NCBI GenBank assembly: GCA_024280015.1
Contig: JAJRQY010000083.1
Coordinates: 1-62,843 of the forward strand
Source of the DNA: Actinomycetes bacterium
GTDB lineage: Bacteria; Actinomycetota; Acidimicrobiia; Acidimicrobiales; SZUA-35
Reading direction: 5' to 3'
DNA: 62,843 bases
Shown: piece by piece, positions 1-62,843 of the stretch
Numbering within the stretch: the stretch's first letter is position 1
How the letters are laid out: the number at the start of each line of letters is the position of its first letter
Notes under the pieces: model-generated
Databases searched by the model: none
Seen by the model: only the letters and a program-made list of their open reading frames with translations
Told to the model about the DNA's origin: nothing
Program-made: the position numbers and the translations under genes

Positions 1-432
1 ATCTCTGTAGTCGCCGTCGCGGCCCAAACCCGCGCTGGGGAGGTCTTCGTCGAGGCCGAGGCGCCCGCAACCCCAGCATTCATCGGCACTTATGCCCTCT
101 ACAGCTATGACCGCGTGTTGGGCTGTTGTGTTGCCCCAAGAGCAGGATCTGGCCTTGCGGATGATGTACTGGGAATATCAGATGACGCCCTTGGGAGCTT
201 GACGTCTTCGCAGCGCCGTTCGGTCCGGTCGTTGCAGACCAATATCGCTGAACACGAGGCCAAGCTTGCTGCCTACCTCGACGATCCGTTCGCCTATGAC
301 AACCTCGGGCTTCTCGCCAACGCGCCGAAGCCGACGATTCAGCAGGCGATCATTCAAGGCCGAATCCGACATCTTGAGGGTGAGATCTCGACATTTGCGG
401 ACAACATCAGGAAGATCACCGGTGGTGGGTGA
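1..432 (+). CDS. Polymorphic-toxin C-terminal region (5' end outside window)
   Basis: Open reading frame entering from the left edge and ending with TGA at 430-432; 143 residues are visible and the start is missing. The last 80 residues are a helical, charged module containing LAAYLDDPFAYDNLG, LLANAPKPTIQQAIIQGRI and RHLEGEISTFADNI. As I recall, this arrangement (DP..YDN.G.L.NAP....I..GRI.HL..EI..F..NI) is that of a C-terminal toxin domain of bacterial polymorphic toxins; I have seen it annotated as type 28, but cannot check. A small gene starts one base after the stop, as expected for a cognate immunity gene. The activity (probably a nuclease) is inferred. Confidence 0.6.
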   Translation: MSVVAVAAQTRAGEVFVEAEAPATPAFIGTYALYSYDRVLGCCVAPRAGSGLADDVLGISDDALGSLTSSQRRSVRSLQTNIAEHEAKLAAYLDDPFAYDNLGLLANAPKPTIQQAIIQGRIRHLEGEISTFADNIRKITGGG

Positions 433-433
433 G

Positions 434-736
434 ATGAAGCACGATGCTCTTGTTGTTGACATCAGTCAGGTGCGTCGAGCGGTTGAGATCGCTATGGATG
501 AACTCGAGCGCGTAGTGGGGTCTGAGACGAAGCTTGAGAAGGATTTCTTTTGGGCGATTCCGCTAGAAGAGCGGTTCAACCCCTACCAGGAGCCGACGAC
601 AATGACTGTTGGGCAGCTCTCTGAGCTGATCGAGCATGTCTCAGCCCTCGACGCCGATCCCGAGCGGGTCACGCGGCAGCATTTGATATGGCTTGGCGAC
701 CTCCTGAAGGCGATCGGTGAACTCGCCTCCGACTAA
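434..736 (+). CDS. Putative immunity protein for the upstream toxin
   Basis: 100-residue acidic soluble protein beginning at ATG 434, one base after the toxin stop. It contains FFWAIPLEERFNPYQEP and TVGQLSELIEHV, and ends LVWL-like (HLIWLGDLLKAIGELASD). This motif set recurs in small proteins coded after toxin domains. Function is inferred from the position and size: binding and neutralising the preceding toxin. Its 3' end overlaps the start of the next toxin gene by 20 bases. A longer in-frame start upstream exists but would overlap the toxin for 170 bases and is unlikely. Confidence 0.6.
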   Translation: MKHDALVVDISQVRRAVEIAMDELERVVGSETKLEKDFFWAIPLEERFNPYQEPTTMTVGQLSELIEHVSALDADPERVTRQHLIWLGDLLKAIGELASD

Positions 737-1292
737 CAGCGTCGGCCGGTTCGCCCAGCTGTGGGCGTTGCTTCCGGTCATCGGTCTCCTTGTCACTCTT
801 GGAGTGGCTGGACCGGCACAGGCGGCGACGTCATTCGGCTATGGCGGTGCCGAGGGAGCTGACGAGGTTGATGTAACAGCCCTGGCGCAGGTAGAGGGCC
901 CAGTCCGTAACGAGGATTGGGTCAACGGTGAGACATCCGCCGATCGACTCCTCGGGGCCCACGGGCCAGATCTACGACTCGCCCCTGATCTTGTTGCCCC
1001 AAGGTCGCCACACGTTGATCCTGGTGATGTCGCGAACCGCACTCCGCAACAGATCGACGATCTTGCTAACGACGCCGGGCTCATACCCCGTGGGCCTGAT
1101 CCACAGGCTGGTCGGGGTGCGTACATCGACCCGGTGACCGGTGAGCAACGGATCCTCTGTCACCCTGGCGCTTGCCCGCCTCACGCTCATGTCAACGATC
1201 CGACGGGTACCCGGCTAGATATCAACGGGAACATCGTGTCGCCGGAATCACCAGCAGCCCACCTGCCACTCTCGACCGAGGCATCGCCATGA
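717..1292 (+). CDS. Secreted small toxin with signal peptide
   Basis: 191 residues from GTG 717. Residues 1-36 are a clear Sec signal peptide (FAQLWALLPVIGLLVTLGVA followed by GPAQAA). The C-terminal 80 residues carry RTPQQIDDLANDAG, RGAYIDPVTGEQRILCHPG, HAHVNDPTGTRLDINGNIV and AAHLPL, the look of a compact toxin module with conserved His residues, similar to domains annotated in polymorphic toxins (a type-24-like assignment is from memory). It overlaps the upstream immunity gene and the downstream gene (ATGA, 1289-1292), giving a toxin-immunity-toxin-immunity chain. No large delivery domain is attached, so the route to a target cell is unknown. Confidence 0.6.
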   Translation: MNSPPTNSVGRFAQLWALLPVIGLLVTLGVAGPAQAATSFGYGGAEGADEVDVTALAQVEGPVRNEDWVNGETSADRLLGAHGPDLRLAPDLVAPRSPHVDPGDVANRTPQQIDDLANDAGLIPRGPDPQAGRGAYIDPVTGEQRILCHPGACPPHAHVNDPTGTRLDINGNIVSPESPAAHLPLSTEASP

Positions 1293-1576
1293 CACCAGAC
1301 CTACACGACACCGTGCTCACAGAGGTCCGGATTGGCTGGACCAACCATGAAGCTACTTTGAGCTTTCGGCGCGCCGATGGATCGGTAGGTGCGACGATCC
1401 ACGGATGTTCCAGGGTCGTGCTCCCGCGAGACGAGCCCTGGGGGCCCAGCAGTTCTGTCTATGCGGTCAAGGCGGGCCGGTCCGAAAGGGGGGGCGTTCG
1501 GCTCGAGCTAGAAATGCAGAGTGGTGACGTTCTCGTCGTCGAGGGCGCATCGCTCGAGTGGGCACAGTGGGACTAA
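1289..1576 (+). CDS. Putative immunity protein for the signal-peptide toxin
   Basis: 95-residue protein whose ATG (1289) overlaps the toxin stop codon, so translation is probably coupled. Features seen: WTNHEATLSFRRADGS, PRDEPWGPSSSV and LELEMQSGDVLVVEGASLEW, a mainly beta-strand pattern with a PWGPS turn and an EMQSGD segment that I associate with small proteins following toxins. It lacks a signal peptide, so it would act in the cytoplasm of the producing cell. The assignment as immunity rests on position and size. Confidence 0.6.
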   Translation: MTPDLHDTVLTEVRIGWTNHEATLSFRRADGSVGATIHGCSRVVLPRDEPWGPSSSVYAVKAGRSERGGVRLELEMQSGDVLVVEGASLEWAQWD

Positions 1577-1991
1577 TCGCCATCTCAGAGTTGCGACCTG
1601 GCCATCAAGATGGGCCCTTTAGTGCCTGTTCGACGCTCGACTTAGGAGTGATCACTCCTAAGCTTCCTGCGAGAGCACTCGCGGTTTCGGCCGAATCGCA
1701 CGTGTACGATGACACCGAGCATCCGTATGACGGCAGCGGACACGCCGGGCTTGGTCGCTACCAGCGCGGCAGTGGGAGTGGGAGTGGAACAGTTTCTACT
1801 CGGCCATCCACTGAGTCCTCCGTTTGGAAGCGCTCAAGACTGTGCCTGTCCCCGAAAGCCCTGGCACGGCGGGTGCGCTGAGCCCCGCCCGGTGACATGG
1901 CGTGTCGCAGCGCGCTGTGTCTGAGCTGGGACCCGGTATCTGAGCCAAGTGTTATGAGACTCCAATTGCCCCAACAAGGGCCAGAGGGATC
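1577..1991. other. Intergenic region with a perfect palindrome
   Basis: 415 bases between the last immunity gene and the IS remnant. Short frames exist (for example 1558-1881) but their translations are low-complexity and overlap the end of the immunity gene; I do not accept them. The only clear structure is the palindrome at 1641-1662. The bases just before 1992 may include the IS terminal inverted repeat, but I could not define it. Confidence 0.6.
1641..1662. repeat. 22-bp perfect palindrome
   Basis: Bases 1641-1651 (CTTAGGAGTGA) are the exact reverse complement of 1652-1662, with no spacer. It lies 64 bases after the stop of the second immunity gene. No T-run follows, so it is not a standard intrinsic terminator; a protein-binding site or a recombination/transposition scar is as likely. 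Confidence 0.75.
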
Positions 1992-2585
1992 ATGAACATC
2001 ATGACCAACAACCGACGGCGACACACGCCCGAACAAATCATCCGAAAGCTCGCCGAAGGCAACAGGCTCCAAGCCACCGGTCAAGAACTCGACGAAGTCT
2101 GCCGCACCCTCCAAATCACGGCCTCAACCTGGCATCGCTGGATAGCCCATATACGAGCCGGTAAACCTACGACATGAAAGCCTCCGACGCCAAACGGTTG
2201 AAAGAACTCGAAGGCCAAAACACCCGCCTCAAAAAGATCGTGGCAAACCAGGCATTAGATATCGACATGCTCCGCGAGGTCACAGGCTGCAAGCAGCTGG
2301 GGAAGTCTGACCCCGAACCGCAAACGCAGCGCCGTCAACATGCTGCGTGACCAGTTCGGGGTCTCCCAACGCCACGCGTGTCGAGTGATCCGCCAACCAC
2401 GATCAACCCAACGGCTGGCCCCAACACCATCCAGCGACGATGAAACGAAACTGGTGGAGTTCCTCATCAAGTTCTCCAAAGACAAGCCCCGCTACGGGTG
2501 GCGTCGGGCTGCCAAAGCAGCCCGCCGTACTGGCTGGGTGGTCAATGACAAGCGTGTGAAACGCCTGTGGCGCCTGCATGGGAAT
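1992..2585 (+). pseudogene. IS3-family transposase remnant (OrfA plus start of OrfB)
   Basis: OrfA begins at 1992 (RRRHTPEQIIRKLAEGNRL, then an HTH ending TWHRW) but stops at 2177. The second half (MKASDAKRLKELEGQNTRLK, a leucine-zipper region) continues in another frame from 2174 to 2350. OrfB then starts about 2340 (MLRDQFGVSQRHACRVIRQP, PRYGWRRAAKAARRTGWVVN, KRVKRLWRLHG). This matches IS3-family transposases of the type whose OrfA starts with RR(H/F)TPEQI. OrfB is cut about residue 80, before the DDE catalytic core, where a second IS fragment in the opposite direction begins. The element cannot transpose by itself. Confidence 0.85.
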
Positions 2586-2689
2586 GTCTTCCACTGCGAC
2601 GGGTGGTCGTGTTGGTGGTCCAGGACCATCCTCACGGTCCGTTCCCGGACTTCGTCGGGGTATTTCCCGACTGGTTTCTTGGTTGTCAT
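2585..2689 (-). pseudogene. Second IS3-family OrfA fragment
   Basis: From ATG 2689 on the minus strand the translation runs MTTKKPVGKYPDEVRERTVR MVLDHQ-HDHPSQWK (split here), the N-terminus of a different IS3-family OrfA (those beginning KK(P/S)..YP.E.RERAVRMV). After about 35 residues the match ends at the junction with the plus-strand remnant near 2585. The two fragments therefore meet with both 3' parts missing. The upstream part of this IS, perhaps including its terminal repeat, should lie between 2690 and about 2770. Confidence 0.75.
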
Positions 2690-3221
2690 AGCTCCATCTT
2701 CTCAAAGGTTGGAGCCGTCACCATTCCCGGTGGGATTCAGTCTCTGACCCGTCTGGTTCATAGAGCCCTTGCTCTGACCCCGGTGCTACCGAAATGGGAG
2801 GTGGGTGCTAGCACACCGGATGGTTGAGACCGCCAGTCTCCGCCCAATGGCCCCTCATTGACGCCCTCCCGCTGCAGAGCACCGAACAGATCTGACGATC
2901 GCCAATGACCCGGTCCAAGTCGTATTTGTGATGCTGTCTGTCGACAGCAACTAAGCAATGGCCGATCGAACCAGGACTGTTATCCACAGCACCCTGGACG
3001 CACGGGAGTCCGACATCATCTGCAGAGTGCAATCGGTCATCGAGTGCCTCACGCAGCAACCGCAGGCCACGCAACCGCCCAGAACCAGGCACTACTTTCC
3101 TGCCATCATCTCACGGACAAACATTTGCACGTTTCGTTCCGAAACGTGCCAAATATCAACACAGTGAAGATTCTGACACCGGAATAATCAACGACATCAG
3201 GTCGATCGGTTATGTCCAGAC
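2690..3221. other. Intergenic region, no convincing gene
   Basis: About 530 bases between the IS fragment and the frameshifted gene. Frames at 2808-3092 (minus) and 2958-3167 (plus) have no recognisable motifs and no good ribosome binding site. Visible structures are the palindrome at 2938-2947 (CTGTCGACAG), one exact DnaA-box-like string at 2980-2988 (TTATCCACA), and the inverted repeat at 3127-3149. Confidence 0.55.
3127..3149. repeat. Perfect inverted repeat, 10-bp arms
   Basis: GCACGTTTCG, spacer TTC, CGAAACGTGC. It sits about 75 bases beyond the 3' end of the minus-strand gene at 3222. There is no T-run, so an operator or a replication/transfer site is as plausible as a terminator. Confidence 0.7.
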
Positions 3222-3820
3222 TTAACGGTCCGGACCGAACTCGTCAACAGCCCCAGCCCCAGTCAAGCGAAAAGAGTTCTCCTCAGCCATGCACTCATCG
3301 GCATATACATCAGCTCTCACAGCGCTATTCTCGGCGGCCGCACTCCCGATGATTAGACGCAGATAGTCGCCATCGCGATACGCAGTCAAATGAAGCGCCG
3401 AAAGCTCACCCGACTCCACAGTCATGCCACCGCGCAACTGGCGCCGCCCGACCTCCCAGCCAGCATCTTCCAAACGCGTCGCCGCCAATTCGATCGTAGC
3501 GAACGCGGCACCAGCGTACTGGCCCTCCCCTGGACCAAAGTCCCCCTCAATGAATTCAACCCAGAACCAAGTGAACTGCTGTTCCGGATTCGGACAATGA
3601 GAACCCGTGTTCAAGGAGCCTTTGCGCACTTCAGACGTGTCGTCAAACAACACCACCGATTCATTTGACAACCCATTCACATGCCACCGAGGCTCACTCT
3701 CCACCCGATAGCCACCCCACAACAAAACAACAACACGAACAGGATCGTGCCGAACGCGGCTAGACCAAACAGGATCACCCATAGTGGAATTGATTCACCA
3801 GGCCCAGGAGCAAGCACCAC
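3222..3820 (-). pseudogene. Membrane-anchored hypothetical protein with probable frameshift
   Basis: The long C-terminal frame (3222-3782) codes a soluble domain with a two-cysteine pattern (GSHCPNPEQQFTWFWVEFIE, YADECMAEENSF). In that frame its first 26 residues are unconvincing. In the adjacent frame, from GTG 3820, the same DNA codes VVLAPGPGESIPLWVILFGL then AAFGTILFVLLFCCGVAIGW, a textbook transmembrane anchor preceded by GAGAGG. The two frames meet around 3715-3700. I infer an original gene of about 199 residues, N-terminal anchor plus external domain, broken by a single-base change, either real or from the assembly. Function not recognised. Confidence 0.6.
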
Positions 3821-3982
3821 TCACCACCCTCTCAATCAAGTCTCTCATGCTCCGCCAAAGAAACGCACACTCTTCTAGTTCCTATCGGTCATGACCGCCG
3901 CTGACCTGAGCAACCCGGATCCAAACACAGATTGCCTAGGCAGCAGATAGTTGAATCACTCTGGGACCTTTCTGGCCCCGAG

Positions 3983-4015
3983 CCGAGGTTTGAGCCGACT
4001 CACCGCGCTTGGTGT
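3983..4015 (+). repeat. 33-bp leader repeat, copy 1 (before relaxase)
   Basis: Ends five bases before the relaxase start. It matches 26 of 33 positions, without gaps, to 7780-7812 in front of ssb; the outer blocks CCGAGGTTT and GCGCTTGGTGT are identical. A shared promoter, operator or relaxase-binding site is possible. Confidence 0.65.
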
Positions 4016-4019
4016 GATC

Positions 4020-7000
4020 ATGAAGATCACCATCACCCCCATCGGGGCGCAACGAACCGAGGTCACAGCAGCAGCTGGCCGCATCGCCAACTATTTGATG
4101 GGCAAACAACCAGCCAGTACGGCTGGTCCTGCTGGCGGAATCGTTGCCTACTACGAAACAATCGAAGGGCCAGGCTGGTGGTCCGGCCAAGGATCACGAC
4201 ACCGACAATTACAAGACAATGTGAGTCGACAGGAGCTGGAGTCGCTCCTTCAAGGACGAGATCATCACACCGGTGAGAGGATTGTTTCCGCGACTGGTTC
4301 TGCTGGGCGTTCAGCGCTGCGGGCCGGGGAAGCAACCAAACAAATCGATCACCAACCCGTGTGGGGTATAGCTGACCTGTCTTCGCGGTTCGATGTTGAC
4401 CGTGACACCGTCACCGAAGCAGCCTCAGCGCTGGACGATGAGCAGTTTGTTTCTGATAAGGACGGGGTTCGTTGGTTGACCGAACCAGGAGTGCAAGCAA
4501 TCGCCACTGCCCTGGGTATCACCGAACCTGAGCCCTTGGCATTGGCCGGTGATCCTCAAGACGTTCTCGGTGTTACCCAGTGCGCCCTCATCACCGGACT
4601 CACTCCCCAGTACCTGCGGCGGGCTTTGGCCTGCTGGAATGACCACCAGCAAGACGGTGGTATCAAGGCTGACTTCGCCAAAGACACCACCGCCTACCTC
4701 GTCGGTCATCGGGTCGGGTCGCGTTGGAAGGTCCGTCGAATAGAACTCGCAGCGTTCGTTGAACGCCGGAACCCGCCCGCGGTTCGGGTCGCCTTCGACG
4801 CGGTACTGACCACAGAGAAATCTGTGTCGTTGTTCACGATGCTCTCTGAACCCGACGTGAAGGCGCAGGCCGTCCAGGCCCTCATCGCGGCCAATACTGC
4901 GGCGATGGCATGGTTGGAAGAACACGCCTCAACCGGCCGGGCCAAAGGTGCTCCAATCCAGAGCGAGGGTTTCACAACGGCGAGTTTCATGCACGGCACC
5001 TCCCGCAACCACGACCCTCACCCCCATATCCACAATCTGATCATCAACGCCATCCAAGACTCAAACGGCGATGGCCGCACCCTCGACGCCCGAGCCCTCT
5101 ACCGCGAAGCCAGAGCCGCATCCGCAATCGCCCAAGCGGAAATGAGGTGGCAACTCCATCAGCTCGGTGTCAGGTTTGAGAAACACCGGAGTGGCGTGTG
5201 GGAGATTGCTGGAGTCACCCAAGAAACGGTGACAGCGTTCTCGTCTCGCCGAGTCGAAATCGAATTGGCACTTGCCCAAATCGTCGACGGCACTGACTCA
5301 ACCCGAGACGAGATTCAAAGGATCTCCGCATCAACCCGGGGTGCGAAGACCATCGTCGACGCTGTCGTCCTTCAGCAACGTTGGGCCGAGACCGCGACGG
5401 CAGTCGGCTTCGACCCGGCGTCGCTCACCAGCGGACGGGAACGATCCTCGATAGCCAAGAAGACCCTCACTCGGTCCGAACAAGCTGACTTGTTTCGATT
5501 CCTGGACGAAGCAACAACCGGAGCATGTGAGAACGAATCCACATTCAACCGTGGTGACGTCATGGCCGCCATCAACCGTTGGGCCCCAGACGGCAACCTC
5601 ATCGTCATGCCCTCCGCCACACTCACCCAAATGACCGAACGATTCCTTGCTTCAGTGTTGGCAATCCCGGTTGCTCACACCAGCCAAGTCATCTACCGAC
5701 GAGACGGCCGCCCCGTCCCCATGACCGAACAACGATGGACCACCCCCACCATGATCCGCCGCCAAAGCGTGATCGATACTCTCTGGGCCGATGGACACAA
5801 CGCCAAGCAAGCGACAGTCCCAACCGACGTCACCCGTCAAGCCTGCGAAGCTGCCGGATTGACTGGGGAGCAGGCAGCATTGGTAGCGATGTGGACCACC
5901 AGTGGCCACCAATTCCAAGCCGCCATCGGCAGACCCGGCACCGGCAAAACATTTGCTATGAAAGCCGCCGCCGACGCCTGGACCGATGCCGGTTACACCG
6001 TGGTGGGTGCGGCGATCAAAGGAACCGCCGCCCAAACCCTCGGCCAGCAGACCGGCATGGAAGTGGAAACAGTGACGTGGTGGCTCAACCGATTCGCCAT
6101 GGGGGCCACCACTTTGGATGCCCGGACCGTGTTGATTGTTGATGAGGCTTCCACCCTGTCAGACCGTGACCTCGGTGAACTCATGGCCATGTGCGTCACC
6201 ACCGGCACCACCCTGCGCCTCATAGGGGACCCAATACAGCAACAAGCCATCGGTGCTGGCGGGATGTGGGAAGCAATGCTCGACCGCCACAAAACCTGGA
6301 CACCCGAACTCACTCAACAACGCCGCCTCCAGGACCCCGGCCAAGTCAAAGCCGCCGAACAAATACGGGCCGGTGACATCAACACAGCGTTCAAGACTCT
6401 GGCAACGAATGGTCAACTCGTGATCACTAAAGACCGTGAGGATGTTCACGTGTTAGCAGTCAAGGGATGGCTCGACCGACGCTCCCGTGGCGAGGCAGCT
6501 CCGATGGTGGATCGCCGCAACCACACCCGCAGCGTCCTCAACGAGATCGCCCAACAAGTACGACAAGAGTTGGGGGAACTCGGACCACCAACCCAGATCG
6601 GCAACAAACGTTTCGCGGTTGGTGATGAGGTGACCACCACCGCGCCCAACCGTGCCATCACCAACCCTGACACTGGCCGCTATGTGGCTAACGGATCCAC
6701 AGGAGTCATCACCGCAATTGCTCCTGATGTTGTGACGGTTGATCTCAACGACATCAGCAACGTAGAACTCCCCTCCGACTGGTGCGCCGAACACTTGGAT
6801 TTGGGTTATGCCATCACCACCTACGGCATCCAAGGGGCGACCGTGGATGAGATTTCCAGCATCATTGCTCCCGGTCAAGACCTCGCTGGACTCTATGTCA
6901 GCCTCACCAGAGGGCGACGAAACAACGAACTACTCATCACCCAACACCAACCCCACGAACTCGCCACCGAAACACCAACAGTGGATCTGGTCAAAGAAGT

Positions 7001-7724
7001 CGTTGGCAGCATCAATGACCGCCACCATGTCCCCGCCATCATTGCGGACCCGGAACTCCCCGCCCTCACAAACCAGACTGCGTCTCGGAGGCTGAGCCAG
7101 GATGAGGACCGTATGACGGTCATTCAACGAGACCGAGCACGACGCCGAGGCATCGCCGAACCGAACCCGAAAGTCTTGGCCGCTATGCCGCCACGGCCAG
7201 TCATTCCGTGGCTGGCCAAGGAATGGGATCGTGTTGTTGGGGAGATCGCGGTGTTCCGTTCGACCTGGACACCAGCTCCGGCCAAAGGCGGCACCTGGAC
7301 ACACCTACTCGGCCGTGTTGACACCGGGTCAGCCGACCAAAACTCTGAACGCCAACGACTCATTGAAGAGATGACGAACACGACCCTCAAGATCGTCTCG
7401 CGTGGGATCAGCGACACCATCCAAAACCAGGCCACCACCCCCGAAACGTCTGTTCTGCTGACCTGGCCCGATTGGCTCACCAACCATCTGCATACGGCTG
7501 CCCAAACCGGGAGACTTGCCAACGTCGACCACGCAGAACTCACCGGGTGGCTCACCAAGATCGCAGGCATGCGGTCCCGACATGGGGACGCGTCGTTCAG
7601 GTTGCTGGATCCTCAGACAGCGGCGACACCTCAAGGACAGCAACTTCTCGCCAGTGACCCCACTGAGGAACCTCAATCGCGTCGGGTTAGGCGGGCACCA
7701 CGGCACCGGGTCCTGTCCCGCTAG
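4020..7724 (+). CDS. MobF-family relaxase-helicase (TraI/TrwC-like)
   Basis: 1234 residues; ATG 4020 chosen because MKITITPIG is the usual MobF beginning, although the frame is open further upstream. Would nick the transfer origin, stay bound to the 5' end and unwind DNA during conjugation. Candidate catalytic tyrosines are Y25 and the Y44-Y45 pair before GPGWWSG. The histidine-rich HUH motif is at about 325-338 (SRNHDPHPHIHNLIIN). The helicase has Walker A GRPGTGKT (637-644), Walker B LIVDEA (about 704-709), and a C-terminal UvrD-like motif (TTYGIQGATVDEI, then VSLTRGRR). Unusual: residues about 85-255, between the tyrosine and KSVSLF regions, hold an extra HTH-like segment (GVTQCALITGLTPQYLRRAL; GSRWKVRRIELAAF) that resembles excisionase-type HTH domains. 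Confidence 0.93.
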   Translation: MKITITPIGAQRTEVTAAAGRIANYLMGKQPASTAGPAGGIVAYYETIEGPGWWSGQGSRHRQLQDNVSRQELESLLQGRDHHTGERIVSATGSAGRSALRAGEATKQIDHQPVWGIADLSSRFDVDRDTVTEAASALDDEQFVSDKDGVRWLTEPGVQAIATALGITEPEPLALAGDPQDVLGVTQCALITGLTPQYLRRALACWNDHQQDGGIKADFAKDTTAYLVGHRVGSRWKVRRIELAAFVERRNPPAVRVAFDAVLTTEKSVSLFTMLSEPDVKAQAVQALIAANTAAMAWLEEHASTGRAKGAPIQSEGFTTASFMHGTSRNHDPHPHIHNLIINAIQDSNGDGRTLDARALYREARAASAIAQAEMRWQLHQLGVRFEKHRSGVWEIAGVTQETVTAFSSRRVEIELALAQIVDGTDSTRDEIQRISASTRGAKTIVDAVVLQQRWAETATAVGFDPASLTSGRERSSIAKKTLTRSEQADLFRFLDEATTGACENESTFNRGDVMAAINRWAPDGNLIVMPSATLTQMTERFLASVLAIPVAHTSQVIYRRDGRPVPMTEQRWTTPTMIRRQSVIDTLWADGHNAKQATVPTDVTRQACEAAGLTGEQAALVAMWTTSGHQFQAAIGRPGTGKTFAMKAAADAWTDAGYTVVGAAIKGTAAQTLGQQTGMEVETVTWWLNRFAMGATTLDARTVLIVDEASTLSDRDLGELMAMCVTTGTTLRLIGDPIQQQAIGAGGMWEAMLDRHKTWTPELTQQRRLQDPGQVKAAEQIRAGDINTAFKTLATNGQLVITKDREDVHVLAVKGWLDRRSRGEAAPMVDRRNHTRSVLNEIAQQVRQELGELGPPTQIGNKRFAVGDEVTTTAPNRAITNPDTGRYVANGSTGVITAIAPDVVTVDLNDISNVELPSDWCAEHLDLGYAITTYGIQGATVDEISSIIAPGQDLAGLYVSLTRGRRNNELLITQHQPHELATETPTVDLVKEVVGSINDRHHVPAIIADPELPALTNQTASRRLSQDEDRMTVIQRDRARRRGIAEPNPKVLAAMPPRPVIPWLAKEWDRVVGEIAVFRSTWTPAPAKGGTWTHLLGRVDTGSADQNSERQRLIEEMTNTTLKIVSRGISDTIQNQATTPETSVLLTWPDWLTNHLHTAAQTGRLANVDHAELTGWLTKIAGMRSRHGDASFRLLDPQTAATPQGQQLLASDPTEEPQSRRVRRAPRHRVLSR

Positions 7725-7779
7725 TCCAGCTCAATGCCCGTCGGTCACGTTGCAGAACAATGAAACCTGGACAGTGGAC

Positions 7780-7812
7780 CCGAGGTTTCAGCTTGCTCGT
7801 TGCGCTTGGTGT
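7780..7812 (+). repeat. 33-bp leader repeat, copy 2 (before ssb) with hairpins
   Basis: Second copy of the repeat at 3983-4015. It overlaps an inverted repeat with 8-bp arms (TGAAACCT 7761-7768; AGGTTTCA 7783-7790) and is followed by a small perfect hairpin (CGCAGA 7820-7825; TCTGCG 7831-7836). The ssb start is 48 bases further on. The whole stretch 7725-7860 is the relaxase-ssb spacer and probably carries the ssb promoter or leader. Confidence 0.6.
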
Positions 7813-7860
7813 ACATGAACGCAGAAACACTCTGCGACACCAGACCCAAGGAAACCAGCA

Positions 7861-8217
7861 ATGAACACCTTCAGTGGAATCGGGCGACTCACCAAAGATC
7901 CCGTCCTGCATCACGTCGGCGACAAACAAACCCCCAAGGCAACATTCCGTGTCGCTATCGACAACGGGCCAAACGTCGAGACCGCGTTCGTCCCGGTCGA
8001 GGCATGGGGCCAACGAGCCGAAACCATCGCCAACCAATTCGCCAAAGGCGACCGGATCGCCCTCACCGCATCGCTGCGCACCAGTGAGTGGGAGACACCC
8101 GAGGGAAGCAAGAAGTCGCGTACCTACCTGAATCTTGAGTCCTTCAACTTCATCGAACCCCGCACCACCAAGTCAGTGCCCGACCGGGACCTCAGTCCCC
8201 AGGTCCAAGCCTTCTAA
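7861..8217 (+). CDS. Single-stranded DNA-binding protein of the element
   Basis: 118 residues, ATG preceded by AAGGAAACCAGCA. One OB fold of the SSB type: GIGRLTKDPVLH at the start, FRVAIDNGP, FVPVEAWGQRAETIANQFAK and KGDRIALTASLRTSEWETPE, which fit the conserved core. It lacks the long acidic tail with the DDDIPF-type end used by chromosomal SSBs to recruit partners, as is common in element-borne copies. It would coat transferred single strands during conjugation and sits directly after the relaxase. Confidence 0.88.
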   Translation: MNTFSGIGRLTKDPVLHHVGDKQTPKATFRVAIDNGPNVETAFVPVEAWGQRAETIANQFAKGDRIALTASLRTSEWETPEGSKKSRTYLNLESFNFIEPRTTKSVPDRDLSPQVQAF

Positions 8218-8264
8218 CCCGAGAGACAGCAACCCAGCAAAACCCACCACAAGGGAGCGAAACC

Positions 8265-8993
8265 ATGGCCTACTTCCAAGCCGTCGGAACCATCGCCACA
8301 GACATTGTTCGCAAAGAAACTCACAAAGGCATCCTCGCCTCATTCCGACTCAAGTCCGGGATACCAGGTCGAGGCCAACTTTGGATCACTGTGGAAACCT
8401 GGGGACACACCGCAGGCGTCCTCAACACTCACGGAAGCATTGAACGCGGCATTGTTATTTCTGGGCGGCTTAAACAGAATGTCTGGTCAGACCCGACCGC
8501 CGGCCAACACAAAACAAGACTCGTCGTTGTTGCCCACGACTTGGACTTCTGCGACCCCCGCCAGGACCTGTCCAGGGTCCCTGTCGCCAACCAAGTCACC
8601 GCTATCGGGCGAGTTGAAGCCACACCCCTCCCAGGCTCCACTGGTGAGCGGCTCTTGTTCAACATCGTCTCAGGACATGCCGGAGCAAAAACCGGTCGGC
8701 TCGGCCTGCAAGTTGAGACATGGGGACGGAATCTGTCTACCGCCCGTCAGCTGCGCCGAGGCGACCACGTGGCTGTTGGTGGTCGTCTCGGATACCGCAC
8801 GAGACCAACACTCCAAGGCGAGAAGACTCGAGGCTACGAACTGGCGGCCTACACACTGGGCCCGATCGCGATTACACAACCGTGCCAAACAGCCAACAAC
8901 TCAAGTCACGTCGAGAGTGTTCATCGACTTAGTGTCGCCGCAACGCCAGCTTCGAATAGTGACTCTGGATACCGGAAAGGACATGAATCATGA
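8265..8993 (+). CDS. Tandem OB-fold SSB-like protein
   Basis: 242 residues, start ATG 8265 after AAGGGAGCGAAACC. Residues about 1-108 and 112-210 look like two copies of an SSB-type OB fold: AVGTIATDIVRKETHKG with LWITVETWGHTAGVLNTH, then TAIGRVEATPLPGSTGE with LGLQVETWGRNLSTARQLRR. The repeated VETWG..(L/A) segment marks each copy. The C-terminal 30 residues are polar and disordered. It follows ssb by 47 bases and overlaps the excisionase-like gene by four bases. Role inferred: a second ssDNA-binding factor in transfer or replication of the element; not a standard chromosomal SSB. Confidence 0.7.
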   Translation: MAYFQAVGTIATDIVRKETHKGILASFRLKSGIPGRGQLWITVETWGHTAGVLNTHGSIERGIVISGRLKQNVWSDPTAGQHKTRLVVVAHDLDFCDPRQDLSRVPVANQVTAIGRVEATPLPGSTGERLLFNIVSGHAGAKTGRLGLQVETWGRNLSTARQLRRGDHVAVGGRLGYRTRPTLQGEKTRGYELAAYTLGPIAITQPCQTANNSSHVESVHRLSVAATPASNSDSGYRKGHES

Positions 8994-9169
8994 GTGGAAA
9001 ACTGCTGGATATCGATGGCGCCGCCGAACGAATGAACGTCTCCCCAAGAATGATTCGCCGATTGATCGCTCAGCGTCGGCTCTCATACTTGAAGATCGGG
9101 AAGTTTGTTCGGTTCGATCCAGTCGCCTTGGACGAGTGGATCTATGAGCAGTACGTCAAGGCAAGTTAA
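8990..9169 (+). CDS. Excisionase-like HTH protein (Xis/MerR-type)
   Basis: 59 residues from ATG 8990, overlapping the previous stop (ATGA). Sequence features: DIDGAAERMNVSPRMIRRLI forms a winged HTH recognition helix, then LSYLKIGKFVRFDPVALDEW, the wing and terminal helix typical of HTH_17/excisionase-type proteins. It ends 65 bases before the convergent end of the integrase gene. Likely directs excision and also regulates the element. Length and pattern match the family well. Confidence 0.8.
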   Translation: MSGKLLDIDGAAERMNVSPRMIRRLIAQRRLSYLKIGKFVRFDPVALDEWIYEQYVKAS

Positions 9170-9234
9170 GTCGGCCAACTGTTCCCGAGACGGTCGACGT
9201 CAGCTCGCTTTGGTCCCAAGATGGGCGTGGCTCA

Positions 9235-10584
9235 TCACGGGCCCCGAAGCTGTCCGCGCTGTTCCTGTTCGATCAGCGAGTTAGACCGATCACGTTCGTC
9301 TTCCAAAACCCCTGCGTAGATTCGAAGGAGAACGTCGACTGAGTGACCGAGCCGACGAGCAGCCTCAGCCGGAGGAACGCCAGCCTGCAACATCAAGGTG
9401 GCGGCTGAATGCCGAAGATCGTAGAGGGTCGAGGAAATCAACTGTGACCCATCTGCGTACTGCAAAGCCCGCGCTCGCTGCCATGTCTTGCTGTAGCTCG
9501 TACTAGACATCGGGCGTCCAGTCGCCGTGGTAAAAACTCGGCCATCAACCGGCGGAAACCTTTCAAGGTGATAGCGCACTTGGTCGACAAGAGCCGGAGT
9601 TAAGGGAACAGGGCGAACTACGCCCGGAGCACGTTGCTTTAGCGCCTTGTCCTCATGGATCCCTCCACCAGAGACGAACCTACTTCCGGGCGACGTTGTG
9701 GCTCCTCGCAACCGTGCGAGCCCCCAGCCAGAGTCAGGCAGCTCCAGATCTATCGCATGCAACCCCATCGCCTCGGATGGTCGCAGTCCGGCCATGCCGA
9801 CGAAGGCAAACAACGTCGCATAGCGTGCCGAGCTTGTCTTCAGATTCCAAACACGTTCAACGATCTCAACGACGTCAAGGAAGGACGGAACGGTCGAGAT
9901 ATCAATGGCGAGAGTTCTCTCCGGTGCTCGCCACTCGATCCGGTCCATGGGATTTGACTCTAGAATTCCGCGCCGTACGGAGGCTTTGAGAACCGAATTC
10001 AAAGTGGTCCGTCTACGTCGCACCACATCGACCGCCATGGTCGACCCATCCAGCTTCGTAGTGGCTCCAGTCAGCGCAGCTTCAAGGACGGATGGCTCGA
10101 TATCTACGAGCAAGATCGAATTGCGTTTCAGCCATGGATGAAGCTCGACGCTCAAACGAGGGCTCGATGCCACGTTGAATCCATCCTGGCGGAGCCAAGC
10201 TCCGAGATCCTCAGGCACTCGGGAATGAGAGCCTCGAACAAGGAACGGTGTTAGCGCCACCAGAGACTCGACAGCACTGCGCCGTGAGTTTCCGGACCAG
10301 TGGGGCCACTTCAGTAAGATCCATTTCTGGGCCCAAGAGATCCAAGTCTCCTCGGACCGTTCCCATGTGCCCGGTTCTCCAGTGGCAGGATCAAACCACT
10401 GCCCGGATGCCACCGCTCGAAGGAGTTCAGCTCGGAGTCGATCCGCTTGAGCTTTTGTTTTGAGGGAGCGGGTTTTGTCTTTCCCGTCGACGCGCCACTT
10501 GACGCGATACCTGCGTCCCTCGGTCGTACTTCGTGGCTTTGGGCTCGTCACGGCATAGATCTGAACGCTCTGCGGCGCACTCAT
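9235..10584 (-). CDS. Tyrosine recombinase / integrase
   Basis: 449 residues. An N-terminal arm-binding domain (YRVKWRVDGKDKTRSLKTKA, residues about 25-50) is followed by a core-binding region and a C-terminal catalytic domain. Catalytic residues seen: Arg in AGLRPSEAMGL, the His-x-x-Arg box in LYDLRHSAATLML (H is in the RHS), His in RLGHSVDV and the nucleophile Tyr in LLRIYAGVL. It integrates and excises the element by recombination at the nearby tRNA-Ser(CGA). The gene is read away from the tRNA and its upstream region contains direct and inverted repeats that may be Int-binding sites. Confidence 0.93.
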   Translation of the reverse strand: MSAPQSVQIYAVTSPKPRSTTEGRRYRVKWRVDGKDKTRSLKTKAQADRLRAELLRAVASGQWFDPATGEPGTWERSEETWISWAQKWILLKWPHWSGNSRRSAVESLVALTPFLVRGSHSRVPEDLGAWLRQDGFNVASSPRLSVELHPWLKRNSILLVDIEPSVLEAALTGATTKLDGSTMAVDVVRRRRTTLNSVLKASVRRGILESNPMDRIEWRAPERTLAIDISTVPSFLDVVEIVERVWNLKTSSARYATLFAFVGMAGLRPSEAMGLHAIDLELPDSGWGLARLRGATTSPGSRFVSGGGIHEDKALKQRAPGVVRPVPLTPALVDQVRYHLERFPPVDGRVFTTATGRPMSSTSYSKTWQRARALQYADGSQLISSTLYDLRHSAATLMLQAGVPPAEAARRLGHSVDVLLRIYAGVLEDERDRSNSLIEQEQRGQLRGP

Positions 10585-10654
10585 CGCGAAACCTCAACCC
10601 GGGGCTCCGAGTAGGCCCAATACTCGCCCTTGACGACCCAAGAAAGCTCCTGCC

Positions 10655-10674
10655 AGTGGTACGTGAGTGGTACG
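10655..10674. repeat. Direct repeats between integrase and attachment site
   Basis: AGTGGTACG occurs at 10655-10663 and again at 10666-10674 (11-base period, one helical turn), with a weaker AGTGGTG at 10684-10689. The position between the integrase gene and the tRNA, and the helical phasing, suit arm-type binding sites for the integrase or excisionase. Not proven. Confidence 0.5.
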
Positions 10675-10701
10675 GACCCCAATAGTGGTGTCAAAACGAC
10701 G

Positions 10702-10750
10702 AAGTCCTGGTGAGTGAAGTTCATCTCAGAACCATACCTCACCAGGACTT
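10702..10750 (-). terminator. 13-bp inverted repeat after tRNA-Ser
   Basis: AAGTCCTGGTGAG (10702-10714) is the exact reverse complement of 10738-10750, with a 23-base loop. In the direction of tRNA transcription it starts three bases after the encoded CCA and is followed by CGTCGTTTT. It may terminate the tRNA transcript. Since integration remakes the DNA at this point it could also be part of the attachment site. Confidence 0.5.
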
Positions 10751-10753
10751 ATA

Positions 10754-10844
10754 TGGCGGAAGGTGGGGGATTCGAACCCCCGGATACACGAGGTGCATCA
10801 ACGGCTTTCGAGGCCGCCCCATTCGTCCGCTCTGGCAACCTTCC
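10754..10844 (-). tRNA. tRNA-Ser(CGA), integration target
   Basis: Read on the minus strand: acceptor GGAAGGT pairs with ACCTTCC, anticodon loop CTCGAAA gives anticodon CGA (codon UCG), a long variable arm (class II, as expected for serine), T-loop TTCGAAT, discriminator G and an encoded CCA (10754-10756). Its 3' end faces the integrase gene 170 bases away, the usual arrangement for a tRNA used as attachment site. Confidence 0.95.
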
Positions 10845-10948
10845 GCAGGCGAGGCTAGCGGGATCTGGCCAGAGAGCGAACAGGCATCGTCCCCAGTTTC
10901 CACCACATCCACTGGCGGCCGACCAAAACCACCTGCTACCACGGGGAC

Positions 10949-11629
10949 ATGATTCGTCTTGTTGACCGCATCCCCGAGCTGCGTCATGACCTGGAAGAGA
11001 TCGCCAATCCCGAGAAAGCCTCGGCCATGGCCACCTACATGAAGGACCGCTTCGTCTTCCTCGGCGTGCCTTCTCCCGATCGCAAGCTGGTTGCCCGCCC
11101 CCTCATCAACGCGGTCAAGAACGCGTGCGAAGCTGACCTGCTCGATCTGGCCCAAGCCTTGTGGGACGAACCCGAACGCGAGTTCCACTATGTCGCCGCC
11201 GATGCATTGCGCCGGGGAGCCAACCAACTCTCATCCTCCGCACTGCCCCAAATCCGTTTCCTGATTGAGAACAACTCATGGTGGGACACCGTCGATGCGC
11301 TCGCCGTCAACACCGTCGGGCCAATGGTCAGCAACCACCCCGAACTAGGCCGTGACATGGACCAATGGATTAGCGACAAGAACTTCTGGGTCGCACGGAC
11401 CGCCATCCTCCACCAACTGAAATACAAATCGGACACCAACCAGAGTCGTCTCTTCGACTATGTCACTCAGCGATCGGGAGACAAGGAGTTCTTTATTCGC
11501 AAGGCGCTCGGCTGGGCCTTGCGGGAATACGCCAAGACCGAACCCGATGCCGTCCAGTCCTTCGTCGCCACCAGCGAAGCCAAGCTCTCCGGCCTAACCA
11601 GACGCGAAGCCCTCAAGCATTTCCAGTAG
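10949..11629 (+). CDS. AlkD-like DNA alkylation repair protein
   Basis: 226 residues made of helical HEAT-like repeats. NNSWWDTVDALAVN matches the WWDTVD motif that lines the DNA-binding groove of AlkD glycosylases, and the aspartate in it is the key catalytic residue in that family. SDKNFWVARTAILHQLKYK and FFIRKALGWALREYAKTEP are also typical. Predicted to remove alkylated purines from DNA. It is the first chromosomal gene beyond the attachment tRNA and appears to be transcribed alone. Confidence 0.88.
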   Translation: MIRLVDRIPELRHDLEEIANPEKASAMATYMKDRFVFLGVPSPDRKLVARPLINAVKNACEADLLDLAQALWDEPEREFHYVAADALRRGANQLSSSALPQIRFLIENNSWWDTVDALAVNTVGPMVSNHPELGRDMDQWISDKNFWVARTAILHQLKYKSDTNQSRLFDYVTQRSGDKEFFIRKALGWALREYAKTEPDAVQSFVATSEAKLSGLTRREALKHFQ

Positions 11630-11688
11630 CCAGGATCCCTCTAACCAAGACAGTCCACTTCAACCCGATGTGGCCACGAGCAAGCCAG

Positions 11689-12138
11689 CTAGTTCCGAGC
11701 GGCCTCAAAGAACTCAACCAAGAGATCGCCACACTCCTCGGCTCGCACCCCTGGCGTCAACTCGACCCGATGGTTCAGCCGGGGATCATCACACACGTTG
11801 TACAGGCTCAGACATGCCCCGGCCTTCATATCTGCTGCCCCATAGACCAGCCGCTTCAATCGCGAGTTGACCGCCGCTCCTCCACACATCAGGCACGGCT
11901 CCAACGTGACAACAAGGGTGCACTCCCCCAGCCGCCAGCCACCAACCACATCGGCGGCATCACGCAAAGCCAACACTTCGGCGTGTGCCGTCGGGTCGCC
12001 GGTCAGCTCTCGTTCGTTGTGTCGGCGAGCGATCACGTCACCGCCTCGAACCACAACGGCACCAATCGGCACATCACCATGATCCAAGGCAGCTCGCGCT
12101 TCGTCCAAAGCCAGATCCATCAGCTCTTCGTCAGTCAC
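11689..12138 (-). CDS. tadA: tRNA-specific adenosine deaminase TadA
   Basis: 149 residues with the zinc deaminase signature: TAHAEVLALRDAA (His ligand and catalytic Glu) and LEPCLMCGGAAVNSRLKRLV (two Cys ligands), plus DVPIGAVVVRGG near the start. Deaminates A34 of tRNA-Arg(ACG) to inosine. Length is normal for the family. It stands alone on the minus strand; the 27 bases to the next minus-strand gene start suggest it could be read together with the upstream membrane protein. Confidence 0.93.
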   Translation of the reverse strand: MTDEELMDLALDEARAALDHGDVPIGAVVVRGGDVIARRHNERELTGDPTAHAEVLALRDAADVVGGWRLGECTLVVTLEPCLMCGGAAVNSRLKRLVYGAADMKAGACLSLYNVCDDPRLNHRVELTPGVRAEECGDLLVEFFEAARN

Positions 12139-12165
12139 TGAATCACCCTACTCAGTCCAGGGTGC

Positions 12166-12672
12166 TCAGCTCACACCACCAACATACAGAGCACCGGAAA
12201 CAAGAGCGAACACCACATGACCCATGGTCACTCCCATTGGGGTCATCGTGCCGAAGTTCATCAGCGCGGTGCCAGGCTTGTCCATGGTCCCGTCCTTCAC
12301 CAGCGGGTGAGCCATATTGAGCATCATCGGCATAGCGACCAAAACCATCATTCCGTGGACCACACCAATGCCGATACTTATCCAGGTAGCGGCAGCATTC
12401 GATGAAGGGCCGATGGCATGCAAAACACCAGCATGAATAATGCCGAATGCCGCGCCCATCATGAGGTGCATCATCATGCCTATGCCGTAGGCCATGCCAT
12501 CAGACGCCTTAGGAACCATCATCGTGCCCAGGGTCTTGAGCAGGTCCATCGATGTCATACCCATAGCCTTTCCGCCGTACATGACAACCAGCATGACGAG
12601 GGCACCGACGATCCCGGCAATGATGGCCCCTCCGGCGGAAAACTGTCCGGTTAGATCCAAGGCGAATACCAT
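12166..12672 (-). CDS. Small polytopic membrane protein, function unknown
   Basis: 168 residues; ATG 12672 chosen for the AAGGAG eight bases before it, although the frame is open to 12897. Four hydrophobic segments are apparent: AGGAIIAGIVGALVMLVVMY, a methionine-rich GMMMHLMMGAAFGIIHAGVL, ISIGIGVVHGMMVLVAMPMM and GHVVFALVSGALYVGG. The high Met content and MGAAFG motif resemble short uncharacterised actinobacterial membrane proteins. No catalytic residues were recognised. Confidence 0.75.
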   Translation of the reverse strand: MVFALDLTGQFSAGGAIIAGIVGALVMLVVMYGGKAMGMTSMDLLKTLGTMMVPKASDGMAYGIGMMMHLMMGAAFGIIHAGVLHAIGPSSNAAATWISIGIGVVHGMMVLVAMPMMLNMAHPLVKDGTMDKPGTALMNFGTMTPMGVTMGHVVFALVSGALYVGGVS

Positions 12673-12790
12673 TATTTGTGGCTCCTTCGAGCGGCTGGAG
12701 CTGGCCGAAGATCGGCCACGCAGCCCCCAAGCAACCGGTCTGAGGGCGACCGCATTCCGCGATCCTGATCGACTAGCCTTCCCAGCCGTC

Positions 12791-12830
12791 AAAAGACGAA
12801 GGCCCGAACCCTGCGGGGCTCGAGCCTTCG
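12791..12830 (-). terminator. Intrinsic terminator of tRNA-Ser(GGA)
   Basis: On the minus strand a long hairpin (CGAAGGC ... GCCTTCG outer arms at 12824-12830 and 12797-12803, a further GC-rich inner stem, loop CGCA) is followed by TCTTTT. It lies 26 bases after the tRNA 3' end. Confidence 0.85.
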
Positions 12831-12855
12831 ATCGGTCCTGGAACCAGGACAAAAG

Positions 12856-12944
12856 CGGAGAGAGGGGGATTTGAACCCCCGGTGGGTTTGACCCCACACT
12901 GCCTTTCCAAGGCAGCGCACTAAGCCGGACTATGCGACCTCTCC
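12856..12944 (-). tRNA. tRNA-Ser(GGA)
   Basis: Minus strand: acceptor GGAGAGG with TCTCTCC (one G-U pair), anticodon stem-loop CTGCCTTGGAAAGGCAG giving anticodon GGA, long variable arm, T-arm GGGGGTTCAAATCCCCC, discriminator G; CCA is not encoded. Reads UCC and UCU. Confidence 0.95.
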
Positions 12945-13060
12945 GCCCGAGATACTAACCGCCCCCCAAGGCGCATCACTCCCAAAAAAGGATTTCCTGA
13001 CGGCAAGATTCTGAAGCGAGGGTTGCCTTCCAAAGCAAGTCGATAGGGTGTCTGGAACTT

Positions 13061-13194
13061 GCCTGTCTTGGCAGGTGGTGGTCGGACCCTGTGCGACTGA
13101 AGACTGTGAACCGAGTCAGGGCCGGAAGGCAGCAGCTCTCAGCGGATCCTTCGGTGCGCCGCAGATCGTCTGGCCGCCACTTGCGAGGACAGGC
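13061..13194 (+). ncRNA. ffs: Signal recognition particle RNA (small bacterial type)
   Basis: The conserved apical core is present at about 13113-13138 (GAGTCAGGGCCGGAAGGCAG followed by CAGC), including the GGAA tetraloop that binds Ffh. The flanks pair: GCCTGTC (13061-13067) with GACAGGC (13188-13194), and GGTGGTGGTCGGAC with GTCTGGCCGCCACTT. A T-rich run follows. Location just before dnaX is common in actinobacteria. Ends are estimated from the pairing. Confidence 0.88.
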
Positions 13195-13278
13195 GGTTCT
13201 CGTTTTGATTGCTGACTCGCTGGATTCGGCTAGCTGCGTGCCCCGGGTTCAGTCATTGTTGACCGCTAAGCTCAGCGG

Positions 13279-15363
13279 GTGGCCTATCAGTCTCTATACC
13301 GGCGTTATCGCTCTCAGAACTTCGAACAAATCAAGGGGCAGCCCCACGTCACCCAGGCTCTGCGAACGGCCATAAAGGAGGGAAGACACTCCCACGCCTA
13401 CTTGTTCAGCGGCCCAAGAGGAACCGGCAAAACCAGTACCGCCCGTGTCCTGGCCAAGGCTCTCAACTGCAACAACCTCCAAGACGGCGAACCGTGCACA
13501 ACCTGCACCAGCTGCGTCGAAATCGAGCAGGGCAAGTCCTTCGACCTGCATGAATTGGATGCCGCCTCCAACAACAAGGTCGACGACGTTCGAGACTTGA
13601 TCGCCAAGGTTGCCCTCGGCTCCCCGGGACGGACCAAGGTCTACATCCTTGACGAAGTCCACATGCTGACCGCGGGAGCCGAGAACGCCCTGCTCAAGAC
13701 CCTGGAGGAACCGCCAGATCATGTGGTGTTCGTGTTGGCGACGACAGAGCCCCACAAGGTTGTCTCCACCATCCGAAGTCGTACCCAACACTTCGAGTTC
13801 CACCTCTTGCCCGGTGACGACCTGGAGGAGCACCTCCGTTTCGTTATCGACGATGCTGGCCTCGACGTTGATCAGGAGGGCATCGAATACGCCCTGCGAC
13901 AAGGAGGCGGGTCGGCACGAGACACCCTGTCTGCCCTGGACCTGGTTGCCGCGGCCGGTGGCGTCCCTGAAGGAACCAATGTTGGCCACGACCTAGCAAT
14001 CGCCCTGGGAAACAAGGACGCGGCCGCCACCATCGCCATCGTGCAACGAGCCCTCGAAACTGGCCGCGAACCACGCATCATTGGTGAACACACCCTCGAG
14101 TCCCTCCGCAATGCCTTCCTCTCTTCCATGGGCGCGCCTCTTGGCCAGCTCAGTGAAGCCGCCCAAGATTCAGCGGCAGAACTGGCCGGTTCGCTCGGGG
14201 CAGCAACCATCACCCGATCTCTCGAATCCCTCGGTCAGGCTCTGGTCGAAATGCGCCAAGCCCCCGATCCTCGGGTCCCCCTGGAAGTCACCCTGCTTCG
14301 TCTGGCCCGCCGCGACGGCAACGACACCGCAGCCCTGCTCCAACGAATCGAAACTCTCGAGACTGAAGTAGCTGAGCTACGAGCCAACCCACCTGCGGGT
14401 GCCACACCGGGTCCTCCAGTCTCAATTCCTCCTACCCCCATCTCTTCAATTGGGTCCGCCGAAAACAGTGGTGCTTCAAGCCCGACCCCAGAGTCCTTCG
14501 AGGCCAACGAAGCTGACGAAGCTCCGAGTGAGCCGCTTCTAAAGCTGGTCGACAGCGAGCCAGAGGCAGACACGAAACCTGACCCAAAGCCGAGCCAACC
14601 ACCACCGGGGGATATCGACAGCAAGGGGCCAGCGGCCGCAGCACGGGCCACCCTGGCCGAAACTGCACCCCCGACTAGGAATGCTCCCCCACCCGCACCG
14701 GCTAGCAAGGCCCCAGCCGCTCCCACCCCTCCCCCATCAGCGGGCACTCCGCCACCAACACGCCAACCCTCCTCCCAGCCTCGCCCTCCGGCCTCGCAGG
14801 ACACTGAAGCCCAGCCACCGACCGCCCAAGAACCAGCCAACCAACCAACCGATACCGGCACACCGACGGAGCACCCGGCCAGTGAAGCCGAGCAACGTGA
14901 TGAACCGCCAGCATCTTCCGGCGCCGCCATCACTCTCGATCAATTGACCTCGTCTTTTAGCGACATTCTCGATGAACTTCCCCAACGGGTTCGCGCCAGA
15001 TTCCGCCTCGGCAAGTTTGTGGCCCTTGACGGAGACAGTGCCTCGTTCGGACTGCCAAACGCTCACGTGATCGACCGATGTGAAGAGGTGAAGCCCGACG
15101 TCGAAGCCGCTCTCGCCGCCAAGTTCAATCGACCGATCCGCATCTCCTTAGTCGTCGATGGTGACAGCACCACCACATCTGCTCCACCCAGTTCTGCCCC
15201 AACGGCAAGACCAGCAAAGGCCAAACCGGAGCCGGTGGATGAGACTGTCGAAGAGGTTGGCGACATATCCGAGCTAGAGAACGCACCCGACGTCGCCTCC
15301 ACCGGCATCGAACGGCTGACCCAAGCCTTTCCCGGCGCTGAAGTCATCGAGCCCAACGACTGA
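13279..15363 (+). CDS. dnaX: DNA polymerase III subunits gamma/tau
   Basis: 694 residues starting at GTG 13279 (MAYQSLYRRYRSQNFEQIKG). AAA+ clamp-loader ATPase: Walker A GPRGTGKTSTAR (about 45-56), the four-cysteine zinc module (CNNLQDGEPCTTCTSC), Walker B YILDEVHML and sensor-1 VLATTEPHK. Residues about 370-540 are a Pro/Ala/Thr-rich disordered linker, then a C-terminal domain typical of tau. It loads the sliding clamp and links polymerase cores to the helicase. First gene of the dnaX-ybaB-recR cluster. Whether a shorter gamma form is made is not evident; I saw no slippery A-run. Confidence 0.96.
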   Translation: MAYQSLYRRYRSQNFEQIKGQPHVTQALRTAIKEGRHSHAYLFSGPRGTGKTSTARVLAKALNCNNLQDGEPCTTCTSCVEIEQGKSFDLHELDAASNNKVDDVRDLIAKVALGSPGRTKVYILDEVHMLTAGAENALLKTLEEPPDHVVFVLATTEPHKVVSTIRSRTQHFEFHLLPGDDLEEHLRFVIDDAGLDVDQEGIEYALRQGGGSARDTLSALDLVAAAGGVPEGTNVGHDLAIALGNKDAAATIAIVQRALETGREPRIIGEHTLESLRNAFLSSMGAPLGQLSEAAQDSAAELAGSLGAATITRSLESLGQALVEMRQAPDPRVPLEVTLLRLARRDGNDTAALLQRIETLETEVAELRANPPAGATPGPPVSIPPTPISSIGSAENSGASSPTPESFEANEADEAPSEPLLKLVDSEPEADTKPDPKPSQPPPGDIDSKGPAAAARATLAETAPPTRNAPPPAPASKAPAAPTPPPSAGTPPPTRQPSSQPRPPASQDTEAQPPTAQEPANQPTDTGTPTEHPASEAEQRDEPPASSGAAITLDQLTSSFSDILDELPQRVRARFRLGKFVALDGDSASFGLPNAHVIDRCEEVKPDVEAALAAKFNRPIRISLVVDGDSTTTSAPPSSAPTARPAKAKPEPVDETVEEVGDISELENAPDVASTGIERLTQAFPGAEVIEPND

Positions 15364-15428
15364 GTCGGATCAATTGCTGATATGGGTCCTACGCTGAAGT
15401 GGACCGCTTTCCTCGAGGAGACAAAGAG

Positions 15429-15770
15429 ATGACTGACCAAGGTGGATTCGATCTTGGAGGCCTTCTTCAACAAGCCCAAGCCATGCAAGAAGAAATGGCA
15501 GCCGCCCAAGAAGCCCAGGCCCAACAAATCGTGACCGGATCAGCCGGAGGCGGCAAGGTCACTATTGAAATCACCGGCGCTGGCGTGTTCAACTCGATCA
15601 GCATCGCCCCCGATGTTGTTGACCCTGATGACATCGAGATGTTGGAGGACCTGATCCTCGCGGCCCTGCGCGATGGCTCCAATCAGGTTGCCGACATCCA
15701 GGAAAGTTCGATGGAATCCATGCAGATGCCAGACCTTGGTGGTCTTGGAGACATGCTGGGAGGAGCGTGA
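15429..15770 (+). CDS. ybaB: YbaB/EbfC family nucleoid-associated protein
   Basis: 113 residues; ATG 15429 preferred because GAGGAG lies nine bases upstream. The family core is clear: [20 protein letters not shown] (helix), [20 protein letters not shown] and [20 protein letters not shown]. It ends in a Gly/Met-rich tail ([10 protein letters not shown]). YbaB-type proteins form dimers that bind DNA and are almost always coded between dnaX and recR, as here. Its stop overlaps the recR start (GTGA). Confidence 0.94.
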
Positions 15771-16369
15771 GCTCCTACGCCAAGCCAGTCGAGGTCTTGA
15801 TTGACGAACTTGGGCGCCTTCCCGGGATCGGTCCCAAATCGGCCCAACGCATTGCCTTCCATCTGTTGAAGGTCGATCGGATCGACACCGACCGCTTGGC
15901 CAACGCCATTGTTGACCTGAAGGACAAGATCTCCTTCTGCGAACGTTGCTTCAATGTTTCCGAAGAGGCCGAGTGCACCATCTGCAGCGACCCGCGTCGG
16001 GACCCCCACATCTTGTGTGTGGTCGAGGAACCCAAGGACATTTCCGCCATCGAGAAGACCGGCTCATTCAAGGGTCGCTATCACGTCTTGCTTGGCGTAA
16101 TCAACCCGTTGGAAGGCATTGGACCGGAGCAGATCAAAATTCGTGAGCTTGCGCTGCGAGTCGCATCAGAAGACATCACCGAAGTGATCTTGTGCACCAA
16201 TCCAAACATGGAGGGTGAAACAACAGCATCATTCATCGCCACCAAGATCCTCAAGCCGTTCGAGATCACGGTGACTCGCCTGGCATCAGGATTGCCGGTC
16301 GGGGGAGACCTCGAATACGCCGATGAACTCACTCTCGGTCGAGCTCTCAAGGGACGTCAAGCGGTCTGA
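15767..16369 (+). CDS. recR: Recombination mediator protein RecR
   Basis: 200 residues from GTG 15767. Helix-hairpin-helix [21 protein letters not shown]4 zinc finger [16 protein letters not shown], and Toprim core [14 protein letters not shown] are all intact, and [20 protein letters not shown] is the usual C-terminal motif. With RecO (and RecF) it loads RecA on SSB-coated gaps. Overlap with ybaB indicates co-translation. Confidence 0.96.
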
Positions 16370-16746
16370 ACGAGTTGGTCAGAATGAGTTGGTCTAAGCA
16401 GTCGCTCCAAACGGACAACTCAGATCGAGCAGCCCAGGCCTTACCAAACGTTCGTGACATTCGTCTCCAACAAGGGCCACGCTCCGTAGCCAATTTCAGG
16501 CCGTACGCGAGAACCAGGTCGGCGGGGAGAGGAGTCACCGACCCGGTTGTCACCATGTTGTTGAACTCACCGAGAAAGCGGCGGACGGCGCCTGACCAAT
16601 GGCCAGAACACCCATTTGGGAGTCACAACAACCTTGTTTGCAGTTACGTTACAGCACAGAGTGGGCAAGAGCAAGTCGACTTTGCCGCTAATTTCGGGGA
16701 AATACTTGTCAAGGCCCCCAAAGAAATATGTAACCAAAAGACTTCT
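16370..16746. other. Intergenic region between recR and thiolase
   Basis: 377 bases downstream of two convergent genes. Open frames on both strands (16375-16752 plus, 16347-16556 minus) have no motif, no good ribosome binding site and unlikely composition. The part from 16640 is more AT-rich than the surroundings. I see no clear hairpin with a T-run and no RNA gene. Confidence 0.5.
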
Positions 16747-17931
16747 CTATGACACGGAGCGCACAATCAATGCGTCTCCCTGCCCACCACCACCGCAGAG
16801 CGCAGCAGCACCGTAGGTGACATTTGTGCGTTTCATCTCGTGTAAGAGGGTCAAGGCCAGCCGGTTTCCGGATGCCCCGATCGGGTGACCGAGAGCGACT
16901 GCTCCACCATTCACATTGACAACATCGTCGCCAATTCCCAAGTCGGCCATTGCCGCGAGTCCAACAGCAGCAAAGGCTTCGTTAAGTTCGAACAATCCAA
17001 GATCGCCCAGCGACAAGTCTGTTTTGTCCAGTGCATTGACGATGGCTCGGGATGGTTGGGTCAACAAGGATGTGTCAGGACCGGCGATCATCCCATAACT
17101 GACTACCTCACCCAGAGGAGTCACACCGACCTTCTCGGCCATGGCCTTACTCATCATCACCACTGCGGAGGCCCCGTCGGAAATCTGGGAAGCATTGCCC
17201 GCAGTGATATTGCCCGACTTGTCAAATGCCGGGCGAAGACCAGACAACGATTCCACTGTAGTTGAGGCACGAACACCCTCGTCAGTGTCAATCACAATTG
17301 GATCACCACGACGCTGTGGGACTTCGACACTCACCAACTCTCCCGCAAACCGGCCCTCGGCCATCGCCGTGGCAGCACGAGCATGAGATTGAGCCGAGAA
17401 CGCATCTTGGGCTTCCCTCGACAACTCAGCTGAGGCCGCGTACTTCTCCGTGGCTGCACCCATAGCGCACGTATCAAAGGCACAGAACAGCCCGTCGTAG
17501 AACAAGGAGTCAACCACGGTCTTGTCCGCAGCCCGATACCCAGCGCGCGCACCCGGCAACAGGTACGGCGCATTGGTCATCGATTCCATGCCACCGGCAA
17601 TGACGATGTCAGCCTCACCACTGGCAATCATCTGATCGGCCAGGTAGATGGAATTCAGTCCAGATAAGCAGACCTTGTTGATGGTGATAGCCGGGACGTT
17701 CATGGGGATCCCGGCATTCACGGCGGCTTGCCGAGCCGTTATCTGACCAGCACCGGCCTGGAGCACTTGGCCCATGATGACATAGTCGACCTGTTCAGGT
17801 GTCACCCCAGCACGCTCAAGAGCCGCCTTGATGGCCACGCCGCCAAGATCGGTTGCAGCCAGGCTGGCATAGCCGCCACTCAGCTTGCCAATCGGGGTGC
17901 GCGCTCCGGCAACGATGTACGAACCAGCCAT
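16747..17931 (-). CDS. Acetyl-CoA C-acyltransferase (thiolase)
   Basis: 394 residues, start with AAGGAGACAAACA just upstream. Thiolase signatures: nucleophile Cys in NKVCLSGLNSIYLAD, GGMESMTNAPYLLPGAR, LNEAFAAVGLA, GGAVALGHPIGASGNR (His) and C-terminal catalytic Cys in AALCGGGGQGDAL. Catalyses condensation of two acetyl-CoA or thiolytic cleavage of 3-ketoacyl-CoA. With ccr 2.3 kb away it could supply acetoacetyl-CoA for crotonyl-CoA formation, but an ordinary beta-oxidation role is equally possible. Confidence 0.93.
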   Translation of the reverse strand: MAGSYIVAGARTPIGKLSGGYASLAATDLGGVAIKAALERAGVTPEQVDYVIMGQVLQAGAGQITARQAAVNAGIPMNVPAITINKVCLSGLNSIYLADQMIASGEADIVIAGGMESMTNAPYLLPGARAGYRAADKTVVDSLFYDGLFCAFDTCAMGAATEKYAASAELSREAQDAFSAQSHARAATAMAEGRFAGELVSVEVPQRRGDPIVIDTDEGVRASTTVESLSGLRPAFDKSGNITAGNASQISDGASAVVMMSKAMAEKVGVTPLGEVVSYGMIAGPDTSLLTQPSRAIVNALDKTDLSLGDLGLFELNEAFAAVGLAAMADLGIGDDVVNVNGGAVALGHPIGASGNRLALTLLHEMKRTNVTYGAAALCGGGGQGDALIVRSVS

Positions 17932-18100
17932 TGTTTGTCTCCTTGATGCAGTGACCTTGTGGCTAGCCAGTTTGGCCTAGTCCGGCCATCTCACCAACTC
18001 CAAGCGAGTTTCCACTGGCGAGGAAACAGATCAGGTGGCTACAACTTCACCGCGAAGGCAACATGTCACAATGGCCAAAATGGTCGATTAGTCAAGGTTG

Positions 18101-19960
18101 TTAGTCAGATGACCGTGCACTGTCGACCGCACGTTCCATGGCCTGGCGGACAAGGCGTCCGAGGGCGTCTTCATCTTGACCGAACGGTGTTTCCTCGGCC
18201 TCAGCCTGCACTACCGGGGCCGCAGCCAAAGGAGCTTGCGGTGTCTCAAGCGGGCTCTCAGGAACCGTCGCCTCAGGAACTGCCATCCCCCGTTGCGGAA
18301 GTTGCTCGGATGATTCGGCTACTGGAGTCTCTGCAACCTCCGGGACTGTTTCGGACTCAACGACTGGTGACTCAAAGCTGATTGGTTCAACGGATGGAGG
18401 CGTATAGATGGAGTCGCCGCCAGAGTTTGCGTCAGTCGTCTCGTCGGGCTTCGCGTCAGTCTCAGTGTCTGCCACTGAGCTGGCTGTGCTGCCGGACACA
18501 GGCGAGTCCAGGACCTCGACTTCGATGATTTCCATCTCGGAAGCGTCCGTCTCGGGCTTGGGAACCTGAACAGTCTCGACCTCGAGTACCTCAACCGAGT
18601 CTTCGGTCACTGCCGCGGTATCAGTTGCGTCACTCTCGTCAGATCCAGGGCTAGCAAGGACCGGGTCGGAGTCTTCATCCAAGGTGCTGTAGTCAGCTTC
18701 GATCTGGCCATAGTTTGAGGCATCAGCACGCTTTTGCGCACCACTCAGCGCAAAGTGTTCCGGATCCTCAGGAAGGGTCGGGGCTTCTTCAATATCAAGA
18801 CGGGCGATCGCACCCTCAAGCTCTTGGTGGGCAGCAATAATGCGGGCACGAGAAGCGACCTCAGAGTTCCGAAGTACGTTGAGACGCTCTTCGGCTTGCT
18901 CCATGTTCTTCCGCACTCGGGCACGAATAACTTCCTCGGCCTCATGGCGTAGGAACTCACTCTGTGAGCGAGCCTCACCCAGAAGATCTGTCACCTGGCC
19001 GCGGGCATCGGTGAGCTCGGCCATGGCCAACTCTCGATCCTCGAAGGCCGCGTTGGTCAGCTCGTCTACTTCTTCGCGCTGGACCTTGAGCTCATCTCGA
19101 CCATCCGAGACTGCCTTCGCCTTCAGCTCTTCAGCTTCAGCCAAGTTCAGCTGGGCGTTGGTCCGAAGCTCTTCAGCTTCAGCCAGTGCAGCTTCGCGAA
19201 TCTCATTCGCTTGGGCTTCCGCATCGGCGCGGATCACATCAGCCTCGGCCTCAGCTAGGGCCAGTTTCTCCGATACCTCGACCTCCGCCATCTCTGACAG
19301 GCTCGCAGCGGACTCATGCGCAGACTTCAACAGGCCGGCGATCCGGTCACCGAGGGCTTGGAAGCGCTCGTCATCAGTCTCACTCTGAACTGGAGCGGCG
19401 ATAGCACCAGTCACAACCTCAGCAGGGACTTCGACCACTGGCCCATCAGCAGGAACAGCATCTGGAGAGAGGTTTGCAGGCGTTGTGCTTTCGGAGGGGA
19501 CACCTAGTGGCGTGACAGCGGGTGCTACATAGTCAGTGGCTGAAGAGCCAGTGGCTACATCTGAGGACGAAGACAGATCGGCATCTGCAGTCGGCGAAAG
19601 AGAATCGGCACTGGTTGAATCGCTGGCTGACGGATCGTCAACCAGTTCTGGTCGCGAAGACACCGCGTCGGCAAACGAGGGACGCTGAGGCAGGTCACTG
19701 GTGGCTGCCAAGTCCGTTGATCCAGCAACTTCAACTACCTCAACAGAAGACGTGGCTTCATCGGCCGAAACTGAAGAAGCATCACCGGTACCGGTGCCAT
19801 CATTGTCATCAGGGTCAGCATCCGATGGGTTCATTTCAGACTGAAGCTGAACAAGCTCACGAGCAAGACGGCGCAAGAAATTGCGGACCTCAGGCTTGTC
19901 ATAGCCGCGGAAGCTCGTCTGGAACTCAGTCCGCTCAATCTCTTGTGGGTTCATTACCAC
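18101..19960 (-). CDS. Large DivIVA-domain coiled-coil protein
   Basis: 619 residues from GTG 19960 (GGAGG seven bases before; ATG 19954 is an alternative). The N-terminus (EIERTEFQTSFRGYDKPEVR, then NFLRRLARELV) is a DivIVA-type membrane-targeting domain. Residues about 45-185 are acidic, Ser/Thr-rich and probably disordered. About 205-395 is a long Ala/Glu-rich coiled coil (repeats such as AEAEADVIRADAEAQANEIR). The last 200 residues are again acidic and disordered. In actinobacteria such proteins organise polar growth or septum-linked complexes. It stands alone, divergent from ccr across a 290-base spacer. Confidence 0.8.
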   Translation of the reverse strand: MVMNPQEIERTEFQTSFRGYDKPEVRNFLRRLARELVQLQSEMNPSDADPDDNDGTGTGDASSVSADEATSSVEVVEVAGSTDLAATSDLPQRPSFADAVSSRPELVDDPSASDSTSADSLSPTADADLSSSSDVATGSSATDYVAPAVTPLGVPSESTTPANLSPDAVPADGPVVEVPAEVVTGAIAAPVQSETDDERFQALGDRIAGLLKSAHESAASLSEMAEVEVSEKLALAEAEADVIRADAEAQANEIREAALAEAEELRTNAQLNLAEAEELKAKAVSDGRDELKVQREEVDELTNAAFEDRELAMAELTDARGQVTDLLGEARSQSEFLRHEAEEVIRARVRKNMEQAEERLNVLRNSEVASRARIIAAHQELEGAIARLDIEEAPTLPEDPEHFALSGAQKRADASNYGQIEADYSTLDEDSDPVLASPGSDESDATDTAAVTEDSVEVLEVETVQVPKPETDASEMEIIEVEVLDSPVSGSTASSVADTETDAKPDETTDANSGGDSIYTPPSVEPISFESPVVESETVPEVAETPVAESSEQLPQRGMAVPEATVPESPLETPQAPLAAAPVVQAEAEETPFGQDEDALGRLVRQAMERAVDSARSSD

Positions 19961-20251
19961 GTCAAATCCTCCGTAGGGCGACCCGTACCCATTCGGACGA
20001 AATCACCAATACATAAGCCATTGGACTGGTCGCTCACGCAAAGCCTACGAAATGACACCAATGGGATGACCAGCCCAGACTAGCCAAACTGGACTCGGGG
20101 AACCCTTCAGGCCCGGCAAGACAACCTTCAAGCCCGACAAAACAGTCAGAACATGTTGGATCCCAACAAAACGACCACAACAGAGGCCCGCAAAACCCAT
20201 TGGGTCCGTTTGCCTTTGTATTCTTGGGCCAATCAGCACTAGCTTTCGCGC
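19961..20251. other. Divergent promoter region, DivIVA gene / ccr
   Basis: Spacer between divergent genes. It must hold both promoters but I could not assign -35/-10 boxes with confidence. A small perfect hairpin, TGTTGG-ATC-CCAACA, lies at 20154-20168. Confidence 0.4.
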
Positions 20252-21604
20252 ATGCAGGAGATCCTCAACGCCATTCTCAACGACGCCTCTTCGGAGGAAT
20301 TCGCCAACCTCAAGCTGCCAGACAGCTTCCGAGCCGCCTACGTCCGACGAGACGAAGCCGACATGTTCGAAGGAGTCGAGTCCTGGGACAAGGACCCCCG
20401 CAAGTCCCTACACGTTGGTGACGTGGACCTTCCCGAACTCGCTCCCGACGAAGTCTTCGTCGCCCAAATGGCCAGCTCCATCAACTTCAACACCGTCTGG
20501 AGCTCGATCTTCGAACCGTTGCCAACCTTTGGTTTCTTAGACCGTCTTGCCCGCGAGAGTGAATGGGGAGAGCGCCACGCATTGGACAAACACATCATCG
20601 GCTCCGACGGGGCAGGCGTTGTGCTGCGAGTCGGCTCAGCGGTACGCAACTGGAAACCAGGTGACAAGGTCACCATCCACTGCAACCACGTCGATTCCCA
20701 AGACCCATCGGGCCACAACGACTCCATGCATGCCACTAACCAGAGGATCTGGGGTTTTGAGACCAACTTTGGTGGCCTAGCCGACATCACTCTGGTTAAG
20801 GCCAATCAGCTCATGCCAAAACCCAGCCACCTCAGCTGGGAAGAATCAGCAGTGAACGCCCTATGCGCATCAACCAGCTACCGCATGCTGGTCGGCCAGA
20901 ACGCCGCATCCATGAAGCAGGGTGACGTCGTCCTCATCTGGGGAGCAACTGGTGGTCTTGGCGGCTACGCAACCCAGTTGGTTCTCAATGGAGGCGGCAT
21001 TCCGGTCGGAGTGGTATCCAGCCCGGACAAGGCTGACCTGTTGCACTCCCTGGGTTGTGACGCAGTCATTGACCGCAAGGCCGAGGACTACAAGTTCTGG
21101 AGTGATCCCCATACTCAGGACGAGTCAGAGTGGCGACGGTTCGGCAAGAAGATCCGTTCTGTTGTCGGTGAAGATCCAAATATCGTCTTTGAGCACCCCG
21201 GTCGTCAAACCATGGGGGCCTCCGTCTTTGCTGCTGCCCGTGGCGGCTCGATCGTGACCTGTGCTGCAACCAGCGGCTACATGATCGAGTACGACAACCG
21301 TCATCTCTGGATGAAGCTCAAGCGCATCGTCTCCAGCCACTTCGCCAACTACCAAGAAGCCTGGGAAATGAACCGCCTCATCGACCTTGGCAAGATCCAG
21401 CCGATCCTCTCAGCTGTGTATCCGTTGGAGCAAGCAGGCGAGGCCTCCTTCCAGGTTCATCGAAATCTTCACGAAGGCAAGCTCGGCGTTTTGTGCATGG
21501 CCCCAAGCGAAGGACTTGGCATCAGCGACCCCGACAAGCGCGAAGCCATCGGCGAAGACAAGATTACTCGTTTCCGCCGCCACGCCGACTCACTCAAGAA
21601 GTAG
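20252..21604 (+). CDS. ccr: Crotonyl-CoA carboxylase/reductase
   Basis: 450 residues, the normal length. MDR-type NADPH enzyme that converts crotonyl-CoA and CO2 to ethylmalonyl-CoA. Family hallmarks: INFNTVWSSIFEP, GSDGAGVVLRVGSAV, WGFETNFGGLADIT, nucleotide-binding WGATGGLGGYATQL, FEHPGRQTMGASVF and NRHLWMKLKRIVSSHF. The CO2-pocket residues known from Kitasatospora Ccr (an Asn in INFN, the Phe-Glu pair in GFETN and the His in RHLW) are present, so it should carboxylate rather than only reduce. Followed nine bases later by methylmalonyl-CoA epimerase, pointing to the ethylmalonyl-CoA pathway or extender-unit supply; the remaining pathway genes are not in this window. Confidence 0.93.
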   Translation: MQEILNAILNDASSEEFANLKLPDSFRAAYVRRDEADMFEGVESWDKDPRKSLHVGDVDLPELAPDEVFVAQMASSINFNTVWSSIFEPLPTFGFLDRLARESEWGERHALDKHIIGSDGAGVVLRVGSAVRNWKPGDKVTIHCNHVDSQDPSGHNDSMHATNQRIWGFETNFGGLADITLVKANQLMPKPSHLSWEESAVNALCASTSYRMLVGQNAASMKQGDVVLIWGATGGLGGYATQLVLNGGGIPVGVVSSPDKADLLHSLGCDAVIDRKAEDYKFWSDPHTQDESEWRRFGKKIRSVVGEDPNIVFEHPGRQTMGASVFAAARGGSIVTCAATSGYMIEYDNRHLWMKLKRIVSSHFANYQEAWEMNRLIDLGKIQPILSAVYPLEQAGEASFQVHRNLHEGKLGVLCMAPSEGLGISDPDKREAIGEDKITRFRRHADSLKK

Positions 21605-21613
21605 GACCCGTTC

Positions 21614-22033
21614 ATGATCCTTACCGAAATCGATCATATTGCCATCGCCGTCCGCGACCTCCAAGCAGCCATTGACTACTACGCCGAAGCCTTCGGGGCA
21701 CAAGTCCATCACCGTGAAGTCGTCGAAAGTGATGGGGTTGAAGAGGCCCTCGTCAAGGTGGCCGACTCCTACATCCAACTAACGGCGGCTACTCGACCGG
21801 ATTCTCCCATTGCCAAGTCGATCGAAAAGCGCGGCGAAGGTTTGCATCACGTCGGCTATCGAGTCGACAATTGTGCGGACGCCTTGGCTGCCATGGTTGC
21901 CGCCGGAGCAACTCCAATTGACAAGGTTCCCCGCCCAGGATCCCGGGGAACGACCGTTGCCTTCATCCACCCCAAGGGCAGCTTCGGAACCCTGATCGAA
22001 TTGGTACAAGAAAACCGTGACGACAACTCCTAA
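21614..22033 (+). CDS. mce: Methylmalonyl-CoA epimerase
   Basis: 139 residues of the vicinal-oxygen-chelate fold. IDHIAIAVRDLQAAIDYYAE gives the first metal His, GEGLHHVGYRVDN the second, and GTLIELVQ the terminal Glu. Interconverts (2R)- and (2S)-methylmalonyl-CoA; members also act on ethylmalonyl-CoA in the ethylmalonyl-CoA pathway, which fits the ccr next to it. The stop overlaps the thioesterase start by 17 bases. Confidence 0.92.
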   Translation: MILTEIDHIAIAVRDLQAAIDYYAEAFGAQVHHREVVESDGVEEALVKVADSYIQLTAATRPDSPIAKSIEKRGEGLHHVGYRVDNCADALAAMVAAGATPIDKVPRPGSRGTTVAFIHPKGSFGTLIELVQENRDDNS

Positions 22034-22853
22034 CCAAGCAGCCGAGCGACCGTTGCCCGCAACCGACACCTTCAGCGACCTGCTCTGCCTTGAAGAATTA
22101 GCTGCCGATCTCTACCTCGGCCACAGCCCACAACTGGGACGTCAGCGAGTCTACGGCGGCCAGGTCGTCGCCCAGGCTCTCATGGCCGCCCAGCTGACCA
22201 ATGACGCTGACCATCTGGTGCACTCACTGCACGGCTACTTCATTCGCGCTGGTGATGAGTCCAAGCCAATCGTGTTTGATGTTGACCGGATACGAGACGG
22301 TCGGTCCTTCAGCACACGACGGGTCGTCGCCCGCCAAGCCGGTGGGGCCATCTTCAACCTCTCTGCCTCCTACCACCGGGCCGAGCCTGATGTTGAGATC
22401 GACGGTATGGCGGTCAACCTCGACGTTCCCCCTCCGGAGGAATGTGTTGATGATGATTGGGACCGCGTCTCCGAAGTTCGAGAGATCCCAAGCGAGCTGC
22501 TGGATGCTGGCCAGACCGTGGCCTGGGTCAAGATCGCCCGCCCGGGAGATCTGAGCTCAGTTACTGACCCGGGCAGCTTGGCCATGGCCTATTGCTCAGA
22601 CCACATTCCCATGGGTGCCATCCGCAGTGCCCATCCCAGCAAGGGTGCATGGGACGACTTCATGGGGGCAAGCCTGGACCACAGCGTCTGGTTCCATCGC
22701 CAACCCAATCCAGAAGAGTGGTTGCTCTATGACATGCGACTGCAGTCCTTGCGAGGTTCACGCGGAGTTGCCCATGGGACCGTGCACACCGCAGCAGGCA
22801 AGCTCATCGCCACCGTCGCCCAAGAAGGCCTGCTCAGACCAAGAAAGAGCTAG
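22017..22853 (+). CDS. tesB: Acyl-CoA thioesterase II (TesB-like)
   Basis: 278 residues from GTG 22017, inside the end of the epimerase gene. Double hot-dog fold: GRQRVYGGQVVAQALMAAQ and SLHGYFIRAGDESKPIVFDV (first half), then LDHSVWFHRQPNPEEWLLYD and SRGVAHGTVHTAAGKLIATV AQEG (split) in the second. Hydrolyses acyl-CoA to free acid and CoA. The Asp-Thr/Ser-Gln triad residues expected for TesB look placed (D in SLDHS, S in DMRLQS, Q in AQEG). Probably co-transcribed with ccr and mce. Confidence 0.9.
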   Translation: MTTTPNQAAERPLPATDTFSDLLCLEELAADLYLGHSPQLGRQRVYGGQVVAQALMAAQLTNDADHLVHSLHGYFIRAGDESKPIVFDVDRIRDGRSFSTRRVVARQAGGAIFNLSASYHRAEPDVEIDGMAVNLDVPPPEECVDDDWDRVSEVREIPSELLDAGQTVAWVKIARPGDLSSVTDPGSLAMAYCSDHIPMGAIRSAHPSKGAWDDFMGASLDHSVWFHRQPNPEEWLLYDMRLQSLRGSRGVAHGTVHTAAGKLIATVAQEGLLRPRKS

Positions 22854-22856
22854 ACC

Positions 22857-23426
22857 ATGAACTCCCAAGACATGGGGCAACGCCCAACCTCACCTCGAAT
22901 TCATCCCGTTGCGGACCCCGACGCTGATGTATCCAAGATATTGGATCAAACGATCTCCCTGGATGGGGAACCCCTCAACATCTTTTTCACCATGGCGCAT
23001 CATCCATGGCTCTTAAAGAAGTTCCTGAGCCTGGGTGGCCAACTCTTGAACCGCGGCACGGTCCCCGATCGAGAACGGGAGATCGTGATCCTACGAGTCG
23101 GCTGGAACTGTCAAGCCGAATACGAATTTGGGCAACACATCAGCATTGGCCTCGAGGCTGGCCTCACCCAAGAAGAGGTCAGCGGCATAACCGGGGTGCC
23201 TCACGACTGGTCTGACGAGGACGCCATGCTCATCAAGATGGCCGATGAGCTTTGCGCTGACCATTGTGTGAGCGACCCAACCTATGCCGCGCTGGCACAA
23301 CGTTGGGACGATATCGCCCTCATCGAACTCGTCACCTGCGTTGGCTACTACCAGATGGTGTCTGGGTTCTTGAACACCTTCGGGGTAGCCCTTGATGATG
23401 GTGTTCCCGGTTTCCCCAGGTCCTAG
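22857..23426 (+). CDS. Carboxymuconolactone decarboxylase-family protein
   Basis: 189 residues, four bases after tesB. The AhpD/CMD-like core reads REREIVILRVGWNCQAEYEF then GQHISIGLEAGLTQEEV, followed by the helical LIELVTCVGYYQMVSGFLNT. Only one Cys is found in the region where AhpD-type peroxidase members have a CxxC, so a peroxidase role is unlikely. Members of this subgroup are common near acyl-CoA metabolism genes in actinobacteria but their reaction is unknown. End of the operon; converges with the next gene with only seven bases between stops. Confidence 0.8.
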   Translation: MNSQDMGQRPTSPRIHPVADPDADVSKILDQTISLDGEPLNIFFTMAHHPWLLKKFLSLGGQLLNRGTVPDREREIVILRVGWNCQAEYEFGQHISIGLEAGLTQEEVSGITGVPHDWSDEDAMLIKMADELCADHCVSDPTYAALAQRWDDIALIELVTCVGYYQMVSGFLNTFGVALDDGVPGFPRS

Positions 23427-23433
23427 CCAGAGT

Positions 23434-25779
23434 TTAGAGCTGGATCAGGATGGACTGGTTCCACAACTCCAGAACCTGATCAAGTGGGACGGGGCGGCTT
23501 AGCAAGTATCCCTGTGCAATGTCGCAGCCCATCTCGGCCAGGTAGTGGTACTGCTCGGACGTTTCGACTCCCTCACCAATGACCGTCATTTCCAGTGACT
23601 TTGCCAATGCGATTGAGGAAGAAACGATGGCGGTGTCTTCTCGTGAATCGCCGAGGCCCGATACAAAGGATCGGTCGATCTTGAGGGTGTCAGCCATGGA
23701 GAAACGTCGCAGGTAGTCAAGCGAGGCATAGCCGACACCAAAGTCGTCGATCGCCAGCTTGCAGCCAAGGGCGGCCAGGCGTTTCAGGGTGACGATGGCG
23801 ATCTCGACCTCTTCGACCTGCATCGATTCGGTCACTTCGAACCCGAGTCGTTCGGGCGGGATCCCGTGACGATCCATAGCCGCCAGCACGGTGCTGACGA
23901 GCGAACTCTCCGCCAGCTGTTTGGCTGACAGATTGACGGTGATCACCGGTGAGTTGCCGAGGGGGTCCAGCGGCCAACCAGCCAGCTGACGACACGCTTC
24001 ATCAATAACCCAGGCGCCTACGGGGACAATGAGTCCGGTCTCTTCGGCTATCTCGATGAAGGAGTTCGGTGGCATCAGGCCATGCCCGGGACGATTCCAC
24101 CGGATGAGGGCTTCAGCCCCAATCATCCGGCCAGTTGGGATGTCAACCAGGGGCTGATAGTGCAGAACGAGCTCGTCCTCGGTGATCGCAACCTGCAGGG
24201 CTTGCTCGACATCATGGCGGATCAGGACCCGCTGTTGCAGCCCCTCTTCAAACAGGGCGTAGCCACCGCGCCCGTCCTTGACCGCGCACGCCAAGGCCGA
24301 CTCGGCGCTGGAGATGATCGATGCCGGAGATTGTCCTGGCTGGCTGACAAGTACAACGCCAACCGAGGATGACACCGTCAAGGAGTCATCGGTGAGATCC
24401 ATGGGTTCAGAGACGCTGCGAACAATTCGCTCCGCCATAGCCGACGCGTCGTTCTCATCGTTCATGGCAACACAAAGAACCAGGAACTGGTCGCCGCCAA
24501 TTCGGCCAACGGTGTCGCCAAGTCGGACCGAGCGTCGAAGGCGCCGAGAAACCTCAACCAGAACCTCGTCGCCAGTATCGGGGCCACGAGTGTCGTTCAG
24601 GGCCTTGAAGCGGTCGAGATCGACCAGGAGGACCGCCAGACGGTTGTTGTCGCGGCCAAGGCGGGCAACAGCTTGTTCAAGTCGGTCGATAATGAGGGCA
24701 CGATTGGGAAGCTGGGTCAAGGAGTCGTGCAATGTCTGATGGGCGAGGGATGCTTCGGCCCGAGAGCGCTCAACGGCAACCGCAACCACCCGAGACAGGT
24801 GTTCCAGCATCTGGTGTTCTGATGGGTGTGGTTGTGCCCGATCAGCTAGGCCGAGAATCATGAGGCCTTGGTTGCGCCGGTCAGCACCAATGATGGGATA
24901 GACCCACAAAATCCCGATGTCCTCGGCCCGGAGTGCCATCCCCAATTCGAGGGAAAAGTCATCGACTCGCAAATAGCTAGGAGTGGACGATTGACCACTC
25001 TCTGTGAGAGTTTGGAGAACTTCGTCGACCATGTCGGTGCCATGTCGCCCGACCAAAACCGGCTCCATCAGGCCAACTCCATCAACCAATCCGAACCAGC
25101 AGGACCCGCCACGAATCTGATCCTGCACCTGGCCAGCGACCTGGCGAAGCACATCGATGACCTCATGGCCGCGAGCCAAGGAATCCAACATTGCTGACTG
25201 GTCAGCCAGCAGTTCTTCTGGTCGAGGCCATTCAGACTGATGGCGGTACAGGGCGAGGAAACACGGCCAGCCACCATTGGGCGCAGGGAGCGCAAGGAAG
25301 GTGGCCTCAACCGGAACGTCATCACCATTTGCGTGACGCAGATCCAGTCGGAGAGTCGCTTGCTTACCGCTCTCCACAACGTCTGCGGCAGCATCTAGCT
25401 GGGCAATGGGGGTTCTGTCAGCCAGGAGCTCATGCGGACTTCGCCCCAACAACTGGTCGGGACGAAAGCCAAGTAAGTCGGCCAGGTTCTCGCTGACATA
25501 CATCAGATGCGAGCGACCAGTTCCCGGGTTGACGGTAGTCACCGCAACCCCATTAACCGGAGTCGACCGGCTGTCACTGGACCGCCGACCGTGCAGGGTC
25601 ATACCATCACCAATGAGACCCCCGGCCAGTCCGTCGCCGGTCAACAGACCGGTCCCGAGAGACACTGGCAGCGGCGGATCAAACGGCAGCTGACTATTGG
25701 AAGAACTATTTTCGCCCACCTCAAACACTCCAACCGGCCTCACTGGTGCGACGTACTCCAGGAGCCCGACAGGCGACAT
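23434..25779 (-). CDS. PAS-GAF-GGDEF-EAL cyclic-di-GMP signalling protein
   Basis: 781 residues. Order: unstructured N-terminus (1-70), PAS sensor (about 75-185, SENLADLLGFRPDQLLGRSP), GAF-like sensor (about 200-345), GGDEF (about 355-510) and EAL (about 525-775). The EAL domain keeps its catalytic set: AEALIRW, VNLSAKQLAES, EVTESM, AIDDFGVGYASLDYL, KIDRSFVSGLG and VIGEGVE, so it should be an active c-di-GMP phosphodiesterase. The GGDEF motif is altered to GGDQF (RIGGDQFLVL), losing the third-position Glu, so cyclase activity is doubtful. No transmembrane segment: cytoplasmic. Stands alone; GTG/ATG starts further in cannot be excluded. Confidence 0.92.
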   Translation of the reverse strand: MSPVGLLEYVAPVRPVGVFEVGENSSSNSQLPFDPPLPVSLGTGLLTGDGLAGGLIGDGMTLHGRRSSDSRSTPVNGVAVTTVNPGTGRSHLMYVSENLADLLGFRPDQLLGRSPHELLADRTPIAQLDAAADVVESGKQATLRLDLRHANGDDVPVEATFLALPAPNGGWPCFLALYRHQSEWPRPEELLADQSAMLDSLARGHEVIDVLRQVAGQVQDQIRGGSCWFGLVDGVGLMEPVLVGRHGTDMVDEVLQTLTESGQSSTPSYLRVDDFSLELGMALRAEDIGILWVYPIIGADRRNQGLMILGLADRAQPHPSEHQMLEHLSRVVAVAVERSRAEASLAHQTLHDSLTQLPNRALIIDRLEQAVARLGRDNNRLAVLLVDLDRFKALNDTRGPDTGDEVLVEVSRRLRRSVRLGDTVGRIGGDQFLVLCVAMNDENDASAMAERIVRSVSEPMDLTDDSLTVSSSVGVVLVSQPGQSPASIISSAESALACAVKDGRGGYALFEEGLQQRVLIRHDVEQALQVAITEDELVLHYQPLVDIPTGRMIGAEALIRWNRPGHGLMPPNSFIEIAEETGLIVPVGAWVIDEACRQLAGWPLDPLGNSPVITVNLSAKQLAESSLVSTVLAAMDRHGIPPERLGFEVTESMQVEEVEIAIVTLKRLAALGCKLAIDDFGVGYASLDYLRRFSMADTLKIDRSFVSGLGDSREDTAIVSSSIALAKSLEMTVIGEGVETSEQYHYLAEMGCDIAQGYLLSRPVPLDQVLELWNQSILIQL

Positions 25780-26000
25780 TAGTCATCACGGACAGTGTTG
25801 AAGTGGATAGTAGGAAAGGATTCGGTTCGGCGCGGGTGGTTGATGGCGGTGACATTGGGGAGTCTCAGATGGAAGGCGGGTGGGCTTGGCAATATGCGGG
25901 GACAGGTCCACCGATGGGTGACCCTACCCAGAGCAGTATTGAGGAGTCTGCCACGTTCATCAGTTCGGTGCTTCTTTGTCGCTCCAGATAGCGTCAAGGA

Positions 26001-27341
26001 GTGCCCGAAGGTCTATCAGTTCAGGAACTCTGCGAACGTGTCTCGCGGTCGGTCGATGATGCGTTCCCGGACGAGGTCTGGGTCCGCGGCGCGATCTCGG
26101 GGATTTCCCGATCAGCGAACGGCCACGTCTACTTCGACCTGGTCGAATCTGACTCCCAAACGGGGAACCAGCAGGCAAGTATCCCGGTCGCCCTCTTCGC
26201 CAAAGCGAAATACCGGGTCAATGCCATCCTGAAACGAACCAACGCCATCCGCATGACCGATGGTGTCGAGGTACAGATTCGCGGCAAGGTCACCTACTAC
26301 CCGCCCCAGAGTCGCGTCCAGCTCATCATGACCCTGATCGACCCGGCCTACACCCTGGGCCAGCTCGAGTCGGCAAAAGCACAGCTTTTGGCCGAGCTCA
26401 AGGCCGAAGGACTATTGGCGACCAACAAGCGTCACCGAATCCCTGTGCTCCCCCTCCGAGTTGCTCTCATCACCAGCACCGGAAGTGCCGCCGAGGCCGA
26501 CTTCAACGATGAGCTTGCCTCAAGCGCATACAGGTTCGACGTGACCATGTATGACACCCGAGTCCAAGGCGATGAGGCCGTTTCGGGTATTACGAAAGCT
26601 CTCATCGATGCTGGCCAACTCAACCACGAACAGTTCGACGTCATTGTCCTCATTCGAGGAGGCGGCGCCAAAACCGACCTGGCAGCCTTTGACCAAGGTG
26701 ACATCGCACGGGCCATTGCCAGCAGTGCGCTCCCCGTCATTGTTGGTGTCGGCCACGAAACCGATCAGTCAGTTGCCGATGAGGTAGCCCATACCTCAGC
26801 CAAGACTCCAACTGCCTCGGCCAGAGTCCTCATCGACACCGTCCAACATTTTGAGCGGCGAGTCTCCGCCTGTGCCGATCGGATCGCCCATCGAAGCAAC
26901 GACCACCTGCGCCAAGCCGATCTCATTCTCGGTTCCTACCAGGCACGGGTTGCCCGCTCCGCCCTGGAGGCAACAAACCGGTCATCAGTCCAGCTGGACC
27001 GTTTTGGCGACAAGCTAACCCAGGCAGCGATGTTGGGCCTTGAACGGGCAGACGTCACCCTGGAGCGAGCCGACCTTCGGATCCGCGCCCTTGACCCGGC
27101 CAACGCCCTCGCCCGCGGCTGGTCAATCACCCGGATCGAAAAGGCTGATGGGGGTGCAAAAGAAGCAACAAGCCAGACAAGTCGAGTCCTGCGCCATCCA
27201 AGCGAGGTTCGCCAGGGAGACACGCTTGTGACAACACTTCTTGGCGGAACGGTCACCTCGACAGTAACTTCTCAGACTGAAGACACAGCCCCAGACACCC
27301 CAGACAAGCCAGCCCCAGACGATGGTGAAGTAACTGCATGA
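26001..27341 (+). CDS. xseA: Exodeoxyribonuclease VII large subunit
   Basis: 446 residues, GTG start. N-terminal OB fold (VWVRGAISGISRSANGHVYF) followed by the nuclease core: VALITSTGSAAEADFNDELA, VIVLIRGGGAKTDLAAFDQG, VIVGVGHETDQSVADEVAH and KTPTASARVL. Processive single-strand exonuclease that cuts DNA to short oligonucleotides with XseB. The C-terminal 40 residues are acidic and Thr-rich. Overlaps xseB by four bases (ATGA). Confidence 0.95.
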   Translation: MPEGLSVQELCERVSRSVDDAFPDEVWVRGAISGISRSANGHVYFDLVESDSQTGNQQASIPVALFAKAKYRVNAILKRTNAIRMTDGVEVQIRGKVTYYPPQSRVQLIMTLIDPAYTLGQLESAKAQLLAELKAEGLLATNKRHRIPVLPLRVALITSTGSAAEADFNDELASSAYRFDVTMYDTRVQGDEAVSGITKALIDAGQLNHEQFDVIVLIRGGGAKTDLAAFDQGDIARAIASSALPVIVGVGHETDQSVADEVAHTSAKTPTASARVLIDTVQHFERRVSACADRIAHRSNDHLRQADLILGSYQARVARSALEATNRSSVQLDRFGDKLTQAAMLGLERADVTLERADLRIRALDPANALARGWSITRIEKADGGAKEATSQTSRVLRHPSEVRQGDTLVTTLLGGTVTSTVTSQTEDTAPDTPDKPAPDDGEVTA

Positions 27342-27592
27342 CGAAGAAAACAGCACCAGACGAGAGCATCAGCGATCTCGGGTACGCCGAGGCGCTAACC
27401 GAACTTGAGGCCATCTTGGCCGAACTCGAATCATCGCTTGTTGATGTTGACACCCTGGCAACAAAAGTCGGGCGAGCCGCCAACCTCCTATCCCACTGTC
27501 GGACCAGACTGAGCATCGTTCGAAACGATGTCGACAAGGTCGTCGCTGGCCTAGATACAGATCTGGATAGTGACCAGGGCGATAATCAGTAA
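27338..27592 (+). CDS. xseB: Exodeoxyribonuclease VII small subunit
   Basis: 84 residues, the usual small size. LGYAEALTELEAILAELESS followed by VDVDTLATKVGRAANLLSHC is the XseB helical hairpin pattern. Binds XseA to form the active enzyme. Overlaps xseA in front and the prenyl synthase behind (TAATG), so the three genes are one transcript. Confidence 0.93.
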   Translation: MTKKTAPDESISDLGYAEALTELEAILAELESSLVDVDTLATKVGRAANLLSHCRTRLSIVRNDVDKVVAGLDTDLDSDQGDNQ

Positions 27593-28677
27593 TGGCCTTG
27601 CCCCCTCCGGAGATCAGCCATGTCGCCTCTCGCGTCGATGACCGGCTTGACCAACTCTTTCGCCATGAGCAGGACCGATGGGTCGGGGTCGAGCCGCGCC
27701 TAGGCGAGGCGGTCGCCGAACTCCAACGAATGTCGGGCGGAGGAAAACGAATCCGCGCCGCCTTCTGCTACTGGGCATGGCGGGGCAACCTCGTCAACCT
27801 CGGTCTTGGCAGCGAGCAGCCTTCGGAAGAATCTGAAAAGACGGTTATTGATTGTGGGGCTGCCTTTGAGCTCCTACAAACCTTTGCCCTCATTCATGAC
27901 GACATCATGGACGGTGCTGATACTCGCCGGGGTCTCGAAACCATCCACATCCGCCAGGCTCGACGGGTCAGTGAGCTTGATTGGCGCGGCGAGCCTCGTC
28001 GCTACGGTGAGGGTGTTGCCATCTTGGTCGGCGACCTCAGCCATGTCTATGCCGACCAGCTCATGGGGGTGTCTTCGCCCTCTGCCCGAGCGATCTGGGA
28101 CGAGTTGCGGATTGAACTCAATCTTGGGCAATACCTGGACATGCGCTCAGCTGCCGCCGGAGATTCCGATCGCCAGACTGCCCAAGACGTTGCCACCTTC
28201 AAGTCCGCTCTCTACACCATTGTACGGCCACTCCAACTTGGCTCGGCGCTGGCAAGTCCGCTTCCCCAACCCGACCTGCTGGAAGCGTTGGATGCCTTTG
28301 GGCGGCCGGTCGGACAAGCTTTCCAGCTACGAGACGACCTGCTTGGCGTGTTGGGAGACCCCGACCATGTTGGCAAGCCCGTTGGGGATGATCTGCGGGA
28401 GGGAAAGCTGACCGAACTCGTGGCATCGGCCTTTGAGCGAGCTGATGCTGGTCAGCTCACAACCCTCAGCCTGATCGGGAAACGCGACCTTCTCCCGGCC
28501 CAAGTGGACGAGATTGTTGGTGTGATGGAAGCTACCGGCGCCATCTTCGACATCGAGACCAGGATCGATCATCTGGTCGAAACCGCATCGACACTCGCTG
28601 CTGACCTACCCTTTGGGGCAGATATTCGCCACATCATGGTCACCCTGGCCAACTATGTCGCATCACGCACCCACTGA
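27592..28677 (+). CDS. Polyprenyl diphosphate synthase
   Basis: 361 residues. Isoprenyl diphosphate synthase fold with first Asp-rich motif HDDIMD in LLQTFALIHDDIMDGADTRR and a second one reading LRDDLLGVLGD. GGGKRIRAAFCYWAW supplies the IPP-binding Lys/Arg. The lack of a bulky residue pair just before the first motif, and the pattern near it, suggest a C20 or longer product (geranylgeranyl-type), for carotenoid or quinone side chains, but the chain length cannot be fixed. Co-transcribed with xseAB, as its start overlaps the xseB stop. Confidence 0.9.
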   Translation: MALPPPEISHVASRVDDRLDQLFRHEQDRWVGVEPRLGEAVAELQRMSGGGKRIRAAFCYWAWRGNLVNLGLGSEQPSEESEKTVIDCGAAFELLQTFALIHDDIMDGADTRRGLETIHIRQARRVSELDWRGEPRRYGEGVAILVGDLSHVYADQLMGVSSPSARAIWDELRIELNLGQYLDMRSAAAGDSDRQTAQDVATFKSALYTIVRPLQLGSALASPLPQPDLLEALDAFGRPVGQAFQLRDDLLGVLGDPDHVGKPVGDDLREGKLTELVASAFERADAGQLTTLSLIGKRDLLPAQVDEIVGVMEATGAIFDIETRIDHLVETASTLAADLPFGADIRHIMVTLANYVASRTH

Positions 28678-28756
28678 CGAGTCAGTCTGACCGGCTCGAA
28701 CGGACGGGTTCGCAACGACTAGTTCAACCCGGCGAAGAAATGCCGATGAGAACACT

Positions 28757-30502
28757 GTGACCGGTACTCGGGATTCCACCGACAACCGGCTGTCGCAAAA
28801 ACGAACGACAGCCGGTGAGCTTCTTGGAGTCTTGCGCGCCCTACGTCACGATGCGACCGACGAACCAGGCAAGGCTCTGGAACTTGGACCGGCCGTCGCT
28901 GGCTCGCTGGTTGCGGCACTAGCCACCCTGCGCTGGGGTGCGGTCATGATCGGCTTGGCCTGGACGGCAACCGGCGGCACAACCATCACCTTCCCCATCG
29001 TTGTTGCCCTCACCATCGCCATCTTCTTGGCGTCATGGCGAACCATGAGACCGCTCCGACTCGGTGATCGCCGCGGATGGCAACTCTGGTACGCGTTCGT
29101 TGACGTCGTCTTGCTGTCTGGTGCCATCGGCTACAACTCAGGCCTCACCAGTGCCTTTGTCGGAACGGTCTTTGTCTCCGTTGCCATTGTTGCCTTCGGG
29201 TGGGGCCTGTACGAAGGAATGTGGGCCGCCACCATCAGCCTTGGAGTGACCGTTGCCGTCGCAGCGGTATTTGAAGGTTCCTTCTCTACACCTATTGCGA
29301 TTGGTGTTTTGGCCCTAGCCGCAGCAGCCGTATTCCCCGGGTTGGCCCATGAGCGCCTGCTCTTACTCGAAGGACGCCGTCTGGTTCAGGCCGAGCGAAT
29401 TGGTCGACTGGCCGAAACCAACCAGGTTCTCGGAGTCCTCAATCACCTGACGAGGACCCTTCCGTCCTCACTGGATCTAGAAGAAGTTCTCGCTACAACA
29501 CGCCAGCAACTGCGCGATACCTTCGCCGCGGATCGCATCATCTTGCTGACCTATGAAGACGGCAGCTGGTCCCCCCAGATCCAGGAAGGGTTCAACCTTC
29601 CTCCGCTGCTGGACTCACGCCACCTCCCCTCACCCCTCATCGAGGCCGCGGCCCGCTCAACAACCTTGCGTATCAGCGACCTCTCCGTCGTTAGCCCCCG
29701 AGCTGGCAGCGGAATCTACGTTCGCTTGATGGTTGACGGCATCGACACTGGCCTCATTGGAATCGAACGCGCCAACCGGGCCGAACCGTTCAATCAAACC
29801 GACTCGGATCTACTCACTGGTATGGCCGATGTTCTGGCCCTGACGGTCTCCAATGCCCGAGCCTTCAAACGCCTGCGTTCACTTGCTGCCGCTGAAGAAC
29901 GAACCCGAATTGCCCGGGACCTTCATGACCGTCTCGGACAGTACCTCACCTACATCGGACTCGAACTCGAACGTATCAATAGTGAGCAAGCCGAACCGTC
30001 AATGGACCTCAAACAACTCCATGAAGACACCCAGGGCGCCATTGCCGAACTTCGAGACACTCTGATCGAACTGCGGGCGTCGGTTACCACCGAGCGACCA
30101 CTCAGCACCTTGCTCGTCGAAGTGGTTGATCGCTTCGAAAAACGAAGCAGGATCGACGTCACCCTCATTGTTCCCGAGGAGCGTTCTGACCGACTTTCAG
30201 CCGTTGTTGAGAACGAACTTCTGCGAATTGTGCAAGAAGCGCTGACAAATGTTGAGAAACACGCGATGGCCACACATGCCCATATTGGTTGGTCTGTAGA
30301 GGCCGGGCGGGGTGTTTTGGTCATCCAGGACAACGGTCGTGGGTTCGATCCGAGCCAAGGTATACGCGGAACGGCCTATGGTTTGGTTGGTATGCGTGAA
30401 CGAGCAGCGTCTGTAGGGGCGATCCTAGAGGTTACGAGCGAGCCCGATCAGGGTACGGTCGTTACTGTTCTGACCAGTCAACCAGTCCGAGAGGTCAAAT
30501 AA
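28757..30502 (+). CDS. Sensor histidine kinase (NarL/HisKA_3 type) with GAF
   Basis: 581 residues from GTG 28757. About six hydrophobic segments between residues 50 and 200 form a membrane sensor without a large external loop; then a GAF domain (about 230-375), the dimerisation domain with EERTRIARDLHDRLGQYLTY (phospho-His about residue 390) and an HATPase at the end (NELLRIVQEALTNVEKHA, DNGRGFDPSQG, GLVGMRERA). Its partner regulator begins at the next base, so the pair is an operon. Signal unknown. Confidence 0.92.
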   Translation: MTGTRDSTDNRLSQKRTTAGELLGVLRALRHDATDEPGKALELGPAVAGSLVAALATLRWGAVMIGLAWTATGGTTITFPIVVALTIAIFLASWRTMRPLRLGDRRGWQLWYAFVDVVLLSGAIGYNSGLTSAFVGTVFVSVAIVAFGWGLYEGMWAATISLGVTVAVAAVFEGSFSTPIAIGVLALAAAAVFPGLAHERLLLLEGRRLVQAERIGRLAETNQVLGVLNHLTRTLPSSLDLEEVLATTRQQLRDTFAADRIILLTYEDGSWSPQIQEGFNLPPLLDSRHLPSPLIEAAARSTTLRISDLSVVSPRAGSGIYVRLMVDGIDTGLIGIERANRAEPFNQTDSDLLTGMADVLALTVSNARAFKRLRSLAAAEERTRIARDLHDRLGQYLTYIGLELERINSEQAEPSMDLKQLHEDTQGAIAELRDTLIELRASVTTERPLSTLLVEVVDRFEKRSRIDVTLIVPEERSDRLSAVVENELLRIVQEALTNVEKHAMATHAHIGWSVEAGRGVLVIQDNGRGFDPSQGIRGTAYGLVGMRERAASVGAILEVTSEPDQGTVVTVLTSQPVREVK

Positions 30503-31144
30503 ATGATCAAGATCCTGCTTGCCGATGACCATGCTCTTCTACGCGATGGTCTGCGTCGCTCCTTCGAATCAGCCGGCGACACCGTCGTCGGTGAGGCATC
30601 AACTGGTGAAGAGGCCGTCGCCTTAGCCAAGGCCCTGCAACCCCAGGTCGTATTGATGGATCTATCCATGCCTGTCATGGACGGCATCGAGGCTACGCGA
30701 CTGATCCGAGAGCAGGTTCCGGCTACCCGGATTGCCGTGCTCACCATGCACGACGACATCGACAAGACTCGTGATGCTATTGCTGCGGGTGCCAGTGCGT
30801 ATCTGAGCAAGGGAACGTCCTTCACCGACCTTCGGGCGACTGTCTTGCGAGTGGCCGACGGTGAGACGGCACTGTCGCCCGCCTTGGCCGGAGCCATGAT
30901 CAACACGGTGACCAACGCTCAGGCCAATGAAGACCTGCTGTCTGATCGCCAGATCGAGATCTTGCAGGCCATTGCTGACGGAATGAGCACCAAGCAGGCT
31001 GGTCGCTATCTGGGGATCACAACCAAGACTGTTCACAACCACCTCAACGCCATCTATCGCAAGCTCGACGCACAAAGCCTGACCCATGCCGTGTTGGGTG
31101 CGGTCCGGCTTGGCATCATCGATCTTCATCACGAACCAGACTGA
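30503..31144 (+). CDS. Response regulator, NarL/LuxR type
   Basis: 213 residues. Receiver: ADDHALLRDGL (acidic pocket D8-D9), phospho-acceptor D53 in VVLMDLSMPVMDG, T in VLTMHDD, K in AYLSKGTS. C-terminal LuxR HTH: LSDRQIEILQAIADGMSTKQ then GITTKTVHNHLNAIYRKL. Starts one base after the kinase stop. Binds DNA when phosphorylated; targets unknown. Confidence 0.94.
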   Translation: MIKILLADDHALLRDGLRRSFESAGDTVVGEASTGEEAVALAKALQPQVVLMDLSMPVMDGIEATRLIREQVPATRIAVLTMHDDIDKTRDAIAAGASAYLSKGTSFTDLRATVLRVADGETALSPALAGAMINTVTNAQANEDLLSDRQIEILQAIADGMSTKQAGRYLGITTKTVHNHLNAIYRKLDAQSLTHAVLGAVRLGIIDLHHEPD

Positions 31145-31153
31145 TCGCAGGCT

Positions 31154-31170
31154 GAGCAGCTGAGCTGCTC
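31154..31170. terminator. Hairpin between convergent genes
   Basis: GAGCAGC-TGA-GCTGCTC, ten bases after the response regulator stop and 18 bases before the end of the convergent gene. It has no T-run, so termination is only suggested by position. Confidence 0.4.
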
Positions 31171-31188
31171 TCTCAAGCTCACAAGCAT

Positions 31189-31671
31189 CTACTCAACAGG
31201 TGCTGACCCGAGTGCTTCGGCAACAACGCTCAGCTTGGCGGCGCGCCCAATCTCGAAGTTGGCAGCTGATCCGTCGACGAAGTGCAGTTCGATCTTGTCC
31301 ACCAGCTTGCCCTTCTTGAAGGTTGAGTGACTGACCTGATCTCGCGGGAGTTCGAAGATCAGCTCCTTGGCCTTAAGGGTGATCATGCCGCCGTAGGTGA
31401 ACATCAAGAACCGCTGATTGGTGACCACTATGACGGCCTTCTGGACAGGCAATGTGCCTGCGATGGAGTCAGCAAGGGTGATCTCTCTTTCATCTATGGC
31501 CTTATTATGAGCCACCGCCGCCGCTCCTCTACCGATTGCACCCCCCATTCCCACGGCGAATCCTCGACCAAGAATGCCCGGCGCCTCCACCGATGACGCA
31601 GCCTGATACTCCTCACCTGGATTCAGGTGTTCGGTGGACCTTTTCTTCAGATTCTCTGTCCAGTCAAACAT
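31189..31671 (-). CDS. Hypothetical PH-like domain protein
   Basis: 160 residues; ATG 31671 chosen (GAGGGA upstream), although the frame is open to 31740. A Gly/Ala-rich helix (GRGFAVGMGGAIGRGAAAV) is followed by a beta-rich domain: AVIVVTNQRFLMFTYGG, ELIFELPRDQVSHSTFKKGK and IELHFVDGSAANFEIGRAAK. This last pattern is that of bacterial PH-like (YokE/GRAM-type) domains. Cytoplasmic or membrane-associated; no function assigned. Confidence 0.7.
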   Translation of the reverse strand: MFDWTENLKKRSTEHLNPGEEYQAASSVEAPGILGRGFAVGMGGAIGRGAAAVAHNKAIDEREITLADSIAGTLPVQKAVIVVTNQRFLMFTYGGMITLKAKELIFELPRDQVSHSTFKKGKLVDKIELHFVDGSAANFEIGRAAKLSVVAEALGSAPVE

Positions 31672-31805
31672 GTGTAGTCCCTCGCGCCAATGACAGGTCG
31701 ATTGGTTCGCTGCCGTGTTAGCAGCAAGGTAGACCTCCACCGTGAACAGCCCGGAAACGGCGTCTGTAGGGATATCGAGACCCCGAACGGGGAGGCAAAG
31801 AGCCT

Positions 31806-32513
31806 TCAGCTCTGGTTGTAGCGCTCGAAGGCTTGGGGAAGCCCCTCACAAACCACACCCGGATCCTTGGCAACAGCAGCCAACCAGGGTGGCCGGTTTT
31901 TGGCGGCAACCACCAGAGGAACATCCAGTTCTGAGCCATTCAGCAAGAGCTGCAGAAACCCAATGGCATAATCTGAGGGCCGAACGTCATTGGAAAGCTC
32001 ATACAAGGCATAGGGATCTGGCGCCCGGCCATCGGCATCAGCAGGCAGGTACCAGGTCGAGGACTGGGGGCCCTCTCCGCCACCGGTTAAGCCCGATCCA
32101 TCGGTAAGGACTACCCCGTTGACCAACTCAGGTCGAGCACCCGCTACTAGCAGAGCAATATAGGCACCGAGGCCGCGGCCAAACAGGGTCACCGGGCCGA
32201 GGTGAGCCAGCGCAACATCCACGTCCCCCATCAAGACTTCTGCGGTGTAGCCACCGCCTTTTGGAACCTGCGATTGGCCGTGACCAGTGAGATCAAGACC
32301 CCAGATTGGACCAGACCAGTGATCCCACGGATCTGCCGGCAGTCGGGTTAGCTCACCAAGACCATGAAGAATGAGCAGTGGATTGCCGTGCCCCCTTGGC
32401 CGCCCTTCCTTCAACTGATGGAGGGCGAGCCGAATCCGGTTGTGTTGCAACCAGGTCACATCGCTCACCGGGTCAGTTGGGTCTGTTTCGTTCTTCGCCT
32501 TCGACACGCTCAT
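31806..32513 (-). CDS. Alpha/beta-hydrolase-fold protein lacking the nucleophile Ser
   Basis: 235 residues. The fold is recognisable: LLILHGLGELTRLP (oxyanion HG), GLDLTGHGQSQVPKGGGYT and VVLTDGSGLTGGG. At the nucleophile elbow, where GxSxG is expected, the sequence reads LFGRGLGAYIA: Gly replaces Ser. A normal acid/His pair at the end is not obvious either. It is probably a non-catalytic paralogue or binding protein. Its start overlaps the stop of the intact hydrolase upstream (32510-32513), so the two are co-translated and may form a pair. Confidence 0.8.
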   Translation of the reverse strand: MSVSKAKNETDPTDPVSDVTWLQHNRIRLALHQLKEGRPRGHGNPLLILHGLGELTRLPADPWDHWSGPIWGLDLTGHGQSQVPKGGGYTAEVLMGDVDVALAHLGPVTLFGRGLGAYIALLVAGARPELVNGVVLTDGSGLTGGGEGPQSSTWYLPADADGRAPDPYALYELSNDVRPSDYAIGFLQLLLNGSELDVPLVVAAKNRPPWLAAVAKDPGVVCEGLPQAFERYNQS

Positions 32514-33418
32514 GCCAAGAACTCCAAAATCAGGTTGGCAACCAGGTCCGGCTTCTCGATATGAAGGAAGTGACCGACCCCTTCAAGGGGCATGAGTTTG
32601 GCACCGGGCGGCAGCCAGGGTTCGACGTCTTCGGGCAGGGTGCCCCATCCCATTTCTTCCTGCTCGGTTCCAAGCATGGCCAGCATCGGCACAGCGATAC
32701 CCGGCATGCGAGCCAGCGACCATTCCGGACGGAAGGGGCCGAATCCGCCAAAGCGCATGCTGGCATCAAGGTTCCAGCGCCAACCATCATCACTCTCACT
32801 CCCTCCAACGGTCACCAGGTACTCCAGCCAATCATCGCTCAAACGAGGGTTCATCTTCTTGCGCCGAGCCGCGAGTTCTTCAATCGTCCCCGGCTTACGG
32901 GCACCCTCATGGGCTCGACGCCGGAAATCCAACCGGTTGGTCAGGTCACTGGCCATCACTCTGGTCCGTTCTCGGTCAGGAATGTCAGGAACTGTGCGGT
33001 GGGAGGGCAGCCCGTCAAGGTTGACCAGGGCCGAAACCCGGTCTGGGCGAATGGTGGCCAAGGTCAAGGCCAGCGCACCACCCTTGGAGTGGCCAACAAC
33101 GGGAACAGCTTCGGTGGTTACCGAGTCGAGAACGGCAACACCGTCTCGAATATCGGCATCCCAGCTGTAGAGCGCTGCGTGCTCACTATTGCCATGTCCG
33201 CGGTGGTCCCAGGCAATGACCTTCCAACCCTGTGCCGCCAGCAAGGGGGCGAATCGGTCCATGGTTCGGGCGAAATCGAATCCACCATGGGCCAGCAGGA
33301 GGGGCCGTCCGGACTCTGATCCCCACTGGTAAGCGGCGATGGACAGGCCACTACTGTCAACAATCCAAGAGCGATCAGGAGTCTTGGCCCCTGGAAAGGT
33401 ACGAACGGAGGTAGTCAC
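32510..33418 (-). CDS. Alpha/beta hydrolase
   Basis: 302 residues, cytoplasmic. Catalytic elements are intact: LLLAHGGFDFART (oxyanion hole), AWDHRGHGNSEH, nucleophile in VVGHSKGGALALTL, and terminal His in LEGVGHFLHIEKP. Similar to epoxide-hydrolase/esterase-type members; substrate cannot be told. It is the first gene of a two-gene unit with the Ser-lacking paralogue and is divergent from prfC across 64 bases. Confidence 0.9.
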   Translation of the reverse strand: MTTSVRTFPGAKTPDRSWIVDSSGLSIAAYQWGSESGRPLLLAHGGFDFARTMDRFAPLLAAQGWKVIAWDHRGHGNSEHAALYSWDADIRDGVAVLDSVTTEAVPVVGHSKGGALALTLATIRPDRVSALVNLDGLPSHRTVPDIPDRERTRVMASDLTNRLDFRRRAHEGARKPGTIEELAARRKKMNPRLSDDWLEYLVTVGGSESDDGWRWNLDASMRFGGFGPFRPEWSLARMPGIAVPMLAMLGTEQEEMGWGTLPEDVEPWLPPGAKLMPLEGVGHFLHIEKPDLVANLILEFLA

Positions 33419-33482
33419 CCATCGAGCGTAGCCCCACTAAAGAGACACCCGAAAGCCAGTGGGTCCGCTAACGTCATGCCCC

Positions 33483-35069
33483 GTGAGTGATCCCATTGCC
33501 GAGGCTGCGAGACGACGAACGTTCGCCATCATCTCCCACCCCGACGCGGGCAAAACCACCCTGACCGAGAAGTTCCTGCTCTATGGCGGAGCGTTGGGCA
33601 AGGAGGCCGGCACGGTCAAGGCCAGGGCAGGCCGTCGAGCCGCCACCTCGGACTGGATGGAGATGGAACAACAGCGAGGGATCTCCATCACCTCTGCCGC
33701 CTTGCAGTTTGGATACCGCGACTGCGTCATCAACCTGCTTGACACCCCTGGTCACCGCGATTTCTCCGAAGACACCTACCGAGTTCTGGCCGCCGCCGAT
33801 GCGGCAGTCATGGTGTTGGATGCTGGTAAGGGCATCGAGAAGCAGACCCTGAAATTGTTCGAGGTTTGCCGTGAACGGGAGATCCCGTTCATGATCTTCA
33901 TCAACAAGTGGGACCGGCCGGGCAAGGACCCGTTGGAACTCCTGGATGAGATCGAAGAGACACTGGTCGTTGAACCAACACCCGTCACCTGGCCTGTTGG
34001 GATACCAGGAGACTTCCGTGGCTTGATCCACCAAGACACCGGCGAATACACCCGCTTCGAACGAACCGCCCGCGGCGCGACCATGGCCCCTGAAACCATT
34101 GTTGATCCCAGCGAGGCCGAGAAGTTAGACGGCGAATGGTGGAGCTCTGCTCAAGAAGAAGCCGAGCTGCTACGCGAGGTCGGGCAAGTTGTGAACAAGG
34201 AGACGTTCTTGGCCGGTATGAGCACGCCAGTGTTCTTTGGTTCAGCCATGACCAACTTTGGCATCCGCTTCCTGCTGGACGGCGTGGTCGATCTGATTCC
34301 GCCACCGAGTGCCCGCCTGCTGGCTGACGGTGACCACCGGAAACTGGACGAACCATTTTCTGGTTTGGTGTTCAAGATGCAGGCTGGCATGGACAAGTCT
34401 CACCGAGATCGCATTGCCTTTGTACGGGTTTGCAGCGGGGTGTTCGAACGTGGCCTGATTGCAACCGCTGCGGCCTCAGGGCGACAGTTCTCTACCAAGT
34501 ACGCCCAAACCTTGTTTGGACAGGACCGAGACACCGTCGATGTTGCCTACCCGGGCGACATCCTCGGCCTGGTCAACGCCAACGATGTTCGGGTTGGTGA
34601 CGCGGTATACGTGAACAAGCCGTGTGAGTTTCCTGCGTTGCCGGCGTTCGCCCCCGAGCACTTCATGCGGATCCGGGTGAAAGACACCTCCAAGTTCAAG
34701 CAGTTCCGCAAGGGGATCGCTCAACTGGATGAGGAGGGGGCCATCCAGGTCTTACGCGACGACTACCTCGGCGACCAGGCACCCGTGCTTGCCGCGGTCG
34801 GTCAGCTCCAGTTCGAGGTTGCCACCTTCCGCCTCGAGAACGAGTTCGGCGCACCAGTCGAGCTAAGCAATACGCCCTTCACCATTGCTCGCAAGACCAA
34901 TGCCGAGTCGACTGAACAGTTGCAAGCCATGCAAGGGGTTGACGTGCTGAAGCGAGCCGACGGGACTCTGCTTGCGCTGTTTGAGAGCCGCTACTGGATG
35001 GACAGGGTGATTGCTGACTTCCCTGACCTCATGCTAGAACGCATGGTCGCCGAAGGTGGGCTCGGGTAA
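33483..35069 (+). CDS. prfC: Peptide chain release factor 3
   Basis: 528 residues; GTG 33483 chosen since MSDPIAEAARRRTFAIISHP is the normal start, although the frame is open to 33459. Translational GTPase: G1 SHPDAGKTTLTEK, G2 RGISITSAA, G3 DTPGHRDFSEDTYR, G4 NKWDRPGKD. Domains 2-3 follow (VFKMQAGMDKSHRDRIAFVR; VLAAVGQLQFEVATFRLENE). Helps RF1/RF2 leave the ribosome after release. The last eight codons are the first unit of a 26-bp tandem repeat that runs on past the stop. RF3 is present only in some actinobacterial lineages. Confidence 0.95.
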   Translation: MSDPIAEAARRRTFAIISHPDAGKTTLTEKFLLYGGALGKEAGTVKARAGRRAATSDWMEMEQQRGISITSAALQFGYRDCVINLLDTPGHRDFSEDTYRVLAAADAAVMVLDAGKGIEKQTLKLFEVCREREIPFMIFINKWDRPGKDPLELLDEIEETLVVEPTPVTWPVGIPGDFRGLIHQDTGEYTRFERTARGATMAPETIVDPSEAEKLDGEWWSSAQEEAELLREVGQVVNKETFLAGMSTPVFFGSAMTNFGIRFLLDGVVDLIPPPSARLLADGDHRKLDEPFSGLVFKMQAGMDKSHRDRIAFVRVCSGVFERGLIATAAASGRQFSTKYAQTLFGQDRDTVDVAYPGDILGLVNANDVRVGDAVYVNKPCEFPALPAFAPEHFMRIRVKDTSKFKQFRKGIAQLDEEGAIQVLRDDYLGDQAPVLAAVGQLQFEVATFRLENEFGAPVELSNTPFTIARKTNAESTEQLQAMQGVDVLKRADGTLLALFESRYWMDRVIADFPDLMLERMVAEGGLG

Positions 35070-35146
35070 TGGTCGCCGAAGGTGGGCTCGGGTAATGGTC
35101 GCCGAAGGTGGGCTCGGGTAATGGTCGCCGAAGGTGGGCTCGGGTA
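35043..35146 (+). repeat. Four tandem perfect 26-bp repeats at the prfC stop
   Basis: Units start at 35043, 35069, 35095 and 35121, each beginning ATGGTCGCCGAAGG and ending CTCGGGTA. The first unit codes the last residues of RF3 (MVAEGGLG) and the junction with the second forms TAATG. Because 26 is not a multiple of three, each unit carries the same eight-codon mini-frame with stop overlapping the next ATG. The next gene starts four bases after the array. Confidence 0.97.
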
Positions 35147-35149
35147 GTT

Positions 35150-36739
35150 GTGACTGCAAAGAAGAATAGTGAGAGCTCGGACAAGCTCGTGATCCTTCTG
35201 GTCGGTCTCGCTCTCACCTTGGGCGCAGGGATGGTCTTGTTTGGGCGCGGAACATCCGAAGTAGCACTCAGCCCCGACGAGTCATTGGCTCCGCTCGTCA
35301 CCAATGCCTCCAGCCCAACGACCATGGCACCGACAACAAGTACGACCACCATCCCGCCGGCAACGACGGCGGAGCCAACAACAACAACCGAACCACCATA
35401 CGAAGGTTGGGTCGACCCCACTTCAGCCGGTAAGCCATGGGCGAACCTCGGTGGAGTTGAGGGCCTACTCACCTTTCGAGGCAATCCAACGCGCACCTAC
35501 TACGGGCAAGGTCCGGTACCCCAGAACCCGACTGTGGCCTGGACCTTCGACATCGGCTGCAGCAACTCGACCGTCGGTGGCAAGGACAAGACTTGGTGCG
35601 GCTCCGGATGGACTGGCCAGCCGGCAGTTTTTCATCCCCCCGGCAACGACGACGCCTGGTGGGTCGGACTCGGGGCCTACAACCAGAAGGTCAACTTCCT
35701 TGATCCGGCAACGGGTGCCGAGGTCTATCCCGCCTATTTGACCGATGACATCATCAAGGGTTCCATCACCATCGATCCCGACGGTTTCCCGCTGATGTAC
35801 ACCGGCAGCCGCGACAGTTTCTATCATGTCGTCGCCCTCGATCGTCCCGAACCCGAGGCACTGTGGAAGCTTTCAGCCGAGGCAGTCAAGCCGATCAAGT
35901 GGAACAATGACTGGGACGGATCCGGGCTCATTGTCAACGACTACCTTTTTGAGGGCGGCGAGAACTCTCGCTTCTTCATCGTCAAGCTCAACCGGGGCTA
36001 CGACGGGGAAGGTTTGGTCACAGTCAACCCCGAGATTGTCTTCTCTGTTGAGGGTTGGGACAGCGAGCTCACTGCCGCTGTCGGTGGCAACGTTTCCATC
36101 GAAAATTCGGTGGCGATCAGCGGCAACGTGGTCTACTTCGCCAACTCTGGTGGCCTTGTTCAAGGTTGGGACATCACCTCGCTACAAGAAGGCGGGATAC
36201 CCGAACGGGTCTTCCGGTTCTGGGCCGGTGATGACACCGACGCCTCAATCGTTATTGACGACGAGGGCATGCTGTATGTGGCTACGGAGTTTGAACGGGG
36301 CAACGCGCGCTCCAACGAACTCGGCCAGGTCATGAAGCTGGATCCGAAAAATGTTGAGAATCCGGTTGTCTGGAGCCGAGAGGCCAACAATGGATTGGAC
36401 ACTGGGGTGTGGGCCACCCCGGCCATTCACCAAGACATCCTGATCGTGCCAACCGATGACGGAAGAATCCTTGGCCTTGATCGTGTGGATGGGTCCGAAC
36501 GCTGGACCCTTCGGCTGCGAGGGCCCTTGTGGCAAAGCCCGGTTGTTGTCGACAATGTCTTGCTACAAGGTGACTGTGAAGGTGACATGCATGCCTTCGA
36601 CGTCAGCGACACGACCGTGGCGCCGGCCGAGATCTGGTCCATACACCTGGGCGGCTGCCTCGAATCAACACCCGCCGTGTGGCAAGGCTCCATCTTTGTC
36701 GGCAGCCGCAACGGAACCTTCTACGCATTGCGTGACTAG
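35150..36739 (+). CDS. Membrane-anchored PQQ/beta-propeller repeat protein
   Basis: 529 residues; GTG 35150 chosen because it follows the repeat array and leads into KKNSESSDKLVILLVGLALT. One N-terminal membrane anchor (about 12-33), a Thr-rich linker (about 55-85), then an extracellular domain with PQQ-like blades: WTFDIGCSNS, FHVVALDRPEPEALWKLS-type strands, ILGLDRVDGSERWTLRLRGP and MHAFDVSDT, ending VGSRNGTFYALRD. Related to BamB-like beta-propeller proteins. In a Gram-positive it is likely a surface binding or scaffold protein; enzymatic activity is not supported. Confidence 0.8.
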   Translation: MTAKKNSESSDKLVILLVGLALTLGAGMVLFGRGTSEVALSPDESLAPLVTNASSPTTMAPTTSTTTIPPATTAEPTTTTEPPYEGWVDPTSAGKPWANLGGVEGLLTFRGNPTRTYYGQGPVPQNPTVAWTFDIGCSNSTVGGKDKTWCGSGWTGQPAVFHPPGNDDAWWVGLGAYNQKVNFLDPATGAEVYPAYLTDDIIKGSITIDPDGFPLMYTGSRDSFYHVVALDRPEPEALWKLSAEAVKPIKWNNDWDGSGLIVNDYLFEGGENSRFFIVKLNRGYDGEGLVTVNPEIVFSVEGWDSELTAAVGGNVSIENSVAISGNVVYFANSGGLVQGWDITSLQEGGIPERVFRFWAGDDTDASIVIDDEGMLYVATEFERGNARSNELGQVMKLDPKNVENPVVWSREANNGLDTGVWATPAIHQDILIVPTDDGRILGLDRVDGSERWTLRLRGPLWQSPVVVDNVLLQGDCEGDMHAFDVSDTTVAPAEIWSIHLGGCLESTPAVWQGSIFVGSRNGTFYALRD

Positions 36740-36779
36740 CACGGCGTGGAAACTCGGTTAGTGAACGAAGTGAACGGCG

Positions 36780-36852
36780 TGGAGCCAGGGAGAATTGAAC
36801 TCCCGACATCTGCCTTGCAAAGGCAGCGCTCTACCAACTGAGCTATGGCCCC
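36780..36852 (-). tRNA. tRNA-Ala(TGC)
   Basis: Minus strand: acceptor GGGGCCA with TGGCTCC (one G-U), D-arm AGCTCAGTTGGTAGAGC, anticodon loop TTTGCAA (anticodon TGC), T-arm GGGAGTTCAATTCTCCC, discriminator A. CCA is not encoded. Confidence 0.96.
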
Positions 36853-36919
36853 GTGACCCACTAAGGGATCAAGAATGCATGATCGTAGCGCCTTGGCTCT
36901 GCGCTTTGGTGACCCCTGG

Positions 36920-37342
36920 CTAGCTTTTGCCGTAGTCGACGGAATACCAGTGTTCAGGACGCATGATGAAGCACGCACTGGTGCTGTCATCACCACTGTC
37001 GATGTACTGGTCACCACCAGCAGCACCCAAATAGCGATGAGCCATCGGACGAGCATCGTCCTCGATAGAACAAGGACGAGTCTCGATCACCGGTCCCTCC
37101 ACCATCACGTACTTGTAGGGAAGCTTCTCCGACTGGGCACACAGGCTGAAGCGACCAGCTGCCTCAATGAGGCGCCCCTTCAGCGAGGTCGGACTGGTCA
37201 AGATCACGAGGTCACCGCCCGGCTCATAGCTATACCAGATTGGCACCGCAAGTGGGCCCCGTCCCAGGTGTTCAATCCCAAGAATCCCGACATGAGGTCG
37301 GGCTAGGAATGTTTCGCGTTCTTCGATTGACATCTTGGCCAT
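36920..37342 (-). CDS. Pyridoxamine 5'-phosphate oxidase-family (split-barrel) protein
   Basis: 140 residues; ATG 37342 chosen, though no strong ribosome binding site is seen. Flavin split-barrel: HVGILGIEHLGRGPLAVPIW YSYEP (split), VILTSPTSLKGRLIEAAGRF, SLCAQSEKLPYKYVMVEGPV and a terminal WYSVDYGKS. Such proteins bind FMN, F420 or haem. Without the pyridoxal phosphate-specific motifs I treat it as a general member; an F420-dependent role is likely in actinobacteria but unproven. Divergent from the PIG-L gene by 35 bases. Confidence 0.8.
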   Translation of the reverse strand: MAKMSIEERETFLARPHVGILGIEHLGRGPLAVPIWYSYEPGGDLVILTSPTSLKGRLIEAAGRFSLCAQSEKLPYKYVMVEGPVIETRPCSIEDDARPMAHRYLGAAGGDQYIDSGDDSTSACFIMRPEHWYSVDYGKS

Positions 37343-37377
37343 GCGACATCTTGGCCTGTCCAGATAGGTTTGGTCCA

Positions 37378-38136
37378 ATGGACGAACCGGTAGACCCCGA
37401 CAACACTGATCTTCCAACGGTCCCTCTCCCTGAGCCCCTCACCGTTCTTTGTGTCGTCGCCCATCCTGATGACGTTGATTTCGGAATCGCCGGAACAACA
37501 ACGACCCTGACCGCCGCGGGCCATCGAGTTGTCTACTGCCTTGTCACTAGCGGCCAAGCCGGAGGATCTGATCCATCGGTTTCACGATCAGACATGGCAA
37601 CACTGCGAGAGACAGAACAACGAGCAGCAGCAGCCGTCGTCGGTGTGAGTGAGCTCCACTTCTTAGGCTTCCCTGATGGGGCAGTAGTTCCCAGCCTCGA
37701 ACTGCGAAAGGCTATTGCCCGGGTCATTCGCCAGGTCCGGCCCGATCGGGTCATCACTCAGTCACCAATCAGGCTCCTTGACCGGATGTATTCCAGCCAC
37801 CCTGACCATCTCGCCACCGGTGAAGCAACACTCAATGCCATCTACCCCGATGCCCGAAACCAGTTTGCCTTCCCCGACCTGCTCAAGAATGAAGGCCTCG
37901 AGCCTCACGCTGTTCCCGAGGTCTGGCTTACCGCATCACAAGAGCCAGACACCTATGTCGACATCACCGACACCATCGATACCAAGGTCAAGGCCTTGCT
38001 CTGCCATCAAAGCCAGATGTCTGAGCCCGAGAACATGTCAGCCATGATCCGACAATGGGCAGCCGAGACAGCCAAGAGCGGCGGATTTCCTGAGGGAACA
38101 CTGGCCGAAGGCTTCCGCTCAATCGATACCGGCTGA
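37378..38136 (+). CDS. PIG-L family deacetylase
   Basis: 252 residues; ATG 37378 chosen because upstream codons would overlap the divergent gene. The zinc site is clear: VLCVVAHPDDVDFGIAGT (His-Pro-Asp-Asp) and YSSHPDHLATGEATLNAI (third ligand). Members remove acetyl from N-acetylglucosaminyl compounds such as mycothiol precursors (MshB) or act on mycothiol conjugates (Mca). The sequence does not decide which, and other sugar substrates are possible. Confidence 0.9.
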   Translation: MDEPVDPDNTDLPTVPLPEPLTVLCVVAHPDDVDFGIAGTTTTLTAAGHRVVYCLVTSGQAGGSDPSVSRSDMATLRETEQRAAAAVVGVSELHFLGFPDGAVVPSLELRKAIARVIRQVRPDRVITQSPIRLLDRMYSSHPDHLATGEATLNAIYPDARNQFAFPDLLKNEGLEPHAVPEVWLTASQEPDTYVDITDTIDTKVKALLCHQSQMSEPENMSAMIRQWAAETAKSGGFPEGTLAEGFRSIDTG

Positions 38137-38229
38137 TATCAACACCTCCCATAACCACGCAACCACGCGCCGGGGCGGGATAGCTAGTCCGGTCAACATC
38201 GACGGGCTGCAGCCAATACCCTCTCCACA

Positions 38230-39804
38230 GTGACGGCAACCAAGAGCAGCGATCCACTCGGACCGACACGTCAGCGGGAATGGTGGCACCGACACCTCGA
38301 ACCGCAAGAACGCCATCGGGTAATGGCGGATCTAGCTATCTCTCGTACTCCCCATTGGGCCTTCCGTTTCACCGTCATGCTCACCCTTTCGGTGATCGTT
38401 GCCGTCATGGGATTGGCCGCAGATTCCGCCGCCGTTGTCATCGGAGCCATGCTGCTGGCACCACTCATGGGACCAGTACTAGCCACCGCAGCCACCATGT
38501 CCATGGCCTTGTTCAAGAAGGCTCTTTGGTCGTTCTCAAAGGTACTGTTGGCCACTGCCTGGTGTATCGGCTTGGCCTATCTACTGTCGACCATGATTGG
38601 TGACGACCACCTGGCCAACGAGGTGGTTGCCCGAACCAGCCCGGACTTGAAGGACCTGGTTGTTGCTCTTGCTGCCGGGGCCGCCGGATCCTACGCAACG
38701 GTTCGCAAGGATGCGTCAGCTTCGCTTCCTGGCGTCGCCGTTGCCGTTGCCCTCGTTCCACCACTGGCCACCGTTGGCATCATGCTGGAGGCTGGCCAGA
38801 TGGCCGATGCTCGTGGCGCCCTGTTGCTGTACGCCACCAACCTTGCTGCCATCATTCTGGCCGGCGTTGTTGTCTTCGTTGTCACTGGCTTTGTGCCTCC
38901 CCGCCGCCTAGCCACTACTTCACTTCGGCTTGGAGCAGCAACCGTCATCGCCATCGGGGTAGTCGTTGCTATTGCCATCCCCCTCTTTCAAGCCAGCGTC
39001 AATGCGGCTGAGGATTCCAGCCAGCGCGGAGAAGCAATGGCCATTGTCAGAGACTGGCTTGGTGATGATCGTGACCTGGTGCCCGATGTTCGCTTCGACG
39101 AAGACTCCGGCCGTCTCCTAGTTGAACTCAAGGGTGTCGACTATCCCCCCGATGATGCCGACCTTCGAGCAAGCCTGTCCAAAGCCTTCGACCTGGTCCC
39201 CTCTATCCAGTGGATCCGTACCGAGAAGGCAACAACGACAACAACCGCGGCCCTCACCACCACCACCATCACCGACGAAGAGATTCTGCATGAAGACCTC
39301 ACCCGCTTGGTGACCCAATGGTTGCGCACAGCCAGGATCACTGACCCCGAAGTTCAGCACATCGAAATAGATTCTTCCCAACACCCAATCTCGGTCCGGG
39401 TCGACGTTGCCGGGGTTGGTACCGAACCCAAGCTGACTGATCTGCTTGCCCTGTTTGATACCGAGCTCGACACCACCCTGGCCGTACGCGTCAACTGGAC
39501 CGAACGAACCGTGTTGCCCGAAGGAACCTCCCCTCCCGATCCATTGGAGGTGCAGGAAGGCGTGATGCGCTCTCGGCTCGACCGATGGGCAACTGAACGA
39601 GACCTCACCGTTCGCTCATTCATATTCGACGGTAATCGGGTGGAGATCGAACTCGCTGGGGTCGACGAGCCAGAGACGACGGACTTGGTACTCGAACTCA
39701 TGGATGTCGCGGCGAACAACATCACGGTCAACGTCTACTTCATCCAACGTCTCCGGTTGGAAACCACAACAACGACAGCATCAGCAACCACTACCACGAC
39801 CTGA
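38230..39804 (+). CDS. DUF389 membrane protein with long extracytoplasmic tail
   Basis: 524 residues from GTG 38230. DUF389 signature: SAAVVIGAMLLAPLMGPVLA, then LVVALAAGAAGSYATVRKDA and LPGVAVAVALVPPLATVGIM. About six transmembrane segments lie between residues 45 and 255. The remaining 260 residues are outside the membrane part and contain two similar alpha/beta units separated by Thr-rich linkers (TTTTTAALTTTT at about 335; a similar stretch ends the protein). DUF389 proteins have no agreed function. Monocistronic. Confidence 0.85.
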   Translation: MTATKSSDPLGPTRQREWWHRHLEPQERHRVMADLAISRTPHWAFRFTVMLTLSVIVAVMGLAADSAAVVIGAMLLAPLMGPVLATAATMSMALFKKALWSFSKVLLATAWCIGLAYLLSTMIGDDHLANEVVARTSPDLKDLVVALAAGAAGSYATVRKDASASLPGVAVAVALVPPLATVGIMLEAGQMADARGALLLYATNLAAIILAGVVVFVVTGFVPPRRLATTSLRLGAATVIAIGVVVAIAIPLFQASVNAAEDSSQRGEAMAIVRDWLGDDRDLVPDVRFDEDSGRLLVELKGVDYPPDDADLRASLSKAFDLVPSIQWIRTEKATTTTTAALTTTTITDEEILHEDLTRLVTQWLRTARITDPEVQHIEIDSSQHPISVRVDVAGVGTEPKLTDLLALFDTELDTTLAVRVNWTERTVLPEGTSPPDPLEVQEGVMRSRLDRWATERDLTVRSFIFDGNRVEIELAGVDEPETTDLVLELMDVAANNITVNVYFIQRLRLETTTTTASATTTTT

Positions 39805-39817
39805 ATCGGAACAGAAA

Positions 39818-39843
39818 GGGCGGGAACCCAGAGGTCCCCGCCC
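39818..39843 (-). terminator. Terminator between convergent genes
   Basis: Arms GGGCGGG (39818-39824) and CCCGCCC (39837-39843) with further pairing inside. On the minus strand it is followed by TTTCTGTTCC, so it suits the OmpA-family gene; the DUF389 gene may use it as well. Confidence 0.7.
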
Positions 39844-39871
39844 GTCATCTGATCATCGACTTCGTCGTGCG

Positions 39872-41155
39872 CTAGTTAGATGCGCCTTCGAACTCGAAAG
39901 CGATACGACGGTTTGCCGCCCGACCTTCATCGGTGCCATTGTCCGCCACGGGCTCGGCTTCACCTGCACCTCGGGCGCTGAGACCTTCGGCATCGACGCC
40001 AAGCTCGACCAGACGGTCAAGCACCGCATTAGCCCGAGCCTCAGACAAGGTCTGGTTCAGGTCGTCGCCACCCTGACTATCGGTGTGGCCAACAATCTCG
40101 ACAGGAACACCCGGTGTTGCCTTGATGGCGGCGGCTGCTTCTTCCAAGATGGCGTCGCTGGCGACGTCAATGTTCGCACTTCCGGTCTCGAACAAGATCG
40201 GGTTGATTTCAATAGCGGCACGAAGCTTGTCTTCGAGGCGTCCCAGTGCTTCAGCACTGTTGTCAATGGCAAGACCCGAACTGTCAATGGCGAGGCCGGG
40301 GAACGAGGCACCAAAGGCTGACATCATTGCTTGCCCTCGGGTGTCGCCAGCGTCAAGCAAGCCAGTAACCAGGATGGTTGCCCCATCCATGGTCGTACTG
40401 GAGTCAACAAAGGCTCCGCTGCTGTCAACATTGTCTTCCCCGAACACATCGGTGGCTGACTTGATGAAGAGATCGAGAGCACCCTGTTCGGGGAACGCTC
40501 CGGTCAAGACCGCCCGGTCTGTTGCCAGGGCAACGGTTGCTGCCACGGGGCTGAGCTGCTGGTCACCGAAGCCGGCGCCAAGGGTTCCTTCACTCAGGCC
40601 GAGCTGCCTAGACGCCGACACCAGCGACCCGATGTTTTCGTCACCGTGAGGGGCGGTTCCAGCGGTATTAATCGTGCCCCCAACGAGGGTGGTCGAATCA
40701 TCAATGCTCAGATCGTCGGTGACCATGCCTTCGCCGTAGATCCCAACCGCGGCATCCACGATCTGACGGCGGGCACCTTCGTCGGGAACCGATCCGGTCA
40801 GAACGACCGAACCATCAGCGGCGGCCGTGAACAACAAACTGGTTGGTGTCAGTTCGGCTCCCGCATCAGACTTAACACCAACTGTCACCGTTGGTGTTAA
40901 GTCCTCCGAAGCACCGTCATCAAGATTCCAGCTCCACAAAACAAGGGCCAAGAAAATGGCAAACAAGGCAGCTAGGAAAGCCCAAGCCCAGTAGACACCC
41001 TTGCGATCTCGGTCCTCTTCAGCAGAGGAAGCCAACGATGCTGCCGCAGCAGCGGCAACACTGTCAGCGGCCTCAATATCATCGTCAGCTACCGACGCAA
41101 TGACAGCACCGGCCTCATCAATGTCTTCGGGAATCTGGTCTAGCTCATCGCTCAT
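39872..41155 (-). CDS. OmpA-family protein with BON-like repeats
   Basis: 427 residues. Single transmembrane anchor near residues 55-75 (VYWAWAFLAALFAIFLALVL), then two or three BON-like units (GSVVLTGSVPDEGARRQIVD; RAVLTGAFPEQGALDLFIKS) and a C-terminal OmpA peptidoglycan-binding domain (ILFETGSANIDVASDAILEE, EIVGHTDSQGGDDLNQTLSE, ARANAVLDRLVELGVD, RAANRRIAFEFEG). It should tie the membrane to the cell wall. Proteins of this build occur widely in actinobacteria (ArfA-like arrangement). Monocistronic. Confidence 0.88.
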   Translation of the reverse strand: MSDELDQIPEDIDEAGAVIASVADDDIEAADSVAAAAAASLASSAEEDRDRKGVYWAWAFLAALFAIFLALVLWSWNLDDGASEDLTPTVTVGVKSDAGAELTPTSLLFTAAADGSVVLTGSVPDEGARRQIVDAAVGIYGEGMVTDDLSIDDSTTLVGGTINTAGTAPHGDENIGSLVSASRQLGLSEGTLGAGFGDQQLSPVAATVALATDRAVLTGAFPEQGALDLFIKSATDVFGEDNVDSSGAFVDSSTTMDGATILVTGLLDAGDTRGQAMMSAFGASFPGLAIDSSGLAIDNSAEALGRLEDKLRAAIEINPILFETGSANIDVASDAILEEAAAAIKATPGVPVEIVGHTDSQGGDDLNQTLSEARANAVLDRLVELGVDAEGLSARGAGEAEPVADNGTDEGRAANRRIAFEFEGASN

Positions 41156-41212
41156 CTTTTGTCTGCCCAGTCTGGTCTCGAATTCGGTGAAGGGTGCCGA
41201 CAGCGACAGGTC

Positions 41213-42577
41213 CTAGCTAGCGACCTGCGGAAGCCGAGTTAAGGCGTCGTTGACCTTATCTTCGGGGTACTCAAAGTCGACGATTTCGCCTGCGAGGTAC
41301 TGAGCATAGGCCGCCATATCCAGATGCCCATGTCCACACAAGGCGGTCAAAATGACGGTTTCCTCGCCCGATTCCTTAGCCTTTAGAGCCTCTCGAACCG
41401 TGGCGGCCAGGGCGTGGGTTGGCTCGGGTGCGGGAATGATTCCTTCGGTTCGAGCGAAGTTCACGCCAGCTTCGAAACATTCGCTCTGGGGAATGGAAAT
41501 AGCCTCGATCAAGCCGAGTTCGTAGATATGGCTGAGCAAGGGTGCCATCCCGTGGTAGCGGAGGCCACCGGCATGTATCGGGTCCGGCACAAAGTCGTGA
41601 CCAAGGGTGTGCATCTTCATCAATGGCGTCATGCCGGCGGTGTCACCAAAGTCATAGGCGTAAACCCCCTTGGTCAGACTGGGGCAGGCCTCGGGTTCCA
41701 CCGCACGAATGGTCGGGTTCATCTTGCCTGCCATCTTCTCCCGCAAGAACGGGAAGGTCAGGCCACCGAAGTTGGAACCACCACCGGTACAGCCAACGAT
41801 GACATCAGGAGTCTCCTCTACCTTGGCCAACTGGAGCAGGGCTTCTTCGCCAATAATGGTTTGGTGCATCAACACATGGTTGAGCACGCTTCCTAGGGCG
41901 TAGCGAACGTCGGGGTTGGGAGCCGCCATCTCGACCGCCTCGGATATGGCGATACCCAAGCTGCCTGGTGAATCTGGGTCAGCAGCAAGAATGGCTCGAC
42001 CGGCTTCGGTGAGCTCGGAAGGACTGGGATGAATGGTGGCTCCAAACATCTCGATCATGGCCTTGCGGTAGGGCTTCTGGTCATAGCTTGCCCGAACTTG
42101 CCAGACGTCCAGTTCCATGTCGAACAAGGAGCAGGCGAAGGCCAATGCAGTCCCCCACTGACCGGCACCAGTCTCGGTGGTGAGCTTGTTGATGCCAGCC
42201 TTTTTGTTGTAATAGGCCTGAGGAACCGCAGTGTTCGGCTTGTGGGAGCCTGCCGGGCTGACACCCTCGTACTTGTAGTAGATGTGAGCGGGAGTATCCA
42301 GCGCCTTTTCCAGCCGGTGGGCTCGGAACAAGGGGGACGGGCGCCACAGCTTGTAGACCTCTTGTACTTCTTCGGGAATCTCGATATAGGGATCGGTCGA
42401 GACTTCTTGCAGGATGAGGTCCATGGGAAAGAGGGGCAGGAAGTCTTCGGGGCCGGCCGGATCGTGAGTACCAGGATGCAGAGCCGGGGGCGGTGGCTCC
42501 GGAAGATCGGGCACGATGTTGTACCAGCTGGTCGGCATCTCAGATTCGTCCAGCAAGATCTTCGTACGGTCTGTCAT
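41213..42577 (-). CDS. TrpB-like pyridoxal-phosphate enzyme (TrpB2 type)
   Basis: 454 residues, longer than TrpB1. The N-terminal extension ([20 protein letters not shown]) and [20 protein letters not shown] are those of TrpB2. PLP lysine is in [18 protein letters not shown], followed by [15 protein letters not shown] (catalytic Glu) and the phosphate loop [13 protein letters not shown]. TrpB2 enzymes make tryptophan from indole and serine without requiring a standard TrpA, or salvage indole; no trpA is adjacent. Possible alternative: tryptophan synthase function in a trp operon elsewhere. Confidence 0.92.
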
Positions 42578-42765
42578 TTGGTCCCCTTGCAGTTAGGACG
42601 CTCGGCCCGGCAACTATTCGACCAGGCGACAAACAAGCGTCACAAATCCAAACTAGTGGAAACAGTCGGGAAGGTTCTTGGCAACAGAAGATCCGATAGC
42701 GAAGCTTGTGTTGTTGGCTCGCCAGGCTTGGCTCACGCGACAGGACCGAGACTACGATCCTCACC

Positions 42766-43992
42766 GTGGCTGAACTCGATTCCCTGATCGCTCAATTCGA
42801 TGTGCAAGACCCGGCATTCATTGCCAACCCCTATCCCATACTGAGTCAGCTACGAGAAGCCACTGCAGTCTTCTGGAACTCTCAGACCAACCAGTGGATG
42901 CTTACCCGGTTCGATGACATCGCCGCAACACTGCGAGACCGCAGGCTCGGCCGAAACTACAGCCACCTCTATTCCCACCACGAAGTTGGCCGCTCTGAGC
43001 CTGACCCTCGTTGGGACTCCTTTCACCAGCACGAGCAATGGTCATTGCTGTGTCTGGAACCACCCGATCACACCCGGCTTCGACGCTTGGTTTCCAAGGT
43101 TTTCACCCCCCGATCCATTGCCGCCCTTCGCCCCAGTATCGAAGGCTTCTCCGCCGACCTACTTGCTCATTGCCGAGAACTCGAAACCTTTGATCTTCTC
43201 ACCGACTACGCCCAGCCCTACTCCGTTGCCGTGATCTGTTCCATGCTCGGCGTCCCTAATTCCGATGCAGATCTCCTACTTGGGTGGTCACACGACATTG
43301 TCAAAATGTATGAGTTGGAGTCAACCGAATCGGTCAAGCAGGCAGCCAACCAAGCAGCCAGTGAGTACATCGCCTACACCCGGGGTCTCATCGCCGAGAA
43401 GCGCACCAAGCCCGACGGGCTCCTGATATCAGCCTTGGTTCAGGTTGAGGATGAGGGAGAGTCGCTGACCGAGGATGAGATTGTCTCCACCACCATGGTG
43501 CTGCTCGAAGCAGGGCACGAGGCCACCGTGAACACCCTGGGTAACGGATTGCGTGCCCTCATGAAACACCCGGACCAGTGGCAGCGGCTGGTAGCTGGCG
43601 AGGTTGACGCCAAGACTGGTGTCGAGGAGCTTTTGCGTTGGGATTCACCCCTCCACCTGTTCGAACGGTGGGTATTGGAGGACGGAGTACAGATAGCCGG
43701 GCAAGAAATGAAGATCGGTGATGAAGTGGCCATGCTGTTTGGGTCAGCCCAGCGAGACCCGAGACGATTCGCTAGTCCCGATCAATTTGATATTGGCCGG
43801 GGAGATTCGTCCCATGTCGGATTTGGGGGTGGCATCCATTTCTGTGTGGGCGCACCCCTGGCTCGACAAGAACTAGCTGTCTCTCTCGAAGGCCTTGTCC
43901 AGATGTTCCCGACTCTCGAACTTGCCTCGGAGCCGACCTATCACCCGACCTTCGTGATTCGTGGTCTGACCGAATTGAAGCTGACGTTCTAG
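42766..43992 (+). CDS. Cytochrome P450
   Basis: 408 residues; GTG 42766 chosen over an upstream start that would add a poor N-terminus. Haem Cys motif HVGFGGGIHFCVGAPLARQE, ExxR in VEELLRWDSP, and PPDHTRLRRLVSKVFTPR. In the I-helix the usual AGxxTT is AGHEAT (one Thr replaced by Ala). Soluble class I type, needing a ferredoxin; a 3Fe-4S-type ferredoxin is coded at 50967 and could serve, but that is 7 kb away. Substrate unknown. Confidence 0.93.
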   Translation: MAELDSLIAQFDVQDPAFIANPYPILSQLREATAVFWNSQTNQWMLTRFDDIAATLRDRRLGRNYSHLYSHHEVGRSEPDPRWDSFHQHEQWSLLCLEPPDHTRLRRLVSKVFTPRSIAALRPSIEGFSADLLAHCRELETFDLLTDYAQPYSVAVICSMLGVPNSDADLLLGWSHDIVKMYELESTESVKQAANQAASEYIAYTRGLIAEKRTKPDGLLISALVQVEDEGESLTEDEIVSTTMVLLEAGHEATVNTLGNGLRALMKHPDQWQRLVAGEVDAKTGVEELLRWDSPLHLFERWVLEDGVQIAGQEMKIGDEVAMLFGSAQRDPRRFASPDQFDIGRGDSSHVGFGGGIHFCVGAPLARQELAVSLEGLVQMFPTLELASEPTYHPTFVIRGLTELKLTF

Positions 43993-44020
43993 ACGACAAG
44001 CGCTCCAGACACCATGCCCG

Positions 44021-44752
44021 CTAGATGGCGGTGGATCGCAGTTCATCAATCTCGGCCAGGATGGTGGCCACCAAGACCTCGATTACCGCCTCACCCTTTT
44101 CTCTGGTGGCAAGAGTGGCATCTCCAAAGACTCCCGTCGCTGAGTAGGTTTGGCCGGTGCCAGGTTGGCGCGATAACCCAGACAATTCGCCCGGGTGGTA
44201 GTCGCTTATCGCCTTGGACATGTCAACGCTATCCGGGGCGATGTAAAGCATCATGGACGTTTCGATCTCATCGGCATGCGTGCCACCCTCCTGCTGGCCA
44301 ACCTCGTCCTCAACCTCATCAAGACTGGACAGGTGGGTATAGCTACAGCTCAGACCGTCAGCCTCCAGGATTTCCATCGCCGGATCCAAGGCACGCTCGG
44401 TCGAAACACCCGTGTTGAGGATGTAGAAGCGACGAGGGCCGAACGTAGCCAGACTCTGACATATCTGGACCACCAGATCACGAGCAGTTTCCAGAGCAAG
44501 GCTGGTACTGCCTGGGTAGTCGACAAAGGCGGGATAGTAGTGGTAGCCGATGGTTGGAGCGACCACCACCTGGCTGACCGCCAGCACTCGATCCCGCAGA
44601 TAGTTGGCAATGAGCAGATCATTCTTCAACAAGAGATGCGGGCCATGCTCCTTGGCCGCGGCCCCAAGCGGAACAACCACCACGGTCTCCGGGCCCAAGG
44701 CTTGTTCAGCTTCCAACCAGGTCAGGTCTTCGAGCAATACACCACGAGTCAT
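44021..44752 (-). CDS. Creatininase-family amidohydrolase
   Basis: 243 residues with the family metal-binding motifs: VVPLGAAAKEHGPHLLLKND (Glu/His/Asp), ILNTGVSTERALDPAMEILE and QEGGTHADEIETSMMLYIAP (His/Glu). Creatininase-like proteins hydrolyse cyclic amides or formamides, for example in creatinine, mycofactocin or riboflavin metabolism; here the neighbourhood gives no pathway. Converges with the P450 gene; monocistronic. Confidence 0.88.
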   Translation of the reverse strand: MTRGVLLEDLTWLEAEQALGPETVVVVPLGAAAKEHGPHLLLKNDLLIANYLRDRVLAVSQVVVAPTIGYHYYPAFVDYPGSTSLALETARDLVVQICQSLATFGPRRFYILNTGVSTERALDPAMEILEADGLSCSYTHLSSLDEVEDEVGQQEGGTHADEIETSMMLYIAPDSVDMSKAISDYHPGELSGLSRQPGTGQTYSATGVFGDATLATREKGEAVIEVLVATILAEIDELRSTAI

Positions 44753-44832
44753 GGCGTCACACTACTTACTCGGCGTCATCAAAGGCGGAGCCGGTGCAGG
44801 GTCTGTCAAAAGGAAGGCGATAGCTTGGGAAG

Positions 44833-44952
44833 ATGGCTGAGGATCCAGCGACCCAAACCCGCGGTGCCTGGTTCTTTGTCTTTGCCATACTCGTCGCGGC
44901 GGCAGCAATCATCGCTCTTCGCATGTACATCGAATACGTCGACGCCCACTAG
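44833..44952 (+). CDS. Small single-span membrane protein
   Basis: 39 residues from ATG 44833 to TAG 44950-44952. One hydrophobic stretch, RGAWFFVFAILVAAAAIIAL, flanked by an acidic N-terminus (MAEDPATQT) and polar C-terminus (RMYIEYVDAH). The transmembrane pattern and clean ends support a real small gene; the ribosome binding site (GGGA close to the ATG) is weak. A longer frame on the other strand (44806-45141) overlaps it and is judged less likely. Confidence 0.5.
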   Translation: MAEDPATQTRGAWFFVFAILVAAAAIIALRMYIEYVDAH

Positions 44953-45222
44953 AGGCCCACTCCGTCGCTCAATCAACGGACTCTGGATGTGGCCAGTCTC
45001 AAAGCGATACTCGGCCGACGGAGCAAACCCGTTCAGGTGCCTCGCCAGCATCTGGTCGCTGATAATCGAGACCTGGTAGCCGGGCCCGACGGCCTGGCGG
45101 AAGTGTCTGGCCGAGAACGGAGTTGGGTTGTAGCTGCTCATGAGTCCAGTATCGGGGCATCCAAGCCATTACACCAGAGACACAATGTTGAGAATTTCAT
45201 GCATATGTGTCATGGTTGATGA

Positions 45223-46110
45223 ATGCAACTGGATATCGAGTCATTGCGAACCTTTCTTGCCGTTCTTGATCACGGCAACATGACACAAGCAGCCGAGCAA
45301 CTCCACCTCAGCCAATCAGCAGTGAGCCGCAAAATGCTGAGGCTGGAACAACGCATCGGCCGGCCCCTCCTCATCCGAGACGGACACAGCCTTCGGCCGA
45401 CTCGAGACGGGAATACGCTGATCCCCGATGCTCGAAGCATGGTGGAAATACATGATCGAGCGGTTGCGCGGTTGCAGAGCTCTGAACTCACCGGCCAGGT
45501 CAGGCTGGGGTCAAACGGCGAGGTAGAGGCCTCACAAATCGCCGCCATGCTCGGACGATTCAAGCTCAGACACCCAGCGGCATCTATCGAGTTCGTGATC
45601 GACCATTCGGGCCAGTTGGCCGACTGGGTTGAAACTGGAACCGTCGATCTGGCCATCTTCCAGGTTAATGAAGACGAACTTCGGGACACCGACATTGTGC
45701 TTTGGACCGAAGACTTGAGCTGGGTCACCTCGTGTGAGACCGACTTTTCCGGAGGCACTGTGCCTGTCGTCGACTTCGGTGAAAACTGCTTCTACAGCCG
45801 CTTTAGCAACCCCATGTTAAGTGAGGCCAACGTCGACTATCGGGTGACATTCTCGGCCGCATCTTCAGCCGATGTCCGGGCGGCCGTTGATGCTGGAATC
45901 GGAGTGGCCGTCCTGGCCTCTCGCTATATCAACGATGACGTCGTCGAATGGAAACGCGGTGCCGATCTCGGGCCGCTACCACCAGTCCATCAGATCCTTC
46001 GCTTCATGCCAGGTGAACAGTCCGAGGCTGTCGAGGTGCTCATCGACACCATCCGTGATGAGTTGACCTGTCCACCCACCCAGGGCCAAGAACCATCAGA
46101 GACTCGATGA
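45223..46110 (+). CDS. LysR-family transcriptional regulator
   Basis: 295 residues. N-terminal winged HTH: LRTFLAVLDHGNMTQAAEQL then HLSQSAVSRKMLRLEQRIGR. C-terminal effector-binding domain with the periplasmic-binding-like layout (IEFVIDHSGQLADWVETG, GTVDLAIFQV, AAVDAGIGVAVLASRYI). Its stop overlaps the start of the DUF4214 gene (ATGA), an unusual position for a LysR gene, which suggests it heads and probably autoregulates the following operon. The AT-rich stretch 45165-45222 contains its promoter. Confidence 0.93.
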   Translation: MQLDIESLRTFLAVLDHGNMTQAAEQLHLSQSAVSRKMLRLEQRIGRPLLIRDGHSLRPTRDGNTLIPDARSMVEIHDRAVARLQSSELTGQVRLGSNGEVEASQIAAMLGRFKLRHPAASIEFVIDHSGQLADWVETGTVDLAIFQVNEDELRDTDIVLWTEDLSWVTSCETDFSGGTVPVVDFGENCFYSRFSNPMLSEANVDYRVTFSAASSADVRAAVDAGIGVAVLASRYINDDVVEWKRGADLGPLPPVHQILRFMPGEQSEAVEVLIDTIRDELTCPPTQGQEPSETR

Positions 46111-46976
46111 AAGTACGCATCATCAACCTATGGGCGCGACTCACCCATGTAGCCTCGCTTCTTGTGCCCCTTACCCGTCCGCAGACTCTTCGGTCTTTCC
46201 GACGCACTAGTGCGTTCGCCGCGCTCCTTGTCTTCACCAGCTTGGCAATGGTCAGACCGTCACTTGCTCAGGAACAACCAGTCACAACCGAGCCATCACC
46301 GGCGGTGCGGGTTAACCAGACTGACGGCGACCGACCTCCATCAGCGAACGAGCTCTATGTCGCCGCGGCCTACGATGCACTCCTGCGGCGGCCAGCAGAT
46401 GATGAGGGGGCAGCCTTCTGGCTAGACACCGTCGTGGCTGGCGGCGACCGAAGCCGGGAGAAGCTCTCGGCTCACCTCCTGTTCAGTGTCGAAGGAGCCA
46501 GCAACGAGGTGGTGCGAGCCTATGAGGATCTCCTCCTTCGGTTCCCTGAGGACGAAGGCTGGGCCTATTGGACCGACATCCTGCAAAACGAACGGGTCGA
46601 CACCCTGCGCAGCCTGATCCTCAGCAGCGACGAGTACATCAACCTTGTCGGCGGCCAGTCCAACTACGTCAACGCCTTGTATCTCGAGCTTCTGGACCGG
46701 CCACCCGAAGCGGAAGGTTTGGCCTTCTGGAATGCCAAGTTGGAAGAGGGTGAGCCGCGGCAGTTTGTTGTTCTCGCCATCTATCAATCCGATGAAGGCC
46801 TGGCCAACCGCGCCTCCTCCTACTACGAACAGTTTCTTGGCCGTCCAGCAACTGATGCCGAACGCGAATCTGGCGCTGAAATCATTGGCGTAGACGGTGA
46901 GCGCACGTTCTTCGCCAAGGTCTTCGCCTCCGATGAGTTTTACGAGCAGTTCTTCCTGAGTGCACTCGGCAGTTGA
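46107..46976 (+). CDS. Secreted DUF4214-type repeat protein
   Basis: 289 residues. Basic N-terminus and hydrophobic signal segment (SAFAALLVFTSLAMVRPSLA, cut after QA/E region about residue 55). The mature part has four repeats of about 50 residues, each like YDALLRRPADDEGAAFWLDT: at about 88-108, 138-157 (YEDLLLRFPEDEGWAYWTDI), 192-212 (YLELLDRPPEAEGLAFWNAK) and 240-260 (YYEQFLGRPATDAERESGAE). This is the DUF4214 pattern seen in surface and secreted proteins. No enzymatic motif. Second gene of the LysR-to-50938 unit. Confidence 0.82.
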   Translation: MKVRIINLWARLTHVASLLVPLTRPQTLRSFRRTSAFAALLVFTSLAMVRPSLAQEQPVTTEPSPAVRVNQTDGDRPPSANELYVAAAYDALLRRPADDEGAAFWLDTVVAGGDRSREKLSAHLLFSVEGASNEVVRAYEDLLLRFPEDEGWAYWTDILQNERVDTLRSLILSSDEYINLVGGQSNYVNALYLELLDRPPEAEGLAFWNAKLEEGEPRQFVVLAIYQSDEGLANRASSYYEQFLGRPATDAERESGAEIIGVDGERTFFAKVFASDEFYEQFFLSALGS

Positions 46977-46977
46977 C

Positions 46978-47532
46978 ATGACCGAAGTCTCCTCTGTAGC
47001 CGCCGTTGCCTTGGCTCTGGTCATGCTGTATGCCGCCCAGTCCAAGCTGCGAACCCATCAGACAACGACCCGAAGTTTCCGACAACTGGGCTTGCCTCAG
47101 CCCTCATTTGTTGCCTGGCTGGTACCGCTGGCAGAGATCGCCATTGCCGTCGCCCTCATGTTTTTTCCTGGCTGGGGAGGCGTCGCAGCTTTCGTCATGC
47201 TGGTTGGGTTCACCACTTTCTTGGTGTCAATCCTGCGATCCGACGCCCAGCTGTCCTGTGGGTGCTTCGGCTCAACCAGCAATGAGCCCGTCTCCATTGT
47301 TGAGATTGGACGTAATCTCATCCTCCTCGGGCTCGCCGCTGCAAGTACTTCCATCGAACACCTCACTTGGCCGTCGCTGGCGGCAATCATGGTCGTGAGT
47401 CTTGCCGGGGTGATCGGCTTGACGGTTGTCCAGCTCGTCTTCTTGCGATCACAGATCGGTTCACTCTTTCGAATCGAGCTCGCCGGGGAAGCCGATCTTG
47501 TTGAGCAGTCAAGACTGGAGACGGCGCAATGA
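46978..47532 (+). CDS. MauE-like membrane protein
   Basis: 184 residues from ATG 46978, one base after the preceding stop. Four or five transmembrane segments of the DoxX/MauE type: AVALALVMLYAAQSKLR, FVAWLVPLAEIAIAVALMFF and AAFVMLVGFTTFLVSILRSD. The segment SCGCFGSTSNEPVSIVEIGR, with the CGCFG motif, is characteristic of MauE. MauE is needed, with MauD, for forming the disulfides of the methylamine dehydrogenase light chain. Directly followed by the MauD-like gene, as in mau clusters. Confidence 0.85.
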   Translation: MTEVSSVAAVALALVMLYAAQSKLRTHQTTTRSFRQLGLPQPSFVAWLVPLAEIAIAVALMFFPGWGGVAAFVMLVGFTTFLVSILRSDAQLSCGCFGSTSNEPVSIVEIGRNLILLGLAAASTSIEHLTWPSLAAIMVVSLAGVIGLTVVQLVFLRSQIGSLFRIELAGEADLVEQSRLETAQ

Positions 47533-47545
47533 ACGAGGCAATCTC

Positions 47546-48067
47546 ATGAGCGGCAGTGTCTGGATCGCCAGCTACATCCTTTTATGGATAGCAGTCATCT
47601 TGTTGTCCATCACCTGCATCGCCCTGCTTCGCCAAATTGGACTGCTCCACACCCGGGTCTCGCCCATGGGTGTTCACTTCGCCGGGGAAGGCCCAGACCT
47701 GGACACACCGGCCCCCGACGGGTACGCCTATGACTACCCAAGCAACGACCTCACCCTCATTGCCTTTACGTCTCCCGATTGCACCATCTGCGCCAGTCTT
47801 TTGCCCGGGCTTGAACGCATCTCCAAGACCTATGACGGCCTCGTCCTGCGAACGGTTGACTTCGAGGAGGATCCCAAGACGTTCAGCGCGTTCAAGGTGC
47901 GATCGACTCCCTACCTTGTCGCCATTGATCGGACCGGATACGTTCGCAGTCGGGGCATCGCCAACACCCTTGATCAAGCCGAGGAAATGCTGGCCGAAGT
48001 CTATGCAACCATCGATGCACTGGAGAACGGCGACTCCTCACAGCTCCCCAAGGAACACCGTACGTGA
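47546..48067 (+). CDS. MauD/TlpA-like membrane-anchored thioredoxin
   Basis: 173 residues from ATG 47546 (GAGG upstream). N-terminal anchor (WIASYILLWIAVILLSITCI), then an external thioredoxin fold: LIAFTSPDCTICASLLPGLE with a CTIC active site, FEEDPKTFSAFKVRSTPYLV (cis-Pro in STPY), and a helical end. The order anchor - VRxxPMGVHFAGEG - TSP(D/G)CxxC matches MauD. Predicted to handle disulfides of the Cys-rich protein coded next; its stop overlaps that gene's start (GTGA). Confidence 0.85.
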   Translation: MSGSVWIASYILLWIAVILLSITCIALLRQIGLLHTRVSPMGVHFAGEGPDLDTPAPDGYAYDYPSNDLTLIAFTSPDCTICASLLPGLERISKTYDGLVLRTVDFEEDPKTFSAFKVRSTPYLVAIDRTGYVRSRGIANTLDQAEEMLAEVYATIDALENGDSSQLPKEHRT

Positions 48068-49545
48068 GTAAGAAAACCTCCCCAAAAAGTCCGCCTGCTA
48101 CCCACCCCGCTGATTTGCTCACTGCTCCTTCTGTTCGCGGTTCATCCCTGGACCAGCGGGTTGAACGGCTTGGCCGTTGGACCGCCAAGCGAACGACCAG
48201 GCGATCATTCCTGCATCGCCTGAGCCAGATCAGCGTCATCGTCGCTGCCGGGCCAATACTGGCCAACATTTTGATGCGCAAGGCCGACGCTCGAGTATGT
48301 GGCCAGAGCGGCGTCACCCCAAAATGCGACACCTTTGACTGTGTGGGAGAAGGCCATGTCTGGGGTTGGTGTTGGTACGCCAGCGACGGCTGTTGTCGCG
48401 AGGGACTCAAGAAGATCTGCGACTGTTGCCTTGTTGACTACCCCAATGTTCATGGCTACTGCCCGGCCGGAACCAATGTTGCCTGCATCGTGGAAAGTTG
48501 CGGAAAGGACCCGCGAGTACTCACCGTTGATCTCACACCAGTTGCCTGGAACGCCGTGCAGGGATACTTCCCTGCGGCTGCGTTGGCCGGCAACAATCTG
48601 GCCAGCAAGGTTGTCATCGTTGACAGCGCGGATCCATTGCGGACCTATATCGCTGCCCCCCTTGCCGGTGCGCTTGGCATCCCCCTCGTCCCGGTCAACA
48701 GCACGGGGTTGACCGAAACTGACCTCCAAGTGCTGGACCAATTGGAGACGTCCGAAGCCTTGATTGTTGGTGCTATCTCCGGGCCAACGTGGGACGGATT
48801 GGCTAGCGTCGGATTGGCCACCCGGACCATTGCCTCTGGTTCTGATCTCTCGGTCATCAGCCGGGACGTTGCCCGGTTCATGATCCGCATCAGCAATGTG
48901 AACCGAACCGTCACTATCGCCCAAACCGGTTTCTCTGCCGATGCTGGCGCCCTGGCCGCCACCTTCGCCGCCGTCAGCGGGTTCCCGCTACTGGTTGACA
49001 GTTCCGACACCAGCGCCCTCGGCCTGCCGACCTTCTACATCGGCCCCGAACCGACAGACGCCGGTGTACCCAGCGAGCGCACAAGGGCCACGAACCTTCC
49101 CGAACTTTCACGCGAACTGGCCGACGTTGCCTCAGTCTTGTCCTTCGTTGACGCTGGTCGCTTAGCCCTGGTTCCCGAAGGAAGCTCCGATATCGTCGGA
49201 ATGCTCAATTGTGGGGCACCAGTTATTCTGCATCCGCCGGGAATACTGGGCCCCGTCGAGGAATGGATCCAGAACCACGCCCTCCAATTCGGTGACTTGT
49301 CCGAAGTGTTCTACATCAAGGGACCCGGTGAACTCCTCACTGATCAATACTGGTCGTTGCAGGGAGCGGTCAATGGCTTCCGAACCGACCAGCTGATGGG
49401 GGTTTCGGGCCAAGGTTTGCCCGTCATCCGACAACCCTTCGCCGAACGCCCAATTGGCCTAGCCAAGACCGACGGTGCGCTCATCAACGGCTCAGCGGGG
49501 ACCCCGGACTACTGGACCTCCATTGGACAGACCTTTCGAGGATGA
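48064..49545 (+). CDS. Tat-exported MADH light-chain-like Cys-rich domain fused to CWB2-like repeats
   Basis: 493 residues from GTG 48064. Twin-arginine leader: KRTTRRSFLHRLSQISVIVA (about 41-60). Residues about 76-147 contain 12 cysteines and several Trp: VWGWCWYASDGCCREGL, KKICDCC, GYCPAGTNVACIVESC. The ICDC ... CP.GT..A ... SC spacing resembles the light chain (MauA) of methylamine dehydrogenase, which also has 12 cysteines in six disulfides. The Trp that becomes part of the TTQ cofactor in MauA (in ASWVASC) is not found at the matching place. From about 150 the protein is a cell-wall-binding-repeat-2-like region (AAALAGNNLASKVVIVDSAD, PLAGALGIPLVPVNS, EALIVGAISGPTWDGL, TRTIASGSDLSVISRDVARF). 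A surface-attached, disulfide-rich protein is the likely product. MauB is absent. Confidence 0.75.
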   Translation: MSKKTSPKSPPATHPADLLTAPSVRGSSLDQRVERLGRWTAKRTTRRSFLHRLSQISVIVAAGPILANILMRKADARVCGQSGVTPKCDTFDCVGEGHVWGWCWYASDGCCREGLKKICDCCLVDYPNVHGYCPAGTNVACIVESCGKDPRVLTVDLTPVAWNAVQGYFPAAALAGNNLASKVVIVDSADPLRTYIAAPLAGALGIPLVPVNSTGLTETDLQVLDQLETSEALIVGAISGPTWDGLASVGLATRTIASGSDLSVISRDVARFMIRISNVNRTVTIAQTGFSADAGALAATFAAVSGFPLLVDSSDTSALGLPTFYIGPEPTDAGVPSERTRATNLPELSRELADVASVLSFVDAGRLALVPEGSSDIVGMLNCGAPVILHPPGILGPVEEWIQNHALQFGDLSEVFYIKGPGELLTDQYWSLQGAVNGFRTDQLMGVSGQGLPVIRQPFAERPIGLAKTDGALINGSAGTPDYWTSIGQTFRG

Positions 49546-49552
49546 GGAATCA

Positions 49553-49621
49553 GTGAACGCCGAGACCCTTCTGGTCGGTGTGGCTTGCCTGGCCGCGTTC
49601 CACACCTTGTGGTCGCCCTGA
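49553..49621 (+). CDS. 22-codon segment in frame with next gene, ends in UGA
   Basis: GTG 49553 is preceded by GAGGA and starts MNAETLLVGVACLAAFHTLW SP (split), a hydrophobic helix, then UGA at 49619-49621. The frame continues without any other stop into the membrane protein at 49631 (GLSVAETTLP). The junction would read LWSP-UGA-GLS, where redox membrane proteins of CcdA-like type commonly have SPCG. Either a leader peptide with reinitiation at 49631, a nonsense mutation or sequence error in a TGC/TGT Cys codon, or a selenocysteine codon. Confidence 0.55.
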   Translation: MNAETLLVGVACLAAFHTLWSP

Positions 49622-49630
49622 GGCCTTTCG

Positions 49631-50938
49631 GTGGCTGAAACCACCCTGCCCTCGGTTCGAGGGCTCGAGAAGCTCCTGATCTTCTCCCTTCTGCTGGCTA
49701 GCGCCAGCGTCACGGGCGGACTCGTTGGCTTCATGCTTGGTGTGATCCTGATCCTGCTACCCGACGCATCGGGCGGCTCCACATTGATCGTTGGACTTCT
49801 CGGCGCGGCGATTATCGCTGACCTCAGCAATCTTGTGGCCGGAAAGCCCCAGCCGTTTACTCTTGGTCGCCAAGTTCCTCGAGAGTGGCGTGACCTGCTC
49901 AACCCCCGATTAGTTGCCGGTCTCTACGGGGCCCGTCTTGGGGTCGGTCCGTTGACCATCTTGTCAACTTGGATGTGGTGGGCCGGTTCTCTGGCCGCGG
50001 CCACCCTCGGTGTCTGGACCAGTGTGCTCTTCGGCTCTCTCTTCGCCGCTGCTCGTGTTGTGAGCATGGCGCTGGTCGCTGGGCGGGCCGACCATGCCAG
50101 CCACGAACAAGTCTTCGGCCAGTTGCGCAGGGTTCGGAAACCGACCTGGGGTGGCTTGAACCTGGTCGCTGGTCTTGGCTGTCTGGCCCTCGTGCTGGGG
50201 GCTTGCACTGGAGGAGGAAACGGCAGCGAAGCCGGTGATGCACAGGTGACAACTACTTCTTTCCTGCAGGCCACGTCAAAGGCAACTGTTTCTCCCAACA
50301 CCTCATCGAGTTCAGTATCCCAGGAGGCCCCAAGCGTGACTGCTCTGCCCAATCCAGAAATACAAAGCTCCGTCATCGGGGCGATTCCCTTGAACGACCC
50401 AGACATCCCCAATCCAGACCCATTGGAGGCCGATGACCTGGCCGGCTCACTGGTGGCAGAGGTAGCGCAGTTCAGCCGCATCGATCAGCCAGAGGCCGAC
50501 CGGTTTCTGGATTTGGAAGCGGCATCAGCGAGCCAGCCGGACCCGACCGAAGAAGGCCCGCTGCTGGAAACCCGGGGCTTCCGGGGTGGTTGGACCCGGG
50601 CCTTTCGCAACGACACCCAAGACGTCATCGTGGCCACCGTCTATGACTTCGCCAACGAGAGTGAGGCCGCCTACTACCGAGAAGATGGGCTGATCACCCT
50701 CGGCGGATTCGGGGCAGAATTCTTTGAGGTCCCCCAGTTACCCGAAGCTCGCGGTTTTCGGACCGAGTCATCTGATGGGATCGGCCCGATTGTCACCTGG
50801 GGTTTGACCTTCACCCAGGAGAACCAGTGGTACCTCATCTACCTTCTAGGAGACCCTCAAACAGCTACGGTCGAGGTGCTGGTCCAGGCAGTGTCTGAGC
50901 AATACCAGCATCTTGGAATCGACACAGGTACCGATTGA
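49631..50938 (+). CDS. Polytopic membrane protein fused to lipoprotein-like domain
   Basis: 435 residues from GTG 49631 (GAGG seven bases upstream); true start may be 49553. Residues 14-160 hold about four transmembrane segments (LLIFSLLLASASVTGGLVGF; LIVGLLGAAIIADLSNLVAG; LTILSTWMWWAGSLAAATLG; FAAARVVSMALVAG). At about 175-195 LVAGLGCLALVLGACTGGGN looks like a lipoprotein lipobox or fifth helix, then a Thr/Ser linker and a soluble domain (WTRAFRNDTQDVIVATVYDF; AEFFEVPQLPEARGFRTESS). I propose a CcdA-like electron-transfer role for the MauE/MauD partners, with low certainty. Last gene of the operon. Confidence 0.65.
   Translation: MAETTLPSVRGLEKLLIFSLLLASASVTGGLVGFMLGVILILLPDASGGSTLIVGLLGAAIIADLSNLVAGKPQPFTLGRQVPREWRDLLNPRLVAGLYGARLGVGPLTILSTWMWWAGSLAAATLGVWTSVLFGSLFAAARVVSMALVAGRADHASHEQVFGQLRRVRKPTWGGLNLVAGLGCLALVLGACTGGGNGSEAGDAQVTTTSFLQATSKATVSPNTSSSSVSQEAPSVTALPNPEIQSSVIGAIPLNDPDIPNPDPLEADDLAGSLVAEVAQFSRIDQPEADRFLDLEAASASQPDPTEEGPLLETRGFRGGWTRAFRNDTQDVIVATVYDFANESEAAYYREDGLITLGGFGAEFFEVPQLPEARGFRTESSDGIGPIVTWGLTFTQENQWYLIYLLGDPQTATVEVLVQAVSEQYQHLGIDTGTD
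49648..49664 (+). promoter_or_regulatory. SECIS-like hairpin 26 bases after the UGA
   Basis: GCCCTCG (49648-49654), loop GTT, CGAGGGC (49658-49664): a perfect seven-pair stem with G first in the loop. The loop G is 33 bases after the in-frame UGA. As I recall the published bacterial SECIS consensus, such a distance and a leading loop G are allowed. Chance hairpins are common in GC-rich coding DNA. Confidence 0.35.
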
Positions 50939-50966
50939 GGGGTCAGGCGTTTGTTAGCTGAATGAG

Positions 50967-51281
50967 CTAGGAACGAGCCTGGCTGGATCCTGGGTGTATC
51001 CCTGGGCGGATTTCTATCAGTTCCTCAATCTCAATAAAGATGCACTCACCGGGACATTCGCCGGCTGAGGCAATGACATCTTTCTCACGATGCCAAGGAA
51101 CAGTGGCGACAGATCGGGAACCACCGGGGTCGTTCAATACCTTGCCGTCTTCGACAACATAGGCAATGCCATCTTCCAAAATGGTGAAAACATCGGGGGT
51201 GTGATCCATGCAAATCCCATCACCAGTACAGAGATCCTGATCAATCCATACCTTGAGCCGAGGTGAGGCGTGGGCATCCAT
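50967..51281 (-). CDS. 3Fe-4S-type ferredoxin
   Basis: 104 residues. KVWIDQDLCTGDGICMDHTP gives a C-x5-C pair (a fourth ligand is missing as in 3Fe-4S members), and ASAGECPGECIFIE supplies the last Cys followed by Pro. Small ferredoxins of this group feed electrons to P450s. The P450 at 42766 is a candidate partner by function, not by operon. Monocistronic on the minus strand, tail to tail with the preceding operon. Confidence 0.85.
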   Translation of the reverse strand: MDAHASPRLKVWIDQDLCTGDGICMDHTPDVFTILEDGIAYVVEDGKVLNDPGGSRSVATVPWHREKDVIASAGECPGECIFIEIEELIEIRPGIHPGSSQARS

Positions 51282-51342
51282 AGCTTCACTAGGCTACCTG
51301 ATAAGACCATCGCGCCCCATTCGGGCCACTACCCTCTGAACC

Positions 51343-52437
51343 GTGACCGGAACATTTGGCCAACTCTTTCAACTCAGCACCTTTGGTGAGTCTCACGGGC
51401 CGGCCGTTGGTGTCATCCTGCATGGCTGCCCTCCACGGCTCGCCATCAGCGAAGAGGAGATCCAACGAGATCTGGATCGGCGGCGTCCAGGTCAAAGCAA
51501 GCTGGTTACCCAACGCAAGGAATCCGACACCATCGAGATTCTCTCTGGTGTGTTTGAGGGCCAGACCACCGGGACTGCGCTGGCCATGATGGTGCGCAAT
51601 GCCGATCAGAACTCCGGCGCCTATGACCATCTGAAGGACCTGTACCGGCCTAGTCACGCCGACTGGACTTACCGGGCCAAATACGGCATCCGTGACCATC
51701 GCGGTGGCGGGCGTGCTTCGGTACGAGAAACCATTGGCCGGGTTGCCGCCGGGGCTGTTGCCCGCAAGCTGCTGGCCACGGTCGCTGACATTGAGGTTCT
51801 GGCCTGGGTTAGTCAGGTCAACACCATTGATGCCACCATCGACTCAGACACGGTGACGCTGGAACAGGTCGAAGCCGACCCGACACGCTGCCCGGACCCC
51901 GAGGCGGCAGCCCGCATGACAACCGCGATCGAAAAGGCCCGAAGCAACGGTGACTCACTTGGTGGCGTTGTTACCTTTGTTGCCCGCAACGTTCCCGCTG
52001 GTCTTGGTGAACCAGTGTTCTACAAGATTGACGCCGACCTGGCCAAAGCCATGCTGTGCATTCCCGCAGCGAAGGGATTCGAAATCGGTAGTGGCTTTGC
52101 TGGCACGAGACTCACTGGCCTGACCCATAACGATCCCTTCGTACCTGGACCCGATGGTCAGCCAGAAATGGCAACTAACAACTCTGGCGGGGTGCAAGGT
52201 GGCATCACCAGCGGCAGCACCATCATTGGTCGAGTCGCCTTCAAACCAACGGCCACCATCTCCTCCGAACAAGACACGGTGACCACCGACAACAAGGCGA
52301 CCAAGCTTTCAGCCAAGGGGCGACATGACCCTTGTGTTCTTCCCCGTGCGGTGCCAATCGTTGAAGCAATGGCCTTACTGGTCATCGCTGACCATTGGCT
52401 CCGACAACAACAAACCGATGTGCTCCCCCAGCTCTGA
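51343..52437 (+). CDS. aroC: Chorismate synthase
   Basis: 364 residues from GTG 51343. Signatures: [60 protein letters not shown] and [18 protein letters not shown], and [16 protein letters not shown] for FMN binding. Converts 5-enolpyruvylshikimate 3-phosphate to chorismate with reduced FMN. Neighbouring shikimate genes are absent, so it appears to be transcribed alone, divergent from the ferredoxin gene. Confidence 0.96.
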
Positions 52438-52517
52438 TCTCCCACCGAGCATCTGATGGGCCATTCAGTCCTTACTGCATACACTTGGATCAGCGGTGAA
52501 CCCTGCGGAGTCTCGCG

Positions 52518-53339
52518 TTAGCCCAAGGAGTAGCTGGCGATTGTGCACCCAACCGCAAATATTGGGATGGGTTCATAGAACTGGACCATTCCCTTGGCTC
52601 CGCCGGCCGCCGCACTGACAGCCAGGAATGTACGTATTTCGAATCCGCCCTGCCCCGCATCGGCATACACGGTTGCGTCGTCATAAGACAACAGTGCCTC
52701 GCGGTCATTGCCACACCATCGATCCAGAAACTCACGGTCCCACTGTTCGTTGATCTTGCCCGAGTCGGGTGTCGCTGGCCAGTGGGAAATTCCGCCGGTA
52801 CCAACAATGGCAATTCGTTCGGGCACCGCGTCCGCCGCCCGACGCAGGGCCTCACCAAAGGCCCAGACCCGTTCAAGTGGCGCCAGTGGAGGCCCTTGGC
52901 AGTTGATGTTGACCGGGATGACCGGAACATCGAACTGGGGTGTGAGGAAGTGAAGTGGCACCGCTATTCCATGGTCGAAACGCCACTCTTCCGCGTAGGC
53001 CACATCACTGGTTTTCATCACCTCGCGGATCAAACGTTCAGAAAGATCGCGGTCCCCCGGGGCAACGAATGGCCTGATCCCTAGCCAATCCGGGTCCTCG
53101 ATCGGTCCGTCGTAGGAGTCAGACATTCCGATGGCGAATGAGGGCATATTGTTCATGAAGAAGTTGGCGAAATGCTCCGCCGCGATCACGACGATGGCCT
53201 CTGCACCGCTCGCTCTGATCGACTCACCCATTGCACCAAATGCGGCATAGAACTGTTCTCGGATGACCGGATCGGCCTGGTCAGCCCGGCCGGTTATACC
53301 CGGCGCGTGACTACAAACACCGGCATAAACGAGGGGCAT
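52518..53339 (-). CDS. Extradiol ring-cleavage dioxygenase, LigB-type catalytic subunit
   Basis: 273 residues from ATG 53339, which lies one base beyond the stop of the alpha-subunit gene. Class III extradiol fold: LVYAGVCSHAPGITGR (metal His), VIAAEHFANFFMNNMPSFAI (second His), RFDHGIAVPLHFLTPQ, IAIVGTGGISHWPATPDSGK and terminal region with the Glu ligand expected near DAGQGGFEIRTF. Cleaves a catechol meta to the hydroxyls, using Fe(II). With HpaE/F/I/H-like neighbours the substrate is probably homoprotocatechuate; protocatechuate cannot be excluded. Last gene of the operon. Confidence 0.85.
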   Translation of the reverse strand: MPLVYAGVCSHAPGITGRADQADPVIREQFYAAFGAMGESIRASGAEAIVVIAAEHFANFFMNNMPSFAIGMSDSYDGPIEDPDWLGIRPFVAPGDRDLSERLIREVMKTSDVAYAEEWRFDHGIAVPLHFLTPQFDVPVIPVNINCQGPPLAPLERVWAFGEALRRAADAVPERIAIVGTGGISHWPATPDSGKINEQWDREFLDRWCGNDREALLSYDDATVYADAGQGGFEIRTFLAVSAAAGGAKGMVQFYEPIPIFAVGCTIASYSLG

Positions 53340-53340
53340 C

Positions 53341-53700
53341 TCAGGCCGTCCCGTCGTTGGAGGCGTTTGCGAGCGACGCGGTATGCGCCTCAACTCCGAC
53401 ATAGCCGGTCACCGCGTAGACACCTTCACGGACTGGTCCATGTTCAGCCAATCCATCCCGCATTCGCTGCAGATAGTCAGACCACTCAATCTGGTGCAAG
53501 GCGGCGAAGTGCATCAAGATCTGGCCGTTGACGCCGAGATGGTAGAGCAACCCGATGTCCGGAGCGACCAACGCAACACGCTCCTCATCACTAACGTCAT
53601 AGCCATCAAGCGCAGCCTCTCGGTCTCGGTCATAAGCAACCTTGAGTGCCTCATCCCGGTTGAGTTGAAACAGGAACTTCTGGACGTAGTAGAGACTCAT
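53341..53700 (-). CDS. Extradiol dioxygenase small subunit, LigA-type
   Basis: 119 residues, helical. VQKFLFQLNRDEALKVAYDR and APDIGLLYHLGVNGQILMHF AAL (split) match LigA, the alpha subunit of protocatechuate 4,5-dioxygenase, which caps the active site of LigB. Overlaps the aldehyde dehydrogenase stop by four bases in front and is followed immediately by the LigB-like gene, the usual order. Confidence 0.85.
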   Translation of the reverse strand: MSLYYVQKFLFQLNRDEALKVAYDRDREAALDGYDVSDEERVALVAPDIGLLYHLGVNGQILMHFAALHQIEWSDYLQRMRDGLAEHGPVREGVYAVTGYVGVEAHTASLANASNDGTA

Positions 53701-55229
53701 CGTTCATCGGCCAGATTTGGGACACTGTGGGTATCGAGAGCGACCGCAATGTTCTTCGTTTCCATATAGAAATCAAAGCTCCAGTCGCCACCATCGCGAC
53801 CAATTCCGCTGGCCTTCATTCCACCGAATGGAGCTGGCAGGTGGCGCACGTTCTCGGAGTTGATCCAGACCATCCCGACATCAAGTGCGTTGGCAACTCG
53901 GTGTGCTCGACCAACATCGCTGGTCCAGATGTATCCAGCCAGCCCATATTCAGTGTCATTAGCGACGGCTACGGCATCTGCTTCATCGCTGAAACGCAGT
54001 GCAGTCAGGACAGGCCCGAAGATCTCTTCTCGAGCAATCTGCATCGATTTGTCGGCATGGGTGAACAACATTGGTGTCACCCAATTGCCGCTTGGCGAGG
54101 CATCAGCAAATGGCGTTCCTTCCAGGACAGTTGCTCCCTCGGCGTTGGCGATCTCGCGATAGCCAAGAACCTTGTCGCGGTGGCATTCATGGATAAGTGG
54201 CCCGATGACCGATTTGGGGTCTAACGGGTGGCCAACAGGAATTGCTTGCATTCGCTCAGCGATCCGAGCGGTGAATTCATCATAAATTGACTCCTGAACC
54301 AAGACGCGGCTCGAGCTGGTGCAGCGCTCTCCGTTCAGGCTGTAAATCATGAAGGTGACGGCATCGAGCGCACGATCAAGGTCAGCATCATCGAACACGA
54401 CCACTGGATTCTTACCACCGAGTTCGAGGTGGAGTCGCTTGAGCGTTGGTGCACTTTGGGCCTGGATCAACGAACCGGTCGACGATTCACCAACGAAAGC
54501 AACCGCCTTGATCGCGGGGTGCTCGGTTAGAGCTCGTCCAGCGTTCTCCCCCATGCCATGGACAACGTTCAGCACTCCAGGCGGCAGGCCGGCCTCGAGT
54601 GCGGTCTCAGCTAGCAAGTGGGCAGTAAGCGGGCTCCACTCAGCTGGCTTGTGTACAACGGTGCAGCCCGCCGCAAGCGCTGGTGCGATCTTCCACGTCG
54701 ACAACATGAAAGGGGTATTCCATGGAGTGATGACTCCAATGGGCCCGAGTGGCTGTCTGGTCGTGTAGTTGACGTGATGTTGAGCCATCATTGACTGACC
54801 GTCAGCAGCGGCGGGGGCCTGATCAGCAAAGAAACGAAAGTTAGCCGCACCGCGAAGTGCCGCCGCGGACATGAACCGCATCGTTTGGCCAGTATCGACG
54901 CATTCAAGCAGAGCAATCTGACGGGCCCGCTCGGCGATCAGATCGGCGACTTGATGCAGGATTCGCTTCCGCTCGGTTCCTGGAGTCGCACTCCACTGCT
55001 CGAATGCCTCGGCTGCTGCTTCGGCCGCTGCAGCTACGTCATCAGCGTTGCCGGCAACGACGTCGCCAAGTTTGGAACCATCGATGGGTGACGTATTGAG
55101 GAAAGTCTCGCTTGGGTCACTAGCCGCTGACTTTCCACCGATCAGGTGTTGTAGTGGTTCGGAACGGAAGCGGGCGAGGTACTCATTGGCGGCGGAAAGG
55201 TTCTCTGCAAGCGTGTACGCAGTAGTCAT
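53697..55229 (-). CDS. hpaE: Aldehyde dehydrogenase, 5-carboxymethyl-2-hydroxymuconate semialdehyde type
   Basis: 510 residues. NAD-dependent ALDH: GPIGVITPWNTPFMLSTWKI, GESSTGSLIQAQ, catalytic Glu in LHLELGGKNPVVVFDDADLD, nucleophile Cys in YSLNGERCTSSSRVLVQES, and EEIFGPVLTALRF. The NGERCT(A/S)SSR motif and length match HpaE/XylG-type semialdehyde dehydrogenases. Oxidises the ring-cleavage product. Between the isomerase (overlap four bases) and LigA-like genes; all co-transcribed. Confidence 0.85.
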   Translation of the reverse strand: MTTAYTLAENLSAANEYLARFRSEPLQHLIGGKSAASDPSETFLNTSPIDGSKLGDVVAGNADDVAAAAEAAAEAFEQWSATPGTERKRILHQVADLIAERARQIALLECVDTGQTMRFMSAAALRGAANFRFFADQAPAAADGQSMMAQHHVNYTTRQPLGPIGVITPWNTPFMLSTWKIAPALAAGCTVVHKPAEWSPLTAHLLAETALEAGLPPGVLNVVHGMGENAGRALTEHPAIKAVAFVGESSTGSLIQAQSAPTLKRLHLELGGKNPVVVFDDADLDRALDAVTFMIYSLNGERCTSSSRVLVQESIYDEFTARIAERMQAIPVGHPLDPKSVIGPLIHECHRDKVLGYREIANAEGATVLEGTPFADASPSGNWVTPMLFTHADKSMQIAREEIFGPVLTALRFSDEADAVAVANDTEYGLAGYIWTSDVGRAHRVANALDVGMVWINSENVRHLPAPFGGMKASGIGRDGGDWSFDFYMETKNIAVALDTHSVPNLADER

Positions 55230-55624
55230 TGAGGGTTCTCCTGCATGTGAGGTCGTACATGATTTCGGTTGATTCGGAACTCGGGGTCAATCTCGGTGAT
55301 CTTGGCTGACCAAGCAACAACGAGATCACCCGCGTCATCACCCTCACCGAGGTGCTGTTCTGCAGCATCAAGGATTCGACCCAGAAACAAGTGCTTGGCC
55401 GCGGTGGTCCGCCCGGGGCCGATATAGGCGGCGATGGCGATGAAGGCATAGCGAGGATCGCCGTTGGCGACCCGGTAAAAATCGGCCTGGTGGGCTCGGG
55501 TTCGCAGTGCATCTGGCGCAGCAAGCCCATCGGCGAGGGCTGCAGAGTGCACGGCATTCACCAGTGACTGGATGTTGTGATGATTGGCAACGTTCGATGA
55601 GTACTCAATGGTCACATGGGGCAT
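55226..55624 (-). CDS. hpaF: 5-carboxymethyl-2-hydroxymuconate isomerase-like
   Basis: 132 residues; ATG 55624 chosen since GGGAGG lies four bases upstream and MPHVTIEYSSNVANHHNIQS is the family N-terminus, with the catalytic Pro exposed after Met removal. Tautomerase-superfamily fold: FYRVANGDPRYAFIAIAAYI and RTTAAKHLFLGRILDAAEQH, EIDPEFRINRNHVRPHM at the end. Converts 5-carboxymethyl-2-hydroxymuconate to its oxo isomer in the homoprotocatechuate pathway. First enzyme gene after the importer genes, 133 bases from livF. Confidence 0.88.
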   Translation of the reverse strand: MPHVTIEYSSNVANHHNIQSLVNAVHSAALADGLAAPDALRTRAHQADFYRVANGDPRYAFIAIAAYIGPGRTTAAKHLFLGRILDAAEQHLGEGDDAGDLVVAWSAKITEIDPEFRINRNHVRPHMQENPQ

Positions 55625-55757
55625 AGAACCTCCCGCTGAGTCGCGGCCAGATATTTGGGGATACGAAAGAACATGACAGTATCTCAGGCAGACATCGTCG
55701 TTGAATCTGAGTAACCGGACACCATTGTTTTCGACATGAGCTGGGTGAGGACGAACA

Positions 55758-56498
55758 TCATGTTCCCAAGTACGCGGCCTGCACGCGCGGGTTGTTGAGA
55801 AGCTCTTTGCCCGGACCTTCCAGTACGATTTCACCAGTCTCAATCACGTATCCGCGTTCGGCGAGTTTGAGAGCCTGCCGACTATTCTGCTCGATGAGTA
55901 GGACCGAAACACCCTGATCAACGAGTCCAGCAAGCATCTCGAAAATCTGCGCAACGATCAAGGGCGCGAGCCCAAGCGATGGCTCATCCAGCAGCAGTAG
56001 CTTTGGTCGCGAGACCAGGGCGCGGGCAATGGCGAGCATCTGCTGCTCACCGCCGCTCATGGTGCCAGCACGTTGGCTCAGGCGCTCGCGAAGTACCGGA
56101 AACACTTCGGTAACCCGCTCGACCTCCTCAGCGGCCTCGTGTCGAACCCGTGGGCGGTACCACGAGTAACTGCCAAGTAGCAGGTTCTCGTGGACCGAGA
56201 GGTCAGCAAAGATTTGGCGATGCTCCGGTACGTGGGCAATGCCTCTGGCCACAACACGGCGAATGGCGTCGCCGGTAATATCTGTTGAGTCGAAGCGGAC
56301 TGTTCCGGATACAGGGTTCACCGGTCCGCAGATGGCGTTGAGTAGTGTCGTCTTACCAGAACCATTGCTTCCAACAACGGCGACGATCTCATTGGGCATG
56401 ACTCTCAGGGACACACCGTGGAGCGCTTGGATCTGCCCGTAGGCGCAAACAACATCCTCACATTCCAGTAACGGACGCTTAGCCGATAGATCAATCAT
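55758..56498 (-). CDS. Branched-chain-type ABC importer ATPase (LivF-like)
   Basis: 246 residues. Walker A VVGSNGSGKTTLLNAICG, Q-loop region VPEHRQIFADLSVHENLLLG, signature MSGGEQQMLAIARALVSRPK, Walker B LLLLDEPSLGLAPLIVAQIF and His-switch IEQNSRQALK (His replaced by Asn-Ser context; LivF often reads EQN). Powers uptake with the partner ATPase. Its start overlaps the LivG-like gene by eight bases. Confidence 0.92.
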   Translation of the reverse strand: MIDLSAKRPLLECEDVVCAYGQIQALHGVSLRVMPNEIVAVVGSNGSGKTTLLNAICGPVNPVSGTVRFDSTDITGDAIRRVVARGIAHVPEHRQIFADLSVHENLLLGSYSWYRPRVRHEAAEEVERVTEVFPVLRERLSQRAGTMSGGEQQMLAIARALVSRPKLLLLDEPSLGLAPLIVAQIFEMLAGLVDQGVSVLLIEQNSRQALKLAERGYVIETGEIVLEGPGKELLNNPRVQAAYLGT

Positions 56499-57267
56499 CT
56501 GTCTCTTCTCCCAGGTATGCCGCGATCACCTGAGGCATCTCTCGCACTTCGGCTGGAGTGCCTCGTGCAATGCTGATTCCGAAGTCGAAAACGGTGATCG
56601 TGTCGGCCAAACCCATCATGACCGGCATGTCGTGCTCGACGAGCATCACCGTTGTACCGCCGCTTCGGATTGATCGGATCAGTTCCATTAGCTCGGCTGC
56701 TTCGACAGCATTGAGGCCGGAAGCTGGTTCATCAAGGAGCAAGATTTTTGGCTGCAGAGCCATGGCCCGAGCCAGCTCGACTCGGCGTTGGTGCCCGAGT
56801 GGTAACTCCGTCGCGAACGCATCGGCAATACCCAGCAGGTCGAATCTCTCCAGGGTGGCATCAACCATCTCGACCGCACGGCGGTGTTCTTGACGAGCAT
56901 GACGAGTTCCGAGCAGGCCAGCAACAAACCCCGCAGTGCCATGCCGGTGGTAACCAACCATGACGTGCTCCGCCACCGTCATCTCCTCGAAGAGTTGAAG
57001 GTTCTGAAATGTTCTCGTGATGCCTCGTTGAGCCAGTTCAGCTGGGGTGGATTGAGAGATGTCTTCTCCCTGAAACGTCAACGTTCCGCCATCGGAGCGG
57101 TAGAAGCCGGTGATGATATTGAAGAAGGTTGTTTTGCCGGCGCCGTTCGGTCCGATCAGTCCGTGGATCTCACCTTCATCGACGCGAACATCCACATTGT
57201 CCAGGGCTCTAATGCCACCAAATACCTTCGATACCCCAGATGCTTCGAGCGAAACTCGGCCACTCAC
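56491..57267 (-). CDS. Branched-chain-type ABC importer ATPase (LivG-like)
   Basis: 258 residues. Walker A GLIGPNGAGKTTFFNIITGF, the LivG-typical ITRTFQNLQLFEEMTVAEHV, degenerate signature ELPLGHQRRVELARAMALQP (LGHQR in place of SGGQ), Walker B ILLLDEPASGLNAVEAAELM and VEHDMPVMMGLAD switch. Overlaps the LivM-like gene by four bases and the LivF-like gene at its end. Confidence 0.92.
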   Translation of the reverse strand: MSGRVSLEASGVSKVFGGIRALDNVDVRVDEGEIHGLIGPNGAGKTTFFNIITGFYRSDGGTLTFQGEDISQSTPAELAQRGITRTFQNLQLFEEMTVAEHVMVGYHRHGTAGFVAGLLGTRHARQEHRRAVEMVDATLERFDLLGIADAFATELPLGHQRRVELARAMALQPKILLLDEPASGLNAVEAAELMELIRSIRSGGTTVMLVEHDMPVMMGLADTITVFDFGISIARGTPAEVREMPQVIAAYLGEETDD

Positions 57268-58352
57268 GAACTTGCTCCACTCTCAGGTACGGCTGAAGTT
57301 CGCCGAAGACGTCTGAAGTGATGCAGAACACCTTCCGGGGCAAAGATCATGATGATCGCCAGCAGGAATCCGAAGACCGTGAGTTGGTAGGGCCCCGTCG
57401 GCCCATCGATAATCTTTGGCAACTGGGTCTTGAGCGTCTCATCGATTGCGAAAATGACCACAACCCCGGTCAAACCACCCCAAACTGATGCAACTCCTCC
57501 AATGGAGGCCATGATCACGAACTCCAGCGACACGGCGAAGCTGAACGATGAGGGTGAAACGGCGATTTGGAAGTGGGCAAACAAGCTGCCAGCGATACTG
57601 GCAAACCCCGCCGCCAGCGCAAAGGTGACGGCCTTGCTGTGGGGAACATCAACACCACTGGCCTGAGCCGCCAAGGGGCTTGACCGCAACGCCCGAAGGG
57701 CGTAGCCAACACGCGATCGACCGAGGTTATTTGCCGCCCAAATCGACAGGAGAGCGATCGCCCAGACCAAGAAGTAATAGCGCTCAGCGGGCCAGACCGA
57801 GAACGAGCCGATTCGAAGGCGAGGAATGTCAGAGATGCCGTCGGAGCCGCCAGTCAGACTCACGGTCGACGGATCGATCCCAAAGTTCTCTCGGAAGAGG
57901 ATGAAGAATGCGATACCAAGGCCAAGTGTTGCCATCGCCAGGTAGTGACCCTCAAGCCGCAGAACGGCTCGCCCGATCAAGAAGGCAAGTCCGGCCACAG
58001 CCGCAGCCGCGACAACCATCACAATCCATGGCCACCACCATGAGGTTGACACCGATGGAGGTAGGCCGATCTTGCCGGCCCGAGCGGTGGTGATCGCCGA
58101 GGCGTATGCCCCGAGACCGTAGAAGCCGGCCTGGCCCAGCGAAATCTGACCGGCGTATCCCAACAACAGGTTGAGACCGACCACGACCGGAACCAGAATC
58201 CCGATGCGGATCAGCGTGTCAAAGGTGATGACGTTGCCAGTGAGCCCGGAGATCGAGAACGCCTCCGTCATCTCCCCGAGACCAAGCGCCACGACGACCG
58301 CAGCCACCCCAACCAGTCCTTTCCAGGCTGACGCGTGAGCCATGCCACTCAT
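57264..58352 (-). CDS. Branched-chain-type ABC importer permease (LivM-like)
   Basis: 362 residues with about nine or ten transmembrane segments. LNLLLGYAGQISLGQAGFYG and GLGAYASAITTARAGK are the LivM motifs, and ALRSSPLAAQASGVDVPHSK AVTFAL (split) is the EAA-like coupling loop. Pairs with the LivH-like permease. Four-base overlap with both neighbouring genes. Confidence 0.92.
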   Translation of the reverse strand: MSGMAHASAWKGLVGVAAVVVALGLGEMTEAFSISGLTGNVITFDTLIRIGILVPVVVGLNLLLGYAGQISLGQAGFYGLGAYASAITTARAGKIGLPPSVSTSWWWPWIVMVVAAAAVAGLAFLIGRAVLRLEGHYLAMATLGLGIAFFILFRENFGIDPSTVSLTGGSDGISDIPRLRIGSFSVWPAERYYFLVWAIALLSIWAANNLGRSRVGYALRALRSSPLAAQASGVDVPHSKAVTFALAAGFASIAGSLFAHFQIAVSPSSFSFAVSLEFVIMASIGGVASVWGGLTGVVVIFAIDETLKTQLPKIIDGPTGPYQLTVFGFLLAIIMIFAPEGVLHHFRRLRRTSAVPESGASS

Positions 58353-59353
58353 ACCTTCTCCGTTTCTCGCTTGCCCGCGAAGAGCCCTTCGGGCCGGTAG
58401 AGCAGGACCAGTATCAGGATCACCGCTGACCAGATGTCACGAAGTCCGGCCTTGGTGACGCCGGCGGCTACGTTCTCAATAACGCCGAGCAGGATGCCTC
58501 CGGCGACCGCTCCAGAAACACTTCGCAGACCACCGGTGACGGCAGATACGAATCCCTTCAGTCCGAGCCGGAGTCCCATGTCATAGATCGGGGCGGTTGC
58601 GGGAGCTATCAGGATTCCGCCGACTGCCCCGAGCGCAGCAGCAAGCCCGAACGCCACGGTTGCCATTGCCACAGAGTTGATGCCCATCAGGTTGGCCGCT
58701 AATTCATTAGAGGCAGAGGCTCGAAAGGCACGGCCCTTCATTGTCTTGGTGAAGAACCATGACAGAGCGATCAACAAGGTGATTGTCGCCAGCCAGATCC
58801 AGATCGACTGTCCCTTGACGAGCAAGCCGAATGGCCGATAGTTGGTGTCACGAGGGTTGTCGGTCAGGAAGGTGTTGAAGGCTGGCAGCCGGAGTGCGTT
58901 TGGCCCCCACTTGAGGAGCGCGAGACCTTCAAGCGCAGTGAACAATCCAACCGTCACGATGATCTTTACCAGGTCATTTGATTTTCGGATCGGCCTCATG
59001 AAGACAATGTCGGTAACGACACCGACTGCGGTGGTCAGCACGATTGCTATCGACGCCGCGATCACCAGATTCAGCAGATCAGAGCCCGTTAGCGAACGGG
59101 AGTACACATCGGCGGTAATCATCGCTCCCAGCATCACGAACGCGCCCTGCGCGAAGTTGATGACCTTGGTCACGTTGAACACCACGACAAACCCAACGGC
59201 GATCAACGCATAGATCGAGCCGCTGCGTAGTCCGTCCACGGTGAGCTGGGCGTACTCGGTTGCCCCGAACCCTCGACCGTTCCCGAGTCGCAGGATGATA
59301 GCGATCAGTACGAGCCCAATACCCGCAGATCGGGCACTCATTGGCAGTCTCAT
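58349..59353 (-). CDS. Branched-chain-type ABC importer permease (LivH-like)
   Basis: 334 residues; ATG 59353 chosen since GAGGA lies six bases before it, although the frame is open to 59470. Motifs: LTVDGLRSGSIYALIAVGFV, VFNVTKVINFAQGAFVMLGA, and coupling loop FRASASNELAANLMGINSVA. About eight transmembrane segments. The gene is 70 bases after the binding-protein gene and overlaps the LivM-like gene. Confidence 0.92.
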   Translation of the reverse strand: MRLPMSARSAGIGLVLIAIILRLGNGRGFGATEYAQLTVDGLRSGSIYALIAVGFVVVFNVTKVINFAQGAFVMLGAMITADVYSRSLTGSDLLNLVIAASIAIVLTTAVGVVTDIVFMRPIRKSNDLVKIIVTVGLFTALEGLALLKWGPNALRLPAFNTFLTDNPRDTNYRPFGLLVKGQSIWIWLATITLLIALSWFFTKTMKGRAFRASASNELAANLMGINSVAMATVAFGLAAALGAVGGILIAPATAPIYDMGLRLGLKGFVSAVTGGLRSVSGAVAGGILLGVIENVAAGVTKAGLRDIWSAVILILVLLYRPEGLFAGKRETEKV

Positions 59354-59423
59354 TTTGGTCCTCGTTCTGTCATCGCCGTCGGTCTTGGGAGAATGCCGAC
59401 GGCGATGACCGATAGGGCTGGGA

Positions 59424-60767
59424 TCAATTGGCCCAATCTGATTCCGGTAGTGGAGCAAATGCTCCGTCAACCACCCGGACCGTGGTCAATGCAGTCTTGG
59501 TGTCGACGATTCCGACATGGTCATCAGCGCTGAGGGTGAAGACTCCGCCGGTCCCGACGAAGCCGTCGACCTCACTCTCAAGGGCATCTCGGATCGCCGC
59601 TCGTCGTTCGGCACCTTCAAGCCCGTCTTCCAAAGAGCCAAGGGCAAGCAGTGCCCACTGGCCCGCATCCCAGGCGTGACCACCAAAGCTGTTGACTGGT
59701 TCTCCAGAGAACTGTTCGTAGGCGTCTCGGTAGCTGGACAGGACACTCTTCTGGGGATCGTCGTCTGGCAGGCTGTCCGGCGGAACCAGCAGCTTGGGGC
59801 ATGTCGCGGTGACACCTTCGACAACTGTGGGGTCAAGGCTCAGGAATCCACCGTTGCAGATCCCGCTGGTGTGGATCACCTCGACGTCTGGTAGAGCATC
59901 GAGCAAGGCGGCATTGGCGTTGACCGCCGCTGGCATCAGTGAGCCGATGACCACGGTGTCACATCCGGCAGCCCCAATACTGACAGTTTGGGGGAACTCG
60001 GTTTCTTCACGCTCGAATACGTCGGAGAAAGCAATCTCCAGCCCGGCTGCATCAAAAGCGGCTGAAGCTGTATTCAGGACGTCTTGCCCGTAACCGGTGT
60101 TCTCGGCCAGGTAACAAACACTGCTGGAACCTCGTGCTCCGACATAGCTTGCGACCAGTTCGGCGACATTGTCATTGATATGCACCGTTTTGAAGATCCA
60201 CCGACGCACCTCGCCACTCTCCGGATCACGCACGATCGAGCCAGCCGAAGCCAAGGACACGAACGGTGTCTCGTTTTCGGTGGCAATGGGCAGCATCGCC
60301 AGCGAGTTGCCCGACGTGGTTCCACCTAACACGATGTCGACCGCGTCCTCAGTGATAAGGCGTGACATTGAACTAGCAGCCGCGTCCGGATTGGTCTCAT
60401 TATCGAGAAAGACGAACTCAACCGGGTGAAGAATTCCATCCGGTCCGGTTACACCGCCATCTGCGGTCACCTGTTCCTCAATCAACTGGAACGTTGCCTG
60501 CTCTGGGGCGCCAAGTCCTGATGCTGGGCCAGTAGCGGATACGGCGATGCCAATTCGATAGGTTGATCCGACTTCGGCATCTCCATCATCGGTCACTGGG
60601 GAGTCAGAGTCATCTGATGATGTATCTCCAGTGACGTCGCTCGTCGATGTTTCGCTACTGGCGTCATCCCCTGCGGACCCGGACGAATCGCTGCCACAGG
60701 CACTGGCTACGAGAGCCGCTGCAATCAGTGTGACGGTGGCTCGATACCAGACATTTTTCGTCTTCAC
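59424..60767 (-). CDS. ABC importer substrate-binding lipoprotein
   Basis: 447 residues from GTG 60767 (AAGGGG upstream). Lipoprotein signal LIAAALVASACGSDSSGSAG (lipobox VASAC), an acidic Ser/Asp linker of about 45 residues, then a type I periplasmic-binding domain of the leucine-binding family: STYRIGIAVSATGPASGLGA, VFLDNETNPDAAASSMSRLI and FVSLASAGSIVRDPESGEVR. Binds the imported compound outside the cell; the aromatic-degradation neighbours suggest an aromatic acid such as 4-hydroxyphenylacetate rather than an amino acid. First gene of the importer-dioxygenase operon. Confidence 0.9.
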   Translation of the reverse strand: MKTKNVWYRATVTLIAAALVASACGSDSSGSAGDDASSETSTSDVTGDTSSDDSDSPVTDDGDAEVGSTYRIGIAVSATGPASGLGAPEQATFQLIEEQVTADGGVTGPDGILHPVEFVFLDNETNPDAAASSMSRLITEDAVDIVLGGTTSGNSLAMLPIATENETPFVSLASAGSIVRDPESGEVRRWIFKTVHINDNVAELVASYVGARGSSSVCYLAENTGYGQDVLNTASAAFDAAGLEIAFSDVFEREETEFPQTVSIGAAGCDTVVIGSLMPAAVNANAALLDALPDVEVIHTSGICNGGFLSLDPTVVEGVTATCPKLLVPPDSLPDDDPQKSVLSSYRDAYEQFSGEPVNSFGGHAWDAGQWALLALGSLEDGLEGAERRAAIRDALESEVDGFVGTGGVFTLSADDHVGIVDTKTALTTVRVVDGAFAPLPESDWAN

Positions 60768-60855
60768 GTCTTTCCCCTTTTGTCGTGAGTCGTTCGGCGC
60801 ACAATCACGTCCGACCGTCGGATCGTGAGTCGCTTCGGACTCATTCTCCATTTAA

Positions 60856-60896
60856 TTAACATGTTCAGCATGAATAGTTAACATGTTTAACATGTG
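60856..60896. promoter_or_regulatory. Operator region with three TTAACATGT repeats
   Basis: TTAACATGT occurs at 60856-60864, 60878-60886 and 60887-60895; the last two are directly adjacent, and two copies extend to the palindrome AACATGTT (60858-60865, 60880-60887). It lies between the divergent binding-protein gene and the MarR-type regulator, about 90 bases before the first and 180 before the second. Probably the binding sites of that regulator. Confidence 0.75.
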
Positions 60897-61073
60897 ACAC
60901 TCGTCGCTGTCAAGCAACAGTTCTAGTTCTACGGTCAAGACAGATGCATGAGGCCACCGACGCGTGGTGCACGGGTCCACAGACGCTCGGACTTGGCGAA
61001 AGCAAGTGTCGGGCTACGCGACTGGTAGCCTCGCGTCGATGGCCAGCCTCCAACTCATGAGACAAGAATCACA

Positions 61074-61568
61074 ATGATCAACTCTGGTCGTCTTGTGACC
61101 AATCGGGGCGAAGAAGAAGTCGACGGCGACACCCTGCGGCCATTCAGCGAATCCCTGCCGATGCTGCTGCTCAAGGCACGCGAAGCATCCATGCGGGCGT
61201 TCCGCCCGATGCTCGCCGCACACGATCTCACCGAGCAGCAATGGCGAGTGCTTCGAGCCCTGACCAGTCTGGACGGAGCTCCAGAAGTCACAGCGCTCGC
61301 CGACATCACCTTCTTGCTTGCCCCCAGCCTTTCCAGAATTATTACCAAGCTTGAAGACCGAGGGTTGATTTCACGTGACACGGTTCCACAAGACCAACGA
61401 CGTGCCCTCATCTCATTGACTCGTGCAGGAATCGAGCTTGTGGCCGAAATTGCCCCACAGTCCGAGGCGCTCTATTCACTGATCGAGAATCACCTTCCCC
61501 ACGAACGATTTGCCGACCTCATGGAGGGGTTGCAATCGCTGGCTGAGTTCAGGATCGACGACATCTGA
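61074..61568 (+). CDS. hpaR: MarR-family regulator, HpaR-like
   Basis: 164 residues. Winged HTH of the MarR fold: LPMLLLKAREASMRAFRPML, AHDLTEQQWRVLRALTSL, LLAPSLSRIITKLEDRGLIS and QDQRRALISLTRAGIELV. These four segments match HpaR, the repressor of homoprotocatechuate degradation genes, better than general MarR proteins. It is divergent from the importer operon and convergent with hpaI; the TTAACATGT sites in front fit a MarR operator. Predicted ligand: a pathway aromatic acid. Confidence 0.88.
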   Translation: MINSGRLVTNRGEEEVDGDTLRPFSESLPMLLLKAREASMRAFRPMLAAHDLTEQQWRVLRALTSLDGAPEVTALADITFLLAPSLSRIITKLEDRGLISRDTVPQDQRRALISLTRAGIELVAEIAPQSEALYSLIENHLPHERFADLMEGLQSLAEFRIDDI

Positions 61569-61631
61569 GCAACCAGGCTGGCCCAACAGCTGGATGCCAA
61601 TGGCTAGCTGGAATTGACTAGCCGGAACTGA

Positions 61632-62408
61632 CTAGTCGAGAGTCTTACCTCGCACGAACCTGTCGGCCAGCGCTCTCGTACCGCTGGCCAGAATCCCCGT
61701 GTCAGTCCCAACCCCAACAAATGTGGCACCGGCAGCCGCGTATTCCGCCGCGAGCTCTGGTGTTACTCCCAGAACTCCCGCCGCCTTCCCAGTCGCACGA
61801 ATCCGGCCCAACGCATCGGCGACCGCTGCCTTGACCGCTGGATGATCTGCTTGTCCGAGATAGCCAAGTGCTGCACCGAGATCTGACGGTCCCACGAACA
61901 AGGCGTCGATACCAGAAACGGCTGCGATGGCCTCAAGGTTCTCAAGGCCCGCAATCGATTCGATCTGAGCAATCACACACATCTGATCATCGGCCTGCGT
62001 CCAGTAGTCCTCAACCCGACCCCACCGGGATCCTCGTGCCGTCGCAACACCCCGGATCCCGGCCGGGGGGTAACGAACAGCTCGGACCATCTCCGCCGCA
62101 TGCTCCCTCGTCTCAACCATTGGCACCAAGATTGATTGGGCGCCGATGTCGAGGTATTGCTTGATGAGAGCAACGTCGCCTCGGACAGGTCGGATGATCG
62201 GTGACACGGGATAGCCCCCAACCGCTTGGAGCTGCTGTAGAAGTGAGCGGATGTCATTTGGCGAATGCTCCGCGTCAAGCAAGATCCAATCGAAACCGGC
62301 GCCAGCGGTAATTTCCGCTGCGACAGAATCGGCCAGGCTCACCCACAATCCGTACTGGACGCCATCTTCAGCAAGGCGAGCCTTGAAATTGTTCGTTGGC
62401 ATCTCCAT
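61632..62408 (-). CDS. hpaI: 4-hydroxy-2-oxoheptane-1,7-dioate aldolase-like (HpaI)
   Basis: 258 residues, class II pyruvate aldolase of the HpcH/HpaI family. YGLWVSLADSVAAEITAGAG, FDWILLDAEHSPNDIRSLLQ (acid and base region), IIRPVRGDVALIKQYLDIGA, QSILVPMVETREHAAEMVRA and IAQIESIAGLENLEAIAAV (metal Glu), VGPSDLGAALG (metal Asp). Splits the last C7 intermediate to pyruvate and succinate semialdehyde. Its ATG overlaps the last base of the hydratase stop codon. Confidence 0.9.
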   Translation of the reverse strand: MEMPTNNFKARLAEDGVQYGLWVSLADSVAAEITAGAGFDWILLDAEHSPNDIRSLLQQLQAVGGYPVSPIIRPVRGDVALIKQYLDIGAQSILVPMVETREHAAEMVRAVRYPPAGIRGVATARGSRWGRVEDYWTQADDQMCVIAQIESIAGLENLEAIAAVSGIDALFVGPSDLGAALGYLGQADHPAVKAAVADALGRIRATGKAAGVLGVTPELAAEYAAAGATFVGVGTDTGILASGTRALADRFVRGKTLD

Positions 62409-62843
62409 CAGGAGAACTCCAACCCGAACGAGCCGAGCTCGCCATAGTCGAATCGAAAAACATCACCAGAACTGATGTCGATCGGGCGGGTGAACGAGCC
62501 GGACAAGATCCGTTGCCCGGCAGCCAGGGAAAGTCCTTGCTCGTGGTAGCGGCGAGCCAGCCACGCAATTCCCCGAGCCGGGTGGTTGAGTACGCCGGCA
62601 GCAACCCCTGTTTCTTCGATCACATCGTTGCGGAAGGCGAGGGCGGAAATCCACCGAAGGTCAATCTCACGGGGGTCAACCCGTTGACCACCACACACGA
62701 TGCCACTGTCAGCAGCATTATCGGAGATGGTGTCAACAACTGTCCGAGTACGGCCGGTCTCTGGATCAGTCCGGAACGAGCGGGCAGCGATCAGCTCGAC
62801 GGCAGGAGTCACGTAGTCGGTCGCATCAAGGACATCATCCACC
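62408..62843 (-). CDS. hpaH: 2-oxo-hept-4-ene-1,7-dioate hydratase-like, C-terminal part
   Basis: 145 residues are visible; the start lies beyond the window. Fumarylacetoacetate-hydrolase-related hydratase/decarboxylase fold: [53 protein letters not shown] and [20 protein letters not shown]. The GSFTRP region matches HpaH and 4-oxalocrotonate decarboxylase/2-oxopentenoate hydratase; the next gene (HpaI) favours HpaH. Co-transcribed with hpaI. Confidence 0.88.

Follow-up and report, generated by a model that had tools for sequence, protein, structure and literature searches.

An unlisted family of probable membrane selenoproteins in Actinomycetota, with an in-frame UGA, a SECIS-type hairpin and mau-like neighbours

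What looks, in the window (the whole 62,843-nucleotide stretch of DNA analysed here), like a truncated membrane protein is, to judge from comparison of sequences, a selenoprotein whose in-frame UGA is decoded as selenocysteine (Sec), a reading for which the probability is put at about 0.93. The original prediction had gone no further than to call Sec possible, and that possibility has since gained support from homologues, from the Sec machinery, from a hairpin within the limits for bacterial SECIS elements (bSECIS) and from covariation. The family involved is very probably an unlisted membrane selenoprotein of Actinomycetota, recurring with UGA, hairpin and Sec machinery in dozens of genomes. 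Positions of the features are collected in Table 1.

Table 1. Positions of the selenoprotein gene, its recoding elements and its upstream neighbours in the window
Feature	Position	Strand	Remarks
DUF4214 protein upstream of mauE	46107..46976	+	PF13946 3.9e-23
MauE family membrane protein (DoxX-like)	46960..47532	+	PF07291 2e-24, PF07681 3.7e-6, both over cut-off
Membrane-anchored MauD-like thioredoxin, CTIC (CxxC)	47546..48067	+	PF00085 1.8e-7; TIGR02661
Cys-rich surface protein, twin-arginine-like start (by eye)	48064..49545	+	TIGR02659; PDB cwp6
Probable selenoprotein gene	49553..50938	+	461 residues, Sec = position 23; relatives read through one TGA
Proposed Sec codon (in-frame UGA)	49619..49621	+	TGA or TGC/TGT in relatives
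Accessory hairpin between UGA and SECIS hairpin	49630..49645	+	5 bp, loop CUGAAA
SECIS-type hairpin	49648..49664	+	7 bp, GCCCUCG-GUU-CGAGGGC, apical loop GUU 49655-49657

The frame that begins with GTG 49553, a few bases 3′ of a GAGG, encodes a hydrophobic helix ending LWSP and reaches the TGA at codon 23 (...HTLWSP*GLSVAETTLP..., where the asterisk is the TGA). The same frame is then open as far as the terminal TGA at 50936-50938, its downstream part being the 435-residue protein. That the UGA lies in frame with this 435-residue membrane protein, from that start, had been proposed at the outset, and the frame and the position of the TGA confirm it.

What do relatives have at this codon? Two overlapping draws of genomes were used, one of 296 from the class and one of 396 from the phylum. 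A first search with the read-through protein matched 43 of the 296 class genomes at E<=1e-3, many of them weakly, and at the 23 of 30 loci where the site was covered there were 14 with TGA and 9 with TGC or TGT. A profile from 21 members (alignment A2) matched 69 of the 296 at E<=1e-5. The codon was read in 68 of these, the window genome counted and a contig-edge fragment (G148) left out, with 66 taken from a script table and two by eye, one of which has SSNP*G with one TGA (G094) and the other WSSPCG (G222). The result is UGA in 43, Cys (TGC or TGT) in 25 and no other codon at all; with all 68 having either UGA or Cys, the idea that UGA stands for a Cys codon is supported. In the phylum draw 65 of the 396 genomes match the family profile, and the 17 loci read have UGA 16 times and UGC once, with UGA in 14 of 14 from other classes. 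Among the closest relatives 29 of 61 match the family, and a relative from the same genus (G654), with 62% identity, has UGA at the site. The strict motif is fitted by 14 of 17 closest-relative loci, and all 14, four of them already counted, have UGA; the three outside it (L260, L263 and L265) each list one TGA in their search rows.

Searches of other kinds found less. No family member was found in plasmids by tblastn, and a single-sequence scan of genome contigs with the window protein, whose six patterns are specific to the window's branch, gave no relative. One profile scan of genome contigs used a pattern requiring WSPCG, and because of that requirement the loci it gave are Cys copies by construction. 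One genome, G042, has two divergent family paralogues (L160 and the more distant L026), both with UGA.

The genome is a draft in 175 contigs, and a sequence error, or a decayed gene, was a natural thought; error had been among the alternatives offered from the start. Yet the UGA, present in 43 of the 68 class genomes, recurs in 42 genomes of the class draw besides the window's own, in the same-genus relative and at all 14 of the loci read from other classes, and the hairpin is maintained with compensating changes. Because of that recurrence sequence error is very unlikely, and the chance of error or decay is next to nil.

Could the UGA instead be a true stop that ends a short leader peptide, with reinitiation at GTG 49631 giving the 435-residue protein? 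That GTG, to which the original prediction had also pointed, is in frame just 3′ of the UGA and opens the long frame. However, a protein begun there would lose the invariant motif of the family, WSP[U/C]G, whose W, S, P, C/U and G do not vary in alignments A1 and A2, and the residues 5′ of the UGA are conserved as protein in the family alignment. Aligning homologues for a Cys at the UGA position, the check originally proposed, found it in the 25 of 68 class genomes noted above, with the frame reading straight through; moreover, where the codon is of stop type it is always TGA, with TAA or TAG in 0 of the 68 read. Reinitiation is left with a slim chance.

Decoding as Sec needs its own components, and the proposed search for selA, selB, selC and selD found all four in the window genome: a tRNA-Sec (selC) with anticodon TCA, selB adjoining selA, and a selD that itself has an in-frame TGA. 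Among the 296 class genomes 193 have tRNA-Sec at E<=1e-9, with filters that may lose weak matches. Its distribution follows the codon, being seen in 38 of 42 UGA genomes against 9 of 24 Cys genomes among the 66 tabulated (p=9e-6). The four UGA genomes where it was not seen (G100, G182, G210 and G232) all have SelA, and the two UGA genomes where SelA, searched for in all 68, was not seen (G196 and G188) both have tRNA-Sec. Taken together, tRNA-Sec or SelA is present in 43 of 43 UGA genomes against 11 of 25 Cys genomes (Fisher p=3.6e-8), these p values all being optimistic, as relatedness of the genomes inflates them.

A suppressor or a changed code, by which the UGA would be read as Cys or Trp and not as Sec, would accord with Cys being the alternative residue in relatives. 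Against it, the selenoprotein gene and the gene preceding it in the window both terminate with TGA, all 43 UGA genomes have tRNA-Sec, SelA or both, and the hairpin lies within the SECIS limits quoted below. Its chance is slimmer still than that of reinitiation. The preferred reading is that the ribosome, with SelB, tRNA-Sec and the hairpin at 49648-49664, would insert Sec at the UGA.

The perfect seven-pair hairpin with loop GTT, described from the sequence at the beginning, was confirmed. Its loop G, 49655, is base 34 of the sequence that follows the UGA, and the earlier figure of +33 holds as a spacing because 33 bases separate the two. The bSECIS limits as given in the Fig. 2 legend of PMC13188914 are a loop of 3-9 nt, an upper stem of 4-16 bp, G in one of the first two loop positions, 16-37 nt from the UGA and MFE <= -7.5; with a loop of 3, a stem of 7 bp, G first, 33 nt and -11.5 kcal/mol the window hairpin falls within all the limits quoted there. 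Folded alone it has -11.5 kcal/mol, where shuffled sequences average -4.3 and none of 200 is as good; the 48-base stretch after the window's UGA is less striking (z -1.88, with 9 of 200 shuffles as good, and z -1.3 when scored together with the family rows).

Rows with UGA and rows with Cys were also compared. In the helix 27-33/37-43 after the UGA at least 6 of 7 pairs are possible in 42 of 43 UGA rows against 0 of 24 Cys rows, and all 7 in 34 of the 43; these are counts of possible pairs, and the minimum-energy fold of 63 bases differs in several UGA rows. The exception is the second copy in G042 (L026), which has CCCGCC-GGUC-GGCGGG with the loop likewise starting at 34. In that copy the 3′ arm is shifted one base downstream. 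UGA rows have 6.74 pairs on average, whereas a synonymous-codon null yields 4.62. All 43 UGA rows have G at position 34, but so do 14 of 24 Cys rows, and the mean z of the 48-base stretch, -1.72 in UGA rows against -0.87 in Cys rows, gives a smaller contrast than the pair counts.

Covariation was assessed on ungapped rows, MAFFT having put a 1-nt gap into some of the post-UGA RNA rows. Across the 39 distinct UGA rows the paired cells amount to 96.0%, against 55.4% in Cys rows, and there are 23 double-change cells; neither the paired fraction nor the number of double-change cells was as high in any of 500 shuffles, although relatedness of the sequences inflates such figures. Slid versions of the UGA rows pair to at most 60.4%. 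Two measures were weaker: shuffles reached the number of pairs with a double change in 16 of 500 cases and that of further pair types in 13 of 500. In the window's branch the hairpin is at the same place with different codons (PSVRG instead of PLGER), and at L261, where SVRG has become SVEG, GCCCUC-GGUC-GAGGGC still forms. Predicted folds of the 14 loci from other classes comprise three of PLGER type and nine of the type CUCC/CCCC-GGUC-GGGG, located a little closer to the UGA; the remaining two, L226 and L228, have other folds.

Between the UGA and the SECIS-type hairpin there is a second, accessory one, absent from the original prediction, with -6.6 kcal/mol and 2 of 200 shuffles as good. All 6 pairs of a six-pair helix at its place are present in 39 of 43 UGA rows against 1 of 24 Cys rows. 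SelD served as a control. Of the UGA-type SelD copies read, 6 of 6 form a hairpin between +26 and +44 whose loop falls at +33 or +34 (a count that leaves out the UGA loci L193 and L216, missed by the script pattern), nearly the same register as in the membrane selenoprotein. Four Cys copies of SelD are without that helix, with two, L198 and L204, folding a different one whose loop is at +31. In the SelD of the window genome itself (L048, G000:C58:4240-5163) the post-UGA stretch forms two tandem hairpins, like the window gene.

In which direction did the exchange of Sec and Cys go? A 67-row tree, rooted at the midpoint only and with bootstrap not fully settled, needs two Sec/Cys changes, as it has one supported clade of 23 Cys rows and a lone Cys row (G247) lying among those with Sec. 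Where the Sec rows stand in it, together with the 14 UGA loci outside the class, suggests that Sec is ancestral in the family; a root inside the Cys clade is the possible alternative. A Cys copy in G191 (L062), a genome with tRNA-Sec, has 6 of 6 pairs in the upstream hairpin and has not kept the SECIS hairpin. That upstream hairpin may be a relic, as if the copy had changed from Sec.

The protein itself appears to be a polytopic, distant relative of CcdA and DsbD with Cys or Sec at the break after the first helix, and consists of a CcdA-like membrane domain at the N-terminus (about residues 1-215) followed by an additional C-terminal domain. The latter, of some 240 residues and extending to 50935, could be a lipid-anchored, possibly released, protein. 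Family models are nearly silent. With the window protein Pfam gave no family at E<=0.1, and the Pfam cut-off for CcdA/DsbD-TM is not reached, nor did NCBIfam give a model at E<=0.01. Among 21 members Pfam gave DsbD_2 in five (best 4.3e-5) and DsbD_TM in one (5.3e-4), the bit scores, given for one member only, being below cut-off, and NCBIfam at E<=1 gave eight chance-level models only (best 0.017), with DsbD at 0.42 in one. A PDB sequence search with the family profile produced three chance matches only. Profile comparison by hhalign with CcdA-type proteins, the target being nine of 19 DsbD_TM matches found in related genomes, went further: A2 scored 92.5% (E 4.8e-7) and the window-led A4 65%, and in both runs WSPCG aligns with the SPC of the first CcdA helix.

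AlphaFold2 gave a mean pLDDT of 80 for the window protein and 93 for a Cys relative, and for the two models Foldseek had CcdA, 5vkv, at the highest probability among the 50 matches listed (0.51 and 0.66), with E values of 0.54 and 0.09 and TM-scores near 0.3. It is because of these E values and low TM-scores that we speak of a CcdA-like protein and not of CcdA. CcdA was not among the VIA-align matches listed for either model; these are mostly transporters, and the subunits of NqrD/E and RnfA type among them have, for the window model, a Z of about 6, too low to be informative. The family is close in length to the CcdA/DsbD transmembrane domain (PF02683, PF13386) and, like it, has an SPC-type motif at its first helix. 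It differs in having Sec instead of Cys in 43 of 68 genomes, and where CcdA and DsbD-TM have two redox cysteines, one in each half, A2 has one conserved Cys/Sec column and the second active Cys of CcdA (TPCIGP in A6) has no counterpart. A lipobox-like LGAC at residues 215-218 (50195-50206) ends a hydrophobic stretch of the window protein; L018 has LTAC there and L020 LAAC.

The neighbours of the gene recall the mau genes mauE, mauD and mauA. As with them, MauE, a MauD-like and a MauA-like protein are encoded in that order, here ahead of the selenoprotein gene, and the selenoprotein family may resemble MauF. The likeness has its limits, as the scores for MauD and for methylamine dehydrogenase (MADH) light chain are below cut-off and the MauA-like protein has a cell-wall-binding-like part. 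For the MauD-like thioredoxin, whose start was placed by choice at the ATG of MSGSVW, TIGR02661 scores 8e-21 and 74 bits against a cut-off of 188.6. The Cys-rich part of the MauA-like protein resembles the MADH light chain weakly (TIGR02659 0.0015, with 4e-4 and 1.4e-4 for two orthologues, all far below cut-off), and the remainder resembles cell-wall-binding or S-layer proteins (PDB cwp6, 3e-13 with a 4-row profile). Pfam gave nothing for the whole MauA-like protein or for three fragments from the MauA-like and C-terminal parts, and the 78-residue Cys-rich segment of the MauA-like protein gave one chance match in PDB (0.34). On the other side of the selenoprotein gene, 50967-51281 (minus strand) looks by eye like a small ferredoxin, with no NCBIfam match at 0.01, and 51343-52437 like chorismate synthase.

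How widely is this arrangement kept? The genes for MauE, the MauD-like thioredoxin and the Cys-rich protein are retained in G273, G079 and G196, the DUF4214 gene also being beside the cassette in G273. L164 has, in order, MauE (over cut-off), a Cys-rich protein carrying CWB2 domains and a thioredoxin with CxxC; L175 has a Cys-rich CWB2 protein and a CxxC thioredoxin, L160 a Cys-rich twin-arginine-like protein, and L152, L174 and L100, the last a Cys locus, have a CxxC thioredoxin nearby. No match to the MADH light-chain model turned up in L160, L164 or L175, and the TAT model was just below cut-off in two. With four-sequence profiles, MauE was detected within 5.5 kb on the same strand at 14 of 25 UGA loci against 9 of 48 Cys loci, and thioredoxin at 14 of 25 against 16 of 48; many of the wider loci, above all those with Cys, are without a detected MauE or thioredoxin.

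The most likely function, from the motif, the weak fold evidence and the gene order, would be to pass electrons between the cytoplasmic side and the MauD-like thioredoxin encoded nearby, and these are what the role, the direction and the partner proposed here all rest on. The selenol at the break after helix 1 would exchange on the outside with the MauD-like thioredoxin and on the inside with a cytoplasmic donor. Together with MauE, the thioredoxin would then set disulfides in the MauA-like protein, which is Cys-rich and exported. A carrier with one chalcogen, we propose, would form a selenenylsulfide with its partners as intermediate, in place of an internal disulfide. Sec together with a redox-relay role for the mau-like cassette is, on this sequence-based evidence, favoured with reserve. 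A selenoprotein that is no thiol relay for the cassette, e.g., one that uses a single selenolate to transport some form of selenium, sulfur or metal, is unlikely, though by no means to be dismissed: the single conserved Cys/Sec column, the missing second Cys of CcdA and the weak fold matches, mostly to transporters, speak for it, but MauE, the MauD-like thioredoxin and the Cys-rich exported protein adjoin the gene in the window and in G273, G079 and G196, and partly so in wider loci, and the profile match to CcdA is at the active motif. As this alternative shares the claim of Sec, its weight overlaps with the 0.93. Returning to the relay, a joint reading can be offered as tentative, at somewhat less than even odds: a phylum-wide unannotated selenoprotein would be a transmembrane electron carrier with a single selenol, as against the two thiols of CcdA, and would serve maturation of exported MADH-light-chain-like, perhaps quinone-bearing, proteins, Sec being ancestral and swapped for Cys at least twice, and the two-hairpin SECIS arrangement being common to several selenoproteins of the class.

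Is such a family already known? Table 1 of PMC13188914, with 119 selenoprotein families (2026), has none such, Haft and Tolstoy 2025 standing outside this comparison, and the passages located by term in PMC12013277 and PMC9312934 have nothing on it. Judged by their titles, none of the papers listed on new selenoprotein families, bacterial SECIS, Acidimicrobiia selenocysteine, MauE/MauF/CcdA or TsoB is about the family, and no publication joining cytochrome c biogenesis with selenocysteine was found. With the bacterial bSECIS selenoproteins as catalogued in that table it shares an in-frame UGA, a hairpin within the limits, Cys homologues and Sec machinery; it differs in its absence from the table and in the accessory hairpin between UGA and SECIS hairpin. 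The nearest catalogued entry by name is TsoB (NF045694), rhodanese/DsbD fusion-like and, as that name implies, DsbD-like with Sec. Its motif in PMC13188914 is UxxxxU with two Sec, whereas the window family has one Cys/Sec column, and NF045694 is not among the eight NCBIfam models matched by any of the 21 members at E<=1.

Gene callers that take UGA as a stop would start the protein 3′ of it and lose the active residue, and therefore the whole family is probably misannotated, on a scale of 69 of 296 class genomes and 65 of 396 phylum genomes in draws that overlap. Most characterised selenoproteins have, according to PMC13188914, a thioredoxin-like fold, and to that mostly thioredoxin-like list the family would add a membrane-embedded, probably redox-active selenoprotein. 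The hairpin register that it has in common with SelD may help to find further selenoproteins in the class. Not least, its natural pairs of Sec and Cys in one fold raise the question of how a carrier of the CcdA kind can function on a single chalcogen atom.
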